IMG/VR virus record: IMGVR_UViG_3300042373_000871
Coordinates: 34,740 to 98,739 of that record
DNA from: a virus
Length of the DNA stretch: 64,000 nt
Reading direction: 5' to 3' (one strand)
Under the pieces are notes generated by a model. The model was not told where the DNA came from. It saw only the letters and a list, made by a program, of their open reading frames with translations, and did no database searches. The position numbers and the translations under genes were made by a program. This document shows, piece after piece, positions 1 through 64,000 of this stretch (its first letter is position 1; each line of letters begins with the position of its first letter).

Positions 1-2578
1 ACAGGTTGCTAGTCATTGAACATGGGTTACAAGGTACAGGTATTAATTGACAACCCTCTTGTCTTCTCCAAACAAATTTTTGTCTATGAAATATAGAATT
101 TTCGTATTTAACACCCGTATTCCATATTGTACTTGCTGGAACCATTTGTTCAACTAATCTTACCCAATAATCACCCATTCCATCTACATACTCAATCATG
201 TTAGTATAATTAAAACTACCATCCGGTACCCCAGCTAAATTCTGAGCGTCTAAATATTTCCAATAAATTGACTGAAGGGTTGGATACCCCATTGTTTTAC
301 CATCAGTAGAGAATTGTCTATTTCTAACATTAATCATGTTTTTCCAAAATGTTTGGGCGAACTCAAAGAATGTCTTACGTTTTGGTTGTGGATTTATTTC
401 CGTCCAATCCACTCCACCCCTCATCGGATAATTCGACACAGGATTTGGGTCACAATATGTTGGTTGAACATAATTTAAACCTTCATTTGGTATTGGAAAA
501 TTATATTCCCTTGACATAACCCATACATCATATGAAAGACCTTGAGCCGGATTCAAAAATAAATCGGTATTTTTAGCGTTAAGAACTAACGCATCATTTG
601 TTGTAAAATATCTTGCATTGTATCCACCTTCTAAATTTGAACGTAGTCCAACTTCGGTATCAACCCAACTTTTATTATTATCAATAGTTTGAGTTAGATT
701 GTACCCTAAAGTCATAAAAGGAAAATCTCTAAACCTATTGAAATATTCTTGACCATAACTATATGGTGTTAGAACTGTTTGATAATTAGGGTTGGCACCT
801 GTAAATACACTATTAGTAAAACTTACTTCTTCAGGGGCTCTATGTTTTGGTGTTTGTTCAAACCATCCACTACCTTTTTCAAAGAAAAAATCTTCAGTAT
901 TTGGCGGTGCTTTAGGAAATCCTAAATCATCCATCGGATACTCGTCTTTAGTTATATTAACATCTTGGATTACTGTGGTTGTTGTGAAACCAGTGTATTC
1001 AATATTTCTTAATCTGTATGTATTACCCGCCTCAAGTGTTGGTAGTTCTTGAGTATATGTACCACCCGATATTTGAGCAAACTGTGTGTTGAATTGATTA
1101 ACATTAATTCTTTGGTCAGCCAAATAAATGTATTCGTTAAATTCAACTAAAGCATCAGGAGCACCAATTAAAGCCATTAACGTTTCAATTGATTTTCTTG
1201 TACCTTTTGATTTAAACAAGTAAGCCGAGTTCAATATTAAATTTCTATAATATTGATAATTTAACTCATCCGGAGTAGTTGCGTCTGAAATACCCGGATA
1301 TTGAGACCTATCAGTATTTGTTTGACCAAAAACTGAACTTAAAAAGTCATCAGTAGAAACAGGAGACATATTTGTTTGCCACCCTAATGTTTGTGCTAAG
1401 TTTTTAAGTAATTGAGATGGAATATCATCACCAGGGTTATAATGAACTGAATTCATAAACGCTAACGCACTTATGAATTTATTTGTTTCGTCAAAACTTC
1501 TACCGTAGATTTGTAATACCTTTTCCATTTTTTGACCTATTGTGTCAAACTCTTGGAACGCACCGGTAGTTAAAAATCTTGCAACAATATTGGTCTTATA
1601 CTCATCCATTGTTACACCAATATCATTTAATTGAACTAAATAATTAGTGAACGCATTTGTAACTATATCTAAATTCCAAGAACCATTTAATGGGAATGTT
1701 ATAAATTCCTGTGAAGAAAAATATGTCCCATCTTCAGCGTCTCTTGGTACATTAAAACTTGCTGTATATTTTGGTGTAACATTTCTATTTAAAAGAAAAT
1801 TTTCAACCTCATCTAAATGTTCATTGAAAATTCTATTAACCTCATAATCATTTGGTCTAATAACTAAATCATCAAAAGTAACTGTTTGAAATGGAAATGG
1901 GTGACCACTAACACTTATGTTTAAAGTCCCCGATGTCATTGAGGTTGTTGGAATAATTGCCGTAACATTATATCCATTACCATTATAATATAAACTATAA
2001 TTAGCATATTGAACCGTCATATCTCTAAGTGAAGATACCTGAATTTCTTTTAATTCCAAGTTTCTAGTTGAGTTAATGGTAAAATCAATTGCAAATGGAT
2101 TCCTTAAACGAGCAATATCTAAATCAAAACTAGTGATATTATCAATCTCATTATAAGTTATATTTGTTGCAGTTTCACCTTTAATATAGTTCTCACCCAT
2201 AAGAGTCGCTTCAAGTGCCGCAGGAAATTTTGCAATAATTGTTTCAACAGCTGTGGATAATCTTTTTACTAAAGACCCGTATTGAGTAAAATTAGTAATT
2301 TGACTTAAATCAAAATTTGGGTAAACTTTAAAGTTATTTTCAAATATGGTTCTTGACTGAAGAGTACTTTCTAAACCTAACCCTTCTAAACTAATTGGGT
2401 CAGAAAATGTTCCGGTGTTAAAAGTTCTATTTGTTTTTTCATTAAAAGAAGTCGCAAATTCAAAATTACCCTGTGTCAAACCACCCCCCGTAACTAGTTG
2501 GAAACCAACTAAATCATCAGAGAATGAACTTGCACCGGATGGACCTTGTGGAGGACATGTAAATTTTTGTAATGCCAT
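1..2578 (-). CDS. Large virion structural protein, C-terminus beyond the window
   Basis: The reading frame stays open from an ATG at 2578 to the left window edge (about 859 codons), so this is the N-terminal part of a larger protein starting MALQKFTCPPQGPSG. The ATG overlaps the TAA of the upstream gene (TAATG), which implies translational coupling as the last visible member of the baseplate/adhesion cluster that begins at gp25. I recognise no domain. The sequence is rich in Asn, Thr, Tyr and Phe, has no signal peptide or membrane segment, and looks like the beta-rich proteins encoded upstream. In T4 this position is held by the gp8-gp12 baseplate and tail-fibre proteins, so a baseplate-periphery or fibre role is likely but is inferred from position only. 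Confidence 0.6.
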   Translation of the reverse strand, partial: MALQKFTCPPQGPSGASSFSDDLVGFQLVTGGGLTQGNFEFATSFNEKTNRTFNTGTFSDPISLEGLGLESTLQSRTIFENNFKVYPNFDLSQITNFTQYGSLVKRLSTAVETIIAKFPAALEATLMGENYIKGETATNITYNEIDNITSFDLDIARLRNPFAIDFTINSTRNLELKEIQVSSLRDMTVQYANYSLYYNGNGYNVTAIIPTTSMTSGTLNISVSGHPFPFQTVTFDDLVIRPNDYEVNRIFNEHLDEVENFLLNRNVTPKYTASFNVPRDAEDGTYFSSQEFITFPLNGSWNLDIVTNAFTNYLVQLNDIGVTMDEYKTNIVARFLTTGAFQEFDTIGQKMEKVLQIYGRSFDETNKFISALAFMNSVHYNPGDDIPSQLLKNLAQTLGWQTNMSPVSTDDFLSSVFGQTNTDRSQYPGISDATTPDELNYQYYRNLILNSAYLFKSKGTRKSIETLMALIGAPDALVEFNEYIYLADQRINVNQFNTQFAQISGGTYTQELPTLEAGNTYRLRNIEYTGFTTTTVIQDVNITKDEYPMDDLGFPKAPPNTEDFFFEKGSGWFEQTPKHRAPEEVSFTNSVFTGANPNYQTVLTPYSYGQEYFNRFRDFPFMTLGYNLTQTIDNNKSWVDTEVGLRSNLEGGYNARYFTTNDALVLNAKNTDLFLNPAQGLSYDVWVMSREYNFPIPNEGLNYVQPTYCDPNPVSNYPMRGGVDWTEINPQPKRKTFFEFAQTFWKNMINVRNRQFSTDGKTMGYPTLQSIYWKYLDAQNLAGVPDGSFNYTNMIEYVDGMGDYWVRLVEQMVPASTIWNTGVKYENSIFHRQKFVWRRQEGCQLIPVPCNPCSMTSNL

Positions 2579-3495
2579 TATTCAGTTATGTTTGTAAAGT
2601 TTTTACTAAAATCAATATTATCACCTCTATTTTGTCTAACTTCGTATAATAACGTATTAAATTGGTCTCTAATTTCGTATAAGTTATATTGTTGGTAAAT
2701 GTTGTTATTTGCGTCGTAAATAGTGTAAATACCATCATCCATAGATTTAGTTTGATTACCATAAAGAGCAATCGCCAATGTTGAGAAATCTTGGTCCGCA
2801 ATCTCTATATCAAGTGTTATAGGATTAAAGAAGGTATTCGACATTATTATAGTTTGATTTGGCTGCCCAATATATGGTGTAGCATTTGGTTTGTTTGTCG
2901 GAGATGACGACGGAGAAACCGTACAAAAGATTAGATTTGTATTGTTATCAGTATATCTATATCTAATTGCTTTTTGTGACGTATTTGTTAAATTTTGAAC
3001 AACCGGTTCACAAAAGAATGATGATGTTACAATTCTAAAGAAATTAGGTATTTTTGTCCCATCAGAGTTTAAATACTCAATTCTAAAACCAACCAAACCT
3101 TGATTCACAAATTTATTTCTAAATTGACTTGGAACATCATTCAAATCAATAACAAGTCCTTTTACGTTAGGTAATGATGATAACACACCACAATCTAATA
3201 TACTCGTTCTAATCTCCGCAGGTCTTATGTATAAGGTATAGATACCTAATTGGTTAAATTGTTCCGCTGGCAATCTTAAATTGTACAATCCACCTAATAT
3301 TTCAACATTAGGGTTAGGACTTGAAGGATTTGTCTGTGAATTATTAAAATAAGGTCTCAATATAGATACCGCATCTAACTTTGTTAATACAAAATTATCT
3401 GTTTCATCTCTTGATGGTGTATAATTAAGAATGATGTCTACATCCTCCGGTGATACATCTGCCGGTCTTATCGTTCCATATGTTCCTGTTGCCAT
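2578..3495 (-). CDS. Putative baseplate/tail structural protein, 305 aa
   Basis: A complete 305-residue frame starting MATGTYGTIRPADVSPEDVD. I do not recognise the family. It is soluble, Asn/Thr/Tyr-rich and without membrane segments. An immunoglobulin-like or other beta-rich structural fold seems plausible, but no diagnostic motif is visible. The gene lies 9 nt downstream of the 408-residue PKD protein and its stop overlaps the start of the next gene, so all are co-transcribed with the gp25-gp6 wedge genes. Function is inferred only from sitting in a run of virion genes. Confidence 0.5.
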   Translation of the reverse strand: MATGTYGTIRPADVSPEDVDIILNYTPSRDETDNFVLTKLDAVSILRPYFNNSQTNPSSPNPNVEILGGLYNLRLPAEQFNQLGIYTLYIRPAEIRTSILDCGVLSSLPNVKGLVIDLNDVPSQFRNKFVNQGLVGFRIEYLNSDGTKIPNFFRIVTSSFFCEPVVQNLTNTSQKAIRYRYTDNNTNLIFCTVSPSSSPTNKPNATPYIGQPNQTIIMSNTFFNPITLDIEIADQDFSTLAIALYGNQTKSMDDGIYTIYDANNNIYQQYNLYEIRDQFNTLLYEVRQNRGDNIDFSKNFTNITE

Positions 3496-3504
3496 ATTAT
3501 TATT

Positions 3505-4731
3505 TTAATCTATTTTTATTATGTTGAAATATTTATAACCATATTTTTCAAGGTCACCTAAATTATCCACTTCTCCCAATCTTTCCATTGATTCAAATCC
3601 GGAAACTTTTCCTCTCTCTATAAATACATTGGATTGAACTTCTGGCTCATCAATTACATTTAATAATGCTTCATTTTTTACAATTGGTTCACATACCGTA
3701 TCTATTTGTGTTACACCACTAACTACAAAGACGGTTGTACCATCACTAAAATCATAGTAATCAACACCATTTATTGTATACCCGGTGTATAATTGATTAC
3801 CGTTTGCACTTCCACCCCAATATGTCCCGACAACACCTGTAGTACCTGTTATCTGAACACCAACCTTATAATACCCGTCATCTAAATCTTGTTTTTTACC
3901 ATAAACCCTTAAATCTGATACCGTTGATTGAGTGTATCCACTAACAACTAATGGTACGGTTAAATAAGGATTAACACCACTTTGATAAGTTTCACAACTC
4001 GCATCACCACTATAAATAAAGTCATAACAAATTGGTGTTGCCGACCAACTACCGCCCATAGGAGTAAAACAAGTTGTACCTTTTGGGTCTAATATAGTTG
4101 CGTTAGTAAATGGTACTGTGACCGTTTTCTTCACTACATTAGAACCCCACGGACTCATACCTGACATACTAATCGTAAATTCACCGGATTGTGAGTATGG
4201 ATGTGAATAAAAATTAGGACTGACATTTGTAACTGTTTGTTTTGGTGTACCATCACCCCAATCTATTTCATAAGACGAAAATTCTAAATATTTTTTAAAC
4301 TCAACATCAGAAGTATTATAAAAATTGTAAGTATATGCTGATAAAGTATTGGCCGAAAATAAAAAGTTAGTCATAACTTCTTGTTGGATAATCATACCAT
4401 CAAATACAGAATAATACCCAACGTCCACGGTATTTTCAGTTATTAATATTGGAATAGTCATTCCGGTTAATAATGATGTGCCTCGTTTGAGTGTTGCTTT
4501 TGAAATATTAGAAGTCGCTGTTGTTCCCGTAGCACCTGTTAATATTTGAGTCATTGATGAATATACATAAGCAGACCCATCAATATATTTGGTCACTTCT
4601 CTAGTATATATGTCACAACAAAAAGGAATTTTTTGTTCTTCAAGATATGGGTCACCGATATAATTAATTTTAAAAATATCCCCGTTTATAACTTCAGGTG
4701 ATATTCTTATACGATAGGTGTTTGCACTCAT
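3505..4731 (-). CDS. Tail/adhesion structural protein with PKD-like domain, 408 aa
   Basis: Around residues 150-200 the sequence contains DWGDGTPKQ, then HPYSQSGEFTISMSG and a hydrophobic strand. This is the WGDGT...HxYxxxGxYxVxL signature of a PKD-type beta-sandwich, a module common in surface and adhesion proteins. The N-terminus has a Cys pair (CCDI), and the rest is Gly/Thr-rich and beta-like. It overlaps the preceding gene by one base and is followed closely by the 305-residue gene. A role at the exposed baseplate rim or in receptor contact is an inference from the domain and location. No enzymatic motif is seen. Confidence 0.55.
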   Translation of the reverse strand: MSANTYRIRISPEVINGDIFKINYIGDPYLEEQKIPFCCDIYTREVTKYIDGSAYVYSSMTQILTGATGTTATSNISKATLKRGTSLLTGMTIPILITENTVDVGYYSVFDGMIIQQEVMTNFLFSANTLSAYTYNFYNTSDVEFKKYLEFSSYEIDWGDGTPKQTVTNVSPNFYSHPYSQSGEFTISMSGMSPWGSNVVKKTVTVPFTNATILDPKGTTCFTPMGGSWSATPICYDFIYSGDASCETYQSGVNPYLTVPLVVSGYTQSTVSDLRVYGKKQDLDDGYYKVGVQITGTTGVVGTYWGGSANGNQLYTGYTINGVDYYDFSDGTTVFVVSGVTQIDTVCEPIVKNEALLNVIDEPEVQSNVFIERGKVSGFESMERLGEVDNLGDLEKYGYKYFNIIKID

Positions 4732-5531
4732 TATGGATTAATATATTCATACCATTTTATGGAACTAGTCGTTCCTGCCCTATTACCTGAATCATCCAAG
4801 ATTTCATAGGTTTTGTTAACATAATTTAAATTAACTTTATAATAAAAATACTTCGACTCAAATTGAAAAGCACTTGGTATTGTTGGAGGAATTTGAGGTA
4901 CTTTCATCATTTTAACAAACACACCTAATTTACCATCAAAAAATTTAGCACTCATATAAAAAGTAGTTAAATCATAAAACTTAATATTTTTTAACCAATA
5001 AATGAAAAACCCTTCCTTATCACCAACAAAATCTAATTTGTAGGATGGACGTTTAATTAAAACATCCGGAATGTAAGGAGATAATGTAACCAATTCCGTA
5101 AACCCCTGTTGAACGGGGATAATTATTGTGAAATAATTAGTTTGGGATTTACCATCCATTGTATCATAAAAATCCAATTTAAAGAATGATTTGGTAAAAG
5201 GTTTTTCATAATAATATATTTCACTCTTATCAAATCCTTCAGGTAAATAACTAGTCACCCAATCATTACTTGTTGCGGTCGTAACATTATTAACATTACC
5301 ACTATAGAAATGAAAATCATACTTAACATCTGTTTTTGTATCATTATCATATGGTTTATGTGAAAATCTCAATAACTCAAAATCTTCAGCAACACCAATG
5401 ATATCCTTGATAACATCTTCCTCATAAAGTTCAATACTATCTTCTTGTCCATACATATCCCACTTCAGTTCAATCGGTAAAAGAATGTACTGTTCATCAT
5501 TTGGGATTACAAATCTAAATTTATTACTCAC
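4731..5531 (-). CDS. Putative baseplate/tail structural protein, 266 aa
   Basis: A complete frame starting MSNKFRFVIPNDEQYILLPI. It is aromatic-rich (many Tyr and Phe), and has no recognisable motif, signal peptide or membrane helix. It overlaps the 622-residue gene by 8 nt upstream and the PKD gene by one base downstream, so the three are very likely translated from one message in fixed ratio. I cannot assign a family. Membership of the baseplate-distal cluster is the only functional clue. Confidence 0.5.
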   Translation of the reverse strand: MSNKFRFVIPNDEQYILLPIELKWDMYGQEDSIELYEEDVIKDIIGVAEDFELLRFSHKPYDNDTKTDVKYDFHFYSGNVNNVTTATSNDWVTSYLPEGFDKSEIYYYEKPFTKSFFKLDFYDTMDGKSQTNYFTIIIPVQQGFTELVTLSPYIPDVLIKRPSYKLDFVGDKEGFFIYWLKNIKFYDLTTFYMSAKFFDGKLGVFVKMMKVPQIPPTIPSAFQFESKYFYYKVNLNYVNKTYEILDDSGNRAGTTSSIKWYEYINP

Positions 5532-7392
5532 AATCGTCTATTATTGGTTCTGCAGTTATTATCTGTTCATTATAATTAGTACCTTCAGGTATTATTCTAA
5601 AAATAATATTTGTATAAGGGTAATGAGACCCATTTAAAAATGGATAATTAACCCCAATATTATTAGAGTCAATAAATCCGTAACTATATAAATCCTTCCA
5701 TAAAAAAGTATCTTTACTTGGAGAGTAATACGCATAATTAGGAACATCCACCACATTTTTCTTATCTCCCTCCTCAATGTAATCTGAGAATTGTCTAATA
5801 GTTAAACTATTATGTGGTTGATAATAATACCCGTAAGGATTGTCCAAAGACATACGATAACCTGTTGAACTAGTTGGTCTTCCAATATTAAATACTTTTG
5901 CGTTATACGTTATCTTATGATATAAATTAGATATAACTCTTTCTGTTTGTTCAAAATTATTCCACTCACAATAATCACCATCTAACGTATCACCTTCCTT
6001 TAAAGACCTATTATATGTGAAAACTATTGGTACTCCATTATATATTCCCAACGGTGCGTTGCTTGGTGGTGGACCTAACGTTGTATTCACATAGGTATCT
6101 ATTGGGATATTTGTGTCCGACAAATTATTTATTTCACTCCACCAATATGAGGGTAATTTAGTTTGGGGATTTAAAGGTAAATTAAAATCATAACCAAATT
6201 TCATACCCTGATAACCCAATCCCGGCCCAATTAACCTACCAAACGTATAACCAAAATAACCTTTCCAAATTGTTGTAAAAAACAATTCAGTTAATGGTCT
6301 TTTTTGATTATCAATTAAATCATTAATTCTAATATCCTTATCAAATGATAATGTGTAAGATTGAGAACCTTCCTTTATAGAAACTCTAGCAATTCTGTTA
6401 GGTGTAAAACCACTACTTTCATATTTTTTCTTAACACCAAAAATATTTTGGTCAAATCCCGCATTTACTAAAATCGCATTATCAGGGTTTGTTAAAATTT
6501 TATGTCTTCTAACATAATATGTTGAGATAGTATCACTTGGGTTATCACTATTTATAATTCGTTTAAAAGTCCCTTCTGTTCCGGTAGTAAATGTTGTTCC
6601 TGTAAACCCAACATTAAAAATGTTAAAAATATATAAGTCACTTTCGTATTTCCCATCACCTAAACTATATACTTCAAAAGTATCAACCCCATTGTAGTTA
6701 AAATTTAATTTAACAAACTCTCCCGGTGTTAATCCATGTTTCATCGGACATATACATTTAATAATCCCTCTTCCGTTATATACAGTTGTATCATCATTTT
6801 CAACCACAAAAGGAATCCCGTCTGAAGCGACCCAATCTAATGTAACTGCGTTTGAAATTGATGGTATTTTAATAATAGCATTTAATTGTTTTTGATAATC
6901 ATTTTCAAATGGATAACTAACATAATGCGTCCAATTATATGTTGAAGCACTTTTGCTTACAAAAGTCAAATGATTATATGGTGGTTGAGTATAACCCGGA
7001 ACATTGTAATCAGTTCTAATAAAATCAAATTCATTATATTGTGGAAATCCTGACCAAATAACACTTGGATTTATACCAGTTGGGGTACAATTATTCGCCG
7101 CCGCTTGAGCTTCATTAACATAATACAGATTATTTTCAAATGGTATGTAATCCGTACTACCTGTATATGAATTATTAAATAATAATGAAAATTTACAGGT
7201 AGGTCTAAATATATCAGATTTTTGTCTTTCATCATCAAACACTTGTTCCAAACTAACATCAATATTCCTATCAAATTCAACATTTATTTGAGCGGTTTGA
7301 ACTAAAGGAACATTGAACATCAGATTGGTGTCTGGTGCCGATTTATATCGTAAAGAACCTAAAATTACTCTAGTATCAATTCTATTTCCCAT
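5524..7392 (-). CDS. Putative baseplate structural protein, 622 aa
   Basis: A 622-residue protein starting MGNRIDTRVILGSLRYKSAP, with no family I recognise. The composition (Tyr, Asn, Pro, Gly) and the lack of membrane segments or catalytic motifs point to a structural protein. It starts one base after the stop of the 1762-residue protein and overlaps the next gene, so it belongs to the gp25-gp6 operon. By order after gp25, gp6 and a gp7-position protein it would occupy the T4 gp8/gp10 region. That equivalence is positional only; no sequence similarity to those proteins is claimed. Confidence 0.5.
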   Translation of the reverse strand: MGNRIDTRVILGSLRYKSAPDTNLMFNVPLVQTAQINVEFDRNIDVSLEQVFDDERQKSDIFRPTCKFSLLFNNSYTGSTDYIPFENNLYYVNEAQAAANNCTPTGINPSVIWSGFPQYNEFDFIRTDYNVPGYTQPPYNHLTFVSKSASTYNWTHYVSYPFENDYQKQLNAIIKIPSISNAVTLDWVASDGIPFVVENDDTTVYNGRGIIKCICPMKHGLTPGEFVKLNFNYNGVDTFEVYSLGDGKYESDLYIFNIFNVGFTGTTFTTGTEGTFKRIINSDNPSDTISTYYVRRHKILTNPDNAILVNAGFDQNIFGVKKKYESSGFTPNRIARVSIKEGSQSYTLSFDKDIRINDLIDNQKRPLTELFFTTIWKGYFGYTFGRLIGPGLGYQGMKFGYDFNLPLNPQTKLPSYWWSEINNLSDTNIPIDTYVNTTLGPPPSNAPLGIYNGVPIVFTYNRSLKEGDTLDGDYCEWNNFEQTERVISNLYHKITYNAKVFNIGRPTSSTGYRMSLDNPYGYYYQPHNSLTIRQFSDYIEEGDKKNVVDVPNYAYYSPSKDTFLWKDLYSYGFIDSNNIGVNYPFLNGSHYPYTNIIFRIIPEGTNYNEQIITAEPIIDDCE

Positions 7393-7393
7393 A

Positions 7394-10300
7394 TTATAAT
7401 GTTGTTGTTGTATCTAACCATTTAGTTGTGAATCTATCAAATGCCGATTTACCTTTTTTCAATCCAAAATAAAAATAAAACGGAGCTCCGGTATTAAACA
7501 ATCTGTCATCATATGAATTTGATTCAATAGAGTTAAACTCCGGATTTAATGTTCCATCAGGATAAACAGAATAAATATAACCTTTAAAGTATTTGTTTTC
7601 AGGACTTTGAGATGTTCTCATATATCTTGATGAAGGTTCAGTTCTGTCTAACAATTGATAAGGATAATTAAAAAATGCTGGGTTGTTTATTGGGTTAGTA
7701 TACCACCCATTTTTTTGAGACCCAAAAATACTATTGGTGTCATCTGGTTTTATATTCCATTGATAAAATGGAACCGTTTGAGTGAATACCGAAAAATAAC
7801 TAAAAGTACACGGTTGATTCGCAATCCCATCAGGGTCAATAATCGTTCTTTTTGGTGATATAAAATCTCGCGTTTGAGTATCTGAAGAAAAGAAAACACC
7901 AAACACCACCTTATTAATATCACTTGACGGGTTATAATATATTGGGTTTTGTTGTCCAGCAGGATTGTCAGGATAATTTAATGATTGGAACGGCGCCACC
8001 GATAATTCAGAATTAATAGCAATCATTTGAGCATAATCACCATCAATCATAAGTTTAGTTCTACTGAAAAATGATAGGATACCAGTATTATTTAACCCAA
8101 TTTTTTGCAAAAATCCGGGACTAGCTAATCTTGTAATAATTAAAAGATTTAATAATTCAGAAACATCACCATAACTTGACGTATTTAACCTATTCATAAC
8201 ATACCCATCAAAATCATCAGACATAACCAATTCTTGTATATATAAGTTTCTTGGTCCTAAATCCATGATAGTTGTTGGATATTTTAAATTTTTTAAATTA
8301 CCACCATAACCACCAAATATACCTTCTATAACTGAAGCAGGACGAGGTCTATCCATACCAATAAATTCAGAAATACTATCATTCCAAGGACTACTTCTAT
8401 AATAAAAATTATTAGTGTCTTGGTCAAAATAAATATTTTCACTACAAATTCTACTCACAGGTCGATTTTGACTATTGAAAACAATATCATTAGAAAATGA
8501 AAAAGTGTAAAGAACTCCATTAATCCAATTGTTCGTAAATAAATGAGAAAATACATTTCTACATGCACCAAACATTACTTGAATCCTATTTGTCCATTCA
8601 AACACTACTTGAAAATCTTGACCTGATAATAAAGAAAGTATTGGTTGAGTAATTAATATGTAACAACCACCATCAAACTTAACTTTACCACCACCAAAAC
8701 TCCAACAAGAATTTCCTTTATCATATATTCTTAAATTATTTTTTCCACCAATTTCTTCACTATAATAACACCCTAACGGTGCCATATCACCACAATTAAA
8801 TGACTTTAAAATTTGATTAACAAGTTCTGGTTCAGCATCCGGACCAACTATTGGTTCAGGTGCAAAAGCCCCCGCTTCTCCCACAAATACATTTGATGAC
8901 CCCGTACCACCAACACTTTGATTAATAGTTGCACCATCATCAGTTACAACAAAAATTGCAAAATTAGTGTTTGTGTGTAAAGGGAAACTATTACCTAAAT
9001 TATTTTGTACAACTGTTGATGTTGGTAATCTATCAGACCTCATCACTATTTTACGTTGATTAACACTAGTTAAATCAAAATTTAAAACCGCCGTACTTGG
9101 ATATTTTGGCGCGTAATAAATACCTTCAACTGAAAATGGGTTACTTCCAGTAGTTTGATTTATATCTAATCTCTGATAAAACATAGTACCACCTTCAACT
9201 ATCTCACCTAAATAATAACCTCTATTATCATTAGGAGAAACGTTGTATGTTCCCGCTCTTCTATTATAAGGAACACTAAATACTATACACTGTATGTCAT
9301 AAGTATACTGAATGTCCCACTCCATAATAAACCCATTCCAACCACGCGTTCCTTCTTGATAAGGAAATGGTGGGTTATCATCATTCGTATATTGGTTAAC
9401 CACTTTAGACACTGTAGATGATGGTGATGTCACGGATGATAATGTAGGAAGTCCATTTACCGGAGTAAAACCACCGTTTGTTGTATCTAAATTAGAATAA
9501 TACGTATGTAAATTACTCGAGAAAGCACTAAAACCAAATGTTTCAAATAATGGGTTAGGTGGTGTTATAGATGGTAGAAAACGAAACGAATTAAAATAAA
9601 AATCAGATGTTAAATTACTATTAGTAATATGATTAACACAATTTAAAGTACCTTGAATTGGGTAATTTAATTTATATTTTTCACCCATTACTATTGTTGA
9701 TGAATTACCAAAATTATAACCAAATAATCGACTTAAATCATATTGAACTTTAGTTCTACTTGAATTAGGGTCAACACCTCTAACCAAGAAAATAACTTTC
9801 TGTTTATCCATTGATTTATAATAATCTATAGGTGAAAAATATCTTTCTATTGTTGACCAAGACAAGTGTGGATTACAAGGAAACGCAAATTCTTGAGGTT
9901 GGCTTACACGATAAAATCTCATATCGTTATTTAAAAACCTATTATAAAATGAATTATTGCTGTTCCAATCATTAGGTAATGAAGCCGTACTAGTATTACA
10001 CATTCCACTATATTGAGCATAAGTCATACCTGTAATAACTTGAAAATATTCAACATCCATAGGGAATCTAGCATATCGAGGGTCACCTGAAAAAGTAACA
10101 ATTTGATATGATACAGATTGATTACCTGAAGTACCATCAGGATTTGCATAAGTAATCGAAATTGTTCCGGGATTAGTTGTTGACCCACTATTTATTGTCG
10201 TACCTGTAATGGTATTTGTACCATACTCATTTAATGTAGTTCCGGTATTAATAACATTTTTATCTTTTGATAGAGTAAAATCTTGAAAAGATAACATAGT

Positions 10301-12682
10301 ACCCGCTTCTAAATTTGTTGCACTTTGAGTACATACTATCGCAACCACATTATCATAATGAAAATTAGTTGTTGGTGTCGGAGGATTTAAATCCGGTTGA
10401 AATGTTACTTTAATTCTATTAACCCCCCCACCAGGATTATCACCACTTTCATTAAAATATTTTCCTTTAGTATTAAACAAATTTAATCTTTCAGATACAG
10501 TTAAACTCGATGAAAAATATAAATATTCAGGATTATCCGCAGATAATGCAGGGTCTTCGTCATCATTTGTTGATATAACTGAAGTAGGAACTCTTGTTGA
10601 GGGTGTAAATGACGCATTGTCAGCATTACCCAAACCATCTCCCGCAAATAAATTTTGATAAACAGAATCACCTGTGTTAACACCGGGTACAGGTGGTGGT
10701 CCGGGTGTTCCATTATTTAATCTATTAATCTTATATTGTGAGGCGATTTCAAATGGGGTTAATAATGATGAACCAGCCCCTTCAGGAAGAGATTCGTCTG
10801 GCGCGTCTATTTCTAATTGTTCTACATCAGGTTCATCTTTAGGTAAATCTCCATTATCACCACAATCACAAAATGAACACTCCGGATAAGATAAATTTGG
10901 TATTTTAATATTTTTTAACTTATCAGGAAATTCAAGAATTTGTTTTGCCAAACGATTAGCGTCTGATATACCAGGACAATTCATTTTGTCTCTTAATTTT
11001 CTAAATCGTCTACCAATTATCGGCAATGCCCCAAGAATACCTAAAAGTGGTTTTAAAATAGCCGCACAAATAAACCCAACAAGAAGTATTAAAGGATAAA
11101 GAATAACGACTAATATTATTCCTATAACTTTAAGAACAAACCAAAGAATATGAATAACAGGTATTAATGAGATAAAAACAGGTCTGAATAAAAACAACAT
11201 TATCCAAAATAAAAAATAAATTAAGTCAAACCTAAAAACACCATCATTTGTTGGAAATTTATTGTTCTCACTTTCACAAGAATCATCAATAATATTTTTA
11301 ATACCAATAAATTGTGTATTTAAATACCCTTTTCTATATTGGTCAACTAATTGAGATACAGTATAAACTTTATTATATTGCATTAAATAAAACGTATCTG
11401 TACAATCTATTGCCGATTGAAAATCAACATAATCATCCCAATCTAAACTAAACGCATATGACTTCTTTTGAAGTGTTGCGTTTGGGTTTGAACCACTAGT
11501 TGTCCAACCGTGTTCTTTAACATTTGGTACTAAAAAATACCCTCTTCTAACAGGTTCTGATATTGATGGTGATTGATTCCATTTAACTTTGAATCGGTAT
11601 TTACCTTTAGTCGGGATACCTTTTTTAGGGTCATCAGATATAACTTGTTCCCCAAACTCATTAGTTATTAAATAATCTAAATTCATTGGGACATCTACTA
11701 ACCACGCACCATTATCATCAATAACTTGACCACCTTCTTCTAAATCCACTGTCTCTAAAATTGGTTTACCCTGAGCATCTAAAAAAATAGTTTGTCTTAT
11801 TGCTAATATTTCTCCCGGGCCGGTTACTAAAGTACATTGTGAACCGGATTTAAGTCGGGGTTTACAATTTCTCGGAAGGGCTTCGTCATCGTTACTTGAA
11901 ACAATCGAACCCATAAAGATGGATGTTGGTCTAATATCAATACCGGATTCTTTAGATAAATCAAAATCAGTTCTTGTTATACCCAAATTACATATTTCAG
12001 GTTGACCCCATAACGGCTCAACCTCAATAGTTCTATTAAAATTAATAATTTGAGGTAACGAATTTAAATTTGATGATGCTTTGAAATTTATACCAGCAAC
12101 TTGAGTTGGTGTTGCAAGACCCATTCTAATTAAATCTTGAGGTGATAATGAAAATTCCCCAATATCTGATAAGTCAATATCAACAACAACTGTTTGACTT
12201 CCGGTTGGTACACCAAAAATCATATAGTCACCGCTAGAGTTTGTTACAGTAGAGTATTTGTAGTATTTATCGTATACCTGTATTAAAGTTGGGTCGGTTA
12301 AAACATCCTTCCGATTAAAAAAAGTTCCTGTTGGATTATGTCCACTATGAGATTTAACATATGGTAGTAGATTATATCTATAACCATCTTCATTTAAATC
12401 TGTTAATGTTTTATACGGATATAAATCAGAAGTAACAGGATTAAGTTCGTCATTTGTGTCTAAAGGTATAAACACAGAAACTTTAGCATTTGGAATACCA
12501 AAACCATTGTTCACACTTACCCTACCAACAATTACCCCGTAATCAGAGCATTGTCTAGTATATATTTGACTTTGTAATAATTTTAGAGATAGTATTTCTA
12601 AATACTCAAATTCTTGGTCTATCAAGACGTTAAGTGATTTGTCAACACCAGGCTCAGTACGTATTCTAAATGAATTGGACAT
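7394..12682 (-). CDS. Giant baseplate-wedge-position protein with regulatory-like beta domain and internal membrane-like segment, 1762 aa
   Basis: The N-terminus (residues about 45-190) reads VIVGRVSVNNGFGIPNAKVSV and later SSGDYMIFGVPTG, the pattern of a carboxypeptidase-regulatory-like or CNA-B-type beta-sandwich. Residues about 487-555 are very hydrophobic with only isolated charged residues (for example ...LFWIMLFLFRPVFISLIPVI..., then ...IGIILVVILYPLILLVGF...), enough for several membrane-spanning helices. They end in a basic patch (RRFRKLRDK) and a Cys cluster (CSFCDC). The remaining ~1200 residues are beta-rich without recognised domains. It directly follows gp6, as gp7 does in T4 (1032 aa), so a wedge-scaffold role is inferred. 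The membrane-like block is unusual for a baseplate wedge protein. A TATTTAT element lies 14 nt before the ATG. Confidence 0.6.
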   Translation of the reverse strand: MSNSFRIRTEPGVDKSLNVLIDQEFEYLEILSLKLLQSQIYTRQCSDYGVIVGRVSVNNGFGIPNAKVSVFIPLDTNDELNPVTSDLYPYKTLTDLNEDGYRYNLLPYVKSHSGHNPTGTFFNRKDVLTDPTLIQVYDKYYKYSTVTNSSGDYMIFGVPTGSQTVVVDIDLSDIGEFSLSPQDLIRMGLATPTQVAGINFKASSNLNSLPQIINFNRTIEVEPLWGQPEICNLGITRTDFDLSKESGIDIRPTSIFMGSIVSSNDDEALPRNCKPRLKSGSQCTLVTGPGEILAIRQTIFLDAQGKPILETVDLEEGGQVIDDNGAWLVDVPMNLDYLITNEFGEQVISDDPKKGIPTKGKYRFKVKWNQSPSISEPVRRGYFLVPNVKEHGWTTSGSNPNATLQKKSYAFSLDWDDYVDFQSAIDCTDTFYLMQYNKVYTVSQLVDQYRKGYLNTQFIGIKNIIDDSCESENNKFPTNDGVFRFDLIYFLFWIMLFLFRPVFISLIPVIHILWFVLKVIGIILVVILYPLILLVGFICAAILKPLLGILGALPIIGRRFRKLRDKMNCPGISDANRLAKQILEFPDKLKNIKIPNLSYPECSFCDCGDNGDLPKDEPDVEQLEIDAPDESLPEGAGSSLLTPFEIASQYKINRLNNGTPGPPPVPGVNTGDSVYQNLFAGDGLGNADNASFTPSTRVPTSVISTNDDEDPALSADNPEYLYFSSSLTVSERLNLFNTKGKYFNESGDNPGGGVNRIKVTFQPDLNPPTPTTNFHYDNVVAIVCTQSATNLEAGTMLSFQDFTLSKDKNVINTGTTLNEYGTNTITGTTINSGSTTNPGTISITYANPDGTSGNQSVSYQIVTFSGDPRYARFPMDVEYFQVITGMTYAQYSGMCNTSTASLPNDWNSNNSFYNRFLNNDMRFYRVSQPQEFAFPCNPHLSWSTIERYFSPIDYYKSMDKQKVIFLVRGVDPNSSRTKVQYDLSRLFGYNFGNSSTIVMGEKYKLNYPIQGTLNCVNHITNSNLTSDFYFNSFRFLPSITPPNPLFETFGFSAFSSNLHTYYSNLDTTNGGFTPVNGLPTLSSVTSPSSTVSKVVNQYTNDDNPPFPYQEGTRGWNGFIMEWDIQYTYDIQCIVFSVPYNRRAGTYNVSPNDNRGYYLGEIVEGGTMFYQRLDINQTTGSNPFSVEGIYYAPKYPSTAVLNFDLTSVNQRKIVMRSDRLPTSTVVQNNLGNSFPLHTNTNFAIFVVTDDGATINQSVGGTGSSNVFVGEAGAFAPEPIVGPDAEPELVNQILKSFNCGDMAPLGCYYSEEIGGKNNLRIYDKGNSCWSFGGGKVKFDGGCYILITQPILSLLSGQDFQVVFEWTNRIQVMFGACRNVFSHLFTNNWINGVLYTFSFSNDIVFNSQNRPVSRICSENIYFDQDTNNFYYRSSPWNDSISEFIGMDRPRPASVIEGIFGGYGGNLKNLKYPTTIMDLGPRNLYIQELVMSDDFDGYVMNRLNTSSYGDVSELLNLLIITRLASPGFLQKIGLNNTGILSFFSRTKLMIDGDYAQMIAINSELSVAPFQSLNYPDNPAGQQNPIYYNPSSDINKVVFGVFFSSDTQTRDFISPKRTIIDPDGIANQPCTFSYFSVFTQTVPFYQWNIKPDDTNSIFGSQKNGWYTNPINNPAFFNYPYQLLDRTEPSSRYMRTSQSPENKYFKGYIYSVYPDGTLNPEFNSIESNSYDDRLFNTGAPFYFYFGLKKGKSAFDRFTTKWLDTTTTL

Positions 12683-12696
12683 AATAATCTTTTTTA

Positions 12697-12703
12697 ATAA
12701 ATA
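12697..12703 (-). promoter_or_regulatory. TATTTAT element before the 1762-aa gene
   Basis: Coding-strand TATTTAT followed by TAAAAAA, 14 nt before the ATG at 12682. It overlaps a short AT palindrome (12699-12718). It is the only candidate signal in the 71-nt gap after gp6. Confidence 0.45.
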
Positions 12704-12753
12704 GTTTATATACTATTTTCAAAAGATAATTCAATAAATTTTAAAATAAATTG

Positions 12754-14592
12754 CTAAGAGAAATTAACCGTTTTAATATTTTTAACTCTCACATTGATAT
12801 CTTTGTTTGGATATCTAACTTGATACACTTGTCTTGGTTCGGCAAAAATTGTATCATCAACTAATTCAATTTGTTTAGTTTCCGAATCAATATATCTTTG
12901 TGATGTTTGAGAGGAAGAATATTGACCACCAACTTTATTAAAAAATGTCATGTCAGAAACGGAAATAACCCCATTTTCACTTTGAACTAATCTTCTTAAT
13001 TCTGATACATTAACATTTTCACCCATTTCTTGGTTTGTTGGGTCAAAATAATCTGTGATTATATTAATTATTTGAGAAATAATAGAACCTTGATTTTGTG
13101 AATTGTCTAACACAACGTCAACATTTATTGCTAAATCAATAACATTTGCACTTTCAATTGACACATAATCATTAATCATACGATAATTTGACAGGTAGTT
13201 TGCAACATTATTTTTTAAAGTGTTTGAAACAATCTCAGTTAATCTACCAGTTTCATCATATGATAACATTTGAACTTTAATTTTATTATTCTCTTCAGTT
13301 ATCGCAACTTTAGCCGGTGCTCCAAATTGTGAGGGCATTGTTCTAATGATTGATTCATAATCATTTACTGTAACTGCTCTGTTTTGTGCTGTAAAGTTAT
13401 ATGAAACTAAATTTCTAACTTCTTCTGTTGTTGGATAGTTTGCCCCACCAATAGCCGCTGTAATATTATTACATCTTAATGAATTAACCACAGTCGTATT
13501 AACTGATTCAGATGGACCATTCACAAAAAATGAAACTGTACCAATTTGTGTTATAACCCCAACACCTAAATTAGTTCCTGTACCACCACCAATTCTATAT
13601 TGAACAAATAATGTGGTATTAGGTTTTAAAGTACTACCTAATGCGAAGTTATTAGAATATTTGTATAAATTTAATGGTTTACCATCTCGGGCAAATTCTC
13701 TTAATTGTTCATCAGCCGATTGACTACCACCACCAAAGGTCATTTTAAAGAAACCTTCAGGTGTAAATTCTGTTATGAATTTAGTTGCGGTATTCACATA
13801 TCTACCAACTTTAATACCAGGGTTATCCGAAACTTTTGTTGGGTCTTCAATAAACACTCTATCTTGGGCTAAAGCCTGTACTTCAAACCATCTATTATCA
13901 ACACCTAAAAATTCTTGATTTGAGGGTACATTGGCGTATTGAGTTCCATCTTTTAATAAAACACTTGTTACTCCTAAAACGGTCTTTTCAGGTAAAAATA
14001 ATTCAAAAAATGGTCTAACATCATTTGCGGTAATAACTCTTTTAAAAACTTTAGTTATACCATTAACAACGGTCTCACGTTTAACAATTGTATAATTTAA
14101 TAACTTATTGTTTGAGTCGAAATTTGGGATTTTTAGTCTATTAGGAAATCCGTCTGCGTTTGATGGTGAAGAAAAATCAATATCATAAACAGTTTCAAAT
14201 ACTTGACCCGCGCCACTTACTTGAGAACCTCTACGTAGAATACCACAATACCTTAAATCCTCTTTATCTCCAAAAGCAGGTACAGTTATTGAAAAATCAA
14301 CTAAAGCAACTGAAGGTCTTTGACCCGGAACTTTTAATCCATAAGTTTTGGCGATGTTAAATACTGATGACCTTTGTTGAGCGTACTGTAATACCGTTTC
14401 TTGAATACTTCTATCTATGTTGAATTGAAGGTTGTCGGTAACCGCAGCGTTTAGGTCTAATAATACAGAGAATACACTCGCATCATTAAAGTTGTCAACT
14501 AAATCCGGATAATAAGTTCTTGTAAAGTTTATTAACTCGGTTCTAATTGATTGGAAATCTCTCGTAGTATACGATATTTTTTTATTTGCCAT
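12754..14592 (-). CDS. 6: Baseplate wedge protein gp6-like, 612 aa
   Basis: The N-terminal region (DFQSIRTELINFTRTYYPD, then NDASVFSVLLDLNAAVTDNL and a repeated-helix segment to about residue 80) is the hallmark of the T4 gp6 / baseplate J family. Length is close to T4 gp6 (660 aa). In T4, gp6 dimers join neighbouring wedges and form the inner baseplate ring whose rearrangement triggers sheath contraction. The gene sits 5 nt downstream of gp25, the partner that binds gp6 in the wedge core. The ATG (MANKKISYTTRDFQ) is the obvious start. No frameshift or insertion is apparent. Confidence 0.88.
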   Translation of the reverse strand: MANKKISYTTRDFQSIRTELINFTRTYYPDLVDNFNDASVFSVLLDLNAAVTDNLQFNIDRSIQETVLQYAQQRSSVFNIAKTYGLKVPGQRPSVALVDFSITVPAFGDKEDLRYCGILRRGSQVSGAGQVFETVYDIDFSSPSNADGFPNRLKIPNFDSNNKLLNYTIVKRETVVNGITKVFKRVITANDVRPFFELFLPEKTVLGVTSVLLKDGTQYANVPSNQEFLGVDNRWFEVQALAQDRVFIEDPTKVSDNPGIKVGRYVNTATKFITEFTPEGFFKMTFGGGSQSADEQLREFARDGKPLNLYKYSNNFALGSTLKPNTTLFVQYRIGGGTGTNLGVGVITQIGTVSFFVNGPSESVNTTVVNSLRCNNITAAIGGANYPTTEEVRNLVSYNFTAQNRAVTVNDYESIIRTMPSQFGAPAKVAITEENNKIKVQMLSYDETGRLTEIVSNTLKNNVANYLSNYRMINDYVSIESANVIDLAINVDVVLDNSQNQGSIISQIINIITDYFDPTNQEMGENVNVSELRRLVQSENGVISVSDMTFFNKVGGQYSSSQTSQRYIDSETKQIELVDDTIFAEPRQVYQVRYPNKDINVRVKNIKTVNFS

Positions 14593-14597
14593 ATTCT

Positions 14598-15056
14598 TTA
14601 AATATTTAGGATTACAAAATCACTAGCGTTAAACACGTCATTATTTATTTGATAATCTATTTTTACTTTCGCAGTGTGTTCTTTAGTTCCAATACCCGGT
14701 ACTCTAAAAACACGTGTATCGTATTGGTCAACATAAGTACCTTTATCTTCTTCACCATCTGATGCCGCGGTGATACTTATGTTTTTAATTGTTATTCCCG
14801 GTATATATTCCTCAACAGCGTCCCTAATTTCAGCATCAATATCTGAAAATGTAGGACCATCTAATGGTTCAAAAATAAATTCATACAATCTTGTACCAAA
14901 ATCGGGTAAAAAATATCTACTTCCTTTTCTAGTCAATAATAAATGTATTAAGTCCGTTCTTGTTTCTTGAGTACTATCTGTGGAAAGGTCTAAATACTTT
15001 CCATCATAAGAATCCCTAAAAGGGAAATTAATACCATATGTTTTTCCATCTGCCAT
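14598..15056 (-). CDS. 25: Baseplate wedge protein gp25 (gpW/gp25 family)
   Basis: The 152-residue product starting MADGKTYGINFPFRDS carries the gpW/gp25 pattern: TRTDLIHLLLTRKGSRYFLPDFGT, then a Glu/Asp-rich helix with DAVEEYIPGI. In T4, gp25 links the sheath to the baseplate inner ring. I chose the ATG at 15056. A longer frame upstream to 15119 would begin inside the nrdA terminator hairpin and adds an implausible MVVIFYFTLF leader. Two TATTTAT elements lie just upstream. It is the first gene of the minus-strand baseplate operon, with gp6 following after 5 nt. Confidence 0.88.
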   Translation of the reverse strand: MADGKTYGINFPFRDSYDGKYLDLSTDSTQETRTDLIHLLLTRKGSRYFLPDFGTRLYEFIFEPLDGPTFSDIDAEIRDAVEEYIPGITIKNISITAASDGEEDKGTYVDQYDTRVFRVPGIGTKEHTAKVKIDYQINNDVFNASDFVILNI

Positions 15057-15060
15057 ATCT

Positions 15061-15094
15061 ATAAATATAGTGTCGTAATTATTTCTTATAAATA
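15061..15094 (-). promoter_or_regulatory. Paired TATTTAT elements before gp25
   Basis: TATTTAT occurs at 15088-15094 (31 nt before the gp25 ATG) and again at 15061-15067 (4 nt before it). Both lie downstream of the nrdA terminator, consistent with fresh initiation of the baseplate operon, most plausibly from the distal copy. Confidence 0.4.
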
Positions 15095-15107
15095 GAGTAA
15101 AATAAAA

Positions 15108-15129
15108 AATCACGACCAAAGTCGTGATT
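15108..15129 (-). terminator. Rho-independent terminator after nrdA
   Basis: On the minus strand a perfect 9-bp stem AATCACGAC / GTCGTGATT with a 4-nt loop begins 14 nt beyond the nrdA stop and is followed by TTTTTATTTTA. Orientation and U-rich tail fit termination of the gp32-to-nrdA operon before the baseplate genes. Confidence 0.85.
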
Positions 15130-15143
15130 AATATTTATTTCTA

Positions 15144-17558
15144 TTAAGAACCACATCCAAAACACTCAAATTCTGTGTCTGTTGGTTTTGAAGTTAGTTC
15201 AACTGTTGGTTTCTCAATTGGTTTTAATTGACCAACTTTTGAGATATCCACCGCCAAGTGTTTAGCTCCGGTTGATATCGCTTTAGTTCTAACATAATAA
15301 CAAAGAGTTTTCAATCCTTTACCCCAAGAATGGAAGTGTGATGATGAAATCTTTGATAGTGTTGGATTAGACATATAGATATTCATTGATTGTGATTGGT
15401 CAATGAATGGTGCTCTGTCTGCCGCCATATCAATAAGTTCTCTTTGAGATATTTCCCAAATTGTTTTGTATTTTGGAATTAAATGTTCAATTCTTTTAAC
15501 TTTCTTGTTATAATTTTTATCTTCTTGGTCAAGATAATTATTAAAGTTAATATTTTGAATTGACCCTTCATTCATAATGATTTCATTTTTCAAATCTTCA
15601 GACCAAATACCAATTTTCTCAAAATCACTAATTAAGTATTTGTTAACAATTAAAATTTCTCCTCCAACTACACGACGATTAAATAATGCCGAGTGAGCCG
15701 GTTCTGTCATTTCAAATGAACCTGTAATCTTAGCTGAAGATGCAACTGGCATCTGAGCCGTGAATAATGAGTTACAAACTCCGTGATTAGATACTTCTAA
15801 TTTAAGTGAGTCCCAATCCCACATTCTTCCTAAACCTTCATAATCTAACCCCCACATATCGAATTGGAATATACCTTTTGACATTGGCGAACCGTTAAAG
15901 AATTCGTATGGTTTGTATTCACCTGATTTACATAATTCCATACTTTCGGTGATTGCCGCAAAGTAGATTGTTTCAAAAATTTCTTTGTTTAATTGTTTCG
16001 CCTCTTCAGATGTGAAGATATAATCCATTAAGAAAAATACGTCAGCAAGACCTTGAGTTCCAATCGCAATTGCTCTTTGTTCTAAACCACCTTTTCTACC
16101 TTGTTCAGTTGAATAACTATTAATGTCAACAACTTTGTTAAGTGCTCTAACAACCTTTCTAACTTCACTATAAAGTAATTTGAAATCAAACTCCCCTTTA
16201 ACGATAAAGTTTTTCAATACCATAGATGATAACGTACAGATTGCCGTAGTATTTTCATCGGTATATTGGTAAATCTCATTACATAGATTAGATTGTTTAA
16301 TCACCCCAATGTTTTGATGGTTAGTTTTTCTGTTAGCACTATCTTTAGAACATAAGTAAGGAACTCCGGTTTCAACTTGAGATTCAATAATTTTATTCCA
16401 AATTGTTTGTGCTTTCACTTTTTTACCAAGACCAAGTTCAACCGCTTTGTTGTAGTTTGCCTCATACTCAACACCATAAGTTTCCTGTAATGGTTTGATA
16501 CCCGCCTTTTTAATGTCGTTAGGACAGAACAAATACCAATCAGAATTATTCTTAACCGCCTCCATAAAGTTGTCCGGTAACCATATTGAGGTAAATAAAT
16601 CTTTTGCTCTTAATTCTTCAGCTCCCGTATTCTTTTTGATTTCAAGTAAATCAATGATGTCTTTATGCCAAGGTTCAATGTAGATAGCTGCACTACCCGG
16701 TCTTCTACCTTGTTGATTAAAGAATCTTAATCCTTCATTTACAATCTTTAAGTATTTTAATAAACCACCCGCAAATCCACCTGATGAGTTAATACGACTT
16801 TCTTTACTACGAATGTTAGACATACATAATCCAATACCTGCAGCATCTGACGAATACGTTGAAATATCGTTGAATGTTTGCAATAACCCTTCTCTTGAGT
16901 CCCCGTGATTGTATTTCAATACACAAGATGCTAGTTGAGGTGTTTTAGTTCCCGCGTTAATCATAATCGGTGTCGCAGGAGATATAACTTGATTTGATAA
17001 TGATTGATAATATTCAACCGCTTGTTCAAATGATTTAGTAACCCATAAAGCAACTCTCATATACATATGTTGAGGTCTTTCAATTACTCTACCTTCAGGA
17101 TTTTTTAACAAATACATTTCTTGTAATGATTTCCAAGCAAAATAATCAAAATTGTAATCATTCTCGTGATTAATTACAGAATCAATATTTTCAGGACCAT
17201 ATTGTTCAATAGTTTCCATTAACTTATCGTTAATAATACCATCAACGTGTAATGTGTGCATTGTGTTACAGAAACTTTCATCAGTTTCTTTATGATACGC
17301 AGAAATAGCAACAGATGATGCTAATCTTGAGTAGTCGTGATGACTTCCGGTATATGCCGCAGCAATCTCATAAACTAACTTATCCAACTCTTTGGTTGTA
17401 ATAACACCCTCTGTTGGAACTGAAGTAATCACCTTAATGAATACCTCATCAGCATTTACGTTTAATCCTCTTGCCGCTCGTTTAACTCTATTATAAATTT
17501 TTTGGGGGTTGAACGAAACTTCGTCTCCCCCTCTTTTTCTTATCTTTAATGACATCAT
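15144..17558 (-). CDS. nrdA: Class Ia ribonucleoside-diphosphate reductase, large (alpha) subunit
   Basis: Reduces ribonucleoside diphosphates to deoxy forms for phage DNA synthesis, together with NrdB. At 804 aa it is full length. An N-terminal ATP-cone lies at about residues 1-95 (KIRKRGGDEVSFNPQKIYNR). C212 (QLASCVL) and C441 (AICTLSS) match the redox cysteine pair. N424, C426 and E428 in NLCNEI match the catalytic Asn/Cys/Glu triad. A Tyr pair (LCYYVRTKA) matches the radical-transfer tyrosines, and the C-terminal CFGCGS is the cysteine pair that passes electrons from thioredoxin or glutaredoxin. All key residues are present, so it should be active. It starts one base after nrdB. The ATP-cone suggests dATP feedback may be retained. 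No intein or intron is seen. Confidence 0.97.
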   Translation of the reverse strand: MMSLKIRKRGGDEVSFNPQKIYNRVKRAARGLNVNADEVFIKVITSVPTEGVITTKELDKLVYEIAAAYTGSHHDYSRLASSVAISAYHKETDESFCNTMHTLHVDGIINDKLMETIEQYGPENIDSVINHENDYNFDYFAWKSLQEMYLLKNPEGRVIERPQHMYMRVALWVTKSFEQAVEYYQSLSNQVISPATPIMINAGTKTPQLASCVLKYNHGDSREGLLQTFNDISTYSSDAAGIGLCMSNIRSKESRINSSGGFAGGLLKYLKIVNEGLRFFNQQGRRPGSAAIYIEPWHKDIIDLLEIKKNTGAEELRAKDLFTSIWLPDNFMEAVKNNSDWYLFCPNDIKKAGIKPLQETYGVEYEANYNKAVELGLGKKVKAQTIWNKIIESQVETGVPYLCSKDSANRKTNHQNIGVIKQSNLCNEIYQYTDENTTAICTLSSMVLKNFIVKGEFDFKLLYSEVRKVVRALNKVVDINSYSTEQGRKGGLEQRAIAIGTQGLADVFFLMDYIFTSEEAKQLNKEIFETIYFAAITESMELCKSGEYKPYEFFNGSPMSKGIFQFDMWGLDYEGLGRMWDWDSLKLEVSNHGVCNSLFTAQMPVASSAKITGSFEMTEPAHSALFNRRVVGGEILIVNKYLISDFEKIGIWSEDLKNEIIMNEGSIQNINFNNYLDQEDKNYNKKVKRIEHLIPKYKTIWEISQRELIDMAADRAPFIDQSQSMNIYMSNPTLSKISSSHFHSWGKGLKTLCYYVRTKAISTGAKHLAVDISKVGQLKPIEKPTVELTSKPTDTEFECFGCGS

Positions 17559-17559
17559 A

Positions 17560-18510
17560 TTAAAAATCGTCTGTAAATGTTAATGACTCACCTAACTTGG
17601 CCTTTTGATACTCCATTGTTCTTGATTCAAAGAAGTTACCTTTTGTTTCAACAGCAATCTGTTCCATAAATTTAAATGGTTGTTCCACATTAAAGTGTTT
17701 TTTACAACCAAACTTAACCAATAATCCGTCAGTAACAAATTCAAGATATTGTTTCATTAAGTTTGAATTCATACCAATTAAAGACACAGGTAATGATTCA
17801 GTGATAAATTCTTTTTCAATTTCTAAAGCGGATAGTAAGATTTCTTTAATTCTTTTCTCCGTTGGTTTGTTCTCAACGTGATTGTTAATCAAATGAATAG
17901 CAAAATCACAATGTAAGTTCTCATCTTTAAAGATTAATGAATTTGCATTACATAATCCTTGCATAATTCCTCTTGATTTCATCCAAAAGATAGAACAGAA
18001 TGAACCGGAAAAGAAAATTCCTTCAACAGCCGCGAACGCAACTAATCTTTCTTGAAAAGAGGCGTTCTCAATCCAATCAAGAGCCCATTTAGCTTTCTTT
18101 TGAACTGCCGGTAATCTATCAATTGCGTGGAAACATTCGTCTTTCTCTGTTTCATCAGAAACATAAGTATCAATCAATAATGAATACATTAACGAGTGAA
18201 TGTTTTCCATCATAATTTGAAATCCGTAGAAGAATTTCGCCTCAGCGTATTGAACCTCTTTTAAGAAATTTTCAGCCAAGTTTTCATTTACAATACCATC
18301 AGACGCTGCAAAGAACGCTAATATATTTTTAAGGAAATATCTTTCATTATCAGATAGGTTTTCCCAATCTCTAATATCGTTAGATAAATCTACTTCTTCT
18401 GCCGTCCAAAAAGCCGCTTGATGTTGTTTGTAAAATTCCCATATATCATTATGTTCAATAGGGAAAATAACGAATCTGTCATTATTTGGTTCTAATATTT
18501 TTTCTTTCAT
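17560..18510 (-). CDS. nrdB: Class Ia ribonucleotide reductase, small (beta, di-iron tyrosyl radical) subunit
   Basis: The 316-residue ferritin-like protein supplies the tyrosyl radical to NrdA. Likely iron ligands are D71, E102 and H105 in the first half (MENIHSLMY) and E163, E197 and H200 in the second ([16 protein letters not shown]). Y109 is in the radical-tyrosine position (ENIHSxxY), so this looks like a classical tyrosyl-radical enzyme, not a Mn/Fe or tyrosine-less variant. The C-terminus (SLTFTDDF) fits the usual acidic, aromatic NrdA-docking tail. It lies 7 nt downstream of gp41 and one base upstream of nrdA in the replication operon. Confidence 0.97.
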
Positions 18511-18517
18511 TTTTAAA

Positions 18518-19900
18518 TTAATTTTGTGTTTGTTCTTTTTGTTTTCTTTTGTCTAACAAATCTTTTATTCTTTGTCTGTTTCTTTCTTCGGTTTGTTCTT
18601 CTAACCCTAAAAATGTTACAGAACTTTCAGTGTCAATCTCCAACATACCATTATCAAATTTACAATTCTCAAATACAACACCATCATCACCAATACGTGA
18701 TTTAGTAATTGCAATCGTTGCTAGTTTCATTTCTTTTTGTTGTAGAGATTTTGCCACGGAAATGATTACGTGTCCAACCTGTGCTTTTTTAATAGAACCC
18801 CCCATTTGGTCAGTAGTTACAACATCAGAAGATATTGAACTTCTATTACCTTGAGTTGCCGTCCACCCTACCAAGTCAAGTTCGTGACACATAGATTCAA
18901 ATGCTCTCATCACAGACCCTTCAGATTTCCATTCATCCCCCAAGTTTTTATCCGGAACTACACAATCAATGTAGTCCAATAATACCATATCAATTTTGTT
19001 TCCTTCAGAAATCATTTTTCTAATTTGATTCTTAATTTGCATCATTGTTACGGTGTCAGATGGAAGTTTTTTAAGTATAAGTTCATTAGGCATTTTCTCC
19101 TTAATCTCTTGAACTTTAACCATAACTTCATCCTTTTTTAAAGACAATTCATCCGGATGAATTTTTGTCCATAATGTAATGTGTTTACGTTGGATAATCT
19201 TTGGGTTATCCTCAAAGAATATTTGTAAAACATTATATCCCAAATTAAATGCGTGATTTGAGATTTTTGTCAGTAAAGTTGATTTACCAACACCTGTTGG
19301 TGCTAATACAACACCGATTTCACCTTTAGCTAAACCACCTTTTAATAACCTATCTATTCCCGGAATACCCATTGGTATCGGATGTCGATAATCTTCGTTT
19401 AAAACGTCATCTAAATTACTGAAAACACTTTCCGTTCCTTTTTCGTGTTCCCCAACTTGAAGAGCTTTACTAACCATTTCCTCTAATGTGTCATAACTCT
19501 CAAATTCACCAGTGTCGATGATTTTTTGAGCTTTAACCATTACTTTCTGTAACTCCTGTTGCTTACAGAACTTCATTGATTTTTCTTGTACAAATTCTGC
19601 ACCCTCAAGAGTAGATTCCTTAACTTTTGTAAGGGTATCAATAATGATTTTTGCCGCCAGAGGTTGTTGTATCTCAGATTTTGTGATTTGTTCTAATGTG
19701 TCAAAGGTTGGTGTATGTTCGTATTTTGTATAATACTCTTTAATCATTTGAATGATTAGTTTAAAGTATTTATTTTCAAAATAACTTGTTTCAATCACAT
19801 CGATAATAGACCTTGAGAAATCTTTGTCGATAATGATTTGGTTTAATAATTGTATCTGAAAGGTACTACCTAGATACTCGAAATTTTTGTTTGACGCCAT
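18518..19900 (-). CDS. 41: Replicative DNA helicase, DnaB/gp41 family
   Basis: Ring helicase that unwinds DNA ahead of the phage polymerase. At 460 aa it is close to T4 gp41 (475). A helical N-terminal domain (about 1-150) precedes a RecA-fold motor with Walker A PTGVGKST (201-208), Walker [10 protein letters not shown] around 304-312, and further conserved segments [11 protein letters not shown] and [13 protein letters not shown]. The flexible C-terminal tail is Lys/Glu/Gln-rich. It is flanked by an unknown 150-residue gene and nrdB, inside the gp32-uvsX-RNase H operon. I see no fused primase domain, so the primase must be encoded elsewhere. Confidence 0.93.
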
Positions 19901-19923
19901 ATAATTTTTCTTTTAGTGTATTA

Positions 19924-19930
19924 ATAAATA
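19924..19930 (-). promoter_or_regulatory. TATTTAT element before gp41
   Basis: Coding-strand TATTTAT followed by TAATACAC, 23 nt before the gp41 start and inside the tail of the upstream gene's spacer. It is the only copy found within the replication operon, so it may be a secondary promoter or chance in AT-rich DNA. Confidence 0.3.
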
Positions 19931-20383
19931 CTACACACTTAAGGTAACATCCAGATATTTTTTTGTTAAATTTTTAGATGAAAAAATGTCAGTCAAGTTC
20001 ATCAATAAGTTTTTTAGGTGTGGGCGTACATCCACAGTATATCTTATCTTTGGGGGGTATATTTTAGCATCCACTTGTCTATGACAAATTGTCATATCAT
20101 TTTGTTTAATGAAGATGTTAAAATACTCCGGACCATCAGTATATGACGTTTCCAAAATAGCCGGATTGTTAATAATTTCATACATGTTATCAGACATATA
20201 CGTTACTGTTTTCAATGATAATTGAGTTTGAATGTCTTCTTTAAATTCACGAAGTAATTCATAAAGTTCTAATGAGTTTTTTGCCTCATTGTTAAACTCT
20301 CTTACGTTAAAAAATCTTTGTACAATGATGTTATCATTTACCATCATTAAGAATTCTAATTTTACCGATTCTTGGTCTTTCAT
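19931..20383 (-). CDS. Conserved-position hypothetical protein, 150 aa
   Basis: A complete frame starting MKDQESVKLEFLMMVNDNII. I recognise no family. It is soluble, mixed alpha/beta in appearance, with a helical stretch (ELYELLREFKEDIQTQL) and no cysteine pattern or nucleotide-binding motif. It lies 8 nt downstream of the RNase H gene and just upstream of gp41, inside the replication operon, so a replication accessory role is possible but is inferred only from location. Confidence 0.6.
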   Translation of the reverse strand: MKDQESVKLEFLMMVNDNIIVQRFFNVREFNNEAKNSLELYELLREFKEDIQTQLSLKTVTYMSDNMYEIINNPAILETSYTDGPEYFNIFIKQNDMTICHRQVDAKIYPPKIRYTVDVRPHLKNLLMNLTDIFSSKNLTKKYLDVTLSV

Positions 20384-20391
20384 AGTTTTAA

Positions 20392-21396
20392 TTAATTGTT
20401 GTTATAATTTCTTTTTTCTTTTCTCGTTAGTTTCATAAAGGGTCTAACAAAATTCACCCACGCGTCATCCCCCTTTGGTAGATATTTAAAAAAACCGTCT
20501 TCCATCATCATCTTTATAAGATTCCTATGTCCCCGACCATCCGGGTCTAACGTTTCTCTATAATATAACTCTACAAGTTCTTTAGCATCATCAGTAATTA
20601 ACGGATTCGATAGATTTATTATTTTCTCATTAATAGTGAAAAATTCCTCCCCATGAACACCTCTTTTAGTTTTACCCGATATTAAATTTTGTAATGTTTT
20701 ATTATTCTTATTTTCTTTAAGTAGGTTCTCAGCTTTTTGTAAAATATCGGTAATAGTAACCGGTTTTTCAAGTAACTCAGGGAAAAACTTAATAAGTGTT
20801 TTTTCACCTAAACCTGAAATACCATCAATGTTATCAGATTTGTCACCCGATAAAATTTTATAAGTTTTAATATTTTGATGCGGAAATTCGTAAATATCAC
20901 ATTTGATTTTACTACCTAATTGATAAGTTTCTTTAGTTCTTGGGTAATACACCGAAACCTTATCTGAAATAAGTTGGGTGAGGTCTTTATCCCCCGAATA
21001 AATGGTTTTTTGTTCGTTATCAGAGATTTGGCAATAGTAAGCAATCAAATCATCCGCTTCGTTATTATCTACGTTGATTTGTCTCACATAACAGTCCTCC
21101 AAGTATTGTTTAATTCTTTCTTTCTGCTCAGTGAAAGAATCTAACTTATACTCGTTGTCTCTGTCTCTACGTTGTTCTTTGTATTGGGGATAAATAAGTT
21201 TGCGAGTTGAAGAGTTATCATCACCATCCCACATAACAACAACCTTATCAAAGTTTTGTTCATCTATGAATCGTCTAATGGTGTTCACAAAGTGCCATAA
21301 GGCACCTATATGTTTTCCATTATGATAATAATCTTTTACTCCGTGAAATCCAATCTTTACTAAATTATTGCCGTCCACTAATAGGGTTTTAACCAC
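20392..21396 (-). CDS. rnh: T4-type RNase H / 5'-3' exonuclease (FEN family)
   Basis: Removes RNA primers and flap ends on the lagging strand. At 334 aa it resembles T4 RNase H (305). The acidic metal-binding residues of the FEN/5'-nuclease family are visible in order: D8 (LLVDGNN), D57 (VVMWDGDD), E113/D115/D116 (NNEADDL), D136/D138 (YSGDKDL) and D185/D188 (LSGDKSDNI). A helix-hairpin-helix follows (GISGLGEKTLIKFF, about 192-205). The start is a GTG at 21396; no in-frame ATG offers a better start. It lies between uvsX and the 150-residue gene. The lack of a polymerase domain argues against a Pol I fragment. Confidence 0.92.
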   Translation of the reverse strand: MVKTLLVDGNNLVKIGFHGVKDYYHNGKHIGALWHFVNTIRRFIDEQNFDKVVVMWDGDDNSSTRKLIYPQYKEQRRDRDNEYKLDSFTEQKERIKQYLEDCYVRQINVDNNEADDLIAYYCQISDNEQKTIYSGDKDLTQLISDKVSVYYPRTKETYQLGSKIKCDIYEFPHQNIKTYKILSGDKSDNIDGISGLGEKTLIKFFPELLEKPVTITDILQKAENLLKENKNNKTLQNLISGKTKRGVHGEEFFTINEKIINLSNPLITDDAKELVELYYRETLDPDGRGHRNLIKMMMEDGFFKYLPKGDDAWVNFVRPFMKLTRKEKRNYNNN

Positions 21397-21417
21397 TTGT
21401 TTTGTTTGTATTCGTTA

Positions 21418-22422
21418 CTAATCTTTTTCTTCTACTTCTTTCAAATCAAAATCACCATCTGTTCCAATGATGTTTTTCCAATATTCAGAGTATTCTTTTT
21501 TGTACTTCTCAATTGAAGCTTTTTCTTCTGTAGTCTCTTTACCTGCCAAGAATCCATGAGGTGTTACTATAATTTTACCATCCTCATAACCTAATCCATT
21601 GATGTGGTTTTTCATTACTGAAATTTTAGTTCTCACAGCAAATTTGATAGTTCTCTTATCTTTAGTCGCAGTAATTTTTGTTGTTCCCGCACCTTTCTCA
21701 TTACCAAAACGGAATACTAATGAAGAGTTTAACCAAATTGCCTCACCACCTTTAGCTTTAATTTTAGGTTGTCCAAATGGATTATCCGGAAGTTCAACCC
21801 AAGGTTGGTTAACAATAACCAAAGTATTCTCATATTTAGAATCCGCTTTACGACTTCCTGAAATTCTTTGATTAATTCCCATTCCAATTTTATCAGCTAA
21901 TGCAGCAGCATTATGTTGTTTTCCACCTTTACCTTCATAAGTCATTTTACAAGGGACTGAACCAACAGAATCCCATAAGAACAATAAACTATAATCTAAT
22001 TCACCTTTCTCTTGAGCATCTAATAAAGAGTTGATGTAGTCAGTAATTTGTTCAATATAACTGAAGTTATTATTGAAGATGTAGAACCCGTCCCATTCTA
22101 ATTCACCTGTTTCTTCATCAACCATTTCTTCACACTCAAAACCCATAAGTTTAGCATGTTCAAACGACCATTTTTGTTCCGTAATAATGAATACAGGTAA
22201 TATTTGTTTTTTCTGAGCATCAACCGCACATTTAACTAAAGCTGTGGTTTTACCTGTATCGGAATGACCCAAGAACATATTTAAATGTCCAATAGCCGGA
22301 CCCGGAATACCAACAGCATCCAAAAAGTCAGGACCTAAATCAAAGAACCTTTGTGGTTTGTATTTTGCAGATGTAGAGAATTTGTCCTTAATGGACTTGA
22401 AATCATGTTTTTTAATTGCCAT
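21418..22422 (-). CDS. uvsX: UvsX-like RecA-family recombinase
   Basis: Strand-exchange recombinase for recombination-dependent replication and repair. From the chosen start it has 334 residues. Walker A GHSDTGKT is at 52-59, Walker B is in LLFLWDSVGSV, and a RecA-type loop with QRISGSRKAD and LVIVNQPW follows. The C-terminus is acidic. I chose the ATG at 22422 (MAIKKHDFKSIKDKF). The longer frame starts with a TTG inside a perfect hairpin (22463-22491), and its extra 23 residues translate what looks like an A-rich untranslated leader. It is the second gene of the gp32 operon, as expected for partners loaded on gp32-coated DNA. Confidence 0.9.
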   Translation of the reverse strand: MAIKKHDFKSIKDKFSTSAKYKPQRFFDLGPDFLDAVGIPGPAIGHLNMFLGHSDTGKTTALVKCAVDAQKKQILPVFIITEQKWSFEHAKLMGFECEEMVDEETGELEWDGFYIFNNNFSYIEQITDYINSLLDAQEKGELDYSLLFLWDSVGSVPCKMTYEGKGGKQHNAAALADKIGMGINQRISGSRKADSKYENTLVIVNQPWVELPDNPFGQPKIKAKGGEAIWLNSSLVFRFGNEKGAGTTKITATKDKRTIKFAVRTKISVMKNHINGLGYEDGKIIVTPHGFLAGKETTEEKASIEKYKKEYSEYWKNIIGTDGDFDLKEVEEKD

Positions 22423-22462
22423 ATCTCTAATTAATTTAATTTTTTTAGTTTTTTTAGACAAG

Positions 22463-22491
22463 TTGGACACCAAGTAAGACCTAGTGTCCAA
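22463..22491 (-). promoter_or_regulatory. Hairpin between gp32 and uvsX
   Basis: A perfect 8-bp inverted repeat, TTGGACAC / GTGTCCAA, with a 13-nt loop lies 26 nt after the gp32 stop. On the minus strand it is followed by CTTGTCTAAAAAAAC, not a clean U-tract, so it fits an RNA 3'-end stabiliser or attenuator that lets gp32 be made in excess over uvsX better than a full terminator. Confidence 0.55.
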
Positions 22492-22517
22492 GTAATATGT
22501 CTATATTTTTTTTTTGA

Positions 22518-23372
22518 TTAGAAAGGCATATCATCTTCCGGTTCATCACCCGCTTGTGGGTCAATCGGAGCAGATGGTTTAGAACCACCAAATGACATCT
22601 CATCAGAATCAGAGTTACCATAATCGTAACCACCTTTATCAGAGTTCCATTTTGGAGTCTCACCTCTTGCGATAGCTTCTAAATACTCAACAGGTTTTTT
22701 AGAGTAAACATCTTCCCAAGATAACTCATCGTTAACCCATCCGTCAGCAGTTGCTTTGTCCTCATGAACAGGAGCCGCGTCATCATACATAACTGTTTGG
22801 ATTACTGTGTAAAATGCACCTTTTGGAGTTTTAGCTTTAGTCAATTCTAAAATGATATCTCTACCTGTTACCGGGTCAGTAATATCACCTTTATTTCTCC
22901 AAATAGGAATAATTTTATCTAAAATTCCTTCATTTTTGTAGTTGTGTTTAAATCTCCAAAATTTAACACCGTCTGCCTCGTTATCTCTATCAATAACTTT
23001 CACAATGTAAAATTTACGTGATAAATAATTTTTAGCTAACTCTTTGTCAGATTCTTTTCCGGTTGAACGAAGTTCTTCGTAAACCTCATTTAAAGGTGAA
23101 CGTTCGTTGTCGTTTTTTCCCGGGTCATAAAATTTTTGGAATTTTCCATCTACTTGAATCTCGTGATACCAAACTTCTTTAAATGGGGTTGAACCATCTG
23201 TAGTTGGTAAGATTCTTAATCTTCGTTGCCCTTGAGTTTCCTTGTCTTGAAGGATTGCCGCGAAGTATTTTTTCATTCTCTCTTCTTGTGTAAATTTTGA
23301 GGTAGAAGAAGAACTACCTTGTTTTGATTGCTCGTATTGAGCCAAAACTGCGTCTAATGAATTTGTCGCCAT
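22518..23372 (-). CDS. 32: gp32-like single-stranded DNA-binding protein
   Basis: Coats single-stranded DNA and organises the replication and recombination proteins. The 284-residue sequence has a basic N-terminal arm (about 1-40), a central OB-fold core with the conserved gp32 segment KKYFAAILQDKETQGQRRLRILP and aromatic residues such as KFWRFKHNYKN, and an acidic C-terminus ending EPEDDMPF. It contains no cysteine, so the Zn site of T4 gp32 (His plus three Cys) is missing. The C-terminal DDMPF tip resembles the DDIPF partner-docking tail of bacterial SSB. It is the first gene of its operon, behind a sigma70-like promoter, with a hairpin separating it from uvsX. Confidence 0.88.
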   Translation of the reverse strand: MATNSLDAVLAQYEQSKQGSSSSTSKFTQEERMKKYFAAILQDKETQGQRRLRILPTTDGSTPFKEVWYHEIQVDGKFQKFYDPGKNDNERSPLNEVYEELRSTGKESDKELAKNYLSRKFYIVKVIDRDNEADGVKFWRFKHNYKNEGILDKIIPIWRNKGDITDPVTGRDIILELTKAKTPKGAFYTVIQTVMYDDAAPVHEDKATADGWVNDELSWEDVYSKKPVEYLEAIARGETPKWNSDKGGYDYGNSDSDEMSFGGSKPSAPIDPQAGDEPEDDMPF

Positions 23373-23401
23373 AGTGTTTAAAATATTTAAAGGTTTATTA
23401 A

Positions 23402-23430
23402 AGTATAAGTGTCAGCCGTGTGTTTGTCAA
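23402..23430 (-). promoter_or_regulatory. Sigma70-like promoter of the gp32 replication operon
   Basis: Minus strand TTGACA (23425-23430), a 17-nt spacer and TATACT (23402-23407), about 30 nt before the gp32 ATG. The -35 is an exact match and the -10 a near match to the housekeeping consensus. An overlapping TTTG is also compatible with the Bacteroidota -33 element. It is the strongest promoter-like sequence I found. Confidence 0.65.
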
Positions 23431-23446
23431 ATTGTTTTGTAAAAAA

Positions 23447-23464
23447 AACGGTCCGAAGACCGTT
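23447..23464 (-). terminator. UUCG-tetraloop terminator
   Basis: On the minus strand AACGGTC-TTCG-GACCGTT is followed by eight T in a row. A C(UUCG)G loop on a 7-bp stem is the classic stable terminator form. It starts 5 nt beyond the stop of the 226-residue gene and insulates the tail operon from the gp32 promoter just downstream. Confidence 0.9.
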
Positions 23465-23468
23465 AAAA

Positions 23469-24149
23469 TTATCTTACTTGTCTAAATGGATTTACTTCGT
23501 CTTCAAAATTTCTGAAGGTTTTTTTAATCTCATTTGGTGAATAATCTTCAACTTCGTCTTGAGTTAAAACATATTCATTTTTTCCTGTTTTTTCCATATC
23601 CTCCTCTTTATCATCAAAGAATTGACTTAATTTTTGATTGAAAGGACCTGAATCTAATGTTCTTAATTCTAATTTTTCTTGAGGAGTTTTTTCTCTGTAT
23701 TTTTCAACTTTAGCTTCTAAATCATTTAATTTAGTCATGATACCATCCATTTCACCTAATTTAGTTTCTAAATTATCTAAATGTTGGAATAAGTTATTAA
23801 AATACTCTTCTTGTTTCTCTTCAACTTTTTTCTGTGATTTTACTAAATCAGTAATATCCATTTCTTCCGTTTTTGATTCTGATTTTTCATCATCACCAAT
23901 TTTTTCCACATCCGGGTCAGTCGCAACATCAACCGGTTGAGGTCCTGCCGGAGCCGGTGGGGCAATCGCAGCATTTGGGTCTGCCGGTGGAGCCGTTTCA
24001 GGAGCTAATCCTGCATCAGGAGCCGGAGCTGCGTTTGGGTCAACTTCACCAGGTGGAGGAGGTAACGTAGCATCTTGTTCAACAATATATTGATTGATAG
24101 AATTATATCTAGCAATTTCCTCTAAAATTTGATTGTCTATTTTTTTCAT
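23469..24149 (-). CDS. Pro/Ala-rich coiled-coil protein of unknown function, 226 aa
   Basis: The N-terminus MKKIDNQILEEIARYNSINQ forms a short amphipathic helix. It is followed by a Pro/Ala low-complexity linker (about 30-75), an acidic region, a probable coiled coil (about 105-150, QKKVEEKQEEYFNNLFQHLDNLETKL) and an acidic C-terminus ending NPFRQVR. I recognise no family. A separate N-terminal helix before a disordered linker looks like a docking tag, as in internal or scaffold-associated virion proteins, but this is inference. It is the last gene of the tail/hub transcription unit and is followed directly by a strong terminator. Confidence 0.55.
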   Translation of the reverse strand: MKKIDNQILEEIARYNSINQYIVEQDATLPPPPGEVDPNAAPAPDAGLAPETAPPADPNAAIAPPAPAGPQPVDVATDPDVEKIGDDEKSESKTEEMDITDLVKSQKKVEEKQEEYFNNLFQHLDNLETKLGEMDGIMTKLNDLEAKVEKYREKTPQEKLELRTLDSGPFNQKLSQFFDDKEEDMEKTGKNEYVLTQDEVEDYSPNEIKKTFRNFEDEVNPFRQVR

Positions 24150-24153
24150 GTTA

Positions 24154-24378
24154 TTAACCGTTTAATAGTTGTTTTACACCTGTTAAAGTTTCAACTTGAA
24201 TTTTTTTATTTTTGTTTAATGTGTTATCAACTCTTTCAATTAAACCATCTTTCATTCTGATAGTATAACAATCTCCAGTGTCTAAATCACATACTTGTTT
24301 AGAACCATCCCCCAAATCTTTTTCGGTACTTCTGGTATTTTTACCTAAATAGTTGTCTAATATTAATTTTGTGTCCAT
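24154..24378 (-). CDS. Small hypothetical protein, 74 aa
   Basis: A complete 74-residue frame, MDTKLILDNYLGKNTRSTEK. It contains one CDLDTGDCYTIRMKDG segment with a possible two-strand beta hairpin and no known motif. A TATTTAT element stands 12 nt before its ATG, so it probably starts a short transcription unit together with the 226-residue gene, which begins 4 nt after its stop. Function unknown. Confidence 0.55.
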   Translation of the reverse strand: MDTKLILDNYLGKNTRSTEKDLGDGSKQVCDLDTGDCYTIRMKDGLIERVDNTLNKNKKIQVETLTGVKQLLNG

Positions 24379-24390
24379 AATCTTTTATTT

Positions 24391-24397
24391 ATAAATA
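24391..24397 (-). promoter_or_regulatory. TATTTAT element before the 74-aa gene
   Basis: The coding-strand sequence ATATTTATAAATAAAAG lies 12 nt before the ATG at 24378, in the 43-nt gap after the 2296-residue gene. The match extends to a TATTTATAAATA dyad. Confidence 0.45.
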
Positions 24398-24421
24398 TCT
24401 TTTATTTTGAAAAAACTTAAT

Positions 24422-27400
24422 TTAACATGTTGTTCCGTTTCTAGAACATGGTTTACTATCCCAAATAATTTCAGAACCTGTATATGGTTGACTATAACAT
24501 TTACAACAAATATTATCCTTAACTTTTTTCCACAAATTGACTTCAATCACTTTACGAGCTCCAAAATCCTCATCAGGACATTTTATTGGTGTGAAAACAT
24601 ATTGAAATGAATAACTAATATTTGGAAAAGCATTAACTTTTACAACCAAAGTAAATGTATATTCCTTATCATTTCGAGCTTCCTCTAAAATTGCTCTAAT
24701 GTTAGGAACTGAAACAAATGCACCAATATTTTTATTTTTGTCTGGTTCTATGGTAAAACTACCAATTTCTACTTTATCAATACCTCCCACAATATATAAT
24801 TTAGCAGGATAGTTTTGTGTTAATAATTCATCTTCATAATCAATAACAAAATCACCCCTAAGTTGACTATTATATATGTCAATATTTTCTATAGTCGCTT
24901 TACTAAATTTTTTACTATTTGCAAAAATTTCTTCATCAGTTGTGGCTTTTGGTGGTGTATTAGGTGGTGGAGTACCACTTACATTTCCACTACCGGTTTT
25001 AAATAAATCAATAGATTTTTGAACACTAGTTTCCATTTGACTTAATTGACTAGGATTATCTTGAACCAATTTGTTATAAACATCAATATTTTTTTGATTT
25101 GCCGAGAAATATAATGTATAAAATTTAACAATTTCTTTTGCGGTTATATCAGGTAATAAACTAATTTTACCACTAAATCTCGCAATTAAAAATTCAACAT
25201 GTTTAGACAAATCTGAAAAAATCGCATATGGTACATTACTTGAATTACAATAAAATTGTGGATTAAAATAAGAAACACCTGTTTGACCCCAATTTTGTAA
25301 TAAATCAACACCTGAATAGTTGTTTTCTTTTGTTTCCAATTCAGTTCCATTTGATGACCCCAAATAAATTGTTGCAAACACTAAATACCTTAATTTTTGG
25401 TCAGCGGTTTGAGTAATAATTGTACTAATAGAGTCTTTATATTTAGATTTAGTTGTTGTTGGAGAATCAACTTTATCATATTTTCCATAATTACTTATTG
25501 GTGTACAACTTGGGTAATCTGTTGAACTGTTTGCTGGTTTGTCTACCGCGTCTTTAACAGTATTATTAGTTTGACTAATAACATTATCTTGTTTAGTACC
25601 ACTTTCTTTAATTGCCGCTTGTTTGTCTTGTTTATTTTTCTCAATAATTGAAGTTAATAAATTAGTTTTTAAAGTTTGTATGTAACTATCTATTTCAGGT
25701 AAATTTGACACAGATTGTCTGATTCCCTTAAATATTGTTTCAAACGTGCCAGGCCCAATACTATGATTAACTTCTTGAATCATGTAAGCCCCACTAAACA
25801 TTGGTACGTGTCTCAAATTAAAATACATAGTTGGTTGAATCATAGCGTTACCCATCATTGACACAGTACAAGCATAACTTCTATTTTTATATAAATTATA
25901 TAATGAAATATTTTGAGTTCCCGATGATTTACCTGAAGATTGTTTAACTAACTCATCTGTTTGTTGTAACGATTCTGCGGTTGCTTGTCCGGCACTTTGG
26001 TCTATTTGAAATCCATGAAAAATTGATTGACTTTGTGGGCCAACATCAACATTAAAACCAACAACTTTATTAGATTTATCCCAATCTTGTTTACCTATTT
26101 GGTCTTCAATTAATGGGTTATCACTAGCACGTCTTAAATCAAAAGAATCACCTTTAAATCTTACATTAGCATTATTTTTAAAATCCGGTTGCTCACTTGG
26201 TTTACCGGCATAAAAACAAACCATTTTAGCTGAAGAATTTCTATAATCAACATTTAAAAATGTACCAAACATTGTATTAGCAAATTCAAGAGACCCTTCC
26301 GGTTTTGGAACAGGATTTTTGACCGCATCTTGTACATTATAAAAGTTAACGTATGAAGGTATGTTCATAACAACAAAATTATTTTCAACTAAAATTGTTT
26401 GAACAAAAGTCAACATACTTGTTTTAGGGTTTATATCTGTTAATCTAAATTTTAATTTATTAACATCAACTAATACTTTATCCCCAATGTTTCTGTTTGC
26501 TCTATCCATTAATAAAACATCTTCAAAAAGTGTTTTAGTTTTAAAGTCATTACCTGAAATCCATTTATCGTTTAACGCTTTAAACGCCTCCCAATATTCT
26601 AATTTTGTTTGAGGACCTTCTAATGCAGTTGCAAGTGCAGCATCAGGTGTACTCCCAACATCAGGTAATTGTTTACGTAATTTAGGCATTAATTTATTAA
26701 TAATGATATTTTGAAAATTATCTGTACTAGTTATGTATTCATTCATTAAAGTAACAAATTTATTATAATTCAAAGTACTATCATTTAATTTTTGTGTTGC
26801 GTATATTTTAATAATTGGTGCAAATATTTTAATATTATCCACACTAAAATCTATATTACAATCAACAAAGAAATCGGTTATATATGAACCATCATTTGTA
26901 TATTGTAATTGAGGTATTTCGGAAAAACCAACATATACTTGTAACGCTTTCCATTCATTAGGATAATTTGTTATAGATTGTGATAACGTTACCGTTCCAC
27001 CTGATGTTGGTAATGGTGTTGGTGTTTGAAATGAATACTTACTCCATGTATATGGGTCAGCAAGTAATCTATTTGAAAAAGTGTAAAATAATCTCTTATC
27101 AAAGTTTGCCGGATTACCATATTTGAAAACAACATCGTAACTTAAAAATGATTGTAAAATATTTGTTAAAACACTTAGCTGCGAATCTTGTACCGCAGAA
27201 ACTAATTCAGTATTAATGTTAGTACCACCTACTTTTGGAATTCTCATTAAACTTCTCATCAACATTTGGAAATTTTTAAATGATTTGGTTGTTTCGGTAT
27301 CACTATTTGATATAAACTCATCATCAAAATCATATATAGATTTTGAAAAATTTAAAAATTCCGATTCAAAACTATCTAAAACTTCTTTTTCAAAAACTGA

Positions 27401-30400
27401 AAACATTTCACTTATTTCGGAATATTGGTCTTGTTTACCATTAATTGAGAAATTTTCTTGTTTGGTATCACCCGTAATGTTAAAAACTTGTTTTAAATAT
27501 TTTATAGGTGTTGGCTTAACAACTTTATTAATATCAAAATACCCATAATTAGGTGCAACCCAAAACATTCTAACCGAACCATTATACATTGCAGTATTAC
27601 CGGTGATTTCATATTTCAATTGATTAGTTTCTTCAGTTATACACTCATTACTTGTCTGATTTATTAACGCACCTTGTGATGGTACAATATATGACGAAAT
27701 GTTATCTAATGTTGTAATGTAAACTGACCAAGGAATAACTCTCAAATCTCTTTTTGGATTATTTGGGTCAAACCCTTCAGGCATATTAATTATTGCTTCA
27801 GGCACATAATTTAATGTAACTCCTGAAGTAAATCCATTTTGAATGTCCGAATCAGTATAACCTGAATATATTTGGAATCCTTGATAAAAAACATTAAAGT
27901 CATTAATTAATAATGGATAAAAACCTGTATTAATTAATGAAGATGTTTCAGCACCTAATGTTGTGTTTTTTTCTAACACAATATCCATTTGAGCCCCATT
28001 TATTATCAAATTATAGTTTCTTGTTGGTGAATTTGTTACCGGGTCATAGTTATGAACATAACTAAATCCTGACCATGATGTGTCTAAAATATCTTTACCA
28101 GTTTCAACAAAATTTTTATATCTACTCCAAACAGAACCAATTTTTAATATCCAAGCGTATGGTAACTTATGAACCGCTCCAAATTTCTTAAGTGTAGCAA
28201 AAATATAATCTAAATCAGTTACTGAATTTGACGAATAAGTTTTATATTTTTCTCTAAGTGTAGATAATGGTAAACTATTTAAAAACAGATATGCCGATGC
28301 AACGAATGGATATTCGTCACCATTTCTAAAATTCTTTACACCTTCTTGTATTGAATTAACAAAATATGGTGTGTTAAACATTGAAACGGTTTGATTACTC
28401 GTAACTAACCCTGAATAGTCATTATATCTTAAATTACCTTCTGTCGGTAATTGTGAGTCAAAACTTCTATTTTCATAAAATAATTTTAAGTCAAAATAAT
28501 AAATTGGTGATTTTATATTATTAAATAAGAAATTAGTAAATGGTCTTCTATCATTATTATTAGTAATATCTAAAAAATTAGATATAATTTTCTTATTAGT
28601 ATTATATGTTAATACTTTTGCTGTATTATATGATGATTTAATATCAGAAATTGAATTACCATTAGCCAATTCATTTTTAACCCAAGTAAAATTTGTAAAT
28701 GGGTATGTATCAGTTAAATTAAAAATATTACTTGATGTTGAATTTGATATAAAATTAACAACATTATTTTCACCAGGTAACGAAACCAATGGTTGTGATT
28801 TATTTTCATTCAATAAGTTTTGACTTAAAAATTCAAAACTTGAATTATTAACTTTGTTTTTAATGTAAGATGTATTAAAAATACCTCTAATAAAATTTTG
28901 CCAACTTTCACCTGTACCATCATTAGATATATGTCTCATTAATATCTCAAAATTTCCGGCATTAACCCCAAACTCTTTTAATTTTTTAATAATAAAAGGA
29001 TTATCATTAGATAAACTTTGAATAATATTAATACTTTCCGCCTCAGCAATAACATCTGTTACTTTATCTTGGTCTTGGGTGTTACCATTACTTCTTAATA
29101 AACCTGAATAATTTGATGTTAAAAATATTCTTTCAAATATTTCATAAAAATATTTAATTTCTTCCTTGTTATCATAAACCGCATTACTAATTGGAAATTC
29201 TATAGCGTCTAACGATACTCGTTGAATATCAGTTAATGGATTTTCAGTTGTTAAAGGGTCAGCAGGTGGTTTTACCGTTTGAGTTGTCGCTCTAATAAAC
29301 TCTTCTACAAACTCTACTTCTGGCCATAAATCTGTTAAATACGCTTTAGTTTGATTTATAACATTTTTATCTCCCGGATAAGTTAATTCAAACATTTCAC
29401 GACCATCTTTACCTGAAGTTGCCGTCAACATTTGAGGCCACGGATAAATAGGTAATGTTTCATTATCTCCTGATGATACGTTATCAACACACGCATTTGC
29501 TGTTTCCGGATTTAAAATCGAATTTCTTCTAGCTTTAATTTGTGTATCATTTAAATTCCAAGCTTGAACGTGAACGTCATCCATTAACCTTAAAAACGCC
29601 TCTCCGTTTGCAAAAATAACTGCAAGAACATTTCGGATATTTGGAACAAATCCAATACCATTATCTTTTTTTTGTAATAAATTAGTTAAAGCCTCTGTTA
29701 ATTCTTCTTGGATATTTTCTTTAGTTTTTTTTACATTAGTACCCATTTGATTGATTAAATCTTCAAATCGACCTTTACCTTCAAAGGTATAAAATTGGAA
29801 TTTTTTTTCTTCCGAACCTTTTTTATTTACAATGACTAATGAGTTAAAAATACCTTGTGTCGCTAATTCATTATCAAATTGTTTAAGTTGCTCAGGACTT
29901 GGTGTTGTTGATAATTTTTTTCTTTGTCGATAAGTTTCTAAAAGATTTACATCACCATATTTTGGTTCAATTGGGAAAATATCTATTTTAATATCAAATG
30001 GTACACTTGAACTAGTATTTGTTTTACCGTCAATAGTGTATTTACCTTTTACACCACAAACAGGATTCTCATCCATTTTTTCTTTTGCCTTACTAATAAT
30101 ACCTTGTAGTTCACTTAATGCTGCGGTTCGTTTTGTTTGAGTATCTATTTCACGTTTAAATGTATAAACTTTACTACCCTCTGTAAGACCATTAACCCCT
30201 TTCATAACCAAATAATTCTCAGTATCCATATATTTGAAAAACCAAGACGTTCCCGCCCCTGCGTAAACATCTTTATCCAAATTACCTAATAATCTTTGAT
30301 ATTCCTCAACATATGTTAATGGGTCTAAATTTTGTTGTGAGAATGAAGTTAAAATATTTTTAATAAAATTTTCAATTCTATCTCTCATTTGAACAACGGT

Positions 30401-31312
30401 TATTTCCGGAAAATCATCAGGTATCATTCCTTTTGATTTATATTCACTATATAACTCTCTAACCTTTTGATATCCTCTTGAAACTATTGAATTCTGAACA
30501 TTTGAAAAGTTGGTTGCTCCACCTTTAGTCGTTTGTATATTAACTCTAGATTGGTACATATGTGGAACAGCCGTCAACGCCGCCATAGGTACTTCACTCA
30601 ATAATGTATATTTGTATGTGTAAAAATGTAGTTTGATTTTAAAATTACCATTAGACGTATCATATCTTGATGAAAATGTTTGTAACATTAATTGTAATTT
30701 AACCGCTTTACCATAAAAACCTTTTATTGTTAATTGAAACATCGGGTAAGGTAAATTAAAAAATGCCGCGTATGGTGAATTATCACCGGCCTCAAACATA
30801 GCTCTACCTTTAACATCTTCTAAGTCAATAGTAATTGATGGTAAAAAATCTAATCCTTGTCTAATGTTAATTGACGTAATACCTAATAACCCATTATCAA
30901 CAGATGCTTGTTTACCGCCCGAGTTAATTGTTTGTTTAATATAATAATCACTACTCTTATTTGAATTTGATACTGATGTTAATTTTGGTTGATTTACACC
31001 GTTACCGGTGATTGTATCTTTACCTGTTATTTCATCAGTATATGAATTATCTAAAAATGTTTTATCACCCGGTTTTAAAAAATTAATACTGGCAATTGAA
31101 ACTGTTTGTACTTGGTCGTTATTTGCAACACCAAGTGCTAATTTAGTACGTGGTAATACTTTACACTCTAAATTAGCATACATCACTAAATTTTCTTGTT
31201 TAACATATCTTTCTTGTACTTTTCCGTCACTGTCTATGACTTTATTTGGGTCTATGATTGATATGTTATTATAATCAAACTCAACTAATATATTTTCCGA
31301 TTTATCTACCAT
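24422..31312 (-). CDS. Giant baseplate-hub-like protein, 2296 aa
   Basis: This is the largest protein in the window. Residues about 140-250 (GITSINIRQGLDFLPSITID, then LPYPMFQLTIKGFYGKAV) and about 1790-1860 (MYFNLRHVPMFSGAYMIQEV, then GTFETIFKGIRQ) look like the two halves of a gp27/gpD-type hub barrel with long insertions. Residues about 1960-2090 (LRYLVFATIYLG, then KENNYSGVDL, then YAIFSDLSKHVEFLIARF) faintly resemble a glucosaminidase-type peptidoglycan hydrolase, which would fit a tail lysozyme. The C-terminus is Cys-rich (NICCKC...CSRNGTTC). Its ATG overlaps the LysM gene by 11 nt. Being next to the gp53-like LysM protein supports a central baseplate role. The domain calls are by eye and tentative. 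Confidence 0.55.
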   Translation of the reverse strand: MVDKSENILVEFDYNNISIIDPNKVIDSDGKVQERYVKQENLVMYANLECKVLPRTKLALGVANNDQVQTVSIASINFLKPGDKTFLDNSYTDEITGKDTITGNGVNQPKLTSVSNSNKSSDYYIKQTINSGGKQASVDNGLLGITSINIRQGLDFLPSITIDLEDVKGRAMFEAGDNSPYAAFFNLPYPMFQLTIKGFYGKAVKLQLMLQTFSSRYDTSNGNFKIKLHFYTYKYTLLSEVPMAALTAVPHMYQSRVNIQTTKGGATNFSNVQNSIVSRGYQKVRELYSEYKSKGMIPDDFPEITVVQMRDRIENFIKNILTSFSQQNLDPLTYVEEYQRLLGNLDKDVYAGAGTSWFFKYMDTENYLVMKGVNGLTEGSKVYTFKREIDTQTKRTAALSELQGIISKAKEKMDENPVCGVKGKYTIDGKTNTSSSVPFDIKIDIFPIEPKYGDVNLLETYRQRKKLSTTPSPEQLKQFDNELATQGIFNSLVIVNKKGSEEKKFQFYTFEGKGRFEDLINQMGTNVKKTKENIQEELTEALTNLLQKKDNGIGFVPNIRNVLAVIFANGEAFLRLMDDVHVQAWNLNDTQIKARRNSILNPETANACVDNVSSGDNETLPIYPWPQMLTATSGKDGREMFELTYPGDKNVINQTKAYLTDLWPEVEFVEEFIRATTQTVKPPADPLTTENPLTDIQRVSLDAIEFPISNAVYDNKEEIKYFYEIFERIFLTSNYSGLLRSNGNTQDQDKVTDVIAEAESINIIQSLSNDNPFIIKKLKEFGVNAGNFEILMRHISNDGTGESWQNFIRGIFNTSYIKNKVNNSSFEFLSQNLLNENKSQPLVSLPGENNVVNFISNSTSSNIFNLTDTYPFTNFTWVKNELANGNSISDIKSSYNTAKVLTYNTNKKIISNFLDITNNNDRRPFTNFLFNNIKSPIYYFDLKLFYENRSFDSQLPTEGNLRYNDYSGLVTSNQTVSMFNTPYFVNSIQEGVKNFRNGDEYPFVASAYLFLNSLPLSTLREKYKTYSSNSVTDLDYIFATLKKFGAVHKLPYAWILKIGSVWSRYKNFVETGKDILDTSWSGFSYVHNYDPVTNSPTRNYNLIINGAQMDIVLEKNTTLGAETSSLINTGFYPLLINDFNVFYQGFQIYSGYTDSDIQNGFTSGVTLNYVPEAIINMPEGFDPNNPKRDLRVIPWSVYITTLDNISSYIVPSQGALINQTSNECITEETNQLKYEITGNTAMYNGSVRMFWVAPNYGYFDINKVVKPTPIKYLKQVFNITGDTKQENFSINGKQDQYSEISEMFSVFEKEVLDSFESEFLNFSKSIYDFDDEFISNSDTETTKSFKNFQMLMRSLMRIPKVGGTNINTELVSAVQDSQLSVLTNILQSFLSYDVVFKYGNPANFDKRLFYTFSNRLLADPYTWSKYSFQTPTPLPTSGGTVTLSQSITNYPNEWKALQVYVGFSEIPQLQYTNDGSYITDFFVDCNIDFSVDNIKIFAPIIKIYATQKLNDSTLNYNKFVTLMNEYITSTDNFQNIIINKLMPKLRKQLPDVGSTPDAALATALEGPQTKLEYWEAFKALNDKWISGNDFKTKTLFEDVLLMDRANRNIGDKVLVDVNKLKFRLTDINPKTSMLTFVQTILVENNFVVMNIPSYVNFYNVQDAVKNPVPKPEGSLEFANTMFGTFLNVDYRNSSAKMVCFYAGKPSEQPDFKNNANVRFKGDSFDLRRASDNPLIEDQIGKQDWDKSNKVVGFNVDVGPQSQSIFHGFQIDQSAGQATAESLQQTDELVKQSSGKSSGTQNISLYNLYKNRSYACTVSMMGNAMIQPTMYFNLRHVPMFSGAYMIQEVNHSIGPGTFETIFKGIRQSVSNLPEIDSYIQTLKTNLLTSIIEKNKQDKQAAIKESGTKQDNVISQTNNTVKDAVDKPANSSTDYPSCTPISNYGKYDKVDSPTTTKSKYKDSISTIITQTADQKLRYLVFATIYLGSSNGTELETKENNYSGVDLLQNWGQTGVSYFNPQFYCNSSNVPYAIFSDLSKHVEFLIARFSGKISLLPDITAKEIVKFYTLYFSANQKNIDVYNKLVQDNPSQLSQMETSVQKSIDLFKTGSGNVSGTPPPNTPPKATTDEEIFANSKKFSKATIENIDIYNSQLRGDFVIDYEDELLTQNYPAKLYIVGGIDKVEIGSFTIEPDKNKNIGAFVSVPNIRAILEEARNDKEYTFTLVVKVNAFPNISYSFQYVFTPIKCPDEDFGARKVIEVNLWKKVKDNICCKCYSQPYTGSEIIWDSKPCSRNGTTC

Positions 31313-31628
31313 AATAAAAGAAGTAATTTTCTAGGTCATTGTTGTAATCCTGTAATGATGCTATTAAAGGATAAGGGATTGTCAAGATTGCCCCATCAGG
31401 GATATTCCATTCTTGGCCTGCGTATATTGGATTTGCTTGTAATATTAACCAACCAAAAAAAGGTGTCCCATAATATTGTTGTGAAACTTTGTCTAATCTA
31501 GATTGAGCAACTTTGAAAATATATTTTTTATCTGTGGATTTACTTGGCAGAGTAATATATGGAACAACGGTTTGTCGTCCATTAACAATAAAATTATTGT
31601 ATCTATTATAATAATCTTTAGTACCCAT
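31302..31628 (-). CDS. 53: LysM-domain baseplate protein, gp53-like, 108 aa
   Basis: The C-terminal half reads QSRLDKVSQQYYGTPFFGWLI, then LQANPI and IPDGAILTIPYP. This is the LysM pattern: start strand, Y(Y)G turn, W-x-I-x-x-A-N helix, and PxG-x-x-L-x-IP. T4 gp53 is a baseplate wedge protein with this fold that bridges wedges and hub. The gene begins two bases after the stop of the 1669-residue protein and overlaps the hub gene start, so the three are coupled. A general peptidoglycan-binding LysM protein is the alternative; size and setting favour gp53. Confidence 0.7.
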   Translation of the reverse strand: MGTKDYYNRYNNFIVNGRQTVVPYITLPSKSTDKKYIFKVAQSRLDKVSQQYYGTPFFGWLILQANPIYAGQEWNIPDGAILTIPYPLIASLQDYNNDLENYFFYYGR

Positions 31629-31630
31629 AA

Positions 31631-34600
31631 TTAATCAAATTTTATTTTGCCATCAAAAGTTAATTTATCATTATTTACGTTAACCGTTTTATATAAATTA
31701 GCAATATCCGTTTTTTGTTGTGCTTCTGTTGCAGGGTCAGGAACTGTTGTATATGTAAATTTTCTTAACTTACCTTTAGGATAAGCAGGTTGGTTCACAA
31801 ATTTTGAATATGATTCTTTATCCCTAATTGTTTTAATAAATTTTTGCTCAGCAACTAACTCTTTTTTAGTTAAATCCGCAAAATCATCACAAATATTATT
31901 AAATTTTCTAACCAATTTATTATCATTCTTTAACTCACCACTAATAATAGCGTTTATAAATTGTGTTAATTTATTTTTATCGTTAAATATTTGAGCCATT
32001 ACCATGAATTGTCTTTTATCTTCAACTGATGCCGTTTCAAATTGTTTAGATTTTGGCTCAAATTCACCCGGACCTTCATATGGTGATGTAACAGTTGTGA
32101 TTATTTTTTCAGCATCCATTAAAAGATTAAACTCATCTAATCTAAGACCAACTAAACGATAATCATCACATAATTCCACATACGTATCCAATGGAGACCC
32201 AAGACTAGCACTATTAACTTCAGTTGTACCTGATATAGTATAAACACGAGGAACACCCGTATCTAAAATCTTACCATCAGTTTTAGTTGTAACTAAATTG
32301 ATTTTTCTAATTATCTGAACCATGTTTTGTTCCAAGACAACTATTTCTTGAATTTTAGTAAATAAACCACTACTATAATCACCTTTTAATGAGTTAATAT
32401 ATTGATTCATATTTGTTTTAACTCTTTGAATTGTTGCATCCGTAAATTTAAAACCAACTAATCGTGATATGATGTAATTTTTATTTGTTGGATTATCCGC
32501 ATTTATATCTGAAATAAACGTACTAAACAATGAATCCACTTTAGTTTCAACACCTTCCGGTTTCCCATAAATTGGCGCCAATATACTACTAGAATTTAAA
32601 CTTATTTCTCCGGAAGTATATAATCTATCTTGAGTAATTAACTGCCAAACACCATAATTGTAAGATTTGACAATACTATCACTTTGATTTAGTATGTTTG
32701 TATAATATTCTTGTGTTGAATCTAATATTTTATCCATTATAGTCATGTAGGTAATTTCACCTGTTTGACCACTTGTTACAGGAATATTAGTTAAGATATC
32801 TCCAATCGTATTTCCACCATCATTAACCACACCATTTTGAACATTGTTAACTGTAACCGGTGGTTGTGCATCTAATATTGACTGAACTAATTTAGCATCC
32901 AAAGCTGAAGTATCTTCAGTCCATGTCGCTCTTTCATCATAAATTTCAGTATTAGCGTAGAAATTAAATGATAACGCATTTTGTAGTTGTTCCACAGGTC
33001 TAGCTAATCCCATACCACCAATCATATCAAAACTTAAATTAACATTTGCTATCATTGGTTGGATACCGATACCTTCAGGATTCATATCTAATATTAATGG
33101 CTCATATGAAAATGAAATTGTTTTTGGAATTATTTTACCATTATAAAAATCCCCAACTCTTAATACTAAAACCGGTGGTGCCCCAAAGGCAGTATTTACC
33201 GCGTCATTATATTTTGGTTTACCATCAACACCAATAACAGGTATGGTTTCACCAGGTCTAACACATTGATTTAAAAAAGTCAATCGGGCATTTAATCCTT
33301 CAGGTGTCATAGAGTGAAAAGCTGGATTAAAAAATCTAATTTTATCCGCTATAGAACCATACACCATAGGATTAGTTTCTTTAATAACGTCAAAATAATC
33401 ACACTCTGTTAATAATTGTCTAATAATTCGTTTACCAATACCTTCTTTTAATTTTTGTTGTATTTCAACAGTTTGAACCGGTTTAACTGTGTTAATTGTT
33501 GTACCACTAACATCAGGTGTTATAATTTCAACTTTTTGAGTTGTCGTAGTAGTTGTTACTGTTGGAGTAACAAGAATACTATTAATTTTAACCCTTCTAC
33601 ACGCCATAGCGTCAGTTGAAAATACTTGAGCCAAATTATTTGAAGTTTCTGTATTTGTATTTGATTTAATGTCTTTACTACAATCAACTTGAGAACCACT
33701 ACCTGACTCACCTTGAGGTATTACAATTTGTTCACCTTTACCACTTTGTAATGTAATTTGTAATGTTTTATCTTCAAAAAATGTTGATAAATTAGCGTCC
33801 CCAATTTTATATGTTTTTAAAAATTGAATTACTGAGTCATTTCTTCGTTTAGATAAATTTTCATTATATTTAACACTCGCAGTTGCAGATGCTGACCCAA
33901 CCATTTGAATACTAATAGTCCCTTTTTTTTCTTTTAATATGTTATAAGCATCAACAATAAAATTGCTACTATTATTAGCTATTTTATTAAAATTTGATAT
34001 TACAATATTATCAAAGAATTCTTTTACGTTTCTATTAACACTACCCGTATTAAATATTCCACTTGAGGTATCTACATATTTTGTAATGTTTGATGGTGCA
34101 GTATAAGCAGAATATGTTATATTATATGGTACTGAAGACACAACCCCATCTGATTTAGGGTCAGGAATGTCATTATCAAAATAAAATGCCAATTGAGAAT
34201 AATTCTTTTTAAAGTCATCAATTGATGTATCAGGATTTGCCGTTTGAACCACAGCATCTGCAGGTGTTCCCGCACCCCCTTGAGGTACTGAATTTTCTCT
34301 TGGTATACTTGCACTAACATTCTTTAACTCTTCATCCGTTAATCTTGGATTACTTAAAATCTCTTGATACGTATATAAATCTTTTGTTGGTATAGTATTA
34401 AATTTTAACGCCAAATCGTAAATATCATATTTAACACATCCCGCAAAGAATGAATCAATTATAGAATTAATTCTTTCTTTACTCTGACCTTTTAATTGTT
34501 TTTCAACAATAGTATTCATAACCGAAGGACTATCCACAATAATCTTCCAACTTAATTGACCACTTCTACTTGTGTTTTTATATGTATAGATTGGCTCAGG

Positions 34601-36640
34601 TCTACCTAAAAATGAAGTATCATTCCAATTAGCGGTACTACTATCCGAGAATTTTAAATCATATGGTGGAAACCACATAACTCTACCCCCATTTGGACCT
34701 TTTTCACAAACAGGTAATTCATCATAAGTAAATCCAGGTCTACTTGATGTTCTCCAAGCTAAGTTCTCAATTGAGAACATATATTTTTTAGCATACCCCC
34801 CCGTTCCATTAACATTATTCGCAATGATGTTTGTTGACCCCGGATTTCTCAACGGAGCAATATTCAAATTATATGTGTTATCTAAAACGGAATGAGTAAA
34901 TCTTCTACCCGCAGTAGTTATACCATCTGTTTTTTGTAAATCATTATATGCGTAATACGGATTATCTTTAGTAAAAACCCTACAATATTCTATACCGGCA
35001 TCACCACCTGTTGTATTATCCGTATATGATAAAACTTGAGAACCTTTAGTAATTTCTTTATAACCATCGTGGAATACCTTACTAATTTGATTCATCGCAT
35101 TACCAACGTGTTTTAAACGGGCTTCACCCGTAACACCATCAGCCGAGTCAATTAATCTTTGAGTTTGGTCTAATATGGAAGTTTCTTTGAACTCAATGTT
35201 TGTTGATTCATCTCTTGTAATGTTTCCACTAACCAATTGAAAATCCTCATCCATTGTTCCTGAACCACCACCCGGTATTGCACGGAATCCGGCATTGGCT
35301 TTATATTTTGGAGACACCCAAACAAATCCACCATCAATACCACCACCATCACTATAAGACCTTCCTCCTAAACCAAAATTACTAAGTGCAGATTCATTAC
35401 CTTCATACAAAATACCCATCTCTGATGGACCGTATACAGGTGAAGGGTCTTGTTGACCAAAGGCGTTAACAGGTATTTGATTTGGGGGTGAAGTAATATA
35501 AGACGGCTCTGATGTTCTATTACCAACATAATAACCACCAACTAATGTACCATTACCCGGATTAATATTTGGAACTAATAAGTTAACTAAACCTTGTGCA
35601 ACTCCAAACAATAAACCATAATCTTTATCATACGATGGTTGATATCTGTTATAATTAATATTTGCAAATAAAACTGACCTTTGTCCGTTACCGGTGTTTG
35701 CCAAGAATATTTGTGAACCACTTCTATTAAGATTTAATATTGGACCTAATAAACCACCTGTTAATTGATTTACGGTGTTTAATGCGTTTGATGTTTGTTG
35801 TGTTTGACTATTTTCGTTGTTATCGTTAAAATAATCACCAGGTATTAATGAAACAGGCCAATAAGCCCCCGCTAATCTTGTTAAGAAGTCGGCAGCTGCA
35901 ACAACAGGATTTTCAGGTACGGTAATCTTCCAATTTTTATAAACTAAAGGTTGTTGACCTGACAACATCATACTAATCTCAAACGGGTCTTGTAGAGATT
36001 GTAAATTGATTTGTCCTAATGTGTTTTGAAATAACTCAGCATCAATCCTTTTTTTCAATAAAGAATTTAATTCAGTCGCCCCAAATCTAGCAATAAATGA
36101 ATCTTGAGACAATAATCCATTACTACCAATAGGATTTGGTGATAATAAAATATTATATGGTGAATATGATGACGGAGCAAAACTTGGCGGTTCCCAATAA
36201 GGTTGATAAATCTTATTGTTATTCTCAACATCAGTAATAATTACTAAATCATTAAAACTTCCCGGAGGACCATATCTGTTTTGAATATAAGCAGCATCAA
36301 TGAAAAACTCATTTACTAAATCTAAAACAGTATCATTAGGATTATATTCTCCTTGATTTGAAGCAACAGGTAAAGGAGGTCCGTTGAAATTTATTTGAGT
36401 ACTATAACCCCCATCAGGACCATATTCATTTAACGGATATAATAAATTTGAATAAGAGCCATTAGTAATTAACTCACCCGGAGAATCAATAACATTACTA
36501 ATACTTAAAATTGTTTCATAATTAACTTGACTCACAGGTGGGGTATACACTCCCTGAACACTGTAAGGTGCCAAGTTTTTAACCATTAGTGAATTTCTAA
36601 AGGAAGACGTGGATGCAAATGATAATGAACTCTCTGCCAT
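31631..36640 (-). CDS. Giant baseplate/tail protein with OmpA-like domain, 1669 aa
   Basis: Starts MAESSLSFASTSSFRNSLMV and has no signal peptide. Residues about 900-970 carry an OmpA/MotB-type peptidoglycan-binding segment (GTISIQMVGSASATASVKYN, then NLSKRRNDSVIQFLKTY). After it (about 1150-1260) comes a tail-protein-like stretch with GAPPVLVLRVGDFYNGKI, then SFSYEPLILDMNPEGI and NVNLSFDMIGG. The N-terminal 800 residues are Pro/Gly/Tyr-rich and unassigned. It lies between the tape-measure candidate and the LysM protein, where tube-junction and hub proteins lie in myophages. An OmpA-type domain in a tail protein suggests grip on the host cell wall during penetration. Function is inferred. Confidence 0.55.
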   Translation of the reverse strand: MAESSLSFASTSSFRNSLMVKNLAPYSVQGVYTPPVSQVNYETILSISNVIDSPGELITNGSYSNLLYPLNEYGPDGGYSTQINFNGPPLPVASNQGEYNPNDTVLDLVNEFFIDAAYIQNRYGPPGSFNDLVIITDVENNNKIYQPYWEPPSFAPSSYSPYNILLSPNPIGSNGLLSQDSFIARFGATELNSLLKKRIDAELFQNTLGQINLQSLQDPFEISMMLSGQQPLVYKNWKITVPENPVVAAADFLTRLAGAYWPVSLIPGDYFNDNNENSQTQQTSNALNTVNQLTGGLLGPILNLNRSGSQIFLANTGNGQRSVLFANINYNRYQPSYDKDYGLLFGVAQGLVNLLVPNINPGNGTLVGGYYVGNRTSEPSYITSPPNQIPVNAFGQQDPSPVYGPSEMGILYEGNESALSNFGLGGRSYSDGGGIDGGFVWVSPKYKANAGFRAIPGGGSGTMDEDFQLVSGNITRDESTNIEFKETSILDQTQRLIDSADGVTGEARLKHVGNAMNQISKVFHDGYKEITKGSQVLSYTDNTTGGDAGIEYCRVFTKDNPYYAYNDLQKTDGITTAGRRFTHSVLDNTYNLNIAPLRNPGSTNIIANNVNGTGGYAKKYMFSIENLAWRTSSRPGFTYDELPVCEKGPNGGRVMWFPPYDLKFSDSSTANWNDTSFLGRPEPIYTYKNTSRSGQLSWKIIVDSPSVMNTIVEKQLKGQSKERINSIIDSFFAGCVKYDIYDLALKFNTIPTKDLYTYQEILSNPRLTDEELKNVSASIPRENSVPQGGAGTPADAVVQTANPDTSIDDFKKNYSQLAFYFDNDIPDPKSDGVVSSVPYNITYSAYTAPSNITKYVDTSSGIFNTGSVNRNVKEFFDNIVISNFNKIANNSSNFIVDAYNILKEKKGTISIQMVGSASATASVKYNENLSKRRNDSVIQFLKTYKIGDANLSTFFEDKTLQITLQSGKGEQIVIPQGESGSGSQVDCSKDIKSNTNTETSNNLAQVFSTDAMACRRVKINSILVTPTVTTTTTTQKVEIITPDVSGTTINTVKPVQTVEIQQKLKEGIGKRIIRQLLTECDYFDVIKETNPMVYGSIADKIRFFNPAFHSMTPEGLNARLTFLNQCVRPGETIPVIGVDGKPKYNDAVNTAFGAPPVLVLRVGDFYNGKIIPKTISFSYEPLILDMNPEGIGIQPMIANVNLSFDMIGGMGLARPVEQLQNALSFNFYANTEIYDERATWTEDTSALDAKLVQSILDAQPPVTVNNVQNGVVNDGGNTIGDILTNIPVTSGQTGEITYMTIMDKILDSTQEYYTNILNQSDSIVKSYNYGVWQLITQDRLYTSGEISLNSSSILAPIYGKPEGVETKVDSLFSTFISDINADNPTNKNYIISRLVGFKFTDATIQRVKTNMNQYINSLKGDYSSGLFTKIQEIVVLEQNMVQIIRKINLVTTKTDGKILDTGVPRVYTISGTTEVNSASLGSPLDTYVELCDDYRLVGLRLDEFNLLMDAEKIITTVTSPYEGPGEFEPKSKQFETASVEDKRQFMVMAQIFNDKNKLTQFINAIISGELKNDNKLVRKFNNICDDFADLTKKELVAEQKFIKTIRDKESYSKFVNQPAYPKGKLRKFTYTTVPDPATEAQQKTDIANLYKTVNVNNDKLTFDGKIKFD

Positions 36641-36656
36641 ATATTCTGATTTATCT

Positions 36657-36663
36657 ATAAATA
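36657..36663 (-). promoter_or_regulatory. TATTTAT element before the 1669-aa gene
   Basis: Coding-strand CTATTTATAGATAAATC, 16 nt before the ATG at 36640, within the 37-nt gap after the tape-measure candidate. Confidence 0.45.
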
Positions 36664-36677
36664 GATTGTACTTTATT

Positions 36678-38558
36678 TTATACTAATGAACTCGCGCTTA
36701 TATTACTATTCATTAATTGTGTTTTGTTTGCCGTTGGAGCCATTAAACCATTACTATATATCGCCTCTTTTAACGCTCCGACCATACCTTGTTGAACGTC
36801 AGTATTTTTAAGAGCCATTACTATTTGGTTAGTATCAACATTACCTGTTGTTTTTAAATCTATATTGTGATTTAATGTTATTTCAATTGGTCTATCAGTA
36901 GATGGATTAGTTGTCGTTTGTGAGGTATTAGTAGGAATTGTTGAGGTATTTCTAACATTACTAATTTCTGTTTGAGTAATGTTTGTATTCTGTTTATTAT
37001 TACTTTCCGCCTTAGTTATATCACCCGACATAAGTTTTTTAAGTTGGTCAAATATAGGATAATCGTCTTTTATTTTTTTAGATTCTTCTTCAGCATTTTT
37101 CATTCCGGTATCATAAGCTGAATTAAGTAATGACCCTAATTTTGATAAACTTTTCCCAATTTCTTGTCTTGCCTCTAATTGACTTATTTCCCCATCTGTT
37201 AATCTTTTAAGAACATCTAAACTTTTATCTATACCTGAGTCAATTGATGATGCAAGATTTTTTGTACTCATCTCTTTTGGTGAAAGTGTTTTTCTAACAG
37301 CTGTAGAAGTATCCCTAAGAAGATTTATACCACTACCCATCGCTTTAGTTTTTGCAACACCTAAACCTGTTTGGTCCGCTAATGATTTTATATCAGCTGC
37401 CATTTTTTCCGTAACACTTAATTGACTAACAGCCAATTCCTCCATTGTTTTTGGAGCGGTGTTAGCCATTTTTTCAAGATTGGCGACATCTGTTGCATTT
37501 AATTCATCAATAGCTTTAGTAATTGTTTGTCCTGTTTGCTCATCTTTAACTTGAACTTCATATTTACCTCCCGCACCCATTTCAGCCATATTGGCTATCA
37601 TTTTTTGCTTATCTTCATCTAATCCCGGTAAATCAGGAAAACGGATTTTACTCATTTTTAGTTCCAAATCAGCACTACCTATCGCCATTTTAGTCAATTG
37701 TTCATAAGGTATACCCATCGCTTTGGATATCTCTCTCATTTGACGTTTCGCACCCGGCATAATTTCAAAATTACCATCTTTACCTAATTGAACAAATTGT
37801 TTACTCATTTGAGCAATTTGATTTTGTAATTCCGCAGGGTCATTTTGAGCTAAATCCATCATTTTAAGTGGGTCAAGTAAACTACTTTGAGAAACACCTA
37901 ATCTTTGCATTGCAGCCGCCATTTCAATAGCACCTTCCGGGTCAAATACTTTTTCCGCAAACGCCAATGTTTGACTCATATCAATTCTTAACATACTCGC
38001 TTGAGCAGCCATTTTAGCCAAACCGGATACACCACCTTCAAAATTATATTTGTTAAGGGCATCCATATTTTGTAAAACTTTTGCCGAAACATCCGAGGCA
38101 TTTACACCTGACTGAGTAGCAATATCAACAACTTTTTTCATTTCACCGGCAACTCGTCCCGCACCAATTCCAACATCTTTAAATCCTGACACTAATGTAC
38201 CAACTTCTTGTCCAGTCACTTTCATTGTTGCGTAAAGGTCTTTATTTACTTCCGCAGATAATATTACGTTTCGTTGTAACGCCTTTGAAGCGTCCTGTTG
38301 TGTTTTAATAACGTCCGCGATATCCCCACCTAAAGTTCTAACATCAGTAACCGCCTCAGCCATAGTGGCTCTTAATGTTTGAGCCATTTCTTGACCCATA
38401 CCAAATTGTTTTAAAAGGGTACTAGCTCCTTTATCAAGTTCAGCAACGACTTTACCAACAGCCGCGGTACTAAAATTACTCAATAAAGCTTCACCAAACG
38501 AATCAAGGATATCTTTACCTTTTTGTCCACTAGCATCTAAACTACTCGTATCTTGCAT
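36678..38558 (-). CDS. Probable tail tape measure protein, 626 aa
   Basis: A long, mostly helical protein rich in Ala, Met, Gln, Lys and Asp with hardly any aromatic clusters, for example GAGRVAGEMKKVVDIATQSG and LDEDKQKMIANMAEMGAGG. It lacks catalytic motifs, and its end is Asn/Thr-rich and flexible. Tape measures (T4 gp29 is 590 aa) set tail length and sit inside the tube. The order tube, gp26-type chaperone-like gene with an overlapping frame, then this gene matches the universal tail order. I see no strongly hydrophobic segment or lytic domain. It is preceded by a hairpin and a TATTTAT element. Confidence 0.65.
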   Translation of the reverse strand: MQDTSSLDASGQKGKDILDSFGEALLSNFSTAAVGKVVAELDKGASTLLKQFGMGQEMAQTLRATMAEAVTDVRTLGGDIADVIKTQQDASKALQRNVILSAEVNKDLYATMKVTGQEVGTLVSGFKDVGIGAGRVAGEMKKVVDIATQSGVNASDVSAKVLQNMDALNKYNFEGGVSGLAKMAAQASMLRIDMSQTLAFAEKVFDPEGAIEMAAAMQRLGVSQSSLLDPLKMMDLAQNDPAELQNQIAQMSKQFVQLGKDGNFEIMPGAKRQMREISKAMGIPYEQLTKMAIGSADLELKMSKIRFPDLPGLDEDKQKMIANMAEMGAGGKYEVQVKDEQTGQTITKAIDELNATDVANLEKMANTAPKTMEELAVSQLSVTEKMAADIKSLADQTGLGVAKTKAMGSGINLLRDTSTAVRKTLSPKEMSTKNLASSIDSGIDKSLDVLKRLTDGEISQLEARQEIGKSLSKLGSLLNSAYDTGMKNAEEESKKIKDDYPIFDQLKKLMSGDITKAESNNKQNTNITQTEISNVRNTSTIPTNTSQTTTNPSTDRPIEITLNHNIDLKTTGNVDTNQIVMALKNTDVQQGMVGALKEAIYSNGLMAPTANKTQLMNSNISASSLV

Positions 38559-38572
38559 ATTAAATTTGTTTT

Positions 38573-38583
38573 ATAAATAAATA
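38573..38583 (-). promoter_or_regulatory. Double TATTTAT element before the tape measure gene
   Basis: Two overlapping copies form TATTTATTTAT on the coding strand. The nearer copy ends 14 nt before the ATG at 38558 and abuts the hairpin at 38581-38620, so stop and restart signals are adjacent. Confidence 0.5.
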
Positions 38584-38620
38584 CACCAAAGACACATTTT
38601 AATTTAGGTCTTTGGTGTAT
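38581..38620 (-). terminator. 13-bp hairpin after the gp26-type region
   Basis: A perfect inverted repeat, ATACACCAAAGAC / GTCTTTGGTGTAT, with a 14-nt loop. On the minus strand it is followed by TTATTTATAAAAC, a weak U-tract that merges with the next TATTTAT element. The end of the small overlapping frame lies in its first arm, with the stop codon in the loop. Likely a terminator or a processing/stability hairpin. Confidence 0.65.
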
Positions 38621-46353: not shown

Positions 46354-46756
46354 AATCGTAATATGTGGATACTGATTTAACAGGTAAATTAAAATTATCT
46401 TCAAACCATTTTTTCATAGGTTCTTCCCAATGTCCTTCAAACATGTCATCTAAATGTTCCGCGTGCTTACCAATAACTTCTAAAATTGGTGCTTTATCTC
46501 TAAAAGGTTTATGTGATGGTTCAGTATTATAATAATCAACATCAAAATAATAAAAAATAATATCAGTATCATAAATACCTTGATAATCACCTTCAAAGAA
46601 CATTAAAAAGTTTTCGTTTTCTCTATCAACATCAGGATATCCATCTTCATCTTCATCCATACCATAAACCCAATCCATTTTACTTGAATTAAATGTTTTA
46701 TCAATATAATTGTATATTGAATTGAATAGTTTATTTTCTGTTATTATTAGTTTCAT
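46343..46756 (-). CDS. Acidic small protein with N-terminal MKxIITEN motif, 137 aa
   Basis: Chosen start MKLIITENKLFNSIYNYIDK at 46756. The ATG overlaps the upstream TGA (ATGA), a clear coupling arrangement, while the longer frame would start inside the preceding gene. The rest is very acidic and aromatic (DEDEDGYPDV, FEGDYQGIYDTDIIFYYFDV) and ends FEDNFNLPVKSVSTYYDYEN. It shares both its start motif and its W-x-E-x-x-(Y/F)NLPVK-x-V-(T/S)T-type end with the gene upstream, so the two look like diverged paralogs. Function unknown. Confidence 0.6.
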   Translation of the reverse strand: MKLIITENKLFNSIYNYIDKTFNSSKMDWVYGMDEDEDGYPDVDRENENFLMFFEGDYQGIYDTDIIFYYFDVDYYNTEPSHKPFRDKAPILEVIGKHAEHLDDMFEGHWEEPMKKWFEDNFNLPVKSVSTYYDYEN

Positions 46757-47106
46757 ATTTTGTTGATTTGTTTTAAGATGTCCCTCCACACAATATTTTC
46801 ATGAAAATCGTTATTGGTAGTTACCGCCTTTACTGGTAAATTATAATACTCCTCCACCCATAACTTAATAACCTCACCAATCTGTCTATTTCCCATACCG
46901 AAAAGACTTTCCAAATAATGTCCAATGTGTTTATATGAAATATGTACCACATTACTTTTTGTATTGTAATCAAATATAATTTCACCATCTTTTATTAATA
47001 AAATGAGAAATTTATTATAATCATACAATTTCAAATCTCCATATTCGGAGTTTAGAAATTTAATTACAATGTTGTGTAATCTAGATTCTGTTATTATTAC
47101 TTTCAT
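46753..47106 (-). CDS. Small protein with N-terminal MKVIITES motif, 117 aa
   Basis: Starts MKVIITESRLHNIVIKFLNS, and its ATG overlaps the stop of the 171-residue neck-like gene (TAATG). A later segment, KLWVEEYYNLPVKAVTTNND, is closely similar to the end of the following gene (KWFEDNFNLPVKSVSTYYDY), supporting duplication. No known domain. All three MKxxI(T/N)E proteins are chained by overlapping stop and start codons downstream of a neck-type gene. I infer a shared partner or location, but the sequence does not show which. Confidence 0.6.
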   Translation of the reverse strand: MKVIITESRLHNIVIKFLNSEYGDLKLYDYNKFLILLIKDGEIIFDYNTKSNVVHISYKHIGHYLESLFGMGNRQIGEVIKLWVEEYYNLPVKAVTTNNDFHENIVWRDILKQINKI

Positions 47107-47621
47107 TATAATCCTCTAAATTCGTTTTCCGTTACCGGAGTTGCTACATATGATTTATAAAATGGTTTATAACCGGCATATGTATGTTTATTATCTGAAT
47201 TAATTCTTCCGTCATCGCTAACCACGTAATATCTAACTTTTGTTTCTGTTTCATAATAACCAATATAATCCCCATAATTAATTTGAACCCCTAAATCGTT
47301 AAGTTGAGCGGCGTAAATCGCAAACTTCATATTACCAGGTTCTGATTGTGTAATTTTTGAATTACCCAAGTATTTGGTTTCAGGTGGAAGTATTTGAACA
47401 TAAGCTTTAAACTCAATTGGTGGTAAATATTTTATACCATCAGTCATTACCTCACCATAAACATCATCTGTTTTGGTTTTCAATCTGTCTACCTTATACA
47501 GGACTAACGTAAAGTTCATATCACCATATAACCATTCCTCCCCCATAGAGATGTCTAAATTGTAATCCTCCGCTCCGAAGAATTTACCTATTCTTGTAAT
47601 TGGTACTAAATTTCTACTCAT
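47106..47621 (-). CDS. Putative neck / head-closure protein, possibly gp14-like, 171 aa
   Basis: Starts MSRNLVPITRIGKFFGAEDY. The sequence has a series of beta strands with YLPPIEFKAYVQILPPETKY and INYGDYIGYYETETKVRYYV, a layout resembling gp14-like and other head-to-tail connector proteins that contain the 'IxYGDYI' turn. Similarity to T4 gp14 is only suggestive. It heads a minus-strand unit of four coupled genes behind a TATTTAT element and lies about 3.4 kb from gp13, its usual neighbour, which is on the opposite strand. Confidence 0.4.
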   Translation of the reverse strand: MSRNLVPITRIGKFFGAEDYNLDISMGEEWLYGDMNFTLVLYKVDRLKTKTDDVYGEVMTDGIKYLPPIEFKAYVQILPPETKYLGNSKITQSEPGNMKFAIYAAQLNDLGVQINYGDYIGYYETETKVRYYVVSDDGRINSDNKHTYAGYKPFYKSYVATPVTENEFRGL

Positions 47622-47635
47622 ATTGATAAATATTA

Positions 47636-47642
47636 AATAATT
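47636..47642 (-). promoter_or_regulatory. TATTTAT element before the neck-like gene
   Basis: Coding-strand AATATTTATCAATATG, 14 nt before the ATG at 47621, in the 48-base divergent gap shared with the helicase gene. Confidence 0.45.
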
Positions 47643-47669
47643 TATTATATTTCTATTAAAAGATTAAAA

Positions 47670-49445
47670 TTGGAAAACAATACATCAGAAAATTCTAATT
47701 TAACAATAGAACAGAAAGCAATATCTCTCCTTGATACTTACGAGGGGGCGAATAACTATATCCTTAAATTAAAACTACAAAAGGACACCAATAAAAGATT
47801 TTACCCTACTCGGGCACAATCTGACTATATCATTAATTATTACGGAGTAACACCAAAGGTAGCCAAAAGATGGGTTGATTTAGACCCTTACTTTGCTAAA
47901 AAGATTGCCGATGAAAAATTACTAACCACGATTCCTGAACAAATATGGGTTGAAAAGCTATTAGTTGAGAAAGACAAATCCTATCATGTTTGGGGAAAAA
48001 TTACGGAAGGTGAAACTATCCACGATTTTTGGCTACCAAAAGGTGCTTTAATTAAAACCCACGTTATTAAAGATGTGAAAATTGATTATAGTAAATATAG
48101 TCATAGACCACCTCTTGAACATCAACCAATTGCTATTGAAAAATTAGTTGGGTCAAAACGATTCATATTGGCGGATGATATGGGTCTTGGTAAAACAACC
48201 ATTACCGTTATCGCGGCTTTAGAGAGTGGTGCTAAAAAAATATTAATTGTTTGTCCGGCATCTCTGAAGATTAACTGGCAAAGAGAGATTGCAAATTATA
48301 CAGATAGAAGTGTTTACATTGCTGAAGGTAAAAACTTTTCAATTGAACACGATTTTGTAATTGTTAATTACGATATTCTTAAAAACTTCTACGATTTAAA
48401 AGACAAAGAAAATTCATTAATAACTCAAGGAAATTTTGACCTTATTATTTTAGATGAGGCACATTATGTGAGTAATGGTCAAGCAGCAAGAACCAAATTG
48501 GTTAATAGTTTCTGTAAAAAAGTGGATAAACTTTGGTTATTAACCGGGACACCTATGACCAATAGACCAATGAACTACTTTAATCTGTTGGCATTAATTG
48601 AAAGTCCTGTTGCTCAGAATTGGATGGCTTACGCTATTAGATATTGTCAAGGTTATCAATTCACTGCGGGAAGTCGTAAAATATGGAACGTTACCGGAGC
48701 ATCAAATTTGGAAGAATTAAGAGACCGAACTTCAAGACAAGTTTTACGAAGATTAAAAACCGACGTATTAGATTTACCTGAAAAAATTATCACTCCAATT
48801 TATTTGAGATTAAAATCTAAAATGTATGAAGGGTTAATGGGTGAGTATTATGATTGGTATGATAAGAATCCGGATGAAAGTACATCATTAACGGTTCAGT
48901 TCAGTAAACTAATGAAAGTTCGTCAAGTAATTGCTGAAGAAAAAATTAAAGACACAATCGAACTTGCTGAAAATATTATAGAACAAGGTAAGAAAGTTAT
49001 TATTTTTACTAACTTTACTGACACTCTAAATAAAATCTCCGAACACTTTGGTAAATCGGCGGTTAAATTAGATGGTTCAACGGCAAAACCTCAACGACAA
49101 TACGCTGTTGACCAATTCCAAGAAAACGAAAAAATTAAAGTGTTCATTGGAAACGTGAAAGCTGCCGGTGTTGGAATCACATTGACCGCCGCTGAAGCAG
49201 TTATTATGAATGACCTATCATTTGTTCCGGGAGATTTATCTCAAGCTGAAGATAGAGCATACAGATATGGTCAAAAAAATTCGGTATCAGTTTATTACCC
49301 AATCTTTGATAATACCATAGAAGGGATAATTTATGATATGGTTAATATGAAGAAACAAAACATCGGAACGGTTATGGGAGATAACATTGGTGAGAGTGGT
49401 GACTTCATTGAAGAACTTATGAATAAAATCAACACCCGAAGATAA
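47670..49445 (+). CDS. SNF2-family DNA helicase/translocase
   Basis: A 591-residue superfamily-2 ATPase. Walker A DDMGLGKTT is at about 169-177, DEAH at 262-265, motif III LLTGTPMTNRP follows, and the helicase-C half has KVIIFTNF, GSTAKPQRQ, NVKAAGVGITLTAA and SQAEDRAYRYGQ (motif VI). The DEAH plus GxGxTLTxA and QxxDRxxRxGQ set is typical of SNF2/SMARCAL1-type branch-remodelling enzymes. The T4 counterpart in role would be UvsW, which reverses stalled forks. The start is a TTG at 47670, as no ATG precedes the conserved region. It begins the plus-strand block with SOD-nuclease and gp13. Confidence 0.88.
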   Translation: MENNTSENSNLTIEQKAISLLDTYEGANNYILKLKLQKDTNKRFYPTRAQSDYIINYYGVTPKVAKRWVDLDPYFAKKIADEKLLTTIPEQIWVEKLLVEKDKSYHVWGKITEGETIHDFWLPKGALIKTHVIKDVKIDYSKYSHRPPLEHQPIAIEKLVGSKRFILADDMGLGKTTITVIAALESGAKKILIVCPASLKINWQREIANYTDRSVYIAEGKNFSIEHDFVIVNYDILKNFYDLKDKENSLITQGNFDLIILDEAHYVSNGQAARTKLVNSFCKKVDKLWLLTGTPMTNRPMNYFNLLALIESPVAQNWMAYAIRYCQGYQFTAGSRKIWNVTGASNLEELRDRTSRQVLRRLKTDVLDLPEKIITPIYLRLKSKMYEGLMGEYYDWYDKNPDESTSLTVQFSKLMKVRQVIAEEKIKDTIELAENIIEQGKKVIIFTNFTDTLNKISEHFGKSAVKLDGSTAKPQRQYAVDQFQENEKIKVFIGNVKAAGVGITLTAAEAVIMNDLSFVPGDLSQAEDRAYRYGQKNSVSVYYPIFDNTIEGIIYDMVNMKKQNIGTVMGDNIGESGDFIEELMNKINTRR

Positions 49446-49459
49446 TCTATTTGTTGAGA

Positions 49460-49466
49460 TATTTAT
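49460..49466 (+). promoter_or_regulatory. TATTTAT element before the SOD-fusion gene
   Basis: Plus-strand GATATTTATAAGAAATAA, 21 nt before the ATG at 49488, in the 42-base gap after the helicase gene. Confidence 0.45.
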
Positions 49467-49487
49467 AAGAAATAAATAACAAGCCGA

Positions 49488-51026
49488 ATGAAACATATTG
49501 AAAATAAAATCAAACTCATTACGGAAGAGATTCAAAATGTTGAAAAACAAGAAAATGAAACACTCTTTCTTAATGAGATGAAAAAGATAGGAATCGATAA
49601 ATTACCTTATTCCTATTCAGCACTAAAGCAATTTATTGATGCTGAAACAATGAACTACCATTATAACAAACATTATAAAGGTTACGTAGATAAACTAAAC
49701 GCCGCTCTTAAAAACAAAGATTATGGTGATTTAGAACTTGAAGAAATAGTTAAATCTATCAGTAGATTTAATAAAACTATAAGAAATAATGCAGGAGGAG
49801 CATTTAACCACGCATTATTTTGGAAAATGTTATCACCAAAAACTCAAACTCCAAATGGTGATGTAATCAAACAAATCAAAAAAGATTTTAATACATTTGC
49901 CAACTTCAAAAAAGAATTTGAAACTATTGCAAAAGATAGATTCGGTTCAGGATGGGTTTGGTTAGTCCTAACAAAAAGAAACACCTTAAAAATTGTATCT
50001 ACCGCAAATCAAGACAATCCATTAATGAATGTAGTTGAAGATGGTGGATACCCAATTTTAGGATTAGATTTATGGGAACACGCCTACTACCTAAAATACA
50101 GAAACAAAAAAGATGACTACATTAAAAACTTTTGGAAATGTGTAAATTGGGAATTTGTTAACAAATTATACACAATGAGAGTGGATAATAAATTAAATGA
50201 AAGTGCTGAATTAAAATCTGTTATTTCTGAAGGTAAATCTGAAAGATGTAGTAGAGAAATGAATGAGGCGATTCGTATGGTATTCAACATCAATCCAAAA
50301 GTTAAAACAATCTTCAAAGACGGAATTAACAGAATGTTAAAAGAAGTTTTTCCCGACAACTATTATGGAAATAACGAATATGCCGAAGGTGAAGTTGCCG
50401 GAGTATATGATTTAGAAACTCAAGGTCGTTCAGTTTTAAATAAACTAAACACAAACTATAGTTGTTTTTGTGTTTTACTTAATGATGTTAATCAAGTTTT
50501 AATATCCAAACAATTACCTGAAATAAAAATGATTGGCCTAAAACCATTTGAACAAATAAGTGAAGTTCGAAAACTTGTTGACGTTTTAGACGAATACAAA
50601 TTTAGAATATTCTCACAAAAATCATCCACATTCCAAAATCTTATGAAAGTTTTAACCCAAACTAATAGTTGGGGACAATCAAGAGAAGATAAAACTATTG
50701 AAATATTAAAAAAACAATTTGGTAATGATAACGTTAATGCTATCGGTAAACTTGGGAGTAAAGAAGATATGATTGGTGGTGTTGATTGTGAAGTAATTGT
50801 TGATGGTGTTAAAAAAACTGCACAAATTAAACCATTTACCGGTGAAAAAGAAATTAAAGATTCAATAATGATTTTAGGAACAGGAAATGTTAAACGATAC
50901 TCAACGGATTGGTTAATTTTTACTCGTAATAATAAAGAAGTTTTGGTCTTTGACAATAAACATTCAAAAATAATGGACGGTCAGTTTATTTTCCCTAAAG
51001 AAGACCTGATTTATACATTAAGTTGA
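49488..51026 (+). CDS. Fusion of Mn-type superoxide dismutase with a PD-(D/E)xK nuclease-like domain, 512 aa
   Basis: Residues about 38-228 are a complete Fe/Mn superoxide dismutase. Metal ligands are H58 (NYHYNKH), H108 (FNHALFW), D194 and H198 (DLWEHAYY), with gateway Y66. The Gly pair at 103-104 plus Gln175 (STANQD) is the Mn-type pattern; the Fe-type has an earlier Gln. Disproportionation of superoxide is therefore predicted. Residues 1-37 are a helical extension. Residues about 229-395 are unassigned. Residues about 398-490 resemble a restriction-endonuclease fold: E400 in a helix, then GGVDCEVIVDG, and AQIKPF, giving E...D433...Q446-x-K448. It lies between the helicase and gp13 on the plus strand, 21 nt before gp13. 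Whether it is packaged or cytoplasmic is unknown. Confidence 0.85.
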   Translation: MKHIENKIKLITEEIQNVEKQENETLFLNEMKKIGIDKLPYSYSALKQFIDAETMNYHYNKHYKGYVDKLNAALKNKDYGDLELEEIVKSISRFNKTIRNNAGGAFNHALFWKMLSPKTQTPNGDVIKQIKKDFNTFANFKKEFETIAKDRFGSGWVWLVLTKRNTLKIVSTANQDNPLMNVVEDGGYPILGLDLWEHAYYLKYRNKKDDYIKNFWKCVNWEFVNKLYTMRVDNKLNESAELKSVISEGKSERCSREMNEAIRMVFNINPKVKTIFKDGINRMLKEVFPDNYYGNNEYAEGEVAGVYDLETQGRSVLNKLNTNYSCFCVLLNDVNQVLISKQLPEIKMIGLKPFEQISEVRKLVDVLDEYKFRIFSQKSSTFQNLMKVLTQTNSWGQSREDKTIEILKKQFGNDNVNAIGKLGSKEDMIGGVDCEVIVDGVKKTAQIKPFTGEKEIKDSIMILGTGNVKRYSTDWLIFTRNNKEVLVFDNKHSKIMDGQFIFPKEDLIYTLS

Positions 51027-51033
51027 TATTTAT
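51027..51033 (+). promoter_or_regulatory. TATTTAT element before gp13
   Basis: Plus-strand GATATTTATAAAATAAAAAC, 14 nt before the ATG at 51048, overlapping the end of the SOD-fusion gene's stop region. Confidence 0.5.
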
Positions 51034-51047
51034 AAAATAAAAACGTT

Positions 51048-52190
51048 ATGGCAATATTAACTGGTGCAACATACCAAACTGCAATTATACCGGAACCGGA
51101 AAGAACTAAATTATATACAAGAATTAAACACTTACTTGGTGCCCCATTAAGAAGTATTGAATTAGAAGACGAACAGATGGATAGTTTATTAGAATTATCT
51201 ATTGGTGACTATTCACAATATATCCAAGATTGGTTAATTGAATCTCAATGGACTTCTTTATACAACTTAAATTTAGATACTGAATCATTATCAAGAGCAT
51301 TCATCACTAAAAGTTTAGATTGGGAAACAAGATATACTTACGCATACTCTAAAATTGTTGGATTACAAGCCGGAGGTGATTGGGTATTAAAGAAAGATTT
51401 TGTTCAGTTAGTTCCAAACCAACAAATATATGAAATCCCTGCAAACCGAGAAATAAATGAAGTGTTATGGTTTACTCCATCAACATTAAACGGACTTCTA
51501 TTTGACCCATGGACTTTTGGTGGTTTAGGTGGTGGTGGTTTTGGTGGACCGGGTGGTTTCGCTCAAATGGGTGCGTCAGGTTCATATTTTATGATGCCAG
51601 CATTTGATATGTTATTAAGAATGCAAGAGATTAATATCCAACGAAGAATTATCGCGGGGGATTTAACTTATACCATAACAGCATTACCTGAAGGTAAAAA
51701 AGCCCTTCACTTAATGAACACACCTGGTGGTAAATTTGACTTTGGTAATCAAGAAATGACAAGAGGTAAAGTATGGTATTGGTATTATGATGTTGGTCCT
51801 GCAGATAGAGATAATTGTTTAAAAAACAATCCGGATATTATTAAATTACCATCGGATGTTCCAATTGATTCAATGTCTTGGATTGATTTAAATAATCCTT
51901 CACAACAATTTGTTAGAAGATGGTTCACCGCTTATTGTAAAGAAACGTTATCGAGAGTTAGAGGTAAATTTAGTGGTAACATTAAAACACCTGATAGTGA
52001 GTTAACGATGGATTACGCCACTTTAGCAACTGAAGGTAAAGATGAGAAATCAAAACTTGAAGAAGAATTGAAATTAAGATTAGAAAGATTACGACCTGAT
52101 AAAATGATGGAACGTGAAGCATTAATTGCGGAAAATTTAAACAAACAACTTAAATTCAGAGCAATGCCAAGACAAATTTATGTAATATAA
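51048..52190 (+). CDS. 13: Neck protein gp13-like
   Basis: A 380-residue protein whose N-terminal two-thirds match the head-completion gp13 style: YTRIKHLLGAPLRSIELEDE, LDWETRYTYAYSKIVGLQ and the typical VPNQQIYEIPANREINEVLW. A Gly-rich loop (GGLGGGGFGGPGGF) and a later ALPEGKKALHLMNTPGGKFD follow. The C-terminus is a charged helix (KSKLEEELKLRLERLRPDKM). In T4, gp13 caps the portal after DNA packaging and receives the tail with gp14. It starts 21 nt after the SOD-fusion gene. Confidence 0.8.
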   Translation: MAILTGATYQTAIIPEPERTKLYTRIKHLLGAPLRSIELEDEQMDSLLELSIGDYSQYIQDWLIESQWTSLYNLNLDTESLSRAFITKSLDWETRYTYAYSKIVGLQAGGDWVLKKDFVQLVPNQQIYEIPANREINEVLWFTPSTLNGLLFDPWTFGGLGGGGFGGPGGFAQMGASGSYFMMPAFDMLLRMQEINIQRRIIAGDLTYTITALPEGKKALHLMNTPGGKFDFGNQEMTRGKVWYWYYDVGPADRDNCLKNNPDIIKLPSDVPIDSMSWIDLNNPSQQFVRRWFTAYCKETLSRVRGKFSGNIKTPDSELTMDYATLATEGKDEKSKLEEELKLRLERLRPDKMMEREALIAENLNKQLKFRAMPRQIYVI

Positions 52191-52193
52191 TTT

Positions 52194-52574
52194 ATGAATA
52201 CCGTAACTCAAAGATTAACAAGAAAAACAATTAACGATAGACGATTTTTAGGTAATACTTTAATCGAGATAGACACTACTGAAGAAACTGAATTAATACC
52301 AATGAAAAAAATTATTACCGAATCCGATTATAGAACAAATGGGGAAATTCTACTTGTAATTAAAGATGTTGAATCTTGTAATATAATATTAGATTCTAAT
52401 ACAACAGAACATATTATTATTAAAGCATTAACCAAAGTATTCATTAGACCAAGTTCTGGTAAAATTGATGAATACTATGATGAAATATTTATTGATTGGG
52501 GAGCTTGTGTTGAATTTTATATGTTAGAAAATAATTGGTACATCGTCTCATCAGATGGTTTAAAATTAGAATAA
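52194..52574 (+). CDS. Hypothetical protein, 126 aa
   Basis: Starts MNTVTQRLTRKTINDRRFLG three nt after the gp13 stop, so it is co-expressed. Residues 37-50 read MKKIITESDYRTNG, close to the N-terminal motif of the three small genes at 45817-47106 but here internal. The rest is strand-rich (ILLVIKDVESCNIILDS, WYIVSSDGLKLE) and could be a small virion or decoration-type fold. No family recognised. It ends directly before a bidirectional terminator. Confidence 0.55.
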   Translation: MNTVTQRLTRKTINDRRFLGNTLIEIDTTEETELIPMKKIITESDYRTNGEILLVIKDVESCNIILDSNTTEHIIIKALTKVFIRPSSGKIDEYYDEIFIDWGACVEFYMLENNWYIVSSDGLKLE

Positions 52575-52603
52575 AAAAAGGTGTCGAATATGACACCTTT
52601 TTT
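52574..52603. terminator. Bidirectional terminator between convergent genes
   Basis: AAAAAAGGTGTC-GAATAT-GACACCTTTTTT: a 6-bp GC-containing stem flanked by A-tract and T-tract, so it works on both strands. It separates the plus-strand gp13 block from the DNA polymerase gene, which ends at 52607. Confidence 0.88.
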
Positions 52604-52606
52604 GTT

Positions 52607-55540
52607 TTAATTAATAAACTCTTCCCATCCTTCAGACGCTAAGTCATAAATGTAATCAGGACTCATTCCTCGTTTTTCCCAATATTTAATCTCACCCTCA
52701 CTAATATCTAACACATCCTCTTTTAATCTATCTTGGTCACCTTCTTTAAATGGAACACCATTTATAAGTTCAGATTGTTCTTTAGTGAAAAACCCTCTAT
52801 CTTCAGGATTAACAACAATTAATTGTTCTCTAACTTCTTCTTTAAACACAACCAATAACGGACCAATTCGTTTATTAAATGTTGAGATGGCTCTCTCCAC
52901 ATTATAATCACCTCTCATATCCGGATTGTTTTCAATTTCAGTTTGGTCTAACATATAACAATTTAATTGTATCGCCGAATCAGTATTATCAGCATTTACA
53001 AGTCTATATGCAACATCCGTTGGAACACCATTCATCGCTTCTTTCATTGGCTCGTCAGAACGAACCCAATTATCGTCAGACCAAGATTTTTCCCAACCAT
53101 TTTTTAATAAAAACTTTTCTTTTTCTTTATAATGTGTGGAATCATATGATGAAAAATATAATTCTATTTGTTTTTCAGACCAACCTTTTTTAGGTTTATT
53201 CACTTTTTGAACATCTCCGTGAGACGCTTTAATACCATTATTAACATAACTAATAACATCACCTAACGAAACTTTTAAATCGTGTTTAATCGCCAATTCC
53301 ATATGAGCCATTCTACTCATTAAGGAACCCGCCTTAGTTTTCATACCACATCTTTTTTTATAGTCATCAATAGATAACTTAACCTTAGCTCTCTGAGCAA
53401 TCTTCATAAGAGGAATATCTTTATCATAGATTTTTTGTAGGTATTCATAATACCATTCAATAAATTCTTGACCTTTACCTTCCAATAATAATTTTACACC
53501 TTTATCTAAAAAGTCCTCAATATATAGTGGAAGTTTTTTAGATTTAATAGTATTACCGGTAAGTTTAATTTTACCACTCGCCTCCATAACCGCATAGTTC
53601 TTACGAGCCAAATTAATACAAGATGGCCAAGTACCATCGGTATCCAACGCCATCTCACCTCTCATAAACATATCGTTAAATTCCGCAACGTCGGCATCAT
53701 CTCCGGTATATTCTTCACCTTCTTTAACTTTCCAATTCAAACCTTTACCAATGTAACGTCTATTCTCCCATCCTTCAGGTTTAGAGAAATTGACACCATC
53801 GGTATCCATTACTAGTGGTGTATATCCTTTCTTCATAAAGAACTTAATCATCTGACGGAGATATTGTCTTCCGGTGCAAGTAATCTGTTCACCCATAAAC
53901 ATATCCCCCCATTCATAAACGTGTGGTGCGGATAACGCCCCAAACATCGAGTTAATGAATATCTTAATCGGTAATTGTTTTCGGTCATATGATAAGGACT
54001 TTTTACGGTCAGTTTCATAGAACTCACCCGCCAAGTTTTTATACATAATACGAGCATTACGGAAGTAAGCTAACATACCTTTCATTCCCCCCATAACATC
54101 ACACTCGGGAAACACATCGTGAACCAACTGAATAGATGGGTATAGAGACGAGTAGTCAAGTTTAAGTACATTGGTAGAGTAACCAACTTTAAGTAGTCGT
54201 GAAAGTCCTCCTACGAAGTCGGTCTTATCTTCTTTTTGAGGTATTGCAAGTTTATTCTTATATGACCAAGCTAACATAATCATTCTCCATAATGTGGCAG
54301 TTCCCATCGTGGAAACTCTTTCATATGTTGTTGGTACCATTGACGCTAATAGAAACGTTCCTTGGTTGAATTCATCATCCACTGTCAGCGTTTCCTCCAA
54401 GTCATCGTCAAGATATCTCTCTACAATGTTATCACCTGTTACCTTTAAGTATTTACCCGGAAATCTTGTGTCCAAATTATCAAAGGCGGGATTATCCGCT
54501 TTCTTGTATTTTCCATTCTCAACATTTAACCAATACTCCTCTTTTTTAGCATACATCGGACCAATATCTAAATGGTCAATATAAACTCGGTCAGGAGCTT
54601 CAGCTTTAATATATTGAGTAATGTACTTTAACCCTGCAGATTTAATACTTGAGTTGATTGCTTGTGCTCTACGAACAGAGTGAATAATATCAATGATATT
54701 ATAACCCCATAATTGAGTTTGAGAATATCTCTCAACCTCATTCGCAAGTTTTAACATACCATCTTTTTGCCCGATAGGTCTTGCAGGATTTAAAGATTTT
54801 GCAATCTTTTTGATGTCCAAGTTAAGTGCTTTACATCTTTCAAATATCCAAAACCAGTCGAAGTTTGCTGAGTTGTATCCACCAATGATTGAAGGTTTAA
54901 GTTCATCAATAATTTTGAAGAATTCTACCAACCCTCTACGTTCTTGGTCTTCATCAGCACACTCAATAACTTTTTGGTATCCTTTATTAGTTTTGATTCC
55001 AATCATAAATATACGACCATCTTTAGGTTCTAAAGCAGTCGTCTCCAAGTCAAATCCGAGTCTAGTTATGTCGTTATACTCTTCATATCCTTTGAATAAT
55101 CTTTTCTCTCTTGAAATAAGGAATTGTTCTACCGGTGGAAGTACCGTTAATTTACCTTTTGTTTTTTCACCCCATGGGTCTACACCACCATCTCTAAAGA
55201 ATTGAATAAGTGAACGATACCCTTTCATTGACTTAACCATAAACTTAAGACCTTTTTCTAATCTCTCATTACCTTTGGTTTCTAATTTATCAATGATAAT
55301 ACCATGTTTCTTCATCGCCTCTTTTTGTTGGTCTTTAGATTTTGAATAAAAATTCAAATCTCTTAAGTCCCCAACCCAAGCAAATGCCGTAAATGTGTCT
55401 TTTTTGATTATCTTTCCCTGACCAGGGATTTCTTTAATTTTGTAGATAGCATCCGATGCGTAATCATACTCGATTGCAACGATGTGCTCTTCAGGGTCAT
55501 TCCCCTCAAGGAATGCTTTAATTTCTTCTTGTGTTACCAT
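52607..55540 (-). CDS. 43: Family-B replicative DNA polymerase gp43
   Basis: The phage replicative polymerase, 977 aa (T4 gp43 is 898). The N-terminal 3'-5' exonuclease has Exo I D164/E166 (LGFDLETTAL), Exo II YNSANFDWFW (D228) and an Exo III-type region near GYNIIDIIHSVR (about 279-290). Polymerase motif A is LDYSSLYPSI (D462), motif B KIFINSMFGAL (about 526-535) and motif C VMDTDGVNFS (D579, D581). All catalytic aspartates are present and no intein or intron interrupts the motifs. The extra length is in the C-terminal thumb region. It ends at the bidirectional terminator and starts behind an A-rich leader. Confidence 0.97.
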   Translation of the reverse strand: MVTQEEIKAFLEGNDPEEHIVAIEYDYASDAIYKIKEIPGQGKIIKKDTFTAFAWVGDLRDLNFYSKSKDQQKEAMKKHGIIIDKLETKGNERLEKGLKFMVKSMKGYRSLIQFFRDGGVDPWGEKTKGKLTVLPPVEQFLISREKRLFKGYEEYNDITRLGFDLETTALEPKDGRIFMIGIKTNKGYQKVIECADEDQERRGLVEFFKIIDELKPSIIGGYNSANFDWFWIFERCKALNLDIKKIAKSLNPARPIGQKDGMLKLANEVERYSQTQLWGYNIIDIIHSVRRAQAINSSIKSAGLKYITQYIKAEAPDRVYIDHLDIGPMYAKKEEYWLNVENGKYKKADNPAFDNLDTRFPGKYLKVTGDNIVERYLDDDLEETLTVDDEFNQGTFLLASMVPTTYERVSTMGTATLWRMIMLAWSYKNKLAIPQKEDKTDFVGGLSRLLKVGYSTNVLKLDYSSLYPSIQLVHDVFPECDVMGGMKGMLAYFRNARIMYKNLAGEFYETDRKKSLSYDRKQLPIKIFINSMFGALSAPHVYEWGDMFMGEQITCTGRQYLRQMIKFFMKKGYTPLVMDTDGVNFSKPEGWENRRYIGKGLNWKVKEGEEYTGDDADVAEFNDMFMRGEMALDTDGTWPSCINLARKNYAVMEASGKIKLTGNTIKSKKLPLYIEDFLDKGVKLLLEGKGQEFIEWYYEYLQKIYDKDIPLMKIAQRAKVKLSIDDYKKRCGMKTKAGSLMSRMAHMELAIKHDLKVSLGDVISYVNNGIKASHGDVQKVNKPKKGWSEKQIELYFSSYDSTHYKEKEKFLLKNGWEKSWSDDNWVRSDEPMKEAMNGVPTDVAYRLVNADNTDSAIQLNCYMLDQTEIENNPDMRGDYNVERAISTFNKRIGPLLVVFKEEVREQLIVVNPEDRGFFTKEQSELINGVPFKEGDQDRLKEDVLDISEGEIKYWEKRGMSPDYIYDLASEGWEEFIN

Positions 55541-55599
55541 TTTATATTTTTTAGAATGACATATTCGCTCCGATTTTAAATCAGGTTTGTCTTGTTTCT

Positions 55600-55606
55600 A
55601 TAAATA
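55600..55606 (-). promoter_or_regulatory. TATTTAT element upstream of DNA polymerase
   Basis: Coding-strand TATATTTATAGAAACAAG, 59 nt before the polymerase ATG at 55540. This is the longest spacing among the copies listed, so the leader would be unusually long or the match may be incidental. Confidence 0.3.
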
Positions 55607-55638
55607 TAAAAGATAATAATTAATAAATCAATTTTAGA

Positions 55639-56484
55639 TTAATGACATGGAAGTAAATTATTAAAATTAACAATTCCGGTGATTATAGAATTAAAAACGG
55701 TAATTACTTGATATCCGTTTACTTGAGTAACATAACTACCATCATTAATCAATGAAATTGTTTGTCCATTAGGGTCACTATAAATTGTTCCACCTATTTG
55801 TAATGGGGTGTACATATAATAATTCTCACCACCAATAATATAAAAAGGAGGGGCTAATACATAATCTTCAACAATACATTTAATTAGTTGAGGTCCGTCA
55901 GCAATAAAATCAATAAATAAATGACCAATATCATCATAAATACCTGAACCCATATTAACTTCAGATAATACAGGAACTGTTGTGGTTGTGGTTGTAGTAT
56001 GATTAATTGTGGTAGTAGTTGTAGTACAAGGACAACATTCTGTAGTTGTTGTTGTAGTATAAGGTCCATTAATACAACAAGGAAATTCTGACACGTAACA
56101 ACTATCATAAACTAAATCATCCGCAATAAACGAATCTTGAACATTAATAAATAATTCTTCACGTATTGGTAATATAAGAACACCATCAGAATTTCTTAAC
56201 ATAAACTGACCGGCATATCTACCAACTCTATTAGTATCTCTTGGAGTAAATTGATAGTAAATGTAATATTCAGGACCGGAGTTTAAATCAACAAAAGTTT
56301 TTTCAACAAACCCTGCGGGTCTTGAACTTATTTTTGGAATACCGGTTTCTACGTCAACCATTGAGAAGAAAATGGCCGATTCTTCAATCATATCCATAAA
56401 CTTATTATAGTCACTTCTTCCGTCTTTAACCACTTGTAACTTTAGTACCGGTAAGGTTGCGTTTTTCTTTATAAAAAAATCCAT
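55639..56484 (-). CDS. Thr-tract, Cys-containing virion-type protein, 281 aa
   Basis: The N-terminal half (MDFFIKKNATLPVLKLQVVK, then NSGPEYYIYYQFTPRDTNRV and YAGQFMLRNSDGVLILPIRE) resembles a small beta-sandwich of the kind seen in neck or head decoration proteins. The middle holds three Thr blocks separated by Cys and His spacers (TTTTTTECCPCTTTTTTINH, then TTTTTTTVP). The C-terminal half is a further strand-rich domain ending NNLLPCH. It lies between the DNA polymerase gene and the glycosyltransferase operon. I infer a surface-exposed virion protein whose Thr stalk is a glycan acceptor. No enzyme motif is seen. Confidence 0.6.
   Translation of the reverse strand: MDFFIKKNATLPVLKLQVVKDGRSDYNKFMDMIEESAIFFSMVDVETGIPKISSRPAGFVEKTFVDLNSGPEYYIYYQFTPRDTNRVGRYAGQFMLRNSDGVLILPIREELFINVQDSFIADDLVYDSCYVSEFPCCINGPYTTTTTTECCPCTTTTTTINHTTTTTTTVPVLSEVNMGSGIYDDIGHLFIDFIADGPQLIKCIVEDYVLAPPFYIIGGENYYMYTPLQIGGTIYSDPNGQTISLINDGSYVTQVNGYQVITVFNSIITGIVNFNNLLPCH
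55976..56060 (-). repeat. Thr-codon tract in the 281-aa protein
   Basis: Mixed ACA/ACT/ACC codons encode blocks of 6, 6 and 7 Thr, separated by ECCPC and INH spacers. It is the same style as the sheath tract at 43535-43635, including the Thr-Thr-x-C-x-Thr arrangement, though the two host proteins are otherwise unrelated. Confidence 0.75.
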
Positions 56485-56499
56485 CTATTGTTTTTATTT

Positions 56500-56506
56500 A
56501 TAAATA
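56500..56506 (-). promoter_or_regulatory. TATTTAT element before the 281-aa gene
   Basis: Coding-strand GTATTTATAAATAAAAAC, 15 nt before the ATG at 56484. It includes the TATTTATAAATA dyad, in the 46-base gap below the glycosylation operon. Confidence 0.45.
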
Positions 56507-56530
56507 CTTTGCTTTCCAAAAATAAACAAA

Positions 56531-58213
56531 TTAACTTTCTTTTCTTAACGAACCATCATAATGGTCAAATCTATCATGTTCTGTTGGAGTTAATAATAAT
56601 AACCCAGGTTTAATATTTCCCATAACAGTTTCTTGATAAACATAAGACATTAAAGTTTGCTCAAAAGGGTGAGCCCATTTAGTTTCTAAAAAACATTTAT
56701 AGTTTCCTTCTCTACTTACAACAATAGGCCAATTACATACATAAACTTCACCTGTCACGTATGGTAATCCATCGTAAGATTTAATATTTTCAAATTTTGT
56801 TTTAGGTGAATTAGGTTCTAACCCATGTTCAGGTAATCTCGGATTATCGGGCCAATGTCTTTGTCTAAAATCTTGTGGAACATTATACCAACTCCATTGA
56901 GTACCATTATCACCAAAAAATTCAGTAAAATTAAGTTTTAAAAAATCAAAATTTTCTTTTTTTACTATTTCTAAAGATTTTTTATATAAATTGGATACCC
57001 ATCTGTTAAACCCATTTTTACATGTTTCATTTTTGTTAGGATAAAATGCCATATCATCTTCAAACCAAAAATAATAATCGTGATTTGTTTTATCAAAGTG
57101 GTCAGCAACAAAGATACGTCCACCAACTATACCGATATTATCTTTCTTAATATGTTCAAACCCATATTGTTCACATAACTCAACATATCTTGGAGTTGTT
57201 GATAAATCGGTCGAATTATTTAATAAATATTTTTTAGGTTTTTCAACAAAATCTTTATCATAATCCAACATAGATTGAATTAACACTTCAAATTGTTTTG
57301 GAGAATTAAAAGTTATCACATATAAACCAACATTATCTGTATTGATTTGAGGTTTATTATTTTGTACAAAATCTTTTGTATATTTTTTTAACTCTTCAAA
57401 GAAAGGCCAAACTAAACCATTACCCTCAATTTCAAATCTATATATTAAATCTTTATGTTTATAAGAAAGTATTGTAAATAAACATTCATCGGCACCCATT
57501 AACCCTTCTTTTAACGTATCGTGCATTACTGAATAATAATAGTCATTCATTTGGTGAATGTTATTTTTACTCCCACCAAAAAAACCGCCTCGACACACAT
57601 AACTAACGTAATCGGTATTACAGTAACGAGCCATAGCTTTTCTTTCAAATCCATGAATCTCTTCATTACCATCATAAGGATATGATATTTGAATAAATTT
57701 ATTATTGTTGAAACGAACATAATTTTCCAAATTATCCAAAACATTGTCATGACTGAAATAACCTTTATTAACGGTGTTAGTTAATCCACCATCAACCCAA
57801 AAGAAATAATCACTATTAAACGGATTTATAATTGCGGAGTCATTTAACATAAAAAATTTAGTAAACATCATTGGATTATAATATTTTAATTCAGCTTGGG
57901 GAGATTCGGATAACCATCCCGCAAAATTTCTCCAATTATCTTGTGACCTAATTTTTTCAATATCGTCAAAAAAAGGATTCCAAGATTCAAAATCCTCAAC
58001 ATTTTTAATAAAAATTTTAGTAGGTTTATTACCTCTAATTTTTAATACTTCATCTTCTAATTCTTGGGGAATCCAAATACACATTTGAGCATTTGTCTCT
58101 AACATTTCAAAAAACTTTGTCTTGTAATTTGAAAAATCTCTCTTACCCCACCCATCAAGATTACCGCGACCTAAATCCCAAAGACCGGTAACTATTGTCA
58201 CATTACTATTCAT
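56531..58213 (-). CDS. Two-domain glycosyltransferase: HtrL/YibB-type plus GT-A-like
   Basis: Residues about 1-275 match the HtrL/YibB family: VTIVTGLWDLGRGNLDGW at the start, the MFTKFFMLNDSAI segment, DYFFWVDGGLTNTV with a DxG-type metal site, and later RGGFFGGSKNNI and LMGADECLFTILSYKH. Residues about 295-560 look like a second nucleotide-sugar transferase of GT-A type, with VGLYVITFNSPKQFEVLIQS, the metal-binding-like HDYYFWFEDDMAFYPN, and a C-terminal PYVTGEVYVCNWPIVVS and WAHPFEQTLMSYV. It is the last gene of the operon, one base after the preceding stop. Likely extends glycans; sugar specificity unknown. Confidence 0.75.
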   Translation of the reverse strand: MNSNVTIVTGLWDLGRGNLDGWGKRDFSNYKTKFFEMLETNAQMCIWIPQELEDEVLKIRGNKPTKIFIKNVEDFESWNPFFDDIEKIRSQDNWRNFAGWLSESPQAELKYYNPMMFTKFFMLNDSAIINPFNSDYFFWVDGGLTNTVNKGYFSHDNVLDNLENYVRFNNNKFIQISYPYDGNEEIHGFERKAMARYCNTDYVSYVCRGGFFGGSKNNIHQMNDYYYSVMHDTLKEGLMGADECLFTILSYKHKDLIYRFEIEGNGLVWPFFEELKKYTKDFVQNNKPQINTDNVGLYVITFNSPKQFEVLIQSMLDYDKDFVEKPKKYLLNNSTDLSTTPRYVELCEQYGFEHIKKDNIGIVGGRIFVADHFDKTNHDYYFWFEDDMAFYPNKNETCKNGFNRWVSNLYKKSLEIVKKENFDFLKLNFTEFFGDNGTQWSWYNVPQDFRQRHWPDNPRLPEHGLEPNSPKTKFENIKSYDGLPYVTGEVYVCNWPIVVSREGNYKCFLETKWAHPFEQTLMSYVYQETVMGNIKPGLLLLTPTEHDRFDHYDGSLRKES

Positions 58214-58214
58214 A

Positions 58215-60737
58215 TTATTTTTTTCTAATTATACTGGTATAACTCCATTCAGGTTTAAGTTTAAAAATTTCACACGATTCAATATTTTTTTCAAGATAAT
58301 CACATTCTTCATCTGTCATATAATCTGAAACTATTTTACCTGTTTTATTAAACATTTCTAACATATCAAGTGTTATCGTATTTTTTTCAGATTTCCATAT
58401 TGAATTAACATCATTCTTTACACTAACACTTGTATGTAAATCCTCTAATATGTATATACCACCACTTTTTATACTTTTAAATAATTTAGCAAAAACAACT
58501 TGTTGGTCTTTCATTGCATGACTTCCATCGTCAATAAATAAATCTATATCCACATTATCATTTGAAAACTCGATTAAAGTATTACCAACATTAACATTAA
58601 ATTCTAATAATTTAACTCGATTAAAATCATCAATATTAGCTCTATTCATTTCAAAATCAATACCTATTATTTCCGCATTAGTGAAAAATTCTCTCCATAT
58701 GTTAATTGATTGTCCTTCATGAACACCTAATTCAACAACTTTTTTTGCAGATTCTTTGATTTTATCAAATTCAAGTTGATAAACTTTATCAAAAAAATCA
58801 TGTCCATAATGTTTATCTGTCGTATATTTTTCAGCTAAACCACTTAATTTTGAATAATCATAATTTTCATTTATATTAAAAATTTCATTATGAATCTTAT
58901 CTATAGTTCTATTTTTAATACTACCATACGCATACGCATGAAAAATAAAATTATTATCGTTATATTGTTTCCAATTAAAACTTCTATTTGAAATAATTTT
59001 CATTTTACTAACGTACTCACCTCTATCTTTATATAAATGAGTTAATGCGGTTTGGTCCATCCATAATCTATTAGAATAAAATCCTTCATGATTTAAATCA
59101 TGTTCACCAACTTCAGGTCTTAATTCACAATCAATAGGTTTTAAGTTTTTACAACAAAGAGCCCAATCATTAAGAAATTTTTTACCCCATTCATTATTTT
59201 TTATTAAAAATACTCCGGCGTTCATTAAACTATGAGTACTTTCATCTAATGAGGCGATAAAATAATAATCTTTATCAATAAATTCTTCAATTCTAATATT
59301 AAAATCTGATACTATAGCATCCGTATCTAAAAATAGTATATATTCAGGGTCAAAATTTTCAATAACGTCTAATATTAACTTTGGTTTGTACCAAGTAGGT
59401 GCCGCACCATTTATGTAATCCGTTATTGTTTGATTTGATTTTTCACAAAAATATCCATATCCATTTTCATCACAATATTTTTTATTTATTTTTTCAGCAA
59501 ATGGTCCATGAGTTAAATTACTTGTGTAATATTGTGCGATGTAAATTTTTTTAATTTTATTTGTTTTTAAAATTCTAATAATTAATCCTTTTTCGTCCGG
59601 TTGGATATATTGCGCTTGAGTGTATTCTTTAAAATTCACATCATTTAAAATTTCATATTCATAATTTAAATTTTTAATCATTTTTAAAATAATATTATAG
59701 GTATTTTCATTAATAATAACACCATCATTTAAACTAAAAAAGATATTAATTTCACCGTCTTTTACTATTGTTTTAAGTAAATTATTAAATGTGTTTTCAA
59801 TTTTTAGGTCATGGGGATTTTTAAAATTAAAAACACATAGATTTTGTATAACTTCATCACCATATGTTATTGTTCTATCATATATATCAGATATACTTCT
59901 AGCGTAACCACCATAGTATTCCCAATTATTGTTATCTCGGTCTAACCCATACCAGGCACCTGTCTTACCTTCTGTACCGCTAACTCTATTAGTATTTAAT
60001 TCAATACCTGAAGACCATTCATAATTTAGAATAACTTTTCTATTAGATTTTAAATTATTATAGTAATTACTAATAATAAAATCACAATAATACATTCGTT
60101 TACCTGTTGAATAATGAATTGTTAAATTTTTTTCACCTAAATTATAAAAAGCAGACATGGTATCAATTGTATGAAATTTAACTTCAGGTATTTTTGAAAA
60201 GTGTTGCATTAATGTAGCATCTTCCAAATGATTAGTTTCGTCATGTATATTTAAAATTTCTTCACATATTTTTTTACTGAAGAACATTCCTCCACCACCA
60301 CCTTGTCCGGACCATATAATGTCTTTATCAATAATTTCATTAAAATATTTCTCTAAAACAAATGAATTAACATAGGTGCCATCGTCAACTCTTAAAATAT
60401 AATCAAATTCTCTATTTTTTAATAACCATGTTATGGCTCCTTGAAGTTTTTTAACCATATTAGATGGTTTTTTTTGATGATGTAAATAATAATAGTCATA
60501 TGTATCGGTTTCGGTTAGATGTAAAATTTGATTTTTTTCATCAAAAGATACTTCCGGATTGTCTCCATCAAAAAAAATAACTTCAATATTTTTATCTTTT
60601 AATTTAGATACCCAAGTATCCATACATGGTAATTTTCTAGTTAAATCAGCTCTATCTGATTGTATTGGGTCAAATGGTATATATGACTTTTCACTCATAT
60701 ATTTTTTTGAAGTGTATGCCAGAACGATTAATTTCAT
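58215..60737 (-). CDS. Trifunctional fusion: GT31-like, GT34-like and SAM methyltransferase domains, 840 aa
   Basis: Residues about 1-205 resemble a Fringe/GT31-type transferase (EFDYILRVDDGTYVNSFVLE with D118/D119, then SGQGGGGGMFFSKKICEEI). Residues about 395-620 match GT34/GMA12-type galactosyl/xylosyltransferases (PEYILFLDTDAIVSDFNIRI with DTD 471-473, LMNAGVFLIKNNEWGKKFL, WMDQTALTHLY). Residues about 635-840 are a class I SAM methyltransferase (KVVELGVHEGQSINIWREFF, then IIGIDFE and LFIDDGSHAMKDQQVVF), of the type that O-methylates sugars in macrocin-like pathways. Residues 206-394 are unassigned. It overlaps the SDR gene by 4 nt. Probably builds and methylates one glycan branch. Confidence 0.8.
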   Translation of the reverse strand: MKLIVLAYTSKKYMSEKSYIPFDPIQSDRADLTRKLPCMDTWVSKLKDKNIEVIFFDGDNPEVSFDEKNQILHLTETDTYDYYYLHHQKKPSNMVKKLQGAITWLLKNREFDYILRVDDGTYVNSFVLEKYFNEIIDKDIIWSGQGGGGGMFFSKKICEEILNIHDETNHLEDATLMQHFSKIPEVKFHTIDTMSAFYNLGEKNLTIHYSTGKRMYYCDFIISNYYNNLKSNRKVILNYEWSSGIELNTNRVSGTEGKTGAWYGLDRDNNNWEYYGGYARSISDIYDRTITYGDEVIQNLCVFNFKNPHDLKIENTFNNLLKTIVKDGEINIFFSLNDGVIINENTYNIILKMIKNLNYEYEILNDVNFKEYTQAQYIQPDEKGLIIRILKTNKIKKIYIAQYYTSNLTHGPFAEKINKKYCDENGYGYFCEKSNQTITDYINGAAPTWYKPKLILDVIENFDPEYILFLDTDAIVSDFNIRIEEFIDKDYYFIASLDESTHSLMNAGVFLIKNNEWGKKFLNDWALCCKNLKPIDCELRPEVGEHDLNHEGFYSNRLWMDQTALTHLYKDRGEYVSKMKIISNRSFNWKQYNDNNFIFHAYAYGSIKNRTIDKIHNEIFNINENYDYSKLSGLAEKYTTDKHYGHDFFDKVYQLEFDKIKESAKKVVELGVHEGQSINIWREFFTNAEIIGIDFEMNRANIDDFNRVKLLEFNVNVGNTLIEFSNDNVDIDLFIDDGSHAMKDQQVVFAKLFKSIKSGGIYILEDLHTSVSVKNDVNSIWKSEKNTITLDMLEMFNKTGKIVSDYMTDEECDYLEKNIESCEIFKLKPEWSYTSIIRKK

Positions 60738-61411
60738 TTTTTATAATATTTTTTTATAATTTGATATGGATTAGTATTTAAATTTTTAATGTTTAAATCA
60801 TTATAATATTTTGATATGTGGTTATCATATAAAATAGATTCGTTATCGTTTAATAATTCAATTTTATGGCCATTTATTTTATTTATTTTAATTAGATAAT
60901 TAACTATATCAATAACTTTAATTTTATTATCTAACGTAATATTAAGTTTACCATTTATTTTTTCATTAATTAAAAAATTAACAATTTTTGGTAAATCATC
61001 AACATCAATTAAATCTCTATATGTACCATTTTTTACTTGTATAATATCATTATTTAATAAAGAGTTATACATAAATGGTAATAATTGTTTTTTGTTTTTT
61101 GTGTTACCAACAACATTAGGTAATCTTAATATTAAAAAATTAGTTGAGTTATTTTCAATATATGATTCCATAAATAATTTATGTTTAACATAGTTGGTAT
61201 AATCGTACCTTAACACACTTAATGTACTAAAATATACTATAATGTTATTTTTATTTTTTATTAAAACTTGTTTTAATAAATCATATTCTTTTTTATATTT
61301 TAAAATATCGTTTTCTGTTGAATCGGCAACCCCGGAAGCAAAAACACACACAGATTTAAAATTATAAGTTTTAAAAGATTCTGCAATCATTCCATTCCCT
61401 ATAATTTTCAT
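60734..61411 (-). CDS. NAD-dependent sugar epimerase/reductase-like protein (SDR), 225 aa
   Basis: A short extended-SDR protein. N-terminal KIIGNGMIAESFKTYNF is a reduced Rossmann Gly motif. YFSTLSVLRYD carries the catalytic-region Ser, YVKHK is a YxxxK catalytic pair, LRLPNVVGNTKNKKQL is the conserved RLPNVYG-type segment, and YRDLIDVDDLPKIVNFL is the RD(F/L)IxVxD element. These are typical of dTDP/UDP-sugar epimerases and reductases. It is shorter than the usual ~300 residues, with the N-terminal Rossmann part trimmed. One base separates it from the GT60-like gene, so it probably makes or modifies the nucleotide sugar used by its neighbours. Confidence 0.72.
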   Translation of the reverse strand: MKIIGNGMIAESFKTYNFKSVCVFASGVADSTENDILKYKKEYDLLKQVLIKNKNNIIVYFSTLSVLRYDYTNYVKHKLFMESYIENNSTNFLILRLPNVVGNTKNKKQLLPFMYNSLLNNDIIQVKNGTYRDLIDVDDLPKIVNFLINEKINGKLNITLDNKIKVIDIVNYLIKINKINGHKIELLNDNESILYDNHISKYYNDLNIKNLNTNPYQIIKKYYKK

Positions 61412-61412
61412 A

Positions 61413-62660
61413 TTATAAATTACCAGTTATCCTATCACACCACCCTTTTGATGTACTATATGGCCATACAACCCAATATTTTGGTTTTGATGTTGTTTGG
61501 AAATCTCTCCAAACTTTACAATATCCATCAGGGTCTCTCATCATATTATTAATCTCGTTAATGTCAGCGTCTTTTCTATAAAGAGTTTCGTCTTTATCAT
61601 CGTGGAACGCAACAACCCAAAATTCATAATCTTTTTCCGGTACTTGTTTAAATGATATATCAATACAATGTTTGAAAATACTTGCAAAACTAGATAACCA
61701 TTCTTCTTCTGTTTCGTAAATTGTCGGATTTGGTGCGTATTTTTTATCTAAAGTATATTGTTGAACAGCTCTATTTGAAAATTTAAGACCTGAATAAATT
61801 TCATAATCTTTTAATGTTCTTTCAGTTCCAAATCCGTACTTACTAAAATCCAATGTAATTTCCTCACCATCCATTCCAAAAAGTTGTCTATTCTTTTTGT
61901 GAGACAACTCATTCTTTTTACCCCACTCTTTATCGTCATCCCATTGTTTTACCCTACCTTTACGAGTGTATTCGTGCCAAATAACAGTTTTGTGTGGGTG
62001 GAATAAATCATATCCGTGAGTGAACGCTCTAACGGCAATAGAAATTTCTTCACCATGAAAATAAAATTCAGGGTCATGTTGAACCTCAACACTAAATTGA
62101 CCAACTGTGAAGGCCATATGTGCTGAATAAAAACGAGAGGTAATTGGTTGTTTAAGTTTTTCCCAACCAGGAATTGTTTCAGGTAAGAAGAATACCGCAC
62201 CTTCAGGGATGAATCTATCAAACACCATTCTCCATGGTTCTTTAACTCTACCTGCCGGGTCATTGTCCGGGTCAAATGAAGAAACATATCCTGTTAATAA
62301 AGGTTTCTCAAAACCTTTCTTTTGAAGTTGTTTAACCATTTTGATTAAGGTATCGTCCCAATCCTTTTCAAATCTCATATGAGAATCTATTTGAAGAGTA
62401 TATTCCTCACCATCATATAATTGTTGTACTTGATTCCTTGCCCAACAAACACCTTTAGCTTCAGAATATAAAACATCCTTAACTCTAAATCTTTTGTCTC
62501 CACTAAATTTTTCTAAATTATCAAACCCGTCTTCAGGATGATATTGACGACATATACCTATTCTTAAGTTTTTAGGTCTTTTGGCATTTTCCAACATACT
62601 GTCTAATGTTGGGATAAGTTGGGGGTCACGATAGGCGGCTATCTGTACAAATATCTTCAT
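61413..62660 (-). CDS. Polypeptide GlcNAc-transferase-like glycosyltransferase (GT60 / GlcNAc family)
   Basis: The first 110 residues are an almost complete GT60-family signature: KIFVQIAAYRDPQLIPTLDS, then RIGICRQYHPEDGFD, DKRFRVKDVLYSEAKGVCWA and LQIDSHMRFEKDWDD with the metal-binding DSH at 92-94. FYFHGEEISIAVRAFTHGYD follows near residue 217. Characterised members of this family add alpha-GlcNAc to Thr of Trypanosoma mucins or to hydroxyproline of Dictyostelium Skp1. The C-terminal third (about 290-415, ending TSKGWCDRITGNL) is an extra domain I do not recognise. It is the first gene of the four-gene operon, so it would start the glycan that downstream enzymes extend. Confidence 0.85.
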   Translation of the reverse strand: MKIFVQIAAYRDPQLIPTLDSMLENAKRPKNLRIGICRQYHPEDGFDNLEKFSGDKRFRVKDVLYSEAKGVCWARNQVQQLYDGEEYTLQIDSHMRFEKDWDDTLIKMVKQLQKKGFEKPLLTGYVSSFDPDNDPAGRVKEPWRMVFDRFIPEGAVFFLPETIPGWEKLKQPITSRFYSAHMAFTVGQFSVEVQHDPEFYFHGEEISIAVRAFTHGYDLFHPHKTVIWHEYTRKGRVKQWDDDKEWGKKNELSHKKNRQLFGMDGEEITLDFSKYGFGTERTLKDYEIYSGLKFSNRAVQQYTLDKKYAPNPTIYETEEEWLSSFASIFKHCIDISFKQVPEKDYEFWVVAFHDDKDETLYRKDADINEINNMMRDPDGYCKVWRDFQTTSKPKYWVVWPYSTSKGWCDRITGNL

Positions 62661-62703
62661 ATATCTCTTATTTTACTCAAAAGATAATAATTAGAAATTA
62701 AAT

Positions 62704-62710
62704 ATAAATA
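62704..62710 (-). promoter_or_regulatory. TATTTAT element before the glycosylation operon
   Basis: Coding-strand TTATTTATATTTAATTTC, 43 nt before the ATG at 62660, in the 64-base gap after the Hint-protein stop. It is the only promoter candidate ahead of the four glycan genes. Confidence 0.35.
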
Positions 62711-62724
62711 ATTTTATTTAATTA

Positions 62725-64000
62725 TTATGGTGGTGATGGAGGAACTAGTTTATTATGTGTTAATATTCCATCGGCGAAATATAAGTTACTATTATCAACA
62801 TCAATATTATAAACTAAAGTCTCATCAGTACTAATATCAATACTAATTATTAAAACTTCATTACCATCTATATCCATATAATAATCACCCGTATTAATAT
62901 CTGTTGTTTCTTTAATATACCAAACACCCTCTTGTTTAACTACGTGTTCGTGAGATGAACTACAAATTAATAATCCGTTATTAATATCATAAATTGAATT
63001 ACTATTAAATGACCTTGTGTCTAATACGGTTACAGTCGTACTTGAATAGTCTAAAGTTGTACTACTCCAAGTTGACCATTGAGATTCATCATTTGGCATT
63101 CCATCAACAACAACTGATAATAATTGGTCACCAACTTGTATTTCCTCAATAGGTTTTTGAGTATTATCCGACATTGTAATTAAAGTTCCCGGTAACAAAC
63201 AACCTGGACACGTTGTACAAACCTGTGTAAATACTCCAAAATTCCATCGTCTTCTAATCGTACCATCACCGTAATAACCATCTAATGATGAAATAACTCC
63301 TGTACAACCTCCTAATCCATCACCTTCGTAAATTACTGTTGCGGAACATATATCACAATTGTCCATACAAACATCAACTTCAAGAGGCACACCACTACAA
63401 ACCCCACCTGCTGTTGTACTATAATATAATATCACATTACATAATGGTGGTAATGTGGTAGGGGTTAAAGTTGGTGTTGGGGTTGGTGTTGGTATTGGAA
63501 TACAACCACCCGCTTCACTAATAAAACTACTAATTGGTGACGGTATAGTCGGCGAATCGTTTTGATAGTAAATTAAGAAAATAAATTCAGTATTATCAGC
63601 ACAAAACACATCTGTAAATATACCCGGAGAAATAAATGACTCTTGTTGTGAGTTACCAAAACAATCTGTATAATTAGCGAATAACGTACCATCTAACGCA
63701 GGGTTTGAATTACCATACGCGTCAGCTAAATCGCCTGAACTTATTGTTACATCATAAGCAGAACAAGTTAATGGTATAGACGTTGATGTTGGTGTTGGTG
63801 TTAATGTAGGAGTAGAAGTTAGTGTAGGCGTATTTGTTGGAGTTAATGTTGGCGTAGATGTTAATGTAGGCGTATTTGTTGGAGTTAATGTTGGCGTAGA
63901 TGTTAATGTAGGCGTATTTGTTGGAGTTAATGTTGGCGTAGATGTTAATGTAGGCGTATTTGTTGGAGTTAATGTTGGCGTAGAAGTTCTTGTAGGTGTA
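62725..64000 (-). CDS. Thr/Pro-repeat virion-type protein with C-terminal Hint domain, N-terminus beyond the window
   Basis: The frame is open from the right window edge to a TAA at 62725, about 425 codons, with no start in the window; an internal GTG at 63607-63609 is not a credible start. From the N-terminal side it shows a Thr/Pro repeat ([14 protein letters not shown] type, 42-bp units), a Cys-containing domain ([20 protein letters not shown]), a second Thr/Pro stretch ([17 protein letters not shown]), another Cys-rich part ([14 protein letters not shown]), then the Hint domain and a nine-residue tail KLVPPSPP-type end. It lies just upstream of the glycosylation operon on the same strand. 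Likely a tail-fibre or head-fibre protein with mucin-like stalks and self-processing ability. Confidence 0.75.
62752..63201 (-). other. Hint (intein-like) domain at the protein C-terminus
   Basis: Block A begins with Cys: [20 protein letters not shown], followed by [10 protein letters not shown]. The B-like block has SSSHEHVV with its histidine, and the F/G end reads [20 protein letters not shown] followed by Asn. The terminal HN is followed by Lys, not Cys/Ser/Thr, and only about eight residues remain. Normal splicing is therefore not expected. The layout fits a bacterial intein-like or hedgehog-type domain that cleaves or forms an ester at its N-terminal Cys. Confidence 0.82.
63839..64000 (-). 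repeat. 42-bp tandem repeat coding for Thr/Pro-rich units
   Basis: Three exact 42-bp units start at 63839, 63881 and 63923, with a diverging fourth from 63965 to the window edge. Each encodes a 14-residue unit of alternating Thr and Pro/Leu/Asn/Ser. Identity at the DNA level indicates recent expansion, so copy number may vary between relatives. Confidence 0.9.

Follow-up and report, generated by a model that had tools for sequence, protein, structure and literature searches.

The virus DNA that we have analysed ends in a gene for a repetitive, surface-type phage protein that carries a Hint domain at its C-terminus, and we consider that this domain is probably an active autoprocessing module, similar to the A-type BIL domains and processed at both of its ends. 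The support comes from its catalytic set, its BIL-type predicted fold, the invariance of key residues, purifying selection, the terminal position, the short tail that follows and a preference for Lys at the start of that tail. Most Hints of known activity excise themselves from housekeeping proteins, as inteins do, or else serve in toxin release or Hedgehog processing. The present Hint, with its catalytic residues conserved, is found at the end of long surface-type proteins from several groups of phages, and has a nearly invariant Lys next to the Asn at which it would be cleaved.

The Hint domain and the protein that carries it

The window, meaning the whole stretch of 64,000 nucleotides, comprises bases 34,740-98,739 of a 98,739-base IMG/VR virus contig, and the end of the window is the end of the contig. 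The genome looks like that of a contractile-tailed phage, with genes for tail sheath, baseplate wedge, B-family polymerase, DnaB-like helicase and ribonucleotide reductase. The frame of the Hint protein is on the minus strand, with its stop at 62725, and is open up to the contig end; the gene start at 63609 proposed in an earlier note on this DNA is an internal GTG instead. The features are as follows, with the basis for each in brackets.

62725..63999 (-), Thr/Pro-repeat protein, partial ORF, 424 aa visible (N-terminus missing at the contig end)
63777..64000 (-), Thr/Pro-rich stalk, a 42-bp tandem repeat (14-letter protein unit) that extends beyond the contig end (TRF and contig L002)
63502..63771 (-), first small Cys-containing bead domain, residues 77-166, limits approximate (sequence; similar bead in L003)
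63445..63501 (-), second Thr/Pro linker, residues 167-185 (sequence)
63202..63444 (-), second Cys-containing bead domain, residues 186-266, the last residues before Cys1 being TTCPG (sequence)
62752..63201 (-), Hint domain (BIL-type), residues 267-416 (profile searches, AlphaFold2 model, Foldseek)
63199..63201 (-), Cys267, which is Cys1, predicted nucleophile of the N-to-S acyl shift (65/65 aligned terminal Hints)
62959..62961 (-), Ser347, the block B Thr/Ser position (Thr 59, Ser 5 in 65 aligned)
62950..62952 (-), His350, the block B His (64/65 aligned terminal Hints)
62755..62757 (-), His415, the penultimate His (65/65, in a set partly fetched with His-Asn patterns)
62752..62754 (-), Asn416, predicted Asn-cyclisation residue (63/65; 34/34 in a set not selected for Asn)
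62728..62751 (-), C-terminal tail KLVPPSPP, with Lys417 as the +1 residue (sequence; tails of relatives)
61413..62660 (-), GlcNAc glycosyltransferase-like protein (PF11397), the downstream neighbour (E=1.3e-70)
60734..61411 (-), NAD-dependent epimerase-like protein (domain search)
58215..60737 (-), fusion of GT34-like and methyltransferase domains (domain search)
56531..58213 (-), HtrL_YibB-like protein (domain search)

The near-identical contig L002 adds 48 further residues of the Thr/Pro repeat and then also runs off. Complete relatives of the protein are L206 (1,007 aa) and L272 (1,442 aa), the latter having a lectin-like Laminin_G_3 domain at residues 176-322.

The earlier note had recognised a Hint domain at the end of a Thr/Pro protein, and this is borne out by the profiles, the AlphaFold2 fold and the terminal position of the domain in 34/34 relatives. 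Cys1, which it placed near 63201, has its codon at exactly 63199-63201, and the terminal His-Asn is at 62752-62757 and is indeed followed by Lys, with KLVPPSPP before the stop. What it described as only a few residues after the Asn is Lys plus 7 more, and the description if anything understated the case, since some relatives stop exactly at His-Asn-Lys-stop.

The catalytic set of the Hint is complete (Cys267, Ser347, His350 and His415-Asn416). Three Hint/intein Pfam models match it, each under its curated cut-off, and the NCBIfam model intein_Cterm matches above its cut-off (22.8 bits against 15.6). When a profile of 40 relatives was used to search the PDB, the best match was the Clostridium BIL 2lwy (E=1.8e-19) and the second Tetrahymena BIL2 (6tmm/6y75, E about 1e-15), followed by 8w20, a 1,368-aa intein-domain protein, then inteins, and then Hedgehog at E about 0.001. 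With the AlphaFold2 model of the Hint (mean pLDDT 88.6, pTM 0.82) as Foldseek query the five highest-ranking matches all belong to BIL2 (lowest E=1e-10) or 2lwy, ahead of any intein, and the Hedgehog structures are weaker at 4.1e-06. The matches to Hint domains are far beyond chance. As profile search and Foldseek both rank BILs first, the resemblance has been tested by sequence and by predicted fold, and on these two measures the window domain is closest to BIL domains, ahead of inteins and Hedgehog.

For conservation we aligned 65 terminal Hints, being that of the window, 62 others with His-Asn, one with HQ and one with HS; the set was partly pattern-selected at the C-terminal end, with no selection at Cys1 or block B. 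Cys1 is present in all 65, and the block B His and block B Thr/Ser in 64 each. In 40 aligned relatives with 29% mean column identity, the only invariant positions are Cys1, the block B His, a Tyr, a Leu and the final His and Asn. The Hint domain is under purifying selection, with a median dN/dS of 0.124 over 165 pairs from 19 window-like sequences. In these 19 Cys1, the block B Thr and the block B His are invariant, as is His-Asn-Lys, most of them having been selected for that ending.

The four neighbours listed above (GlcNAc-transferase-like, epimerase-like, GT34/methyltransferase and HtrL_YibB-like) come directly after the Hint gene. Glycosylation of the Thr/Pro stalk would account for the adjoining glycosyltransferases no less well than attachment of a sugar, and we have no direct support for the earlier proposal that the N-terminal part of the protein is attached to a sugar, a lipid or the host surface. 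The fibre or adhesion role proposed with it fares better: the lectin-like, FN3, LCCL and collagen N-terminal parts of relatives, together with the genome context, indicate that the window protein is likely to be a structural or adhesion protein.

The relatives sit among terminase, portal, tail and fibre genes. A survey of 97 neighbour proteins around 19 of 20 hand-picked relatives, done without a control set, includes six 2OG-Fe(II) oxygenases, five group-7 glycosyltransferases, five methyltransferases, four collagen, three Laminin_G and two S74 chaperone proteins, and the Pfam models Portal_T4 and Terminase_6N have one match each. In L206, as judged by eye, the Hint gene is between terminase-like and portal-like genes, and a single gene separates it from the portal-like one. 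A search of the contig to which the window belongs found no 2OG-Fe(II) oxygenase; one for a T4 portal had no match either, but its control matched nowhere, and this result carries no information. Two other genes of the window may be mentioned here: a 2,296-aa frame at 24422-31312 with no PHROG match, and at 41161-44493 a 1,110-aa protein that seems long for a sheath, its tail sheath domains being confined to the last ~280 residues.

Relatives and the residue after the terminal Asn

To find relatives we used a pattern seeded from the alignment that avoids Cys1, His-Asn and the +1 position; it matched 111 stretches, and 34 loci were confirmed. Each of the 34 proteins finishes with the Hint, its His-Asn and 1-10 further residues. 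Cys1 can be seen in 33; the contig start truncates the other locus. At +1 there is Thr in 16 loci (all Alexandravirus-like), Lys in 14, Ile in 3 and Val in 1, and never Cys or Ser; clustering at 80% gives 17 groups (Lys 9, Thr 5, Ile 2, Val 1). The N-terminal parts vary, and include Thr/Pro beads, collagen-like repeats, FN3 with a Phe/Pro repeat, LCCL and Gly-rich linkers.

Over all loci we have 104 clusters, a tally that omits 23 of 261 domain matches (cut by the locus end or short of the domain end), and these separate cleanly by tail length and +1 residue. The clusters with His-Asn followed by Cys or Ser, which are true inteins, have tails of more than 10 residues in 29 cases out of 29. There are 62 His-Asn clusters with a tail of 10 residues or fewer and 0/62 have Cys or Ser at +1, the residues being K 45, T 8, V 3, F 2, I 2, Q 1 and A 1, although many of those with K came from patterns that demand Lys. 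Two of 64 short-tailed clusters are without the Asn, one with HQ (Cys/Ser next) and one with HS. A further scan, on the block before His-Asn and free at +1, gave mostly true inteins among the matches listed, with C 100, S 7, K 4 and others 9 at +1 among the 120 matches listed; its pattern contained His-Asn, and the set is thus uninformative on conservation of His-Asn.

A scan demanding His-Asn-Lys-stop gave 114 viral stretches, and for loci L188-L297 the Hint HMM is matched by 111 of 116 His-Asn-Lys-stop matches, the other five being short chance frames. The control scan required exactly one residue after the Asn and left its identity free, giving 107 usable matches (2 of 109 were dropped for an in-frame stop). 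All 107 are Hints, with Lys in 101 and Thr in 6. Clustered at 90%, and omitting 10 of the 107 whose sequence fell short of the domain start, they give 24 clusters, 23 with Lys and 1 with Thr. The scan for proteins that end at the Asn itself gave 6 stretches, 5 of them usable (one had an in-frame stop), and 0 Hints. The bond after the Asn is kept, given 107 Hints with one residue after Asn and none ending there. Lys is preferred beyond composition, given 101/107 against a background of 23/302 (8%) for Lys as last residue of other proteins of the same loci; the preference is phylogenetically non-independent, as the clusters belong to only a few subfamilies, which lowers the effective number.

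In bacterial and archaeal genomes the Lys-demanding pattern gave 85 stretches, with 13 Hints in the 80 examined (L298-L377), and of the five others at least L382 is a His-Asn-Lys-stop Hint. The viral and bacterial sets fetched with His-Asn and Lys patterns are uninformative on conservation of these residues. A +1 survey of 395 genomes of one bacterial phylum matched the seed genome only (1/395). Bacterial His-Asn-Lys-stop proteins include L307, L311, L316, L337, L361, L367 and L371, mostly from Bacteroidales-type records, and several have signal-peptide-like or pilin-like starts as judged by eye.

Proposed processing and the alternatives

We suggest that in the folded protein Cys267 would turn its peptide bond with residue 266 into a thioester, and that Asn416 would cyclise with cutting of the Asn416-Lys417 bond, so that the fibre would shed its Hint end and gain a new C-terminus. 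This could be a free acid produced by hydrolysis, or the released Lys or Lys-led tail could be joined to it by amine attack, or, less likely, it could be joined to another amine; with a one-Lys tail the ligation product would be fibre plus Lys. Once free to diffuse away, a single Lys would make a poor partner for ligation. Both reactions are probably used, since both ends are conserved. We infer that both bonds probably break, in a proposed order of steps and with a proposed fate of the thioester; genome context alone points to the processed product as a likely part of the virion. For A-type BILs the accessible part of PMC4031507 describes an N-terminal thioester, cleavage by Asn cyclisation and minor ligation by amine attack. 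For a Magnetospirillum BIL it describes clean splicing with Cys at +1, the mark of an intein-competent domain.

With no +1 nucleophile there should be no canonical class 1 splicing, and to that extent the earlier statement that the domain cannot splice holds, but it was too strong, as A-type BILs splice to a minor extent according to that part of PMC4031507. The 16 of 34 loci with Thr at +1, those of the Alexandravirus-like members, argue against one shared outcome: they could splice canonically, and the family may therefore not share a single one.

It is also possible, though we put it at well short of even chances, that the Hint is a self-removing cap for assembly, which would aid folding or oligomerisation of the fibre and be lost after assembly by thioester hydrolysis at Cys267, with no ligation. 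This is a narrower version of the autoprocessing explanation and is compatible with it. Tail spikes carry self-cleaving C-terminal chaperones, which provide a functional parallel, and the terminal position on repetitive fibre-like proteins, the Gly- or Pro-rich linkers ahead of Cys1 and the S74 chaperone domains in 2 of the 97 neighbour proteins are in keeping with such a role. However it leaves the retained Asn and the Lys after it unexplained, and there is no sign that the Hint oligomerises.

We think it unlikely that the fibre thioester is transferred to an amine of a second virion protein or of the host surface, in a sortase-like or BIL2-like covalent attachment that would serve maturation or adhesion. 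There is a precedent in BIL2 for transfer to Lys (PMC8616854, the part available), the LamG, FN3, LCCL and collagen N-terminal parts are adhesin-like, and in bacteria too a few proteins whose starts are signal-peptide-like carry His-Asn-Lys-stop Hints (13 in 80 stretches). However no acceptor has been identified and the +1 Lys is itself the nearest amine, while the bacterial examples came from a Lys-demanding pattern and are rare (1/395 genomes, the seed).

The Lys could itself be the acceptor. An isopeptide bond to a Lys side chain is reported for Tetrahymena BIL2 in the available part of PMC8616854, and as BIL2 also has the closest fold, direct attack by Lys417 is a reasonable though unproven idea. 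The stronger proposal would be a Hint class of its own, whose +1 Lys is obligatory and stands in for the Cys/Ser/Thr nucleophile: the side-chain amine of this Lys would attack the Cys1 thioester and Asn cyclisation would free the Hint, leaving a fibre that ends in an isopeptide-linked Lys or is passed to another amine; this would be a ligase for virion maturation or anchoring that works without a further enzyme. Hints with the His-Asn-Lys-stop ending occur in several families of fibres and in those few bacterial proteins, but we regard a class of this kind as quite unlikely.

That the domain is a decayed intein or an inert structural domain is very unlikely. The +1 nucleophile and a C-extein domain are absent, as decay would predict, but the catalytic residues are invariant at 29% mean identity, dN/dS is 0.12 and the Hint recurs on unrelated N-terminal parts; on the invariant catalytic columns and the dN/dS we reject decay as the explanation.

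Hedgehog-like transfer to a sugar or lipid, which shares the Hint fold and could be linked to the adjoining glycosyltransferase genes, is highly improbable, as the Asn-Lys end is kept with no sterol-recognition region after it, Hedgehog structures are below BILs and inteins in both rankings (E about 0.001 and 4.1e-06), and the glycosyltransferases have an obvious other substrate in the Thr/Pro stalk; of the earlier suggestion of Hedgehog-like or BIL-type chemistry, it is the BIL half that profile and Foldseek favour.

Comparison with known Hint classes and earlier descriptions

The window Hint has the elements of the A-type BIL sequence definition, namely Hint fold, Cys1, block B His and C-terminal His-Asn, and Lys417 is a non-nucleophilic +1 residue as that definition requires; the relatives with Thr (16/34 loci) would fall outside it. 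A-type BILs such as the Clostridium thermocellum BIL (2lwy) likewise have Thr/Ser-x-x-His in addition to these. However those described are in variable regions of bacterial proteins and have a C-terminal flank (PMC7765530, the part available), whereas this one is at the end of a phage fibre-like protein, and the flank is of 1-10 residues, often a single Lys. As the usual setting is lacking (a phage contig, a terminal position and an 8-residue tail) we treat it as a variant and not a typical A-type BIL. BIL2 of Tetrahymena BUBL1 (6y75, 6tmm) is the closest in fold and is reported to transfer its N-terminal neighbour to a Lys amine (PMC8616854, in part), but is in a eukaryotic ubiquitin-like locus with domains on both flanks, and the crystallised chain has Met after the domain, which may not be native, where the window has Lys.

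Class 1 inteins have the same motifs and Asn cyclisation, but need Cys, Ser or Thr at +1 and a real C-extein, and the Cys/Ser ones in our scans have tails of more than 10 residues; Lys at +1, the 8-residue tail and the lack of a C-extein rule out a true class 1 intein. The Hedgehog Hog domain shares the Hint fold and the N-S acyl shift, but has no Asn step and does not need a C-terminal Asn. In Hedgehog a sterol-recognition region comes after the Hint (PMC7765530, the part available), and a Hog domain is ruled out since the protein stops 8 residues past Asn416 with no such region, and by the weaker matches. A B-type BIL, which has no intein-like C-terminal motif, is ruled out by the His-Asn block (intein_Cterm 22.8 against 15.6 bits), and a toxin-releasing PT-HINT by there being only 8 residues after the Hint and no toxin domain; the match to PF07591 is weak (23.4 bits against a cut-off of 27.7).

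The closest described cases in phages are tail proteins of NCTB and Erwinia Y3 and virion structural proteins of Alexandravirus, which have a C-terminal Hint with His-Asn and a short tail (3-7 residues in NCTB, 9-10 in Y3 and Alexandravirus), mostly on collagen-like or large fibre-like N-terminal parts; the large NCTB protein has 28% identity to the window protein over the Hint. They differ at +1, which is Ala or Thr and not Lys, except for Lys in one NCTB protein.

With regard to earlier notice of such domains, GenBank labels the NCTB and Y3 tail proteins "contains intein domain", and BFVD has uncultured phage proteins as "Hint domain containing protein". We found no description of the terminal position, short tail or Lys rule in searches of one open-access library, which included the accessible parts of PMC4031507, PMC7664689, PMC8616854, PMC7765530, PMC5259590, PMC3556154, PMC8472413, PMC8790156 and PMC5526547, and no passage on the Hint protein in open-access literature searched for virion proteomics of Alexandravirus or Y3. 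In the parts available of the papers on phiCbK, on SGP-C and on the S. aureus phage, Hint comes up for other proteins only, namely terminase, helicase and reductase, and the part available of the CBB paper reports none in CBB.

If the Hint does self-process, then many phage fibres are precursors with a mature C-terminus that differs from the gene prediction, and fibre annotation and receptor-binding models would be affected. If Lys is the acceptor, this would be a minimal natural amine-ligating Hint, of use in protein engineering and a directly testable case for what BIL domains do.

Several other arrangements of Hints were seen in the loci. Two terminal-Hint proteins, with differing tails or N-terminal parts, are present in each of the contig stretches L138, L143, L137, L173, L250, L253, L266, L292 and L293. 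L124 has a 1,798-aa frame with two tandem Hints in one long structural-looking protein, the first ending HNKSSS right before the Cys of the second, which ends HNKD and has several hundred residues after it. In L021, L023, L112 and L091 the Hint is internal to a phage protein, has Lys or Gly at +1 and is followed by a long C-terminal part; such Hints may represent BIL-like domains within tail proteins. In the marine phage L005 (4420-5792) two adjacent stand-alone Hint-like proteins, both without the final His-Asn, are just past a major-capsid-like gene. Finally L383, L385, L386 and L387 have 82-aa frames with the second half of a Hint only, ending HNT, which are possibly broken or split genes, and L388 and L389 have a full form of 303 aa.
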